From a virus, in the IMG/VR virus record IMGVR_UViG_3300042691_000525, positions 1-34,301 of that record: a DNA stretch of 34,301 bases, one strand, 5' to 3'. Positions 1 through 34,301 of the stretch are shown one piece after another. Both the position numbers and the translations under genes were made by a program. Each line of letters opens with the position of its first letter. Within the stretch, counting starts at the first letter, position 1. Below the pieces are notes generated by a model. It had not been told where the DNA came from. It worked only from the letters and a program-made list of their open reading frames with translations, and did no database searches.

Positions 1-2
1 AA

Positions 3-41
3 CTCTATGCTCGTAAGGTTGCGGAAGAAATGAGGAAATGA
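3..41 (+). CDS. C-terminal end of an upstream gene (partial)
   Basis: The reading frame beginning at base 3 codes for LYARKVAEEMRK and stops with TGA at 39-41, three bases before the next start codon. The short Lys/Glu-rich helical tail and its place just ahead of capsid genes would fit a scaffolding or capsid-assembly protein, but that is inference. Frame 1 also stays open to a TGA at 31-33, so the frame choice rests on the more protein-like peptide and the tight spacing. Confidence 0.45.
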   Translation, partial: LYARKVAEEMRK

Positions 42-43
42 AA

Positions 44-499
44 ATGGCTGAACAAAATCGTGAAAAGCGTGAACTTGACACTCGTGCAACATCTACCCGC
101 CCTGCGAAGTGGATGCCGCCACAGCTCCTACCCGACCCCACACCTGAGGCCGGATATGCTTACCGCTGGATTCGTGTCAGCACCTTGAACGCCGCTGATC
201 CCTTGAACGTTTCGTCAAAACTCCGCGAAGGCTGGGAACCCGTAAAGGCGTCTGACCACCCTGAAATCCGTCTGTTTGGCAGCACTCCGGATGCTCGCTT
301 CCCAGATGCGGTCTTGGTTGGCGGTCTACTTCTTTGCAAAACACCTACTGAGTTCATTGATCAGCGTAATGCCTACTATGGACAGCAGTCCGAACAGCAA
401 ATGCAATCAGTGGATAGCAGTTACATGCGTGAAAGCGATCCTCGTATGCCTCTCTTCAAAGAGCGGTCGTCGAAGGTTACTTTCGGTAAAGGTATTTAA
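44..499 (+). CDS. Hypothetical phage structural-region protein
   Basis: The protein has about 151 residues and I do not recognise a function. The N-terminus is charged and probably disordered (MAEQNREKRELDTRA). It is followed by a Pro-rich stretch (WMPPQLLPDPTPE) and a compact part around residues 38-110 with the motifs YRWIRVSTL and GWEPVKASDHPE. ATG 44 is chosen over ATG 38 because GAGGA at 32-36 sits at proper distance from 44 and touches 38. The gene lies directly before a decoration-like protein and the major capsid protein, so a virion or head-assembly role is likely from context only. There is no signal peptide or membrane segment. Confidence 0.8.
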   Translation: MAEQNREKRELDTRATSTRPAKWMPPQLLPDPTPEAGYAYRWIRVSTLNAADPLNVSSKLREGWEPVKASDHPEIRLFGSTPDARFPDAVLVGGLLLCKTPTEFIDQRNAYYGQQSEQQMQSVDSSYMRESDPRMPLFKERSSKVTFGKGI

Positions 500-517
500 C
501 TTTTTTGGAGTCCAAAC

Positions 518-1114
518 ATGGCTTACCCCACCGTTTCGGCACCCTATGGCCTTCAGCCCATCAATCGTATTGATGGCATGCCATACGCAGGTGCATTCCG
601 TCAGATTCCCGTAGCTGCTGGCTTCGGCACCGCCATTTTTGATGGCGATACCGTGGTCATCAACAGCGATGGTTATCTCGTCAAGTCCACCACAACCAAC
701 TCCGGCGACATCGTTGGCGTGTGCGTTGGTGGTCAGTACGTGAACTCGAGCGGCCAAACCGTTCAAGCTCAGTACATCCCCGCAGGTCAATCGACCGCCA
801 GCAACTTGGCCTACGCCTACGTTGTGGATGATCCAATGGCTCTGTTCAAAGTCGCTGTTGTGACTTCGGGCACTACCATGGGTACTGCTGGTCGTACCGT
901 TGTTGGTTCTAACTTGGCGCTCGTCTTGAACGCTGGTAACACCTCCACCGGCAACTCTGCCTTCGCTGTCACTTTGACTGGCGCTGGCACTACAGCCACC
1001 ATCCCAATCCGTGTGATCGACGTTGTGCCAGAAACAGCCACCGCTGCTGACACTTACACCGAGCTGTTAGTGAAAATCAACACACACCAGTACAACGACA
1101 CCACTGGTGTTTAA
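518..1114 (+). CDS. Putative capsid decoration / virion structural protein
   Basis: The 198-residue protein is rich in Ala, Gly, Thr and Val and consists mostly of predicted beta strand. It begins with MAYPTVSAPYGLQPINR, a type of start I associate with small structural proteins lying just upstream of phage major capsid genes. It has no Cys-rich, catalytic or membrane features. GGAG at 507-510 provides the ribosome binding site, and the next gene (probable major capsid protein) starts 11 bases after the stop, so the two are probably co-expressed at high level. A capsid-stabilising or decorating role is inferred from position and composition; no active site is expected. Confidence 0.7.
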   Translation: MAYPTVSAPYGLQPINRIDGMPYAGAFRQIPVAAGFGTAIFDGDTVVINSDGYLVKSTTTNSGDIVGVCVGGQYVNSSGQTVQAQYIPAGQSTASNLAYAYVVDDPMALFKVAVVTSGTTMGTAGRTVVGSNLALVLNAGNTSTGNSAFAVTLTGAGTTATIPIRVIDVVPETATAADTYTELLVKINTHQYNDTTGV

Positions 1115-1124
1115 GGAGTAAATC

Positions 1125-2033
1125 ATGGCTATTTCACGCGCACAACTGCTCAAGGAATTGCTGCCCGGTCTGAACGCTTTGTTCGGCCTTGAGTACGCCA
1201 AGTATGGCGAGCAGCACAAGGAAATCTACGAAACCGAAACCTCGGAGCGTAGCTTTGAAGAGGAAACCAAGCTGTCTGGCTTCTCCGCCGCTCCGGTGAA
1301 GAACGAAGGTTCTGCCATTGCTTATGACAATGCGCAGGAAGCTTGGACTGCACGTTACAACCACGAAACAATCGCGATGGGCTTCTCCATCACTGAGGAA
1401 GCAGTGGAAGATAACTTGTACGACAGCCTCTCCAGCCGCTACACCAAGGCTTTGGCCCGTGGTATGGCTTACACCAAGCAAGTCAAAGGTGCCTACGTGT
1501 TGAACAATGCGTTCACCGCTGGCGTGACTTACGGTGACGGCGTTACCCTGTGCTCCACAGCTCACCCTCTGGTGTCCGGTGGCGTCAACAGCAACCGTCC
1601 AGCCACTGCTGCCGACCTGAACGAGACTTCGTTGGAAAACGCCGTCATTCAGATCGCTGCTTGGACAGACGAACGTGGCCTGTTGATCGCAGCAAAGCCC
1701 AAGAAGCTGGTCATTCCTCCAAGCCTGCAATTCGTTGCAACCCGCTTGCTGGAAACTGAACTGCGTGTTGGCACTGCTGACAACGACATCAACGCCATCA
1801 AGAACAACGGCTCCATCCCCGGTGGTTACACAGTCAACAACTTCTTGACTGACACCAACGCTTGGTTCCTGTTGACTGATGTGCCAAACGGTCTGAAGCA
1901 CTTCGTCCGCACCCCGCTGCAAAACAGCATGGACGGCGACTTCGACACCGGCAACGTCCGCTACAAAGCCCGTGAGCGTTATAGCTTCGGCGTGTCTGAT
2001 CCTTTGGGTATCTTCGGTTCGCCCGGAGCCTGA
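1125..2033 (+). CDS. Probable major capsid protein (HK97-type, Mu gpT-like)
   Basis: The product has 302 residues, the usual size of an HK97-fold coat protein. Features seen are an N-terminal helical part (LLKELLPGLNALFG), an acidic E-loop-like stretch (ETETSERSFEEETKL, about residues 37-51), and a segment beginning GFSITEEAVEDNLYDSLSSR typical of Mu gpT-like coat proteins. The C-terminal part has WFLLTDVPNG and ends in a YSFGVSDPLGIFG-type tail. It follows a decoration-like gene, has a strong AAGGAG site, and is followed at once by a strong terminator, as is usual for the most highly expressed phage gene. The assignment rests on motif style, length and context; no maturation cleavage site is obvious. 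Confidence 0.8.
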   Translation: MAISRAQLLKELLPGLNALFGLEYAKYGEQHKEIYETETSERSFEEETKLSGFSAAPVKNEGSAIAYDNAQEAWTARYNHETIAMGFSITEEAVEDNLYDSLSSRYTKALARGMAYTKQVKGAYVLNNAFTAGVTYGDGVTLCSTAHPLVSGGVNSNRPATAADLNETSLENAVIQIAAWTDERGLLIAAKPKKLVIPPSLQFVATRLLETELRVGTADNDINAIKNNGSIPGGYTVNNFLTDTNAWFLLTDVPNGLKHFVRTPLQNSMDGDFDTGNVRYKARERYSFGVSDPLGIFGSPGA

Positions 2034-2047
2034 TGGTCGGAAAAAAA

Positions 2048-2071
2048 GAGGGGGCTTCGGCCCCCTTTTTT
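2048..2071 (+). terminator. Rho-independent terminator after the capsid gene
   Basis: Six G-C pairs (GGGGGC at 2050-2055 with GCCCCC at 2060-2065) close a TTCG tetraloop and are followed by six T's (2066-2071). An A-run upstream (2041-2047) can pair with the T's, so the signal may also work on the opposite strand. It lies 15 bases after the capsid stop codon. Confidence 0.95.
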
Positions 2072-2072
2072 A

Positions 2073-2101
2073 TTGCGTTGGTTTAAACGCAGTGATATAT
2101 T
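2073..2101 (+). promoter_or_regulatory. Candidate sigma70-type promoter with extended -10
   Basis: TTGCGT at 2073-2078 and TATATT at 2096-2101 are separated by exactly 17 bases. TG at 2093-2094 makes an extended -10 element. The -35 match is modest (3 of 6). The position, just after the terminator and before a 157-base gap, is where a new transcript for the downstream genes would have to begin if termination is efficient. The spacer contains one of the window's GTTTAAAC palindromes (2081-2088). Confidence 0.45.
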
Positions 2102-2111
2102 GCACCCACCC

Positions 2112-2168
2112 CCGGACTTTCCGGTGTATCTGACGGCTCCGGGCCGACGTCATGCAGACAGATACGCC
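2112..2168 (+). promoter_or_regulatory. Structured 5' leader with two competing hairpins
   Basis: GGTGTATCTG at 2123-2132 pairs with CAGATACGCC at 2159-2168: ten pairs including one G-T. Inside that loop CGGC (2134-2137) pairs with GCCG (2143-2146). A separate perfect hairpin, CCGGA (2112-2116) with TCCGG (2120-2124), uses the GG at 2123-2124, so it competes with the base of the long stem. The element ends 10 bases before the GAGG ribosome binding site of the next gene. It may stabilise the message or regulate translation; no known riboswitch class is recognised. Confidence 0.5.
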
Positions 2169-2190
2169 TTAACCGCATGAGGAAAAAATC

Positions 2191-2724
2191 ATGGCTCAAA
2201 GCACTTTTCAAGGCCCAGTTCGCTCGTTGGCTGGCTTTTACACTCAAGGTCCCGCTTCCGTTGTCAACTTGGCAAACGGCACCAACACCGTCACCTTGAA
2301 CGTCGCCAACTACGCTGGCAAGACCATTCGCACCAACGATGCGACTTTGGTCATCACCCTGCCAGCCATCAATGCTTCGGCAAACCCCGTGACATCTGGC
2401 CCCGGCCAAGACCCCGACACCCTGAACAACGTGGGCACCAGCTACACATTCGTCATCGAGACCGCAGCCACTGCTGTGGCTATCAAGACAGACGGCACTG
2501 ACAAGTTTGTTGGCTCCTTGCTGATGGTTGCCACCGACGCCTCGGGCGCTACAACTGGCTACGCACCTGCCGCTTCCAACGATGTGATCAACTTGGATGG
2601 AACCACCACTGGTGGCGCTGCTGGCTCGACCATCACTGTAACTGTCGTGGCTGCCAACAAGTACATGGTCACTGGCGTTTTGCTGGGCTCCGGCACTGTT
2701 GCCACTCCCTTTGCTGACGCTTAA
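2191..2724 (+). CDS. Hypothetical virion-type protein
   Basis: The protein has 177 residues, a Thr/Ala/Val/Gly-rich composition, and predicted beta structure throughout, including GTNTVTLNVANYAGKTI and a C-terminal strand pair. No domain is recognised. The N-terminal FQGPVRSLAGF resembles starts of small structural proteins from phage capsid regions. It has its own candidate promoter and structured leader, and a GAGG site 8 bases before ATG 2191. It is followed by a 7-bp stem-loop, so it may be expressed at a level separate from its neighbours. A head-surface or decoration role is inference. Confidence 0.75.
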   Translation: MAQSTFQGPVRSLAGFYTQGPASVVNLANGTNTVTLNVANYAGKTIRTNDATLVITLPAINASANPVTSGPGQDPDTLNNVGTSYTFVIETAATAVAIKTDGTDKFVGSLLMVATDASGATTGYAPAASNDVINLDGTTTGGAAGSTITVTVVAANKYMVTGVLLGSGTVATPFADA

Positions 2725-2731
2725 TTGATCT

Positions 2732-2749
2732 CGGGGGCTTAGGCCCCCG
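2732..2749 (+). terminator. Intergenic stem-loop, possible weak terminator
   Basis: CGGGGGC at 2732-2738 pairs perfectly with GCCCCCG at 2743-2749 around a TTAG loop. It lies 8 bases after the stop of the preceding gene. Only CTTT follows, so termination would be partial. The stem may instead protect the 3' end of the upstream message. Confidence 0.55.
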
Positions 2750-2767
2750 CTTTACAGGAGATTGATT

Positions 2768-3046
2768 ATGGGAATGCAAACCGACGTAAAAGCTATTTCG
2801 TTGGCAGCCTCCGGGGCTGTCACTGACGCTCGCGTGCGCGTGCGCGGTATGGTGATCGAGCCCGGCGCATCTGCTGGAAGCGTCATCCTCAAAGACGGCG
2901 GCTCTGGCGGCACAACACTGTTCACCATCAACACAACTGCCAACGGCGAGACATTCAATGTCTTGATCCCGGCTGAAGGTGTGCTGTGCTTGACCAGTGC
3001 CTACGCCACTCTGTCAAACGCAAAAGTGACGGTGTTTTATGCCTGA
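2768..3046 (+). CDS. Small hypothetical virion-type protein
   Basis: The protein has 92 residues. Predicted beta strands (VRVRGMVIE, GSVILKDG, TLFTINTT, TFNVLIPAEG, KVTVFYA) suggest a small beta-sandwich. No catalytic residue or membrane segment is seen. ATG 2768 is chosen because AGGAG at 2756-2760 lies 7 bases upstream; a TTG at 2762 and an ATG at 2774 fit less well. Its last bases overlap the start of the glycosyltransferase gene by 8 bases, implying coupled translation. The function is unknown. Confidence 0.75.
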   Translation: MGMQTDVKAISLAASGAVTDARVRVRGMVIEPGASAGSVILKDGGSGGTTLFTINTTANGETFNVLIPAEGVLCLTSAYATLSNAKVTVFYA

Positions 3047-3788
3047 AGAAGCACGCCCGATGGACATTGCAGGTCGCAAACTGATGATTGCGATCCCTGC
3101 GTATGATGGCAAACTGAACATCAAGACCTCCTTTGCTTTGGCCGATCTCGTGGTCAAGGCATCGAAGTTTGGCGTTCAGGTTCAGCTATCGCACCTGTCG
3201 GGCTGCTCTCTTATCACCACGGCCCGGAACATCTTGGTAGCAAACTTCCTTGAGTCGGATTGCACGGACATGCTGTTTGTGGATGCCGACATCGTGGTGG
3301 ACGCTGAGTCTGTCTTGCGCCTACTGGCGCTGAGCACCGGCAAGGACATCACTGCTGGCATGTACACGCGCAGGGCAGAGGACCGCAAGTTCTTCTTGGA
3401 CATCTACATCGACCAGAACAACACCCTTGAGTTTGATGCTCACGGGATGCTGCGCGTTGAGAATGTGGCAACTGGCTTCATGATGATCCAGCGCCATGTA
3501 ATCGAGAAGATGATCCAGAACCACCCTGAGTGGAAGTATTTCAACGACGTCTACAACCGTGACGAGTTTTGCTTGTTTGACTTTGAGTTGTCGAACGGCC
3601 AGTACATTGGCGAGGACTACACCTTCTGCAAGCGTGCTCGCGCAGATGGGTTCACGGTCTTCATTGATCCAGAAATCACCCTGCCGCACGTCGGCTCTCA
3701 GGAGTATCACCGCAGCTTCAAAGAGTCTGTGCTGATGCCTTTGATCGAGCAGTACTGCACCCCAAAGCTGAAGGTGGCAAATGGCTAA
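3039..3788 (+). CDS. GT-A fold (family 2-like) glycosyltransferase
   Basis: The 249-residue protein has the architecture of a GT-A glycosyltransferase. It has an N-terminal nucleotide-sugar binding strand (MIAIPAYDGK, about residues 16-25) and an ARN segment (TTARNILVANF). The metal-binding DxD motif is in FVDADIVVD, near residue 82, followed by the acceptor-side VATGFMMIQR. A late acidic motif, GEDYTFCKRAR, resembles the ED motif of family 2 enzymes. Such enzymes move a sugar from an activated donor to a protein, glycan or modified base; the acceptor here is unknown. The gene overlaps both neighbours by 8 bases inside a structural operon, so glycosylation of a virion protein or of host envelope glycan are the likeliest roles. 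A downstream ATG at 3060 is a possible alternative start. Confidence 0.8.
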   Translation: MPEEARPMDIAGRKLMIAIPAYDGKLNIKTSFALADLVVKASKFGVQVQLSHLSGCSLITTARNILVANFLESDCTDMLFVDADIVVDAESVLRLLALSTGKDITAGMYTRRAEDRKFFLDIYIDQNNTLEFDAHGMLRVENVATGFMMIQRHVIEKMIQNHPEWKYFNDVYNRDEFCLFDFELSNGQYIGEDYTFCKRARADGFTVFIDPEITLPHVGSQEYHRSFKESVLMPLIEQYCTPKLKVANG

Positions 3789-4050
3789 AGCAGCACCAAA
3801 GAAGAAAGGCCCATCCTTGGCGGTGGGGCGCGGCGAGAAGCTGCCTGTCTCCAAAGGTGCAGGGCTGACTGCCAAAGGCCGCGCAAAGTACAACGCAGCG
3901 ACAGGCAGCAACCTCAAGGCCCCACAGCCTCAGGGCGGCCCTCGCAAGGATTCTTTCTGCGCACGGATGTCGGGCATGCCCGGTCCAATGAAGGACGAAA
4001 AAGGTCAACCTACCCGCAAAGCTGCGGCTTTGAAGAGATGGAAGTGCTGA
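3781..4050 (+). CDS. Small basic protein, C-terminal Cys (DUF6321-like)
   Basis: The protein has 89 residues and is very rich in Lys, Gly and Ala. It has the motifs VSKGAGLTAKGRAKYN, GGPRKDSFCARMSG and a tail RKAAALKRWKC. I associate this with a small phage family (DUF6321-like, from memory) of unknown role. The two Cys residues (in SFCARM and at the C-terminus) and the high charge suggest nucleic-acid contact or assembly with virion components. The start overlaps the glycosyltransferase stop by 8 bases. It is the first of several neighbouring small basic proteins that end in Cys. Confidence 0.75.
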   Translation: MAKAAPKKKGPSLAVGRGEKLPVSKGAGLTAKGRAKYNAATGSNLKAPQPQGGPRKDSFCARMSGMPGPMKDEKGQPTRKAAALKRWKC

Positions 4051-4051
4051 C

Positions 4052-4300
4052 ATGGACTTGCCAGTTTGGAATACCGTACTGTCGTTTGCCTCTGCGGCGT
4101 TGCTGCTTTGGGTGAAGGTCTCGCATGACGAGGTCAAGCGTCTTTCTATCTTGCTGAGCAAGACTCGAGAAGAGAATGCCGAGAAGTTTGTTGCGAAGAT
4201 GGACATGCACAATGACATGAACCGAGTGATTCAGCGGCTTGACCGACTGGATGCGAAACTTGATGAATTCATGAAGGAGCAGCGCAGTGCCCTCAACTAG
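4052..4300 (+). CDS. Small membrane-anchored coiled-coil protein
   Basis: The protein has 82 residues. A hydrophobic segment (about residues 5-21, VWNTVLSFASAALLLWV) is followed by a long amphipathic helix with heptad-like spacing (VIQRLDRLDAKLDEFMKEQ). This is a single-TM plus cytoplasmic or periplasmic coiled coil. It starts one base after the previous stop and ends inside the next gene. Membrane-interacting small phage proteins of this shape include holin accessories and i-spanin-like proteins, but nothing here identifies one. Confidence 0.7.
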   Translation: MDLPVWNTVLSFASAALLLWVKVSHDEVKRLSILLSKTREENAEKFVAKMDMHNDMNRVIQRLDRLDAKLDEFMKEQRSALN

Positions 4301-4745
4301 CAAGAAGCAGCATAATTTCATGGCGGCAGTGGCGAATAATCCAGCCTTTGCCAAGAAAACAGGTGTCCCACAGTCCGTGGGCAAAGAGTTCTCCAACGCG
4401 GACAAGGGCCGCAAATTTTCAAAAGGTGGCGATATGAAAGAGTCCAAAGCAATGGTGAAGAAAGAGATTGGTTTTATGAAGAAGGCCGGTGCTCCCAAGT
4501 CCATGGTTAAGCATGAGATGGCCGAGGCCAAGGGCAAGCCCTTCGCCAAAGGCGGTATGTCTCTGGCTAAGCATGCCTCAATGCCAGCTTCCAAGGCTCA
4601 CAAAGGCCTGAAGGCCGGTGGCTCGGTGGGCACTACCAAGATGGGCGCAGTCAAAACCGCAGCCCCCAGCATGAACGGTATTGCCTCCAAAGGCAAAACC
4701 AAAGGCACCATGGTCAAGATGGCCCGTGGTGGCAAAGCCTGCTAA
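4287..4745 (+). CDS. Basic protein with DUF3008-like N-terminus and C-terminal tag
   Basis: The protein has 152 residues and starts at GTG 4287, supported by AAGGAG at 4274-4279. The N-terminus (STSKKQHNFMAAVANNP, then GVPQSVGKEF) resembles the DUF3008 family, whose function is unknown. The middle repeats MVKKEIGFMKKAGAPKSM and KSMVKHEMAEAKGKPFAKGG. The C-terminus has a tag shared with neighbouring genes: GGSV, NGIASKGKTKGTM, VKMARGGKAC. The very high Lys content suggests DNA or nucleoprotein contact. It overlaps the upstream gene by 14 bases. Confidence 0.75.
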   Translation: MPSTSKKQHNFMAAVANNPAFAKKTGVPQSVGKEFSNADKGRKFSKGGDMKESKAMVKKEIGFMKKAGAPKSMVKHEMAEAKGKPFAKGGMSLAKHASMPASKAHKGLKAGGSVGTTKMGAVKTAAPSMNGIASKGKTKGTMVKMARGGKAC

Positions 4746-4755
4746 GGAGTGAATC

Positions 4756-5829
4756 ATGGCGACAAAGAAGATCAAACGCTTTCAAGAGGGCGGAATGTCT
4801 GACAAAGAACGCGGTCTGGAGGCCTCGAAAGATGACAAGGTTGGCTTCTTTGAGCGCCTACGCATGGGCAACATCGATGACGAGGGCTCTGAAGCGTATC
4901 GTCGTTTTGGCGCTGGCCGTGGCAAGTCTGTACAGTCTCCGGCTCCAGTAGAGGATCGCACTCCAACTCCCGTAATCCGAGAGTCCGCAAAGCCAGTATC
5001 CGAAGATATGTCCAGCATGTTGGCGGCAGGAGCCGAGGCTGGCAAACGCCAGTCGTCAGGTGATGCAAGCGTTGCCGAGATGTATCAAGGCCCCCGCACC
5101 AAGCCAGTTGTTGCTCAGCAACCAAGACCGGGCGGCAAACCGTCTGTTAGCGTGGCTGCACCAACAAAACCTGCCGCCTCAAAAGCTCCTGCCATGCAAG
5201 AGCAAAGCTACCGCCGCACAGGTGGCGCATCTGCCGAAGATCGCGCATCCTCACCCAGAGTTGCTCCAGCCTCCAACCCGAACTACTCGAATGAGGGTCG
5301 CGGCAAGGAAATGAGCAAGAAGCAGCAGCTTGAGCGAGAGATCGACTCCATCAAGCCAACCGAAGAGCAGACCCAAAAAGGTCTGGAGAATGCAATGTTG
5401 CCGGGTGCTGGCCTGAAAACTTTGTCTGCTGCCGCCAAAAAGCTTGCGGCAGGCAAGACTTCCAAGCTTAAAACCTACGACCAACCAGCGTTGCCGGGGC
5501 CAGCCCAGAAAGCTCTTCCATCGCCAACCAAACGCCTTGCCTATGACAAGGCTGGAGCGATTGCAAAGCGACGCGCAGACCGTGCTTCCAAGCGCCGTGA
5601 CGAGATGTTGGACGAGAACGCCAAGAACTATGGCCTTGACCCCAAAGCTCCCGGCTACGAAGCCGCATCCGGTGCTGTCCGCAAAGAGCTGGGCGGTAAG
5701 GACTTTGCCTTCAAGAAGGGCGGCAAGGTCAAGTCAATGAAGATGTCTTCTGGTGGATCAACATCACCAGCCTCAAAACGCGCAGATGGCATCGCCACTC
5801 GCGGTAAAACACGTTGCAAAATTTGCTAA
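4756..5829 (+). CDS. Disordered, basic hypothetical protein with C-terminal tag
   Basis: The protein has 357 residues and no recognised catalytic domain. Residues 1-200 are low complexity and rich in Pro, Ala, Ser and Arg, probably disordered, with an opening RFQEGGMS motif. Residues 190-310 are helical and charged (LEREIDSIKPTEEQ; AIAKRRADRASKRRDEM). The end carries the shared tag GGKV ... RADGIATRGKTRCKIC and finishes in Cys. AAGGAG at 4744-4749 fits ATG 4756. It lies in a chain of small basic tagged proteins between capsid and connector genes, so a virion-internal or assembly role is plausible but unproven. Confidence 0.75.
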   Translation: MATKKIKRFQEGGMSDKERGLEASKDDKVGFFERLRMGNIDDEGSEAYRRFGAGRGKSVQSPAPVEDRTPTPVIRESAKPVSEDMSSMLAAGAEAGKRQSSGDASVAEMYQGPRTKPVVAQQPRPGGKPSVSVAAPTKPAASKAPAMQEQSYRRTGGASAEDRASSPRVAPASNPNYSNEGRGKEMSKKQQLEREIDSIKPTEEQTQKGLENAMLPGAGLKTLSAAAKKLAAGKTSKLKTYDQPALPGPAQKALPSPTKRLAYDKAGAIAKRRADRASKRRDEMLDENAKNYGLDPKAPGYEAASGAVRKELGGKDFAFKKGGKVKSMKMSSGGSTSPASKRADGIATRGKTRCKIC

Positions 5830-5838
5830 GGAGCTGAC

Positions 5839-6066
5839 ATGAACGACATGATGATGAAGAGAAAACCTCGTGGACTTGAAGATGGTGTTTACACAGAAGA
5901 CTCCGGCCTCCCTCCTCCACAGGACATCGATGGTGGCTCCGCCCCCAAGCCCAAAAAGCCAAAGAAGTATGCCAAGGGTGGCAGTGTTACTCGCGCCGAC
6001 GGTTGCATCACCAAAGCCCACACCAAGGGCAAGATGATCAAAATGGCCGGTGGCGGGATGTGCTGA
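5839..6066 (+). CDS. Small tagged protein, C-terminal Cys
   Basis: The protein has 75 residues. The first half is acidic with PPPQDIDGGSAPKPKKPKK. The second half is almost entirely the shared tag (YAKGGSVTRADGCITK, then AHTKGKMIKMAGGGMC), ending in Cys. AAGGAG 8 bases upstream supports ATG 5839. The next gene begins two bases after the stop. The function is unknown; most of the protein is the tag itself, which makes it a good minimal test protein for what the tag does. Confidence 0.75.
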   Translation: MNDMMMKRKPRGLEDGVYTEDSGLPPPQDIDGGSAPKPKKPKKYAKGGSVTRADGCITKAHTKGKMIKMAGGGMC

Positions 6067-6067
6067 C

Positions 6068-6313
6068 ATGTTAGCCAGTCGCGGAATGGGGGCCATTGCC
6101 CCCTCCAAGATGCCCAAAGGCAAGCGTAAAGCTCGCCGGGATGACACCGACTTCACGCAGTACGCTGAAGGTGGGCCGGTAGGTTTGTACGCCAACATTC
6201 ACGCCAAGAAAAAGCGCATTGCCGCTGGTTCTGGTGAGAAAATGCGCAAGCCCGGTTCTGCTGGCGCTCCAACTGCGCAAGCGTTCCGCCAATCAGCCAA
6301 AACAGCAAAGTAA
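6068..6313 (+). CDS. Small basic hypothetical protein
   Basis: The 81-residue basic protein has a central motif QYAEGGPVGLYANIHAKKKR followed by IAAGSGEKMRKPGSAGAPT. I have seen this short family in environmental phage genomes, always without function. ATG 6068 is preferred because the preceding stop is at 6064-6066 and the alternative start at 6050 lies inside that gene. No strong ribosome site is seen, so translation is probably coupled. The YAEGGPV stretch resembles the xGG[SKP]V element of the neighbouring tagged proteins. Confidence 0.7.
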   Translation: MLASRGMGAIAPSKMPKGKRKARRDDTDFTQYAEGGPVGLYANIHAKKKRIAAGSGEKMRKPGSAGAPTAQAFRQSAKTAK

Positions 6314-6316
6314 ACC

Positions 6317-7012
6317 ATGACCACTTCCGGCACCACAGCTTTCAACATGGACCTCACGGAAATCGTAGAGGAAGCGTTTGAACGCGCCGGAGGTGAGTTG
6401 CGTACCGGTTATGACTTGCGCACGGCCAGTCGATCTTTGAACCTGATGTTCTCCCAGTGGGCCAACAAGGGTTTAAACATGTTCACCTACGAGCAGGGCT
6501 CAATCCCTCTCGTGGCTGGAACTGCAACCTATAACCTTCCGGCTGACACGGTAGACCTTTTGGAGCACGTCATCCGCACTGGCGCGGGAAGTGTGTCCAC
6601 TCAGGCGGACCTGACCATTACCCGGATCAGTGTCTCAACCTACGCCACAATCCCCAACAAGTTGACCCAAGCTCGCCCAATCCAAGTTTGGATCGAGCGC
6701 TTGGACACACCAAGAATCACTGTGTGGCCCGTCCCGGACGACACACAGCCTTACACCTTCGTGTACTGGCGTCTTCGTCGAATTCAAGACGCAGGCACAG
6801 GTGTAAACACCATGGACATGCCATTCCGCTTCTACGAAGCTATGACGGCTGGATTGGCTTATCACTTGGCGCTGAAGCTGCCAAACTCCATGGACAGATT
6901 GCCGATCCTCAAGCAGCAGTACGACGAGGCTTGGGAGCTTGCCTCTACAGAAGACCGAGAGAAGGCTGCCGCACGCTTCGTGCCTCGTCGAATGTTCATC
7001 GGGGGGTACTGA
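6317..7012 (+). CDS. Head-tail connector protein (P22 gp4-like)
   Basis: The 231-residue protein begins with a helical pair (LTEIVEEAFERAGGELRTG, then LRTASRSLNLMFSQWANKG). A beta part follows with FTYEQGSIPLVAGTATYNLP, and the C-terminal half is helical (MPFRFYEAMTAGLAYHLALK). This order is typical of podovirus adaptor proteins such as P22 gp4, which bind under the portal ring and close the head for tail attachment. The stop overlaps the start of the next gene (TGATG). A second connector-type gene lies at 7682. The assignment is by family pattern; the exact ring position is not known. Confidence 0.75.
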   Translation: MTTSGTTAFNMDLTEIVEEAFERAGGELRTGYDLRTASRSLNLMFSQWANKGLNMFTYEQGSIPLVAGTATYNLPADTVDLLEHVIRTGAGSVSTQADLTITRISVSTYATIPNKLTQARPIQVWIERLDTPRITVWPVPDDTQPYTFVYWRLRRIQDAGTGVNTMDMPFRFYEAMTAGLAYHLALKLPNSMDRLPILKQQYDEAWELASTEDREKAAARFVPRRMFIGGY

Positions 7013-7401
7013 TGCCCAACCGGTTTGCTTCAGGCCGCATAGCGATTGCCGAGTGCGACAGGTGTGGTCAGCAGTACCAGCTTAAGAAGTTGCGCACGGA
7101 GATCATCAAGCAGCGCAGGTATGAGTTGCTGGTGTGTCCAGAGTGCTGGGACCCGGATCATCCTCAGTTGATGCTCGGCACGTTCCCGGTGGATGACCCA
7201 CAGGCCCTGCGTAACTCACGGCGCGACACAACGTATTTTGTGTCTGGCTTGAACGTCAATGGGAATGTCTCTGGGGGGTCTCGGGACATCCAGTGGGGCT
7301 GGGCACCCGTAGGCGGTTCACGCTTGTTTGATGACGCGCTGACGCCAAACGACTTGGTGGCAGCAGGGTTTGTTGGTACAGTTACAGTTCAAACGACATA
7401 A
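7012..7401 (+). CDS. Zinc-ribbon hypothetical phage protein
   Basis: The 129-residue protein carries a four-Cys zinc ribbon: C15/C18 in CDRCG and C42/C45 in CPECW, separated by a basic helix-strand segment. It continues with DPDHPQLMLGTFPVDDPQAL and a beta-rich C-terminus. The start ATG 7012 overlaps the previous stop, so the two are coupled. The family occurs in environmental podoviruses beside connector genes, without known function; a structural zinc site in a virion or assembly protein is the likely reading. Confidence 0.75.
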   Translation: MPNRFASGRIAIAECDRCGQQYQLKKLRTEIIKQRRYELLVCPECWDPDHPQLMLGTFPVDDPQALRNSRRDTTYFVSGLNVNGNVSGGSRDIQWGWAPVGGSRLFDDALTPNDLVAAGFVGTVTVQTT

Positions 7402-7411
7402 GGAGCCCATG

Positions 7412-7678
7412 ATGGCTACATTCAGCAAAAAGATGATGGGCAAAGAAGTTGGCTCCGCCAGCGTTTATGCCAAGCCCCACACCATGTCGGGCAAGGTTGT
7501 GAAGGCCCAAACCAACCCCGGCAAAGAGCCAAACCACAGCCGTGTGGACACCGTGGACATGAGCGTTGGCACGTTCAGCAACAAGCCTGACGGCAAGCCC
7601 ACCAAGACCAGCGGCATCAAAATCCGTGGTACTGGCGCAGCCACCAAAGGCACCATGGCCCGAGGCCCAATGGCATAA
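7412..7678 (+). CDS. Small basic protein with tag-like C-terminus
   Basis: The protein has 88 residues and is rich in Lys, Gly and Thr. It starts MATFSKKMMGKEVGSASVY and ends SGIKIRGTGAATKGTMARG followed by PMA, which resembles the shared tag of the genes at 4287-6066 but without Cys. ATG 7412 is preferred to ATG 7409 because AGGAG at 7401-7405 is better spaced. It sits between two connector-type genes. The function is unknown. Confidence 0.7.
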   Translation: MATFSKKMMGKEVGSASVYAKPHTMSGKVVKAQTNPGKEPNHSRVDTVDMSVGTFSNKPDGKPTKTSGIKIRGTGAATKGTMARGPMA

Positions 7679-7681
7679 GAC

Positions 7682-8335
7682 ATGAACTACGTCGAGCTTC
7701 AAGAAAACATCGCTCGAATCTGTGAAAACGAGTTCACAGAGGAGGAGTACGCGCTCTTCACGAAGCAGGCGGAGCAGCGCATCTACAACACGGTGCAGCT
7801 TGCCAACTTGCGCAAGAACGTCACCGGGTCGATCACTGCGTCAAACCAGTATTTGCAAGCCCCCTCGGACTTCCTGTCGGTGTACTCGCTGGCCGTGTAC
7901 CCGGTGGCCGGTGGTGCGTATGAGTTCTTGCTGAACAAGGATGTCAACTTCATCCGTCAGGCGTACCCCAATCCGGCGACCACAGGCAAGCCAAAGCACT
8001 ACGCCATCTTCGGGCCACGCTCGGACGATGTGAACGAGCTGAGCTTCATCCTTGGCCCAACACCAAATGCTGCTTACAATGTAGAACTTCATTACTACTA
8101 TGTGCCGGAGTCCATCGTGACTGCGGGTGATACGTGGCTGGGTGAGAACTTTGACTCCGCGCTGCTCAACGGTGCTTTGGTCGAAGCAATCCGGTACATG
8201 AAGGGTGAAGAGCAGATGGTCAAGCTGTACCAAGATATGTATCTTCAGTCGATTGCACTGCTCAAGAACTTGGGTGACGGCAAACAGCGCGGAGACGCGT
8301 ACCGGGATGGGCAAGTGCGCATCCAAGTCAATTAA
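7682..8335 (+). CDS. Head-tail adaptor protein (SU10 adaptor-like)
   Basis: The 217-residue protein has the pattern of podovirus adaptor or tail-tube-A-like connector proteins. It has an N-terminal helix pair (YVELQENIARICENEFTEEE, then FTKQAEQRIYNTVQL) and a beta part with ITASNQYLQAPSDFLSVYSL. A conserved-looking ELSFILGPTP and a VELHYYYVPESI strand follow, then a C-terminal helix (LLNGALVEAIRYMKGEEQMV). Such proteins form the ring that joins portal to tail. The C-terminus looks complete, so the following homing endonuclease does not interrupt it. Confidence 0.75.
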   Translation: MNYVELQENIARICENEFTEEEYALFTKQAEQRIYNTVQLANLRKNVTGSITASNQYLQAPSDFLSVYSLAVYPVAGGAYEFLLNKDVNFIRQAYPNPATTGKPKHYAIFGPRSDDVNELSFILGPTPNAAYNVELHYYYVPESIVTAGDTWLGENFDSALLNGALVEAIRYMKGEEQMVKLYQDMYLQSIALLKNLGDGKQRGDAYRDGQVRIQVN

Positions 8336-8346
8336 CAGGAGGCTAC

Positions 8347-9099
8347 GTGAAGCACGGCGTCATTTATGTAGCAACAAACACCGAAACGGGCAAGCAGTAT
8401 GTTGGCCTTACTACGGTTGGTGTTGCACGGCGCTGGGCAAATCATGTGACTTACTCTCGTTCGCCAAAAACACACTTTCACAGAGCAATTGCAAAATACG
8501 GAGCGTCCACATTTTGTGTGGAGGAGTATGCCAGCGCAGTCAAAAAAGAAGTCTTGGCGCAATTGGAAAAAGACATCATCTTGCAGCTTGCGCCAGCATA
8601 CAACCAGACCAACGGGGGCGAGGTTACTTTTGGCCGAAAGTACGATGACGCCACGAAAGAGCAGATTCGCTTAAGTAACATTGGGAAAAAACGAACTGCT
8701 GAGCAGCGGGAAAGAAATAGGCAGCAAAAGCTGGAGTGGTTTGCAAAAAACCCAGAGCAAAAAGCAGTTGCTGCAAAACAGTTAGCGGAAGCCCGATTGC
8801 TGATAGACGAAGAAAAACGCAAGAAGGCTGTTGGCGACTCCGCCAGAAATAGAGTATGGTCGGAAGAATCCAAGGCAAAGCTGAGTGCTGCGTGCATGGG
8901 TCGGCGTTATGGGCAGGAAATTATTTCCAGAATGGCCGAATCCAAAAAGAGAAAAATTCAATGCGACACAACAGGAGTTGTGTACTCTTGCAGAACTGAG
9001 GCTGCCAAACAAACCGGAATTTCTCAAAGATCAATCCAACGGGTTTGCGGCGGTGAGTACCCTTCCGTTAAGGGTCTAAAATTTTCTTACGTAGGATAA
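8347..9099 (+). CDS. GIY-YIG homing endonuclease with NUMOD domains
   Basis: The 250-residue protein starts at GTG 8347 after a strong AGGAGG (8337-8342). The catalytic domain shows GVIYVATN (GIY), YVGLTT (YIG), the Arg in ARRWANH, the Glu in LEKDIIL and Asn in YNQTNGG, all in the expected order. Two NUMOD3-type DNA-binding segments follow (YDDATKEQIRLSNIGKK; WSEESKAKLSAACMGRR). A NUMOD1-type helix-turn-helix (GVVYSCRTEAAKQTGISQRS) ends the protein. These enzymes cut phage DNA lacking the insert and spread their own gene. The gene is visibly more AT-rich than its neighbours, with an A-rich middle, and lies between complete genes, so it is a free-standing mobile gene and not part of an intron. 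Confidence 0.93.
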   Translation: MKHGVIYVATNTETGKQYVGLTTVGVARRWANHVTYSRSPKTHFHRAIAKYGASTFCVEEYASAVKKEVLAQLEKDIILQLAPAYNQTNGGEVTFGRKYDDATKEQIRLSNIGKKRTAEQRERNRQQKLEWFAKNPEQKAVAAKQLAEARLLIDEEKRKKAVGDSARNRVWSEESKAKLSAACMGRRYGQEIISRMAESKKRKIQCDTTGVVYSCRTEAAKQTGISQRSIQRVCGGEYPSVKGLKFSYVG

Positions 9100-9103
9100 A
9101 CAC

Positions 9104-9520
9104 ATGATCACACAAGCTCTTTGTTCCTCGTTCAAACAGCAGATTCTGCTGGGCGAGCACGATCTCGACACGGACGTCATCAAGTTGGCCCTGTACACCA
9201 GTGCAGCCACTTTGAGCGCGGCCACAACAGCCTATTCCACTTCCGACGAGGTGGTGGGCACTGGCTACACCGCAGGTGGCAACACGCTGACCGGGGCAAC
9301 AGTCTCCCTGTCCGGCACGACCGCCTACGTGGACTTCTCGGACACCACATGGTCAACTGCGACCATTACTGCTCGCGGCGCGTTGATGTACAACAGCAGC
9401 AAGTCCAACAAGGCCATTGCGGTTCTGGACTTCGGCGCTGACAAAACGTCCACTGCCGGTGACTTTACGGTCCAGTTCCCAACCAACGACGCCTCCTCGG
9501 CAATCGTGCGGATTGCTTGA
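9104..9520 (+). CDS. Hypothetical virion protein
   Basis: The 138-residue beta-rich protein has the opening SFKQQILLGEHDLDTDVIKL and ALYTSAATLSAATTAYSTSD, followed by VDFSDTTWSTATITARGALM. I associate this pattern with small tail or virion proteins next to fibre genes in phages; the exact role is unknown. TAGGA at 9092-9096 fits ATG 9104. It precedes the repeat protein by 10 bases. Confidence 0.7.
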   Translation: MITQALCSSFKQQILLGEHDLDTDVIKLALYTSAATLSAATTAYSTSDEVVGTGYTAGGNTLTGATVSLSGTTAYVDFSDTTWSTATITARGALMYNSSKSNKAIAVLDFGADKTSTAGDFTVQFPTNDASSAIVRIA

Positions 9521-9530
9521 CGGTGCGTAG

Positions 9531-10499
9531 GTGGCCAATGCAATCGTAGCCTTTGAAGGATGGGGTGCTTCCGGCGTAGGCTGGGGCTCCCAAGGCTGGG
9601 GTGTTGGTCACACAGACGTAACCGCCACTGGTGCGGTTGGCTCTGTCACGGTTACTGCCGGGGCGACAGTTTCTGTTACGGGCGTTCAGGCAACCGGCGC
9701 AGTCGGCACTGTTTCGGTTGTTGCTTCGGCCAACGTCTTCCCGACCGGGGTACAGGCTACCGGAGAAGTCGGAACCGTCACGGTAACCGGCACAGCCAAT
9801 GTATTCCCCACGGGCGTACAGGCCACGGGCGAAGTCGGCACCGTTACCGTTGCAGCCAGCGCGGTTGTGCAGGTCACAGGCGTCCAAGCTACCGGTCAGA
9901 CAGGCACAGTCACCGTCACGGGCACCGCCAACGTATTCCCCACTGGAGTTCAAGCCACAGGCCAAATCGGCACAGCCACGGTCAGTGCTGACGCCAACGT
10001 CCCGGTTACGGGCGTAGAAGCCACTGGAGCTGTCGGCACAGTTACGGTTGCCGCCGGAGCCACTGCGGTGGTGTCTGGCGTTCAGGCCACGGGTCAGATC
10101 GGCACAGTCACGGTAACCGGCACGGGCGTCATTGACGTCACGGGCGTAGAGGCCACCGGGGAGATCGGCACCGTCACGATTCTCCTGTCCATCATTGTCC
10201 CCGTCACTGGGGTGCAGGCAGAAGGCCAGATTGGCAGCGTAGCGGTGGTTGGTGGTGCAACAGTGCTGGTCACAGGCGTGTACGCTGTGGGCTACGTGGG
10301 CTCGGTGAACGTCTGGGGCCTGATCAACGACATCCAAGACGCCGACTGGGGCGTGATTGGCGACACCCAAACAGCCAACTGGACAACAATCAGTGACACC
10401 CAGTCTCCAAACTGGCAAAATGTGAATGACGCTCAATCACCCGGCTGGGCGCAGGTCGGGACAACGCAATCTCCGGATTGGCAGCAGATCGCTGCGTAA
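9531..10499 (+). CDS. Repeat-built fibre-like structural protein
   Basis: The 322-residue protein starts at GTG 9531. After a Gly/Trp-rich N-terminus (FEGWGASGVGWGSQGWG) it has ten full copies and one partial copy of an exact 22-residue repeat (residues 28-261). The core is TGVQATGEVGTVTV, predicted to make two short strands per unit, as in a beta-solenoid or trimeric beta-fibre. The last 60 residues are five 11-residue repeats (such as IGDTQTANWTT and ISDTQSPNWQN) followed by IAA. The gene precedes the tail fibre gene by 8 bases. A short fibre, fibre connector or head fibre role is inferred; no enzymatic site is seen. Confidence 0.8.
   Translation: MANAIVAFEGWGASGVGWGSQGWGVGHTDVTATGAVGSVTVTAGATVSVTGVQATGAVGTVSVVASANVFPTGVQATGEVGTVTVTGTANVFPTGVQATGEVGTVTVAASAVVQVTGVQATGQTGTVTVTGTANVFPTGVQATGQIGTATVSADANVPVTGVEATGAVGTVTVAAGATAVVSGVQATGQIGTVTVTGTGVIDVTGVEATGEIGTVTILLSIIVPVTGVQAEGQIGSVAVVGGATVLVTGVYAVGYVGSVNVWGLINDIQDADWGVIGDTQTANWTTISDTQSPNWQNVNDAQSPGWAQVGTTQSPDWQQIAA
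9612..10313 (+). repeat. In-frame 66-bp tandem repeat array
   Basis: Ten diverged 66-bp units and one partial unit encode the 22-residue repeats. The best conserved stretches code for TGVQATG and GTVTV. The third and fourth units (from about 9744) share long near-identical segments, which would allow copy-number change by slippage or recombination. Confidence 0.85.
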
Positions 10500-10507
10500 G
10501 GAAAATC

Positions 10508-13500
10508 ATGGCAAGCTCATACACCTCTCTTCTCGGCCTCGTGCTCCCAGTAACTGGCGAATTGTCAGGAAACTGGGGTGACATATGGAACGACTCCGGA
10601 ACGTCGTTGATCGACGCAGCCATCTCGGGCACAACCTCCCTGACGACCGATGCGGATGTCACGCTGACCACCACGGACGGCGTAGCCAACGAAGCGCGTC
10701 AGGCCATCATCCTGTGGAACCCGGCATCGGGCACAGTGACTCGCAACATCACGGCTCCTGCGCGGTCCAAGATTTACACCGTCATCAACGCCTCGGGCGG
10801 CACACAGTCCATCGTGTTCCGTGGCGCAGGCCCAACAACCGGTGTGACCATCATCAAGGGCGAATCTGCTGTTGTTGCATGGAACGGCTCTGACTTCATC
10901 AAGATCAGCAACACTGGCGGTGGCGGCTCGTTCACCAACGTCACCATCTCCGGCACGACCACGCTGTCCGGCCTGACTGCATCGACCGCTCTGGCGCTGA
11001 ACTCCAGCAAAGAAGTGGTGAGTGTGACAAACACCGGTACAGGCAACAACGTCCTGTCGGCTTCGCCCACCCTGACCGGGACCCTCGCGGCAGCGGCAGC
11101 CACCTTCTCGGGCGCAGTGACTCTGGGTGACGCAGCGGCGGACAACATCACCGTAAACGGCACCGTCACATCCAACCTGATCTTCACGGATAACACCTAC
11201 GACATTGGCGCATCGGGTGCTACACGGCCCCGTAACCTGTTCTTGGCGGGTAATGCCACTGTGGGCGGCAACATCGTTTTGACCGGCTCTCTTGACCTAA
11301 CCAACCTTGAAGTGACCAACATCAAGGCCAAGGACGGCACAGCCGGGATGCAGATTGCAGATTCCACTGGTGTGGTGTCTTTCACTGCCAACCCAGTCAT
11401 GTCCGGCGGCACAGCCAACGGCGTGGCCTACCTCAACGGCTCCAAAGTCCTGACCACGGGGAGTGCGCTGACGTTTGATGGGACGAATTTGGGTATTGGG
11501 ACGAGTTCGCCTTTGTCTTTGTTCAACATTTACGGAAGCAACACAACTGTTTATACAGGCTCTGGAAGCACTACATCTCCAATTGATGATGCCGTTACTT
11601 TATTTGTCAGAAACTCAAGTAACACCAGCGGCACGATGGCGATGCTTCAACTGTCGCCGACTTCATCGACTGGAGTTACGCAACACGCTTATATCGGCTC
11701 TGTAAGCGTTGGTGGTCAGTTTGCACCTGCCATTGTGATCGGGCAGCGAACTGGATCAGCAACATGGGCAGAACGCATGCGAATCTCATCCGCTGGCGGC
11801 TTGTCCATCGGCACCACAACAGACGCTGGCGCTGGTGGTTTAAACATCACGGGCAATGCAGTTCTCGGCGACGCCTCTACCGACACTGTGCAAGTGAACG
11901 GGTATATGGGGGTGGGTGGTGCTGCCACAAGCAACGTGGGTCTTTACCTCACAAATACAATTTCCACTGGAAATATACAGTACGGGATTGCTGCTGCTCC
12001 TGTGGGAAATGGGACTAATCAGATCAATGGTATTTGGTCTGGGCCAGCAACAGCGGCTTCGTCGTTTACTGCCGGGACAGTTGCCGCAATTAGAGCTGCT
12101 AATGCAACAAAAGGCGCTGGCAGCACCATCACTAATTTGTATGGTTTGGTCGTTGAAGACCAGACCCAAGGCACAAACAACTACGGCATCACCAGCCTTG
12201 TCTCCTCCGGCACGAACAAGTGGAACATCTACGCCAGCGGGACAGCGCAGAACTATTTTGCTGGTGACGTGGGTATTGGGACGAGTACTTCACTTAACGC
12301 CTCCGTAAATACTTCTGTATCTACAACCAAAGCTGGTTATTCTGTACATTCGTCTGGTGGTTCTGGAGCAACTACTGGCTTGATGTTTAGCAATACAGGC
12401 AGTTACGGGTTTATTGATTATGACCCTAGCAGCAGTTCCGGGGTTAGGTTTTCTGCTTTTGGGCCGTTACGGTTTGGTAGCAACACAAACGCGGCTTACG
12501 GCTCCTCCACGTTTACGGAAGCCATGCGCATCACGGGCGGTAACGTGGGCATTGGGACGAGTTCGCCCGCTTATAGGCTGGATGTAGTGGAAAGTGCTGA
12601 CAGTGAAGTAAGTTTGCGAGTAAGCAACCAAAACACCGGAGCGAATTCGATTGCGTCTCTTTATCTGCAAGGGCAGGGTAATAACTTTTACATCCGCAAC
12701 TATGGGGATGGAGCAGCTAGCGCCAACCGAACAGACTTTATTTCGACCGCAGGCAGTTCTTACTTTACGTTTTCACCCACCAGCGCCGAAGCCATGCGCA
12801 TCACGAGCGCAGGCAACGTGGGTATTGGGACGAGTTCGCCTGTTGGCAACCTTGATGTGGCTGGCACTACTCCAACCCTCAACATTCGGGACACACAAAG
12901 TAAGGTGTCATGGGCTGCTGGCGATATTGTTGCAACATTGGACTTTTACTCAAACGACACCAGCGGTGTTGGGGCGCAAGCAGTAAGCCGCATTCGGTCT
13001 GTTGCCGACACAGCATCTGCCGCGACAAGCGGAGCGTTGGCTTTCTGGACAGCGGCAGCAGGTGCAGCAGCAACCGAGAAGCTCCGCATCACCAGCGCAG
13101 GCAACGTGGGTATTGGGATCACTACACCTACTTACGCGCTTGACGTGGTTGGTGACATCCAAGCCCAAGGTCGCTTATTGGTAACGGCTGCTGCGCCTGA
13201 GTTGTTGCTCTCTGTGCCCTCTGGTGGCCTTGACAGCCGAATCTACAACGATGGTAGCGGCAACCTTATCTTCGGCAACGGAACAAACTCGGCAACACCC
13301 ACCGAACGGATGCGTATCGACTCCTCCGGCAACGTGGGTATTGGCGTCATTCCAACTGTCGTTACTCACGGCCCACATCTGGAGGTTGGTAGCACTCGCG
13401 GAACAGTCTCTATTGGTACAGGTTACATTGAAGACAACGGCACAACACAGTTCTTTAACGGAGCACGTCCGTTGGCGTTTGGTGTTTCTGACACAGAGCG

Positions 13501-14575
13501 CATGCGCCTTGACGCCTCCGGCAACCTCGGTATTGGGACGAGTTCGCCACGCTCATTGCTTAACCCAAGCGGCTCTGGCTCTACTGGCGCGGTCTTGACG
13601 CTTGAAAACTCCAACACGGCGCTGACGACCGGGAACGTCATCGGTGAAATTGACTTCTACGCCAACGATCCCTCTGCCAACGGTACAGGCGCGAAGGCAA
13701 AGATTGTCAGCGTGATTGAGAATTCTGCTGGAAATTTGGTTGGCCTGACCTTTGCGACATCAGACAGCACCAGTGCGACAGGCGTAGAACGCATGCGCAT
13801 TGACTCCTCCGGCAACCTCGGCTTGGGAGTTACTCCGAGTGCTTGGGGGTCTACAAGTACAGCCCTGCAAAACCGCAACGCATCATTCTGGGCAACCAGT
13901 GCAGCGGCGTACCTTGGGTACAACTACTTCTTTGACGGCTCTGCACGCAAATACATCGCTTCCAGCTTTGCAACCGAATACACGCAGTTGAACGGTCAAC
14001 ATATCTGGTACACCGCCCCCTCCGGCACAGCAGGTAACGCTATCACCTTCACTCAGGCGATGACGCTGGATGCGAGTGGGAATTTGGGTATTGGGACGAA
14101 TTCTCCTGCCGTAAAGCTAGATGTGTCTGGTCAAATCCGAGCCAGCACAGGTATTCTGTTTGGTACTGACACCGCCGCAGCAAATGCGCTGGATGACTAC
14201 GAGGAGGGGACGTTTACTCCAACGATTATTGGCACGACAACGGCTGGGACGGGGACATATTCGTCTCAAGTTGGCAGATACACGAAGATTGGCAACAGGG
14301 TTTATTTCTCTGTGGCGATTACTTGGTCTGCCCACACGGGAACTGGAAACATGAAGATTTCAGGTCTACCGTTTACGTCAGTAAATACGGCTAGCGGCTT
14401 TAACTTTTTAGCGGTTGGAGCGAACAACTTGACATACACGTCTCAGTTGACGGCGTTTGTTGATGTAAACGCCACGACAGCATCTATGGCAACATTTGCA
14501 TCTGCTGGTGCGCTAACTTCGCTTGCCATTGACACGGCGGCGACTGTCTACGTCTCAGGACACTACGAAGTTTAA
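10508..14575 (+). CDS. Long tail fibre protein
   Basis: The product has 1355 residues. Residues 1-150 (SYTSLLGLVLPVTGELSGNW onward, with a GNWG motif) are the presumed virion-anchoring part. A shaft with YDIGASGATRPRNLFLAGN follows at about residues 230-260. From residue 329 the protein repeats a module ending in E-[RAK]-[ML]-R-[IL]-x-x-[SA]-[SG]-G-N-[VL]-G-[IL]-G, often followed by TSSP. Eight or more copies separate unrelated inserts. The end has DDYEEGTFTPTI and VGRYTKIGNRVYFS, a common phage fibre C-terminal domain that probably meets the host surface. ATG 10508 is chosen because AAGGAAAA precedes it and an upstream start at 10478 would overlap the previous gene. It probably binds a host receptor. 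Confidence 0.88.
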   Translation: MASSYTSLLGLVLPVTGELSGNWGDIWNDSGTSLIDAAISGTTSLTTDADVTLTTTDGVANEARQAIILWNPASGTVTRNITAPARSKIYTVINASGGTQSIVFRGAGPTTGVTIIKGESAVVAWNGSDFIKISNTGGGGSFTNVTISGTTTLSGLTASTALALNSSKEVVSVTNTGTGNNVLSASPTLTGTLAAAAATFSGAVTLGDAAADNITVNGTVTSNLIFTDNTYDIGASGATRPRNLFLAGNATVGGNIVLTGSLDLTNLEVTNIKAKDGTAGMQIADSTGVVSFTANPVMSGGTANGVAYLNGSKVLTTGSALTFDGTNLGIGTSSPLSLFNIYGSNTTVYTGSGSTTSPIDDAVTLFVRNSSNTSGTMAMLQLSPTSSTGVTQHAYIGSVSVGGQFAPAIVIGQRTGSATWAERMRISSAGGLSIGTTTDAGAGGLNITGNAVLGDASTDTVQVNGYMGVGGAATSNVGLYLTNTISTGNIQYGIAAAPVGNGTNQINGIWSGPATAASSFTAGTVAAIRAANATKGAGSTITNLYGLVVEDQTQGTNNYGITSLVSSGTNKWNIYASGTAQNYFAGDVGIGTSTSLNASVNTSVSTTKAGYSVHSSGGSGATTGLMFSNTGSYGFIDYDPSSSSGVRFSAFGPLRFGSNTNAAYGSSTFTEAMRITGGNVGIGTSSPAYRLDVVESADSEVSLRVSNQNTGANSIASLYLQGQGNNFYIRNYGDGAASANRTDFISTAGSSYFTFSPTSAEAMRITSAGNVGIGTSSPVGNLDVAGTTPTLNIRDTQSKVSWAAGDIVATLDFYSNDTSGVGAQAVSRIRSVADTASAATSGALAFWTAAAGAAATEKLRITSAGNVGIGITTPTYALDVVGDIQAQGRLLVTAAAPELLLSVPSGGLDSRIYNDGSGNLIFGNGTNSATPTERMRIDSSGNVGIGVIPTVVTHGPHLEVGSTRGTVSIGTGYIEDNGTTQFFNGARPLAFGVSDTERMRLDASGNLGIGTSSPRSLLNPSGSGSTGAVLTLENSNTALTTGNVIGEIDFYANDPSANGTGAKAKIVSVIENSAGNLVGLTFATSDSTSATGVERMRIDSSGNLGLGVTPSAWGSTSTALQNRNASFWATSAAAYLGYNYFFDGSARKYIASSFATEYTQLNGQHIWYTAPSGTAGNAITFTQAMTLDASGNLGIGTNSPAVKLDVSGQIRASTGILFGTDTAAANALDDYEEGTFTPTIIGTTTAGTGTYSSQVGRYTKIGNRVYFSVAITWSAHTGTGNMKISGLPFTSVNTASGFNFLAVGANNLTYTSQLTAFVDVNATTASMATFASAGALTSLAIDTAATVYVSGHYEV
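11491..14106 (+). repeat. Dispersed near-identical DNA repeats in the fibre gene
   Basis: The 20-mer ggtattgggacgagttcgcc or a one-base variant occurs at 11492-11511, 12548-12567, 12821-12840 and 13529-13548, with partial copies near 12271, 13107, 13329 and 14087. All are in the same reading frame (GIGTSSP). The sequence between copies is unrelated. This arrangement suits recombination that swaps fibre segments. Confidence 0.8.
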
Positions 14576-14582
14576 TCAATTA

Positions 14583-14602
14583 CCCCGGCTGGATTGCCGG
14601 GG
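14583..14602 (+). terminator. Intergenic hairpin after the fibre gene
   Basis: CCCCGGC (14583-14589) pairs perfectly with GCCGGGG (14596-14602) around a 6-base loop. It lies 7 bases after the fibre stop codon. No T-run follows, so it is a weak terminator or an RNA-stabilising element. Confidence 0.55.
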
Positions 14603-14624
14603 CTGACCTTGAAAGGAAATGAAA

Positions 14625-14867
14625 ATGTCTCTCGAAAAACAAACCGTCGTTGACAAGATCGAAGTGATCGAAAACGGCTCAGTGCAAATTCGCACTGCAA
14701 CACGCATCGTGGAGGACGGCAGCGTTCTGTCCACCTCGTATCATCGCCATGTGGTAACACCGGGGCAGGATTACAGCCAAGAGGACGCTCGCGTTCAGGC
14801 CATCTGCGCCGCCACCCACACCGCCGAAGTCATCGCCGCATACCAAGCAGCACAAACACAGGAGTAA
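14625..14867 (+). CDS. Small hypothetical protein
   Basis: The protein has 80 residues. An antiparallel beta pair is likely in VDKIEVIENGSVQIRTATRI and the C-terminal half is helical (ARVQAICAATHTAEVIAAYQ). ATG 14625 is preferred to ATG 14619 because AAAGGA at 14612-14617 is correctly spaced only for 14625. It lies between the fibre gene and another small gene, so a fibre-accessory role is possible. No domain is recognised. Confidence 0.7.
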   Translation: MSLEKQTVVDKIEVIENGSVQIRTATRIVEDGSVLSTSYHRHVVTPGQDYSQEDARVQAICAATHTAEVIAAYQAAQTQE

Positions 14868-14870
14868 ATT

Positions 14871-15176
14871 ATGAACATCACTTGGACAATCACACAATGC
14901 GACCGTCTGACCTCGGACGACTTCATCACCACAGCACACTGGACTGCCAGTGCAACTGATGGCGACTACACCGCGCAACCGATTTACTCCACCTGCTCAT
15001 GGCAAGCTGGCACTCCCACCATTCCCTACGCTGATGTCACCGAGGCAGAAGTGCTGGACTGGTGCTGGACATCTGGTGTGGACAAGGACGCTACAGAAGC
15101 TGCTCTGGCTCAGAACATTGCCTTGCAGAAAAACCCCGTGACCGCCACTGGCGTGCCATGGGCACCTGCGGCATAA
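14871..15176 (+). CDS. Small hypothetical phage protein
   Basis: The 101-residue protein opens with MNITWTITQCDR and a beta segment (TTAHWTASATDGDY), then an acidic helical part (EAEVLDWCWTSGVDKDATEA), ending in TGVPWAPAA. I associate this pattern with small proteins near phage tail-fibre genes, of unknown function. GGAG at 14861-14864 supports ATG 14871. Four Trp residues and three Cys residues are unusual for its size. Confidence 0.7.
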   Translation: MNITWTITQCDRLTSDDFITTAHWTASATDGDYTAQPIYSTCSWQAGTPTIPYADVTEAEVLDWCWTSGVDKDATEAALAQNIALQKNPVTATGVPWAPAA

Positions 15177-15230
15177 TCACGTTCATGGGGTTTCGTGCGG
15201 CCCCTTTACCGCACTGCTTTGGAGAAACAA

Positions 15231-15413
15231 ATGAACGAGCAAAACATTTCCCTGTCCTTGGGTTTGGTCAACGGCATTCTGCAATACTTGGGCACCCGCC
15301 CTTACGCAGAGGTCACCAGTTTGATCCAAGCCATTCAGGAGCAAGCCATCCCGCAGGTGCAAGTACCCAAGGAGGCCATGCCTGAAGAAGCTGCCGCAGG
15401 CGGCACGGACTAA
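15231..15413 (+). CDS. Small hypothetical protein
   Basis: The protein has 60 residues, with a helical N-terminus (LSLGLVNGILQYLGTRPYAE) and an acidic tail (EAMPEEAAAGGTD). GGAG at 15221-15224 supports ATG 15231. The 54-base gap before it holds a weak hairpin (GTGCGG 15195-15200 with CCGCAC 15209-15214). The function is unknown. Confidence 0.65.
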   Translation: MNEQNISLSLGLVNGILQYLGTRPYAEVTSLIQAIQEQAIPQVQVPKEAMPEEAAAGGTD

Positions 15414-15414
15414 G

Positions 15415-15507
15415 ATGCGAGACTGGCTGTTGTCGTTCATAGCGGCAGCGGCCCTTGTGTCAGGGGTTGTCTTGCTAGTCAGGGCAACCCTTTTTTATTG
15501 GATTTGA
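15415..15507 (+). CDS. 30-residue single-TM peptide
   Basis: ATG 15415 lies one base after the previous stop, and the frame runs to TGA 15505-15507. It codes for 30 residues: a charged start (MRDW), an uninterrupted hydrophobic helix (LLSFIAAAALVSGVVLLV), then RATLFYWI. The next gene begins three bases after its stop. It has no clear ribosome site, so translation would be coupled to the preceding gene. Its position at the head of the lysis cassette fits a small holin-like or regulatory membrane peptide. It is short and contains a terminator, so it could be chance. Confidence 0.5.
   Translation: MRDWLLSFIAAAALVSGVVLLVRATLFYWI
15464..15496 (+). terminator. Rho-independent terminator before the lysis genes
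   Basis: GGGTTGTC (15464-15471) pairs with GGCAACCC (15483-15490), eight pairs with one G-T, around an 11-base loop, followed by six T's. It lies within the 30-residue membrane ORF, so translation of that ORF would be expected to disturb it. Confidence 0.8.
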
Positions 15508-15510
15508 AAT

Positions 15511-15957
15511 ATGTTGGCAGAGATTGCGGCAGCAAATGCAGCCTTCGCAGTTATCAAGGGCGCTCTGGCCAACGGCAAGGAGCTGCACCAGCTTGGTAGC
15601 CGGGTCTTTGACTACTTCGACAACAAAGCCAAGATTCAGGAAAAAGCCACCCAGAAGGGTGGTGGCTCCGATCTTGAGGAGTTCATGGCGCTTGAGCAGC
15701 TCAAGCAGCAGGAAGAAGAACTCCGAGAGCGCATGGTCTACGCTGGCCGTCCGGGCATGTGGAACGACTGGGTGAATTTCCAAGCAGCCGCAGCCCGGCG
15801 CAGGCGTGAGGCGCAAGAAGCAGCCAAGCGCGAGAGGATTCGCAGGGCAGAGCGAGCAGCCCAGTTGACCGAGTACATTGCCATTGGCATGGCCTCCGTG
15901 ATCTTGGCTGGACTGCTGATTTACGGACTTGTCATCTACATCAAGTACATCCGATGA
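15511..15957 (+). CDS. Coiled-coil protein with C-terminal membrane anchor
   Basis: The protein has 148 residues. The N-terminus (IAAANAAFAVIKGALANGKE) is an amphipathic or weakly hydrophobic helix. Residues 60-120 are strongly charged and helical (LKQQEEELRERM; RRRREAQEAAKRERIRRAER). A TM segment near residues 124-145 (IAIGMASVILAGLLIYGLVI) and YIKYIR end the protein, so the body lies on one membrane face. This family occurs in environmental podoviruses near lysis genes. It overlaps the next gene by ATGA, so a lysis-related or virion-membrane role is inferred from context. Confidence 0.75.
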   Translation: MLAEIAAANAAFAVIKGALANGKELHQLGSRVFDYFDNKAKIQEKATQKGGGSDLEEFMALEQLKQQEEELRERMVYAGRPGMWNDWVNFQAAAARRRREAQEAAKRERIRRAERAAQLTEYIAIGMASVILAGLLIYGLVIYIKYIR

Positions 15958-16571
15958 GCGACGAAAAACTCAACGCCAACTCCACCCTCGACAAGGTGCT
16001 CGGGTATGTGGACTCGCCGTTCAAGCTGTTTGCCATCCTCATCATGGGCATCGTGGCCTTTGCCGGGTACTTCCTGTGGCAGAACCAAGACTTCATGAGG
16101 GACGCTTACAAGGAGTCCAAGAAGCTGCCGGAGATCAACACGTCCCGCACGGACGATGCCAGCGCCATGCTGTTCAAGCAGACTGGTGCAGCCGTGGTGG
16201 CAATCTTCAAGGTCAACCCGCTGTTCAACTCCCGGGTGCTGTACAAAGCGTACACCAAGGACGGAAGGGATAAGAGCATCGAGGACATTGACGTGGGCCT
16301 GTTCAGCCAGAACTCAGCCAACAACGCAGACGTGGTCAAGCTGATGACCAACGAGATTCCGTGCTCTGAGTACCGCTACGCACAGTCTGAGGTGGGGCTG
16401 TGGTACATCGAGAAGGGTGTGACCTTCACCTGCCGAGTCAGTGTTCCGCCAGACAGTCCGAGGTTTGTGGGTCAGATTACGGTTGGCTGGACACAGCCCC
16501 CGGAAGACTTACAGCAAACCAAATTCATGCTGGAGATCGCCAGCGCCATGTTAACCAAAAGGGGAAATTGA
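15954..16571 (+). CDS. N-anchored protein with large periplasmic domain (possible T-holin-like)
   Basis: The 205-residue protein has a short charged N-terminus and one TM segment at residues 24-42 (KLFAILIMGIVAFAGYFLW). A 160-residue soluble domain follows, probably periplasmic, with two Cys residues (in IPCSEYR and FTCRVS) that could form a disulfide. Size and topology match the T4 holin T (one N-terminal TM, large periplasmic domain), but I see no clear sequence likeness. It overlaps the upstream gene by 4 bases and lies directly before a 3-TM holin and the endolysin. It could be a second holin, an antiholin or an unrelated membrane protein. Confidence 0.7.
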   Translation: MSDEKLNANSTLDKVLGYVDSPFKLFAILIMGIVAFAGYFLWQNQDFMRDAYKESKKLPEINTSRTDDASAMLFKQTGAAVVAIFKVNPLFNSRVLYKAYTKDGRDKSIEDIDVGLFSQNSANNADVVKLMTNEIPCSEYRYAQSEVGLWYIEKGVTFTCRVSVPPDSPRFVGQITVGWTQPPEDLQQTKFMLEIASAMLTKRGN

Positions 16572-17069
16572 ATGGATTGGCTTAAACAAATTGCACCCAC
16601 CATCGCCACGGCTCTTGGTGGCCCACTGGCAGGCATGGCAGTCTCAGCCATCTCAAAGGCAGTTGGCGTAGAGCCTGACCAAGTTCAGGACATGATTGCC
16701 AACAACAAGCTGTCTGCTGAGCAGATCGCACAGGTCAAGATCGCAGAGATCGAGCTCCAGAAGCAAGCCCAAGAGCTGGGCCTGAACTTTGCCAAGCTGG
16801 AGGTCGAGGACAGGAAGTCAGCACGAGAGATGCAAGCCACTACCCGGTCAATGATGCCTCCTATCTTGGCTGGCGCTGTGACCATCGGCTTCTTTGGCAT
16901 CATGGTCATGATGTTCTTTAACCAGATTGACAGCAACAATCCGGCCATCCTGATGATGCTTGGTAGCCTTGGCACGGCTTGGACCGGCATCATCGCCTAC
17001 TACTTCGGCTCCAGCGCAGGATCGCAGGCCAAAACCGACTTACTCTCAAAAGCAGGACCAGTGAAATGA
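16572..17069 (+). CDS. Holin, 3-TM gene-transfer-agent type
   Basis: The 165-residue protein has a hydrophobic N-terminal segment (APTIATALGGPLAGMAVSAI), a charged helical middle (VKIAEIELQKQAQELG, then EVEDRKSAREMQ), and two C-terminal TM segments (ILAGAVTIGFFGIMVMMFF; MLGSLGTAWTGIIAYYFG). This order fits the GTA_holin_3TM family. It would form inner-membrane lesions that release the endolysin. The stop overlaps the endolysin start (ATGA), the classic holin-endolysin arrangement. Confidence 0.85.
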   Translation: MDWLKQIAPTIATALGGPLAGMAVSAISKAVGVEPDQVQDMIANNKLSAEQIAQVKIAEIELQKQAQELGLNFAKLEVEDRKSAREMQATTRSMMPPILAGAVTIGFFGIMVMMFFNQIDSNNPAILMMLGSLGTAWTGIIAYYFGSSAGSQAKTDLLSKAGPVK

Positions 17070-17578
17070 AACAGAACTTTGACGCAGCACTGAAGGCCAT
17101 CCTCCACCATGAGGGCGGCTTTGTAAATCACCCATCCGACCCGGGCGGCATGACCAATCTGGGCGTGACCAAGAAGGTCTGGGAGGAGTGGGTAGGCCAC
17201 GAGGTGGACGAAAAGGCCATGCGTGCGCTGACACCCGAGCTGGTGGGCCCGATGTACAAGGCCAAATACTGGGACAAGATCAAGGGCGACGACCTGCCTG
17301 AAGGCGTGGATTACGCCGTCTTCGACGCTGCTGTGAACTCCGGCCCCGGGCGTGCTGCCAAGTGGCTCCAAGCCTGCGTAGGTGTTGAGCCTGACGGCGG
17401 TATCGGCCCCAAGACGTTGGCTGCCGTGGCTGCATTCGACCCCAAAGAGCTGGTGGAGGACTACGCCAAGCGCCGCCTGTCCTTCTTGATGGATTTGCCT
17501 CATTGGGGTACATTCGGTAAGGGCTGGGGCCGCCGCGTGGCGGAAGTGCAAAATACCGCCTCATCCATGACCGCATGA
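17066..17578 (+). CDS. Endolysin, glycoside hydrolase family 108
   Basis: The protein has 170 residues. The N-terminal catalytic domain has HHEGGFVNHPSDPGGMTNLG, with the family's catalytic Glu in EGG (E16), then ALTPELVGPMYKAKYWDKI. The C-terminal part (DGGIGPKTLAAV and following) matches the PG_binding_3 domain that accompanies GH108. It cleaves the glycan backbone of peptidoglycan. There is no signal peptide, so export through the holin encoded directly upstream is expected. Confidence 0.93.
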   Translation: MKQNFDAALKAILHHEGGFVNHPSDPGGMTNLGVTKKVWEEWVGHEVDEKAMRALTPELVGPMYKAKYWDKIKGDDLPEGVDYAVFDAAVNSGPGRAAKWLQACVGVEPDGGIGPKTLAAVAAFDPKELVEDYAKRRLSFLMDLPHWGTFGKGWGRRVAEVQNTASSMTA

Positions 17579-17586
17579 GGTAAACC

Positions 17587-19470
17587 GTGCCACTCAAGAA
17601 AATACTGATCCGTCCCGGAGTTGCCCGGGAAAACACCAGATACCTGTCCGAGAACGTCGGCCCAACGGGTGTAAACGGCTCGTATGCTGCGGGTTGGTAC
17701 GACTGCGACAAGATTCGCTTTCGCTCCGGCTCGGCTGAAAAATTGGGTGGCTGGGCACCGTACTCCACCAGCTACTACCTTGGCATCTGTCGGTCTCTGA
17801 ACAACTGGGTGACGCTGGGTGGCAACAAGCTGCTGGGCGTGGGCACCAACCTGAAGTTCTACGTGAACCAAGGCGGTAGCTACTATGACATCACCCCGCT
17901 GCGCGACACAGAGACCCTGACCAATCCGTTTGAGACCACCTCCGGCTCTCCCCTTGTGGTGGTGAATGACGCAGCAGGAGGCTACACGGACGGTGACTTC
18001 GTGACTTTCAGTGGGGCCACTGCCGTGGGCGGCTTGGACCTGAACGGCGAGTACCAGATTACCACCAACACGTCCGGTGAGTACAGCATCACCGCTTCGA
18101 GCAATGCCTCGTCTACGGCCACTGGCGGCGGAACCGTCACTGCGGCTTACCAGCTCAACGTCGGCCCCGCTGTGGTCGTTCCCTTGACCGGCTGGGGCGC
18201 AGGTGCTTGGGGCACTGGCGCATGGGGTGTGGGAAGCGCATCGACCGACTCTCTGCGTATCTGGAGCCAGAGCAACTTCGGTGAAGACTTGGTGTACTGC
18301 CCTCGCGGCGGTGGTTTGTATTACTGGGATGCCTCCGGCGGGGTGTCTGGCAACCGTGGTGTAAACGTGACCAGCATGGCTGGGGCCTCGGATGTTCCGA
18401 CCAAGGTCAACATCACCTACGTGTCTGACATCAGCCGCTTTGTGTTCGCCTTCGGCTGCACCGATCTCAGCTCGGCTGTGCTGGACCCCATGCTGATTCG
18501 TTGGTCCGATCAGGAGAGCGTGGTGGACTGGACCCCCTCGGCGCTCAACCAAGCGGGCAGCCTGCGCCTGTCGCAGGGCTCCGAGATCGTCTCCAAGATT
18601 CAGTCTCGAGAAGAATTGCTGGTCTGGACGGATGCAGCCCTGTACTCGCTTCAGTACTTGGGCGCTCCTGAGGGCTGGGGTGCAAAGCTGGTGGGCGAGA
18701 ACATCTCCATCGCAGGTCCGAACTCGGTGGCCCTTGCCTCGGGCATCTCTTACTGGATGGGCGTGGACAAGTTCTACAAGTACGACGGTCGCACCCAGAC
18801 ACTGCGCTGCGATTTGCGCCAATACATCTTCAGCGACATCAACACCGCGCAGATGGAGCAGGTGGTCTGCGGCACAAACGAAGGCTTCAATGAGGTGTGG
18901 TGGTTCTACTGCTCGGCCAACTCTGTGGTGCTGGATCGGTACGCCATCTACAACTACTTGGAAGACATCTGGTACTACGGCAACATGGGCCGCACGGCTT
19001 GGCTGGACTCCGGCTTGGAGGATGGCCCTGTGGCTGCCACCTACGTCAACAACTTGGTCAGCCATGAAGTCGGAAACGATGACAACATGGAAGGCACCCC
19101 TGTTGCCATGGAGTCGTTCATCACCTCCGCTGAATTTGACTTGGACGACGGCCACAAGTTCTCCTTTATCTGGAGGATGCTGCCGGACGTGACGTTCCGT
19201 GGCTCAAGCGCAGAGAACCCAGCCATCGTGATGTCGCTGCTGCCGCTCAAGAACTCCGGCTCGGGCTACACAACCCCAGCCTCGGTGGGCGGCTCCAACA
19301 GCGCCTCTGTCACGCGCACGGTCAACTTGCCGGTGGAGCAGTTCACGGGTCAGGTTTACACGCGCATCCGGGCTCGCCAGATGGCTATGCGAATCTCCAG
19401 CACTGCGCTGGGTGTGGCTTGGCAGTTGGGCGCTCCTCGCCTCGACATCAGAGCTGACGGATCACGGTAA
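17587..19470 (+). CDS. Tail nozzle / DNA-stabilisation-like protein
   Basis: The 627-residue protein starts at GTG 17587 with GAGG just upstream. It is beta-rich throughout, with an opening LKKILIRPGVARENTRYLSE. It has a CDKIRFRSGSAEKLGGW motif and repeated blade-like segments such as SLRIWSQSNFGEDLVYCPRG and GLYYWDASGG. The KIRFR-G-xEK-GGW pattern at the start is familiar from podovirus tail proteins of the P22 gp10 / nozzle type, which close the tail channel. A small Gly/Trp-rich insert (GWGAGAWGTGAWG, about residue 205) recalls the start of the repeat protein at 9531. It has no enzymatic motif. Confidence 0.7.
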   Translation: MPLKKILIRPGVARENTRYLSENVGPTGVNGSYAAGWYDCDKIRFRSGSAEKLGGWAPYSTSYYLGICRSLNNWVTLGGNKLLGVGTNLKFYVNQGGSYYDITPLRDTETLTNPFETTSGSPLVVVNDAAGGYTDGDFVTFSGATAVGGLDLNGEYQITTNTSGEYSITASSNASSTATGGGTVTAAYQLNVGPAVVVPLTGWGAGAWGTGAWGVGSASTDSLRIWSQSNFGEDLVYCPRGGGLYYWDASGGVSGNRGVNVTSMAGASDVPTKVNITYVSDISRFVFAFGCTDLSSAVLDPMLIRWSDQESVVDWTPSALNQAGSLRLSQGSEIVSKIQSREELLVWTDAALYSLQYLGAPEGWGAKLVGENISIAGPNSVALASGISYWMGVDKFYKYDGRTQTLRCDLRQYIFSDINTAQMEQVVCGTNEGFNEVWWFYCSANSVVLDRYAIYNYLEDIWYYGNMGRTAWLDSGLEDGPVAATYVNNLVSHEVGNDDNMEGTPVAMESFITSAEFDLDDGHKFSFIWRMLPDVTFRGSSAENPAIVMSLLPLKNSGSGYTTPASVGGSNSASVTRTVNLPVEQFTGQVYTRIRARQMAMRISSTALGVAWQLGAPRLDIRADGSR

Positions 19471-20109
19471 ATGTCACGCCTTCAAAAAGCTCCACCACCA
19501 GCACTGCCTTACGCAGTGCCTTCGTACACACCCACGTACATCGACCAGCTCCTCAAGGTGCTGCGTCTGTACTTTAGCCGCGTGTCGGATGTGCTCAACG
19601 CAATCATCGGTGTAAACGGCGGTCAGTACGTGGACTGCCCCAACGGCTTGTTCTTCAACACCGCAGACCAGACCATCCCTGTGGCGAACACTGCGTATCC
19701 CGTGGTGTACAACCAGACGTACTTGAACAATGCGGTCAGCTTGAGCACCACCAGCCGGATTCTGATTACCATTGGCGGCATCTACAACTTCCAGTACACC
19801 GGCCAGCTTGAGAGCACCAACAACAGCTCCAAGAACGTGTTCCTGTGGATTCGCAGGAACGGCACGGACATTGGAATCTCCACCCGGGCGTACAGCCTTT
19901 CGGGTTCTGGGACCTATGCCCCCATCGCGTACTCGTTTGATATCGACATGCAGGTGGGGCAGTACTTAGAGTTGATGGTATCTGCGTCTGACGCAACGGT
20001 GCAGCTTGCAGCCGAGACCGCATCAGCCCCTCATCCGGGTATCCCGTCCTCGGTTATGACGGTAAACTTCGTGGCACCGCTGCCCGACATCCTCCCAATT
20101 GCCCCGTAA
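19471..20109 (+). CDS. Jelly-roll-like virion protein
   Basis: The protein has 212 residues. The N-terminal 45 residues are a helical anchor (YIDQLLKVLRLYFSRVSDVL). The rest is beta-rich, with strands such as SRILITIGGIYNFQYTGQL, KNVFLWIRRNGTDIG and YLELMVSASDATVQL, in the pattern of C1q/TNF-like or other jelly-roll fibre tips. It starts with no gap after the nozzle-like gene. A tail-spike accessory or receptor-binding role is possible; I recognise no exact family. Confidence 0.7.
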   Translation: MSRLQKAPPPALPYAVPSYTPTYIDQLLKVLRLYFSRVSDVLNAIIGVNGGQYVDCPNGLFFNTADQTIPVANTAYPVVYNQTYLNNAVSLSTTSRILITIGGIYNFQYTGQLESTNNSSKNVFLWIRRNGTDIGISTRAYSLSGSGTYAPIAYSFDIDMQVGQYLELMVSASDATVQLAAETASAPHPGIPSSVMTVNFVAPLPDILPIAP

Positions 20110-20118
20110 GGACAAGAC

Positions 20119-23100
20119 ATGACGCCAGAAGTTATAGACATGCTGAAAAGACAGGGTCTTGTTGAGGATCGTGATCAGCCAATCATGCAATTTGATGATG
20201 GTGGCAGCGTTGGTGATTCTGGTGACGGCGGAACGGGTGCCGCTTCTTCCGCTACGGGTGACTCTTCGGGAGCGGGTGCTGCTGGTACTGGCAATGGAAC
20301 TGGAGACTCGGCCCCCGGCATTGGTGACGTTGGTGTTGGTGTTGGCGAGGTTGGGGCTGCTTCGCCGGGTGCTGGTGGGACTCCTGCGGGGCCGGGTGAT
20401 CCGGGCATCAGTGGCGACTCTGGGTTTTCCACCTCAGAAACAGACCCTGCGCAAACGGCGCTTGCCAGCTTACAGGCCGAGCTTGGTATTTCCCCTGCCG
20501 AAGCTGCAATGATGGGGCAGTCAAACGCAACAGGAAGCAACGTAGCCACCAACGGCATGACCATGGCCGAACTGTCTCTTATGGCGGCAAATGGTCTCGG
20601 GAATGCAGATATTTCGTCAAATCAAACCGTCAACCAAGCTCTTGCTTCCATGGCGGTTCACTCTGGGTTGAACAACAACATTGGACAAATCATGGGGGCC
20701 ATTGGAGGCCCCGCGATTGGCGCAATTGCCACTGCCGCAAACGCTATTGCACAAGGCCACTCTGTCTCATCTGTTGTGGGACAGATAGCGGCCTCCATCG
20801 TTGGCACTGCGTTGTCGAATGCAACTGGTGTAGCCATCAGCGCCAATACGGTAAGCGCAATTGCCAACGGCCAAATCGGTCAGGCAGCAATGGGGTTGGC
20901 AATCGGTCAGGTTGCGCAAGCTACTGGCTTGAGTGTTAATACAGTAACCGCAGCGTTGAGTGGTAACTTGGGTGGGGCTGTTGCAAACGCCGTCACTGGC
21001 GCGGTTGTTGGCGCTGCTGCTCAGTCGATGTCTGCTGGGCCACTAGGGGGCATGGCGTTGGGGACCATGGCAAGCCTTAGCGGCATGCCAGCAAGTATTG
21101 CAAACTCAGTAAATCAAAGTGCGATTGGGCAGGCTGTCAACGGCGTAACAAGCTCACTTTCATCTGCGATTGCGTCTTCTGGGATTGGTGTTTCAGGAAA
21201 TGCGTCCGCAGGAATCAGCACACCAGCAGGTGCGGCTGCAATTGCCGATGCTGTCTCGCGTGCCGAGAATCCCCCTGAAAGGAAAGTTTTTGGAATAAGT
21301 CTTGGAACAAGCACACCAAAATCACAAAGCCAATTGTTGATGGAGGCGGTAAAAAACGGAAAACTACCCGCCGCCGCAGAAAATGTTCCGCAGGCTCCTG
21401 TCGCGCCATCCAACAAGAAGAGCTACTGGGATGGCCTGTACTCTGACTTGGGCTCGGAATTCAGCAAACCACCAGAGCGCCCAGCAAACAACATCCCTGC
21501 CGAGACAAAAGAAAACCAAGCAACAGCCATGGCTTTGCTTGACGCCGGAAAAGAATACGAGCGTCTGTTCGGCAGTCTGACCCCGAGTGCCGCTGAGGCA
21601 ATTGTCTCGTCCACCGACCCATTGAAATACGTTGACAGCCTCTACACATCAGAGTCGGAGGCAAAAAATATATGGGATGACGCAGGCCTTGGAGAGTCGG
21701 CCACTGAACAGCAATTGCGACAGATAATTGGGCTACCCGAAACCAAGGCTGGCGAATTAACAACCAAGCTAAAAGACTCCGTATCAACTTTGAGCGAAAG
21801 CCAAAAACAAGAAGCTCTTAGCTTGGTTGGCTCTGGCAAGCTAACCATTGAAGACGCCGCAGACAATAGGCCAATTGACTGGGCGTATGAAAATGATTTG
21901 GGTGAAATTGTCATTACGGGTAAAAAAGACCCCGGATGGGAACACTCGAGAGATGACAGCGGTTACACGCTCATGTGGAACAAGGACAAGGGCCTTATCC
22001 AGCTTTATGACGAAAACGACGAGCTCATCAAAAGCTTAACCGACCAGTTCAAATATGACAAAAACGGCAATGTCGTTGGGCGGGGCTTGGATTACTACCT
22101 GTCTGCTGCGTCGGACAGCATCATGCGGTCCTCTTCCCAGACTGCCTCACTGCTTGCCGATGTCTTGCCAGCCATGGCCGCAAAGGCGGTAGGGAACGAA
22201 GATTACTTCAAGAAGCAAATGGCCGAAGCTCAGGCCACAATGAAGCAGATCAACATAAAGTACCCTGCTCGTGTTGCGTCGTACAAAAACGTCAACGACC
22301 TAAGCAGTGCTGCCACCTACGTTTTGGAATCCGTAATGGAGGGCGTGGTGACAACTGCGCCTTCTTTGCTCATGGGTGGGGCTGCTGGCGTGGCTGCTCG
22401 CGCTTCGGCAAAAGCGGCAATGGACGCAGCCATCAAAAAGGAATTGGCAGTACAAGCATCCAAAGGAGTTTTTGGGGCTGAAGCAATTGCAGCGGCGCAA
22501 GCTGCTGCAAGCACTGCCGGTTTGGCGGTGGCTGCAAAATTTACGACACCAGCCATCTTGGCTGCAAGCGCCTCACAGAACGTCCCTGAAGTTTTCAAGA
22601 ACGTCTATGACGCAAAAAGCGGCAAGGTGGATTTGAAGGACTTGGCAATATCAACCGTCGTTGGCGGGTTTAATGCGGCGCTTGACTCCGTTCTTCCGTC
22701 GGCCATCGTAGACCGATTAAATTTGTCGAAGATTCCGGTCGAGCAGGTGATTGGGGCTTGGTATAAAAATGCCGCCAAAGAGGCTGGAAGCGCTTTTGTA
22801 AAAGAAGGCGGGACCGAAATTCTCCAAGAGATGAGCAGCGCTGCGGCTGAATCTTTTCTTGCGGAAAACAAAGACTTCTTCACCAAGCAAAATCTGGACA
22901 GGTTTATTGATGCCGGTTTGAAGGGTGGCCTTGGCGGGTCCGCAGTTTCTACCGCTTTTGTGCTTGGCAAAGACGCAAAAGGCGCACTCAGTGGGGACGC
23001 CATTCGGCAGCAGGGTTTGGACGAAACAACGCCAGCGGAGTACTTGGCCGCAAGCAAAATGTTTGCCGACTCTGGATTCAAGGCCAGTGCCGCCGACATT

Positions 23101-25464
23101 TCTGCCGTGACTGGCGGAAAGGCTGAGCTGCTAAACCCGGCGTTGGCTTCAGAAATCCAAAAATACATGGACCCCCGTGTGGTTGCGGAGGATGAGGTTC
23201 GGCAGGCGCTTATTGATATTGGGTACGTCAACCCAACAAAGCAAGAGATTGATTCGTTTGTTGGACAAAAAGACGAGGTATCAACCTTAAAAGCACTGGA
23301 GGCGCAATACGACCCGCTGGCTACCACTGCGGAAGAGGCCGCGCAAATGATGCGCGACTTGGGGTACACCAACCTCACCGCCGACGAAGCCAAATCCCTT
23401 GCTGGAAAAATTAAAGAGGCGGACGCAAAGAAAAAGATCGAAGACTACATTGCGCCCCGCCAAGTGACACGCGCAGAAGCTGAGCAGTTTTTCAAAGACG
23501 TTGGATACAAGCCAAACAAAGAAGAGCTGGATCAGTTTGTGCGCCAAGGCGCAAACATCAAGCAGGACGCCGTTAAGTCCGAAGTTGGAACGTATGCAAA
23601 CGCACGCACGGTGACAGAGCAGGAAGCCAAAGACGCTTACGCTGCGCTTGGCCTGAAAAATCCCACAAAGGCTGACATTGACAAGTTGGTTGGTCAGTAC
23701 GACCAGACTGGCTTGACTGGCAAGGCCACAGAGAACTTGGATGCCGCACGGTACAACTCCATCATTGACCAGCTTGGCTCCATTACTAACGTCACTCCGG
23801 CAGATGTAACGACTGCGATCTCTGACTACATGAAGGCCAATCCCGGACTGTCAAAGACCGATGTGGAAACCGCCATATCCACCTACATGAAGGCCAATCC
23901 CGGTCTGACCAAGACCGATCTGAGCACCGCCATCTCTACGGCGACGAAGGACTTCGCCACCAAGAAGGACATTGAGAAGGCGATCTCAAACATCAAGTTC
24001 CCAGCAGGCATCACCAAAGAGGATGTCACCAAGTCCATCACGGATTACATGACGGCCAACCCCGGCCTGTCCGCAGCAGACGTCACAAAGTCCATCACCG
24101 ACTACATGACGGCAAATCCCGGCCTTACCCCAGCGGACTTGGATACAGCCATCTCCGCTGCCACCAAAGACTTGGCGACGACGGAGCAGGTTGGTGCTGT
24201 GCAAACGGATGTCGATGCTCTGGAGAAGCTGATTGGCTCTCCCGGTGGGGCAGATGCCGAGGCTACCGGCATCATCGGTCAGCTTGAGGCCATGGGTCTG
24301 ACGGACACTCAAATCTTGGGGGTGATTGGCAGCCCAGCCACCAAAACCACTCCTGCAACAGGCTTGTACAAAGCAGCCGACGATGCGGCAGCGCGAGGTG
24401 AGGATGCTGCTGCGTCTGTTCAAAAAGAATTGACGGGCCTTGTCGGTGCTCCCTCTGTCAAGGATGACCCAGCAACACTGAACATCAATGAGGCGAAAGA
24501 AGCGACTGGAATCTACAAGACGCTGGAGTCTTCACAAAAAGAAACCACTGGCGCAATTGACACGCTGTCCAAGGACGTACAAGACAAGTACAACGCACTC
24601 ACAGAGGGTCAAAAGGACCTTGCTGACGCCATGGCGGATATGGGTTTGGACTTTGCGTCAGCCATTGACTTGGCCGCTAAGCAGACGCAAGAGCAAATCA
24701 CTGGCCTTGGCGAACAGGTAGATGCTCGAATTGATGAGTTGGTGAAGCAGGGTGATACCTACCAAGAGGCCACGCAGAAAGCTATCGGCGAGCTCAACAC
24801 CCAGAACCAGCAGCTTCAGGGCTTGGTTGGCACTCAGGGACGGCAAGCCACTCAAGCGGACATCGACGCGCTCAACCAGATGCTCGGCGGTCAGCGGAGC
24901 ATGGACCTGACCTACGACGTGACTGGCGACAAGCAAATCACTCAGGCAGACATCGACTTCCTGACTCAGGTGGTCAGCGGTGTAAACACAGACTGGCGTG
25001 CTCCGGTCGGCTCCGCCTTTGGGCCCACTGGTCTGTACGGCCAACTGGCAACCAACGAAGCTCAGCGTCAGGCGGACCTGAAGGCGCAACTGGCCCGGGA
25101 AGAAGAGGCCAAAAAAGCAGAAGCCGAGCGCCAAAGACTGGCAGCAGAAGAAGCTGCTCGTCAGGGCAAGATCGCAAATGTGCGCGGGGTTGTGGCGCAG
25201 GGGCAGCAAAGTGCCCAATCCTTGGCCCAGCAATTGCCGCAGGCATTCCAGCAATCCCAGCAGGTCAGCACCCCGCTATATGGCGCAATGGAATACTTCG
25301 ATCCGTTCGGTGACCCGTTCGGAGACCCATTCGGGACGCAGAAGCTCAAAATGGCTTCTTCGACAAACCCAGCAGAAAAAACTAAAATCGCCTCAGGTGG
25401 GTACATTGATGACCTGCTGGCGGAGAACATCACGGCAGATGACCTGCTGAACCTCTTACGCTAA
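20119..25464 (+). CDS. Giant internal-virion-type protein
   Basis: The product has 1781 residues. Residues 1-130 are Gly/Ser/Pro-rich and disordered, opening with MTPEVIDMLKRQGL and QFDDGGS. Residues 150-420 are Ala/Gly-rich and hydrophobic and could insert into membranes. Residues 735-950 form a membrane-type module with TAPSLLMGGAAGVAARA and KEGGTEILQEM, shared with the gene at 29051. Residues 1000-1210 hold helical repeats with a [DA][LIV]G[YL]-type core (LIDIGYVNPTKQEIDSFVGQ). Residues 1224-1360 hold YMKANPGL/YMTANPGL repeats. Near 1576-1615 are two TQADID segments, one with a complete calcium loop. The C-terminus has three DPFG repeats. It is likely ejected with DNA or part of the tail core, by size, membrane features and position. 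Confidence 0.75.
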   Translation: MTPEVIDMLKRQGLVEDRDQPIMQFDDGGSVGDSGDGGTGAASSATGDSSGAGAAGTGNGTGDSAPGIGDVGVGVGEVGAASPGAGGTPAGPGDPGISGDSGFSTSETDPAQTALASLQAELGISPAEAAMMGQSNATGSNVATNGMTMAELSLMAANGLGNADISSNQTVNQALASMAVHSGLNNNIGQIMGAIGGPAIGAIATAANAIAQGHSVSSVVGQIAASIVGTALSNATGVAISANTVSAIANGQIGQAAMGLAIGQVAQATGLSVNTVTAALSGNLGGAVANAVTGAVVGAAAQSMSAGPLGGMALGTMASLSGMPASIANSVNQSAIGQAVNGVTSSLSSAIASSGIGVSGNASAGISTPAGAAAIADAVSRAENPPERKVFGISLGTSTPKSQSQLLMEAVKNGKLPAAAENVPQAPVAPSNKKSYWDGLYSDLGSEFSKPPERPANNIPAETKENQATAMALLDAGKEYERLFGSLTPSAAEAIVSSTDPLKYVDSLYTSESEAKNIWDDAGLGESATEQQLRQIIGLPETKAGELTTKLKDSVSTLSESQKQEALSLVGSGKLTIEDAADNRPIDWAYENDLGEIVITGKKDPGWEHSRDDSGYTLMWNKDKGLIQLYDENDELIKSLTDQFKYDKNGNVVGRGLDYYLSAASDSIMRSSSQTASLLADVLPAMAAKAVGNEDYFKKQMAEAQATMKQINIKYPARVASYKNVNDLSSAATYVLESVMEGVVTTAPSLLMGGAAGVAARASAKAAMDAAIKKELAVQASKGVFGAEAIAAAQAAASTAGLAVAAKFTTPAILAASASQNVPEVFKNVYDAKSGKVDLKDLAISTVVGGFNAALDSVLPSAIVDRLNLSKIPVEQVIGAWYKNAAKEAGSAFVKEGGTEILQEMSSAAAESFLAENKDFFTKQNLDRFIDAGLKGGLGGSAVSTAFVLGKDAKGALSGDAIRQQGLDETTPAEYLAASKMFADSGFKASAADISAVTGGKAELLNPALASEIQKYMDPRVVAEDEVRQALIDIGYVNPTKQEIDSFVGQKDEVSTLKALEAQYDPLATTAEEAAQMMRDLGYTNLTADEAKSLAGKIKEADAKKKIEDYIAPRQVTRAEAEQFFKDVGYKPNKEELDQFVRQGANIKQDAVKSEVGTYANARTVTEQEAKDAYAALGLKNPTKADIDKLVGQYDQTGLTGKATENLDAARYNSIIDQLGSITNVTPADVTTAISDYMKANPGLSKTDVETAISTYMKANPGLTKTDLSTAISTATKDFATKKDIEKAISNIKFPAGITKEDVTKSITDYMTANPGLSAADVTKSITDYMTANPGLTPADLDTAISAATKDLATTEQVGAVQTDVDALEKLIGSPGGADAEATGIIGQLEAMGLTDTQILGVIGSPATKTTPATGLYKAADDAAARGEDAAASVQKELTGLVGAPSVKDDPATLNINEAKEATGIYKTLESSQKETTGAIDTLSKDVQDKYNALTEGQKDLADAMADMGLDFASAIDLAAKQTQEQITGLGEQVDARIDELVKQGDTYQEATQKAIGELNTQNQQLQGLVGTQGRQATQADIDALNQMLGGQRSMDLTYDVTGDKQITQADIDFLTQVVSGVNTDWRAPVGSAFGPTGLYGQLATNEAQRQADLKAQLAREEEAKKAEAERQRLAAEEAARQGKIANVRGVVAQGQQSAQSLAQQLPQAFQQSQQVSTPLYGAMEYFDPFGDPFGDPFGTQKLKMASSTNPAEKTKIASGGYIDDLLAENITADDLLNLLR
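23815..24190 (+). repeat. In-frame tandem repeats (YM[KT]ANPGL units)
   Basis: Four copies of a unit coding for [IS][ST]xYM[KT]ANPGL, each followed by a partner helix, lie at about 23820, 23880, 24045 and 24105. Two of them are followed by a longer near-copy (TAIS[TA]ATKD[FL]AT). The DNA of the pairs is closely similar, which suggests recent duplication. Confidence 0.75.
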
Positions 25465-25475
25465 AGGAAATCAAG

Positions 25476-27332
25476 ATGGCTTACACGGACGAATTGGGCA
25501 ACATCTACGAAGATGATTCTTTGAGTGGTGACTCGTATGATTTTTGGGAGTCAATTGGTATTGATCCAGACACCACAATGGAAAACTGGAGCTCTCCGTC
25601 CAATGACCAAATTGAAGATGCCCTGACCGGCAATCCCCAGTGGCTAAATTTGGTTGAGAGGTTTGGCAGCAAAGCGCTGAGCATGCTGAAAGACAAAGAC
25701 GGCAAATACGATTTGGCGAAACTTGGCGCTCTTGGCATTGGCGCGTACAGTCTAATGAACCAAGACAAGCAAGGCGGCTACAACAAGCCAGTCCCCAAGA
25801 TGGACATGGTGCGTGAGCAGATTCAGTACAACGATCCCAACCGACGTCCCGGCGAGGCTGGCCGTCAGTACTTCACAGACCCCCGTTACGCCGCTCAAGG
25901 TGACGCAGAGGCTTTGGCTGCCGCAAAGACTGCTTCTGCTGGTCAGGCCTCCGGCATTCAGGCTGCATACCAGCCTCGTCCCGCTCCAGCCCCCAACCCT
26001 TACGCTGGCAAGATGAACTTGGCCTACAGCCGTCCAACACAAGCCCCCGCTCAAGCTGGTGGCCTTCCTGAAATTCCAACACAACTCACCGCACGAGGCG
26101 GTATTCCTATGGCACAAGGCGGTATCGCAGACGCAGGGCGTTACCTGCGTGGCAAGACGGACGGCATGGCCGACGAGATTGAGACCAGCATTGATGAAGA
26201 GCAGCCAGCTCTTCTCAGCCATGGGGAGTTTGTAATCCCTGCGGATGTGGTGTCTCACCTCGGTAACGGCAACTCCGAGGCTGGAGCTGAGAAGCTCTAC
26301 GAAATGATGGACCGCATTCGCGTGGCTCGCACCGGAACCAAAGAACAGGGCAAAGAGATTGACCCTGACAAGTTCATTGCAGCCGCTGGCGGCTTGGCTG
26401 CCGCCTACGCTGGTGGTGGCGAAGTCCAAAGATTCAACACTGGCGGCACACCCAGCACCGCAAACCCAACAGCAACAGGCGCTGGCGGCGTACCTCAAGA
26501 TGTTTCCCGAACATCCACCCTCTCTCCTTGGGTTGGCGACTACGTGACCAACGCCTTGGGGCAGGGCGCTGCTCTGGCAAACGCCCCGTACCAAGCCTAC
26601 CAAGGCCCACTGACCGCTGGAGCCTCGGGCCTTCAGCAGCAAGCCTTTGCTGGCGCAGGTGAGATGGCTCAAGCCGGATACACCCCCACGCAGTTCACTG
26701 GCGGCTTCAATGCCCAGACCGCCCAGCAGTACATGAACCCGTACCTGCAAGCCTCACTGGACCCGCAGTTGCGCGAATTGCAACGGTCTTCTGACATTGC
26801 CCGTCTGGCTGATGCTGGACGACTGACAAAAGCCGGTGCTTACGGCGGTAGCCGTCAGGCCATCATGGAATCCGAAGGTCGCCGCAATCTGTTGGACAAA
26901 CAGCAAGATGTTTTGGGTCAGGGCTACAAGACTGCCTACGACACAGGTCTGGGCCAGTTCAACAAAGAACGCGAGGCACAAGAGGCATCGCGTCAGTTTG
27001 GCGCAAACTTTGGCCTCAAGTCCATCGATCAGTTGGCGAATTTGGGCGCTCAAGAGCGTGGCATTACATCCGAAGGTATCGCAGCAGACAAGGCGCAGTT
27101 CGAGGAGCAGCGTGACTTTGCTTACGGTATGCCAAAGTACCAGTTGGGCTTGTTGTCTGGCCTGCCAATCGGTGCAAATACTACTGCTGTGGATCAAGAT
27201 GCCATGAGCAGGCTGCAATCGCAATTTGCTGGTTTGGCTACCAACTACAAAACGATTGAGGGAGCCCTCAAAGACCTTGGTCAAACTCCTACCGCTCCCG
27301 CCGCTCCTACCACTCCTGCCACTACAAAATAA
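25476..27332 (+). CDS. Internal-virion-type protein with conserved GEFV module
   Basis: The protein has 618 residues. Residues 1-100 are acidic and helical (YTDELGNIYEDDSLSG), then Pro/Ala-rich and disordered to 200. Residues 206-310 form a compact module with ARGGIPMAQGGIAD, then EEQPALLSHGEFVIPADVVS and HLGNGNSEAGAEKLYEMMDR. I recognise this module from environmental podovirus virion proteins of unknown function. Residues 345-610 are helical (LQQQAFAGAGEMAQAG; KAGAYGGSRQAIMESEGRR). AAAGGAAA precedes ATG 25476. It lies between two giant proteins in what looks like the DNA-ejection block, so an internal-core role is inferred. Confidence 0.7.
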   Translation: MAYTDELGNIYEDDSLSGDSYDFWESIGIDPDTTMENWSSPSNDQIEDALTGNPQWLNLVERFGSKALSMLKDKDGKYDLAKLGALGIGAYSLMNQDKQGGYNKPVPKMDMVREQIQYNDPNRRPGEAGRQYFTDPRYAAQGDAEALAAAKTASAGQASGIQAAYQPRPAPAPNPYAGKMNLAYSRPTQAPAQAGGLPEIPTQLTARGGIPMAQGGIADAGRYLRGKTDGMADEIETSIDEEQPALLSHGEFVIPADVVSHLGNGNSEAGAEKLYEMMDRIRVARTGTKEQGKEIDPDKFIAAAGGLAAAYAGGGEVQRFNTGGTPSTANPTATGAGGVPQDVSRTSTLSPWVGDYVTNALGQGAALANAPYQAYQGPLTAGASGLQQQAFAGAGEMAQAGYTPTQFTGGFNAQTAQQYMNPYLQASLDPQLRELQRSSDIARLADAGRLTKAGAYGGSRQAIMESEGRRNLLDKQQDVLGQGYKTAYDTGLGQFNKEREAQEASRQFGANFGLKSIDQLANLGAQERGITSEGIAADKAQFEEQRDFAYGMPKYQLGLLSGLPIGANTTAVDQDAMSRLQSQFAGLATNYKTIEGALKDLGQTPTAPAAPTTPATTK

Positions 27333-27341
27333 GGTCGGAAC

Positions 27342-29051
27342 ATGAACCTCGTTAAAGCACAAGCTCTGGCAAACGATTTGCCAATCACAGAGTTGAAGAA
27401 GTACGCCGATGGTTTTGATCCACGGATCATTCCACCTTGGATTGCGACCGGTACGTTGCAGGCCAAGATGGATTTAAACAAGCGCATGCAGAACATGATG
27501 GGTGGCGCTCAGGGTGAGCAGCCCAGCGTCAAAGAGCAGATCGAGCAGAAGGCTGGCTTGATGGCTGCAAACAACATGCAGCAGCAGCAACAGCAGCAAC
27601 AGATGGCTATGGCGCAGCGTCCCGGACCAGTTCCCGCTGGCATTCCCCAGCCCGAAGATCAACCCGAAGCGCCAGCAATGATGGCTCGCGGAGGTTTAAC
27701 TTCCGTGCCTGTGCGCTTTGCGTTTAAACCCGGTGGCATCGTCGGCTACAGCAATGGCGGGGACACCATGGGCACAGCAAGTGCCGAGGAGCAAGAGTTG
27801 TCAAGTCAGGCTGCTGAACTTGGCCGCGACAAAGAGAGAAGGGAAAGAGCAATACAGGAGCTTGAGCGCAAAGTGGAATTTCTGACTCGCGCTGGAGCGC
27901 CTCAAGCCGAGGCGGCACGCGCACAACTTGAGCAACTCAAGACATCAGGAGGCATGCCAGCACCTGAAGCCCCCGCTCGACAACTGCCACCACAGCGCCC
28001 AGCCTCCGTTTCTGAGGCTCAAGCCACAGCCATGGCAGGACCGCAAGCAGCCGTTCCTCCTCGCCGGGTTGAGCGACCAGCGCCTCGGCCTGAGGCTGCA
28101 CCTCGTCCTGCTGCACAACCAGCACAAACAGGCCTACCTGCCGCAGCAAGCCGCAGCCCTTACTTTGCGCAAGCAGACGCAGCCTTGAATGAGCCCAACG
28201 TCAAGCCAACGCCTCAGAGCATCATTGCTGAGCAAAACGCTCTGTCTCCTCAAGCCATGCTGGAGGAGAACATGCGCAAGCGCTATGAAGAGCGCAAGGC
28301 CCGTGCAGATCAGGAACGTGCAACCTTTGAGAAGACGCGTCCATCCGGCTTGGATGACTTGATCCGTGTCTGGGGTCAGGCCGCTCAATACAAGGGAGGC
28401 ACTGGCTTGGCTCCCGCTTACACAGCCAACCAAGACCGCAAACGCGCAGAAGAGATGGCTCTTGAGAAGCGCATGAACGAGCTCTACACAGCCGCAGACA
28501 CCCAAGAATACGAGGGTGCCAAGGAGATTTATGGTGCTCGAGCCAAGTCCATGGACGCTGCCAACCGCTCTTACCAAGAGCGCCTGAAGTCCCGTGCAGA
28601 GACCTTGGCTCAGCTTGCGAATGTGGATGAGCGCCGCATTCAGTCCGAGCTGGACCGCTTGAGCCAAATGGAGATTGCCAAGATTCGTGCGGCAGATGCT
28701 GGCAGCGGTGACATGAAGTACCTTGCGCAGTATCTGGCACTCAAGGCAGAAGGAAAGCCAAAAGAGGCTGCCGCCCTGCTCGAAAGCTTCTCACTCTTTA
28801 AACGTGGAGAGCCAAAGCCAGACCCGCTTGAGTCCGCCATGGCTAAGCAATATGCTGAGCAACTTGGCTCTGCGCTACAACTGCCACCGGGTAAGCTTCG
28901 TGATGAACGGATGGCTGGCCTCAAGCTTCTGGAGCAAAAAATCAAGGGCGGCGGCGGAGGTTCGTTTACAGTTACGGCTGGCGGCAAGACATACGACTTC
29001 CCGACAAAAGAAGCCGCAGACAAATTTAAGGCAGAAGCCGGAGTGCAATGA
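27342..29051 (+). CDS. Internal-virion-type helical protein with GG motifs
   Basis: The protein has 569 residues. The start (MNLVKAQALANDLPITELKK, then YADGFDPRIIPPW) forms a small helical domain. A Gln tract follows near residues 80-88. The segment ARGGLTSVPVRFAFKPGGIV plus GYSNGGD resembles the xGG elements of other proteins here. Residues 160-215 are a coiled coil (QAAELGRDKERRERAIQEL). A long Pro/Ala/Arg-rich linker reaches residue 270. The C-terminal 300 residues are helical and charged, ending in a small AGGKTYDFPTKEAADKFKAE module. The stop overlaps the giant gene's start. An internal virion role is inferred. Confidence 0.7.
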   Translation: MNLVKAQALANDLPITELKKYADGFDPRIIPPWIATGTLQAKMDLNKRMQNMMGGAQGEQPSVKEQIEQKAGLMAANNMQQQQQQQQMAMAQRPGPVPAGIPQPEDQPEAPAMMARGGLTSVPVRFAFKPGGIVGYSNGGDTMGTASAEEQELSSQAAELGRDKERRERAIQELERKVEFLTRAGAPQAEAARAQLEQLKTSGGMPAPEAPARQLPPQRPASVSEAQATAMAGPQAAVPPRRVERPAPRPEAAPRPAAQPAQTGLPAAASRSPYFAQADAALNEPNVKPTPQSIIAEQNALSPQAMLEENMRKRYEERKARADQERATFEKTRPSGLDDLIRVWGQAAQYKGGTGLAPAYTANQDRKRAEEMALEKRMNELYTAADTQEYEGAKEIYGARAKSMDAANRSYQERLKSRAETLAQLANVDERRIQSELDRLSQMEIAKIRAADAGSGDMKYLAQYLALKAEGKPKEAAALLESFSLFKRGEPKPDPLESAMAKQYAEQLGSALQLPPGKLRDERMAGLKLLEQKIKGGGGGSFTVTAGGKTYDFPTKEAADKFKAEAGVQ

Positions 29052-32000
29052 TGAACCTTGATGAGCTGGCAAAAAAATACGGCGGAAGCCAAGTTCAACC
29101 CGGCGCATCAAAATTTGATGATCTGGCCCGGAAATACGGCGGCTCTGCAATCGAGTCGGACGTCATGCCAACAGCCCCAGCCAAAGACGCTGGGTTCTCC
29201 CTTGGAGACATAGCCAAGTCCTTTGGTGTTGGTGCTGCGGGAAGCGCCAAGGCGCTCACCGATGTGGCTGGCGCTGACAACTTCATCTCCTCCAAGCTTG
29301 GCAAGGGCGTGGAGAGTCTTCAGCAGAGCATGACCCCAGAGCGTCAAGCTGAGATGCAGCGTCAGGCCGCCCGGATGAAGGCTGCCGAAGAGTCTGGCAG
29401 CACATGGGAAGAGATCAAGGCTGGTGCTTTAAACGTTGCTGAAGCTCCTCTCCAGTCTGCCGCGCAGGCCATTGGCTCGTTTGTTCCGTACCTGCCCACC
29501 TTGTTTGCAGCCCCTGCGGCTGCTGCCATGCGTTTAACCGCTGGCTCTCAAGCTGCCATCCGGTCCGTTGCTCAACAAGCCCCCAAGGTTATTGGTACCG
29601 CCCAAGGTGCTGGCGCTGTCAAAGGCTCCATCTATGACGGCGTGCTGAAGGCCGAGATTGAGGCTGGCGTAGACCCAGAGGTTGCCAAGCAAAAGGCTGA
29701 CGCAGCCCAGTCGTACTTCGGTGGAAACTTTGACCAGATCGCCCTCGGTGCCGGTCTTGGTTATGTTGCTGGCTCCAAGGGTGTTGAAGAGTTGTTCTCC
29801 AAGGCTGGCCGAGCAGGAGCAGCCCCCGGCATGGCTCGCAGGGTTGGCGAATCAGTTCTCAAGGAATCTGTCCCAGAGGCTGCTCAAGGCGGTCAAGAGA
29901 AGGTCGCTGAGAACGTTGCATTGCAGCGTGCGGGGTACGACGTAGACACGTTTAAAGGCGTGGCAGGTGCTGCGACCCAAGAAGCGCTCACAGGCGCTCT
30001 GGGCGCTGCCCCCATTGCCGCGATGGTGCGTCCTGAGGCCAAGCCTCCTGAGGCTGTGGATGCCTTTGAGAAGGAGAAGGAAGAGTTCCGCAAAGGCTTC
30101 GGTCAAGCCGAGCCTGTCGCGCCTTCTGCTGAAGCCCCAGAGAAAGCTCCCGTAGAGCCCCCAACAGAGTTCCCCGGTGGCTACACAGCCACCCGCAGAG
30201 AAATCTCCCGCCGAGACGTACCTGAGTCGTTTGGCATCTTTGCCGAAGGTTCAGACAAGCCTCTGACCTCCGTTGCCTCCCAAGAAGAGGTGGAGAGGAA
30301 GATTCAGTCCCTGACCGAGATTCGTCAGGAGGAGCAAGCCCGTCTCTTGGCTGAGTCTGACAAGATCAGCAAGTCCATTCAGGATGAGCAGCGTAAGCTT
30401 GAGGTCATGGAGGCCACGGGCCAGACTGACACCGATGAGTACGTCCAAGCCAAGGCCCTTCTCTCCCAAAAGGAGGAGGAGGCCGCCTTAAAGATTCAGG
30501 ACATCAACGACAAGATTGCCAGCTACTCCGCCCCCTTGAGCTTTACCCCCATCGGTTCCCGCACTGACGTGCAGAACGAGTTCACCGTTAACCGTGGTGC
30601 TGAGCCAATTGGGGTATTCCCAACTCTGGAGCAGGCCGAAGCCACGCTGCGCGAGCGCGATCCTCAGGTGTTTAAACAAGCTGAAGTTGCTGCCCGCACG
30701 CAGGAGCTTGAGTCAAAGCTCAAGCCTATGCTGGCCAAGTTCAACCTTGGCGATGTGGGTGTAAACGTTGTTGAGCAGATCAAGAACAACGCGGGTGGTG
30801 CTTACCTCGACAAGCTGATTCAGGTCTCTCTGGATGAGGCCAACCCCATCCAAACCATGCGCCATGAGTCCCTGCATGCGCTGAAGGACTTGGAGTTCTT
30901 CACCCCGCAGCAATGGAAGGCCCTGACTGAGCAAGCCAACAAGAGGTGGATCAAGGAGTACCTCCAAGACCAGACCTCCGAGATCGAGGTGGACGGCAAG
31001 CCTGTGACGATGAGCCGTCTGGATGCCTACAAGAAGATTGGCCTGACTCAAGAAGAGATCATTGAAGAAGCCATCGCTGATGCGTTTGGTGCTTACGACC
31101 GTGGAGCCACACCGCCTCCCGGCATGATTGCTGCGCTGTTCAAGAAGCTGAAGAACTTCTTCATGAACTTTGGTCAAGCCCTGCGTGGTGCTGGCTTTGA
31201 GTCTGCGGATGATGTGTTCCAGCGCGTTGAGCGTGGTGAGTTGAAGTCCCGCAAGCCAAAAGAGAAGACTGCTCCGAAGGAAGAGCCAAAAGCCAAGCCA
31301 GAAGAGAAGGCCGAAGAGGAAAAGGAACCGAAGGCCAAACCCTCTACCGAGAAAAAAGAAAAGCCAAAGTACAGCCTTGCTGGCGAAGGCATACCCATGT
31401 CAACCCGCAAGTTGATGGAGAAGCAGACTGCTGTTTCGCAGCAAGAGCTTGGTTTAAACACTGATGCGGTTCGCGGTCGCTTTAACAACGTGCGAGACAT
31501 TGCCAAGGCGCTTAACCAGCAGACACTTGACCAGCTTGGTGCAATGGACCGCAACAAACTGACTCAAGACGAGTCAACTCGGATTGCTGAAGCCATCGCC
31601 GATGAGGTGGCGCATCAGTTGCAGACATCAACCAAGACTGGCACTGGTTTGGGTTGGTATTCCAACAACTACCCCAATGCTGTTAAGCGTCTTGCCAAGC
31701 GATTCCCGGAGCTTGGAACAAACAAGCATGCCCGTTCGGTGTTCTCGGCTTTGGTTGCCGTTACATCCAACGGGGAGCGAGTTGCAAAGAACATCGACAA
31801 CGCCATCAAGCTGTATGGCAAGCTTCGTAACGGCAAGCGATTGGTTGCCATGGGCAATCGTCGTCCAACCGCGCTCCAAAACAACTTGAAAGTCATCCAA
31901 GACTTGTTGAGCAAGTATGGTCAAGACTTTGAGAAGGTGTTGCTCAAAGAAATTACCGTCAAAGAAATGAACGCCCGTTTACGAGAAATGGGCGAAGAGA

Positions 32001-34301
32001 CGGATGGCAGCTATCTCGCCAACACTGTTGTGCCAGCGGCAGCGGTTTACTTTGGACCTAAGCTTGGCGCGTTCTACGCCAACCTTTCCGGCTCAGAGGG
32101 CTACCTGACCATGGATTTGTGGTGGACTCGTTCCATCAATCGCATGCGCGGCTTGCTCATCCCCAAGGCCACAGAAGCCTCCATCAACAAGTTCCGAGAC
32201 ATGATGGAACAGCCCGATGCCACTCGGGATGAAGTTACTGCCGCCACCATTCCTTTGCGAAACAAGTATGAGGAGTACGGTTGGACAACCGAGCTTGAGC
32301 ATTTGGCGGGGGCGAAGGAGCCATCCAAAAAGGCCGCAAAAGAAAATTGGTTTAAAGCTGCCGAAGAGAAGGCTGGTGATGCCTACGAGCAGTTGCTGTT
32401 TGAACACAACCTTGAGAAGATGGCAAACACCATCTACAAGAACGAGTTTGAGATGCTGGAGGAGGCTCCGTTTACAGCCACCGACAGAAAGTTCATGTAC
32501 GACGCAGCACGCAAGGCTCAAGCTTTGCTGCGTGGAGAAGGAATCAACCTCAGTCTGGCTGACATTCAGGCCGCCCTTTGGTACTATGAGAAACGCCTTT
32601 ATGAAAAACTGAGCGGGAGAAAAGCAGATGACATCGGATACGAAGAAGCAATCATCGCCCAAGCCAATCAGGGTTCTGGACGAGCAAGACCAAGTGTGGT
32701 CTTCGATCAAAAACCTGACGGCAGGGATGAGCCCGGAACGGAGATCGCAGTTTCTGATGAAGCTCGTGGACTCGATGGAGAAAAGTTCTCCCTCCGCAAA
32801 GGAGTAGTCGCAGAGGTAGCGCCGAACCCTGACCACATCTCGGCAGAGAAGTGGAGGCAGATGACGCCTTCGGAGCGTCTAAACGCAACCAAGGCCGTTG
32901 CCAACAGGGTGGTGTCCTCTGTGTTCTCTGAGCTCGAACTCAAGGGTTACAAGTACGAGTTCTCTACGGGCACCTACGAGGGCGAGGTCAACCCCAACAT
33001 CATTGTTCAAGCCCCAGACGAGGCCACAGAGCAAGAGCTTGACGAGCTTGCCCGGGTGCTTGGTTATGTGCTCGACCAAAAGGCAATGGTTGCTTTTGAT
33101 GAGGACAACAAGAGCTCTGGCGATCAGGCTGGGTTTGTGAAGGTTGTTGTCCCAGAGGGCATGACTGCGGATCAATTAAGCGAGTTGCGTCAACACATTG
33201 CGCAGAACGTCCCACAGGCGGATGGTGATACGTTGCGTGATGGGGCCTTGCTGTACGGCAACTTCTCTGCATACAACGACAACGTTGACACCCTTACCGA
33301 TGCTCAATACCATGAGGCCATCATCGATGCTGTCGAATCATTCCCTTACGATGGAAAGATTCGTGTCTCCGACCCGGAGACATTCCACAGTTCACTCGTT
33401 TGGCCCGACACAAGAAGCGACTACTTAAAGGAAACACGATATGGCGACAGTGGAAAGATTCAAGGAGAAGCCGGGGCAGATGTTCGGGGGCAAGGGAGTC
33501 GCCGTCTTCAGGCCATTTCCGAAGAAGCAATCTCGCTCAGAGACAAATGGATTGACGCCAGAGGAGCTGCTCGCCTCGGAGGTCGAGAGCGCGGTAATGC
33601 GGTTGACTTCGGCCAGCCAACAGAAGAATACGGAACGCCAACGCGAGGATCGGTAAGCGCTGTCGGCGTCCACTTCAGCAAAGAGAGACGCCCAACACTC
33701 ATCTCCGAGTTCCACGGCACCGGTCTGCGCGGAATGGAGAGTGAGCGTTTAAACGAAAAAGAAAACTCGGACATTCGTGGCCGAATTTATTTCTACGTTG
33801 ACAACGGCAAGGGAGTCCGGCCCGAGGCTGGTGTTGGCGGCACTCCTCACGTCATCAGGTTGAAAAATCTGTACGACACCAAAACAGACCCTCTTGAAAT
33901 CATCAAGAACGCCAAGGGCGACTCGTCCGCAGAACGCGCAAGCAATTGGGAGCGCAATGTTAAGAGGGCTGGCTTTGATGGCTACTTGGTCAAAAACCAA
34001 GCCGCATCACAAGACTACGCAGTTTTGATTGGCAAGCATTCCGTGAAGACTGGGAAGTTCAGTCTCCGCACCAGCTTCCCCTCCGCAAAAGAGGCGGAAG
34101 ATGCCGCATATGACAAGGCCCCTCCATCGACCAAGGAGTTCAAACTCTTCTTTGGTGGCAGCCAGATCATGGACGAGGGTCGTCCGCAAGTCATGTACCA
34201 CGGCTCCGCATCCGAGTTCACCACGTTCCTTGAGAGCAAGCCAATCTTCGTCAGCCCCGATCCTGACTTTGCTGAGCAGTTTGCAGAGGACCGCGCAAAG
34301 G
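29051..34301 (+). CDS. Giant polyvalent protein: HExxH zincin and ADP-ribosyltransferase (3' partial)
   Basis: The frame is open from ATG 29051 (or 29048) to the window's end, at least 1750 residues. Residues 1-35 duplicate DELAKKYGGS/DDLARKYGGS. Residues 130-325 are a membrane-type module; 400-500 coiled coil. Residues 550-730 form a zincin with HESLH at 605-609 and a candidate third ligand in EEAIADAF (E672/E673). It ends in the ESADDVFQRVERGEL pattern known from phage polyvalent proteins. A Lys/Pro/Glu linker (733-772) leads to helical regions containing GLGWYSNNYPNA and DLWWTRSINRMRG. An alpha/beta part follows from about 1250, then a GVHFSK...FHGTGL domain from 1536. The start of an ART-PolyVal ADP-ribosyltransferase follows (GGSQIMDEGRPQVMYHGS, Y1716-G1718). 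K[FY]SL occurs at 773, 1245 and 1669. It probably enters the host with the DNA and acts on host proteins; the substrates are unknown. Confidence 0.82.
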   Translation, partial: MNLDELAKKYGGSQVQPGASKFDDLARKYGGSAIESDVMPTAPAKDAGFSLGDIAKSFGVGAAGSAKALTDVAGADNFISSKLGKGVESLQQSMTPERQAEMQRQAARMKAAEESGSTWEEIKAGALNVAEAPLQSAAQAIGSFVPYLPTLFAAPAAAAMRLTAGSQAAIRSVAQQAPKVIGTAQGAGAVKGSIYDGVLKAEIEAGVDPEVAKQKADAAQSYFGGNFDQIALGAGLGYVAGSKGVEELFSKAGRAGAAPGMARRVGESVLKESVPEAAQGGQEKVAENVALQRAGYDVDTFKGVAGAATQEALTGALGAAPIAAMVRPEAKPPEAVDAFEKEKEEFRKGFGQAEPVAPSAEAPEKAPVEPPTEFPGGYTATRREISRRDVPESFGIFAEGSDKPLTSVASQEEVERKIQSLTEIRQEEQARLLAESDKISKSIQDEQRKLEVMEATGQTDTDEYVQAKALLSQKEEEAALKIQDINDKIASYSAPLSFTPIGSRTDVQNEFTVNRGAEPIGVFPTLEQAEATLRERDPQVFKQAEVAARTQELESKLKPMLAKFNLGDVGVNVVEQIKNNAGGAYLDKLIQVSLDEANPIQTMRHESLHALKDLEFFTPQQWKALTEQANKRWIKEYLQDQTSEIEVDGKPVTMSRLDAYKKIGLTQEEIIEEAIADAFGAYDRGATPPPGMIAALFKKLKNFFMNFGQALRGAGFESADDVFQRVERGELKSRKPKEKTAPKEEPKAKPEEKAEEEKEPKAKPSTEKKEKPKYSLAGEGIPMSTRKLMEKQTAVSQQELGLNTDAVRGRFNNVRDIAKALNQQTLDQLGAMDRNKLTQDESTRIAEAIADEVAHQLQTSTKTGTGLGWYSNNYPNAVKRLAKRFPELGTNKHARSVFSALVAVTSNGERVAKNIDNAIKLYGKLRNGKRLVAMGNRRPTALQNNLKVIQDLLSKYGQDFEKVLLKEITVKEMNARLREMGEETDGSYLANTVVPAAAVYFGPKLGAFYANLSGSEGYLTMDLWWTRSINRMRGLLIPKATEASINKFRDMMEQPDATRDEVTAATIPLRNKYEEYGWTTELEHLAGAKEPSKKAAKENWFKAAEEKAGDAYEQLLFEHNLEKMANTIYKNEFEMLEEAPFTATDRKFMYDAARKAQALLRGEGINLSLADIQAALWYYEKRLYEKLSGRKADDIGYEEAIIAQANQGSGRARPSVVFDQKPDGRDEPGTEIAVSDEARGLDGEKFSLRKGVVAEVAPNPDHISAEKWRQMTPSERLNATKAVANRVVSSVFSELELKGYKYEFSTGTYEGEVNPNIIVQAPDEATEQELDELARVLGYVLDQKAMVAFDEDNKSSGDQAGFVKVVVPEGMTADQLSELRQHIAQNVPQADGDTLRDGALLYGNFSAYNDNVDTLTDAQYHEAIIDAVESFPYDGKIRVSDPETFHSSLVWPDTRSDYLKETRYGDSGKIQGEAGADVRGQGSRRLQAISEEAISLRDKWIDARGAARLGGRERGNAVDFGQPTEEYGTPTRGSVSAVGVHFSKERRPTLISEFHGTGLRGMESERLNEKENSDIRGRIYFYVDNGKGVRPEAGVGGTPHVIRLKNLYDTKTDPLEIIKNAKGDSSAERASNWERNVKRAGFDGYLVKNQAASQDYAVLIGKHSVKTGKFSLRTSFPSAKEAEDAAYDKAPPSTKEFKLFFGGSQIMDEGRPQVMYHGSASEFTTFLESKPIFVSPDPDFAEQFAEDRAK

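Follow-up and report, generated by a model that had tools for sequence, protein, structure and literature searches.

The window analysed here is an entire IMG/VR record of 34,301 bases from a virus. Its 3′ part is occupied by one open frame, which starts at an ATG at 29048 or at a second in-frame ATG at 29051 and runs for 1750 aa to the contig end at 34301 without a stop, as described in the initial annotation. The residue numbers given there for HESLH (605–609), EEAIAD (672–677) and MYHGS (1715–1719) all matched the translated frame. Extension past 34301, which had been proposed as a check, was provided by an identical longer contig (L002), in which the gene reaches 2449 aa and the ART-PolyVal domain is complete. 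Complete relatives of the giant protein have 2501–3644 aa. About 60% of the protein lies in the window; the full length expected is about 2,900–3,000 aa. The features of the gene are listed in Table 1.

Table 1. Modules and border tags predicted in the giant protein gene of the window.
Feature	Residues	Position	Strand	Remarks
Giant polyvalent protein gene		29048..34301	+	3′ truncated by contig end; alternative ATG 29051
N-terminal membrane/ejection module (predicted)	1–370	29051..30160	+	Homologous to N4 virion RNA polymerase N-terminal domain, by profile comparison
Beta / long helical hairpin linker module	371–540	30161..30670	+	AlphaFold2 model m732ceb12ea62
Predicted zincin-like metallopeptidase	541–740	30671..31270	+	HESLH 30863–30877, EEAIAD 31064–31081
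Border tag KYSL	773–776	31367..31378	+	Between zincin and glycosylase-like module
HhH-GPD-like / DUF7178-superfamily module	783–1240	31397..32770	+	K1004 codon 32060–32062, D1022 codon 32114–32116
Border tag KFSL	1245–1248	32783..32794	+	Predicted disordered
Module X	1250–1520	32798..33610	+	Swapped for other modules in relatives
Possible divergent second ART	1525–1670	33623..34060	+	hhalign to ART profile
Border tag KFSL	1669–1672	34055..34066	+	Between two modules
ART-PolyVal with short N-terminal extension, truncated	1676–1750	34076..34301	+	MYHGS at 1715; PF18760 1.8e-15 in L002

Head genes (phrog_371 and others) and tail-fibre genes lie upstream of the giant gene, and the late-gene context is alike in named phages. 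The two genes just upstream, previously described as internal virion proteins, had no match in Pfam or PHROG, and that description is plausible by position alone. Three long ORFs before the giant gene (20119–29051) share glycine-glycine repeats (ARGGI, GGEVQRFNTGG, GGIVGYSNGG) with no family match, a possible border-like element in virion proteins. A homing endonuclease gene (8347–9099; phrog_314, 7.4e-27) is inserted within the structural gene region. Among the head genes, the ORF at 3039–3788 matched phrog_1574 and had weak glycosyltransferase matches.

By its domain content, the giant protein belongs to the phage polyvalent proteins, which were described as a class in 2017 (Iyer et al., PMC5512222). 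This identity had been proposed before and was supported by Pfam matches to ART-PolyVal and LPD38, which score far above the cut-off in complete relatives. Unrelated catalytic domains in one chain were found as ART-PolyVal and the conserved RHExxH zincin motif, and the glycosylase-like module would be an additional one. The truncated ART copy of the window scored E 0.0051 and 18 bits against PF18760 (curated cut-off, 31.2 bits), and the whole domain in L002 scored E 1.8e-15 and 58.4 bits. Because the completed domain scores this well in an identical contig, the ART-PolyVal domain predicted to start at MYHGS can be taken as real. The residues 1525–1670 aligned to the ART profile in hhalign (probability 77%, E 2e-5) with the C-terminal strands alone, and may be a second, divergent ART. 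No match was found in Pfam or PHROG for module X, in agreement with the earlier statement that 1250–1500 held no nameable domain. The variable slot is occupied in L005 (residues about 1500–1700) and L012 (about 1850–2050) by a swapped module in which the pattern RAxHDxxxH...FG..GE..A...H is conserved; this module is widespread in the slot and possibly metal-binding. Pfam matches to FRB_dom and HBS1_N were rejected; they were below the cut-off and lay in helical regions.

In the zincin region, RHExxHAL was invariant in 13 of the 13 aligned relatives. EEA(I/V)(A/S)DAFG was kept in every relative copy reaching that position, with identity down to 35% in the region. An invariant HExxH and a downstream Glu ligand (in EEAxxDAFG), the pattern of zincins, were therefore both present. 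The region had no Pfam match. In the AlphaFold2 model (pLDDT 81, pTM 0.44), both motifs were on helices, and no zincin fold was among the Foldseek matches listed against the PDB. Because Foldseek did not recognise the fold, the predicted metallopeptidase rests on sequence motifs: the HESLH and EEAIAD motifs of the initial annotation are conserved in relatives, and the fold was not recovered by structure search. A second candidate zincin at L002 residue 1968 (GHEGRHR) was rejected by eye, its HExxH being inside a ParB/sulfiredoxin-like motif.

The residues 783–1240 were analysed as an alignment of 30 sequences (protein residue number = module number plus 782). Strictly invariant residues include G1002, P1003, K1004, D1022, W1024, R1027, N1030, and R1031. 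The spacing is the same as that of G118, K120, D138, R143, N146, and R147 in E. coli Nth (EndoIII). K1004 and D1022, a Lys in the hairpin and an Asp 18 residues on as in HhH-GPD proteins, correspond to Nth K120 and D138, the known catalytic residues of that enzyme. In hhalign, a ten-sequence Nth/MutY profile gave E 7e-4 with a probability of 26%; the alignment was colinear and covered the N-terminal helices, the hairpin, and the Asp helix. The score of 30.9 was above the maxima of 298 column shuffles (22.7) and 200 block shuffles (26.9). With just one or two Nth sequences the alignment fell short of significance, and the ten-sequence profile was needed to reach it. DUF7178 was matched in 19 of the 30 members, in the window copy around the K/D region. 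In other relatives the same slot holds DUF7178 itself or a third subfamily, and the DUF7178 set (L005 and three relatives) had no match to the Nth profile.

At an E-value limit of 10, PF00730 matched nothing in the window contig, and it matched 14 of 14 control genomes. The structure model of the module was confident and all-helical (pLDDT 86); no HhH-GPD fold was among the Foldseek matches listed against the PDB, in a 3Di search, which resolves all-helical domains poorly. In a viral structure library the model matched other polyvalent proteins confidently, and a 198-aa solo protein of Synechococcus phage S-CBP42 weakly (E 0.23; TM 0.71 on target). Nothing useful was found by PDB sequence searches or by an Nth search in viral contigs, and a literature search for DUF7178 found no paper. 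The module might be an all-helical DUF7178-superfamily domain with a structural or DNA-binding role and not a glycosylase. This alternative has a little under an even chance; it agrees with the PF00730 and PDB fold results and the hhalign probability of 26%, but it is opposed by the Nth-like spacing of the invariant K1004, D1022, R1027, N1030, and R1031 and by a profile alignment that beats all 498 shuffles. A glycosylase-type fold is slightly favoured. The results gave moderate support for a divergent HhH DNA glycosylase/lyase related to DUF7178, in a region (800–1240) previously left nameless.

The only genome match of the glycosylase-like module was a 2986-aa giant with one tag in an uncultured Burkholderiales MAG (L103, 5425–14385). 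Together with Limnohabitans phage DC33 (L017), which carries the HhH and second-ART modules but lacks the tag, it hints at Burkholderiales hosts. The GenBank record of DC33 is filed under Inoviridae and its gene content is tailed-phage-like, a probable misclassification.

The N-terminal 370 residues matched phrog_2206, the N4 virion RNA polymerase (vRNAP) PHROG, with E 1.6e-4 in the window and in 10 of 13 relatives (best 3.6e-10). The match spans PHROG positions 124–430 of 3406. Comparison with N4 gp50 by hhalign gave a probability of 93% and E 3.4e-7; its score was 61.6, and none of 100 shuffles scored above 21.8. Both profile comparisons make this module, earlier noted as membrane-type, a homologue of the N4 vRNAP N-terminal domain, which binds membranes. 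The N4 domain has predicted membrane helices at 224–278 and incorporates into membrane nanodiscs, and N4 vRNAP is ejected as beads on a string (PMC12633501). The C-terminal module of about 850 aa, which lies beyond the window end, carries LPD38 in complete relatives (Pfam, E 2.7e-37 to 6e-34). It was found in 51 phage records, including Vibrio, Bacillus, Pelagibacter, Escherichia, Planktothrix, and other phages; phages PTXU04 and Pondi carry it. In named phages it usually forms the C-terminus of a giant late protein, whose gene mostly follows directly on the structural genes, and it is common to giant late proteins of many short-tailed phages. Since the N-terminus is homologous to that of N4 vRNAP and the C-terminal module is that of giant late proteins of short-tailed phages, ejection is well supported at the level of homology. 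The N4 vRNAP homology makes it probable that the giant protein is packaged and injected.

Neither this C-terminal delivery module nor a repeated border tag appeared in the initial annotation. The tag [KR][FY]SL was found in L002 at residues 773, 1245, 1669, 1877, and 2044, each between two modules. With the broadened pattern [KR][FYL]S[LFI], 159 tags were counted in 50 giant ORFs, where 22.6 were expected and no more than 37 occurred in any of 200 shuffles. Six giants unused before held 18 tags against 3.5 expected. Other long ORFs of the same contigs had 3 tags in 44,791 aa. Scrambled control patterns gave about 0.5–1.8x, with the exception of one that overlaps the tag itself. Local alignments between giants break off where modules were swapped, and these breakpoints were compared with random positions. 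Alignment starts lay ≤5 aa from a tag in 107 of 821 cases (random mean 12.5, maximum 24) and alignment ends in 73 of 483 (random mean 7.7, maximum 17). Breakpoints were near a tag at about nine times the random frequency.

The order in the core relatives is N-terminal module, coil, zincin, tag, HhH-type module, tag, variable block, tag, ARTs (mostly tag-closed), optional ParB-like domain, tag, and C-terminus. The first tag is missing in L008, L011, and L012, and the border between module X and the possible second ART has none. Where modelled, tag-bearing linkers were predicted to be disordered (pLDDT 24–36). Codons of the tag are varied and its flanks are variable. A DNA repeat or recombination site was rejected because the codons differ. 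A tag common to all LPD38 giants was also rejected, on its absence in 14 giants of other clades.

The tag was found solely in proteins with the RHExxHAL zincin and was absent in the 14 giants with another zincin or none; it is therefore a candidate self-processing site. Common descent could also explain this association of tag and zincin. A word of four residues that recurs in the disordered linkers of almost all borders, in a chain with a protease close to its start, suggests a polyprotein-like design in which the tag would be the cut site. Thermolysin-type gluzincins favour Leu or Phe after the cut. Polyvalent zincins were proposed by Iyer et al. to process their own chains (PMC5512222), and no cleavage motif was found in the main text of that paper.

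The layout observed was an N4-vRNAP-like membrane module, zincin, DUF7178/HhH-like module, variable block, at least one ART, optional ParB-like domain, and LPD38. To this layout we add, as what we infer, packaging, ejection, cutting at the tag, a glycosylase activity, and the targets. The preferred reading, with a probability of about 0.5, is an ejected polyvalent protein whose zincin cuts it at the border tags and releases effectors. The giant protein would be packaged in the phage head, and the chain would pass into the host with the DNA like beads on a string. The N-terminal module would enter the inner membrane. The N-terminal zincin would cut the chain at [KR][FYL]S[LFI] tags in the disordered linkers, and the effectors would thereby come loose from the N-terminus, bound in the membrane, and from the C-terminal module. 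Targets of the ARTs may be host proteins or nucleic acids, and those of the glycosylase-like module may be DNA bases, either the host's or the phage's own. It is doubtful that the protein is a general self-cleaving polyprotein, in which a clade-specific zincin and the tag form a modular system that delivers and releases any tag-flanked effector in the host and one constant cargo is a new injected HhH-type glycosylase/lyase of the DUF7178 superfamily.

The untagged border between module X and the possible second ART counts against self-cutting. So does N4 vRNAP, which is packaged unprocessed despite its zincin, while P1 DdrB is cut (PMC5512222). A distant relative, gp25 of the E. coli phage PTXU04, was not identified in virion fingerprinting, in which some gel bands were analysed and gp7, gp10, gp11, and gp12 were identified (PMC6563267); this was also counted against an ejected, self-cutting protein.

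Nearly as likely as the cut-site reading is an ordinary ejected polyvalent protein that stays a single chain, with the tag as a flexible connector or docking motif kept at recombination borders. N4 vRNAP, the N-terminal homologue, works as a single chain in the form of beads on a string (PMC12633501; PMC5512222), and since ART modules end in the tag (DIRYSL), it could travel along with them. But the tag also occurs without a preceding ART (after the zincin, after the HhH module, and before the C-terminal module) with varied codons and flanks, and a plain connector has no need for four fixed residues. Cutting of the tag during assembly by a phage head-maturation protease, and not by the embedded zincin, is improbable: head genes such as phrog_371 lie upstream, and internal proteins of T4 and phiKZ-like phages are cut by such a protease, in the phiKZ type at a short motif, but no gene for a separate protease could be recognised in the window, and the other long ORFs of these contigs show no enrichment of the tag.

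The results place the giant protein in a known class. Its ejection module is well supported, its border tag is new and robust, and support for a new catalytic module is moderate. Host-attacking enzymes are strung like beads in a giant protein that is probably injected, and its built-in protease may split the chain into separate weapons. Processing of polyvalent proteins, with its timing and place, has been a matter of conjecture since 2017. A defined and statistically strong border tag tied to one zincin clade makes processing directly testable. The tag would also be an objective way to divide polyvalent proteins into modules and to find new effectors. If the glycosylase reading is true, a base-excision enzyme enters the host from the phage as infection begins, a mirror of host glycosylase defences.

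The giant protein was compared with known systems. It shares with Endonuclease III and HhH-GPD proteins (PF00730) the GxK-x17-D-x4-R-x2-NR signature and a colinear weak profile match, whereas the module has no Pfam or fold match and no Fe-S cysteine loop was seen. Like the polyvalent proteins of Iyer et al. (PMC5512222), it has a zincin, an HYD-type ART, a ParB-like domain, and LPD38 together in a single large protein from a late gene close to virion genes; the main text of that paper, in contrast, has no description of a border tag ("linker" not found) or of an HhH glycosylase-like module ("glycosylase" absent). As to the P1 antirestriction proteins DarB/DdrB, three N-terminal members weakly match the DarB-like PHROG, and DdrB carries a zincin and is processed (PMC5512222), but no methylase-helicase was seen in the giant protein and the architecture is otherwise unlike. 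PTXU04 gp25 (Xuquatrovirus) has the C-terminal module at 28% identity, but neither the RHExxHAL zincin nor tags. It is essential for its phage, and its complementation was blocked, expression being toxic or interfering with infection (PMC11879866). N4 gp50 (Schitoviridae) differs in its RNA polymerase, which was not found in the giant protein and is replaced by effectors, in the C-terminal and not N-terminal position of its zincin, and in the border tag, which is not described for N4. The two proteins share the homologous N-terminal membrane module, a length of about 3,000–3,500 aa, and an HExxH (at N4 residue 2228), and N4 gp50 is encoded after its two partner ejection genes.
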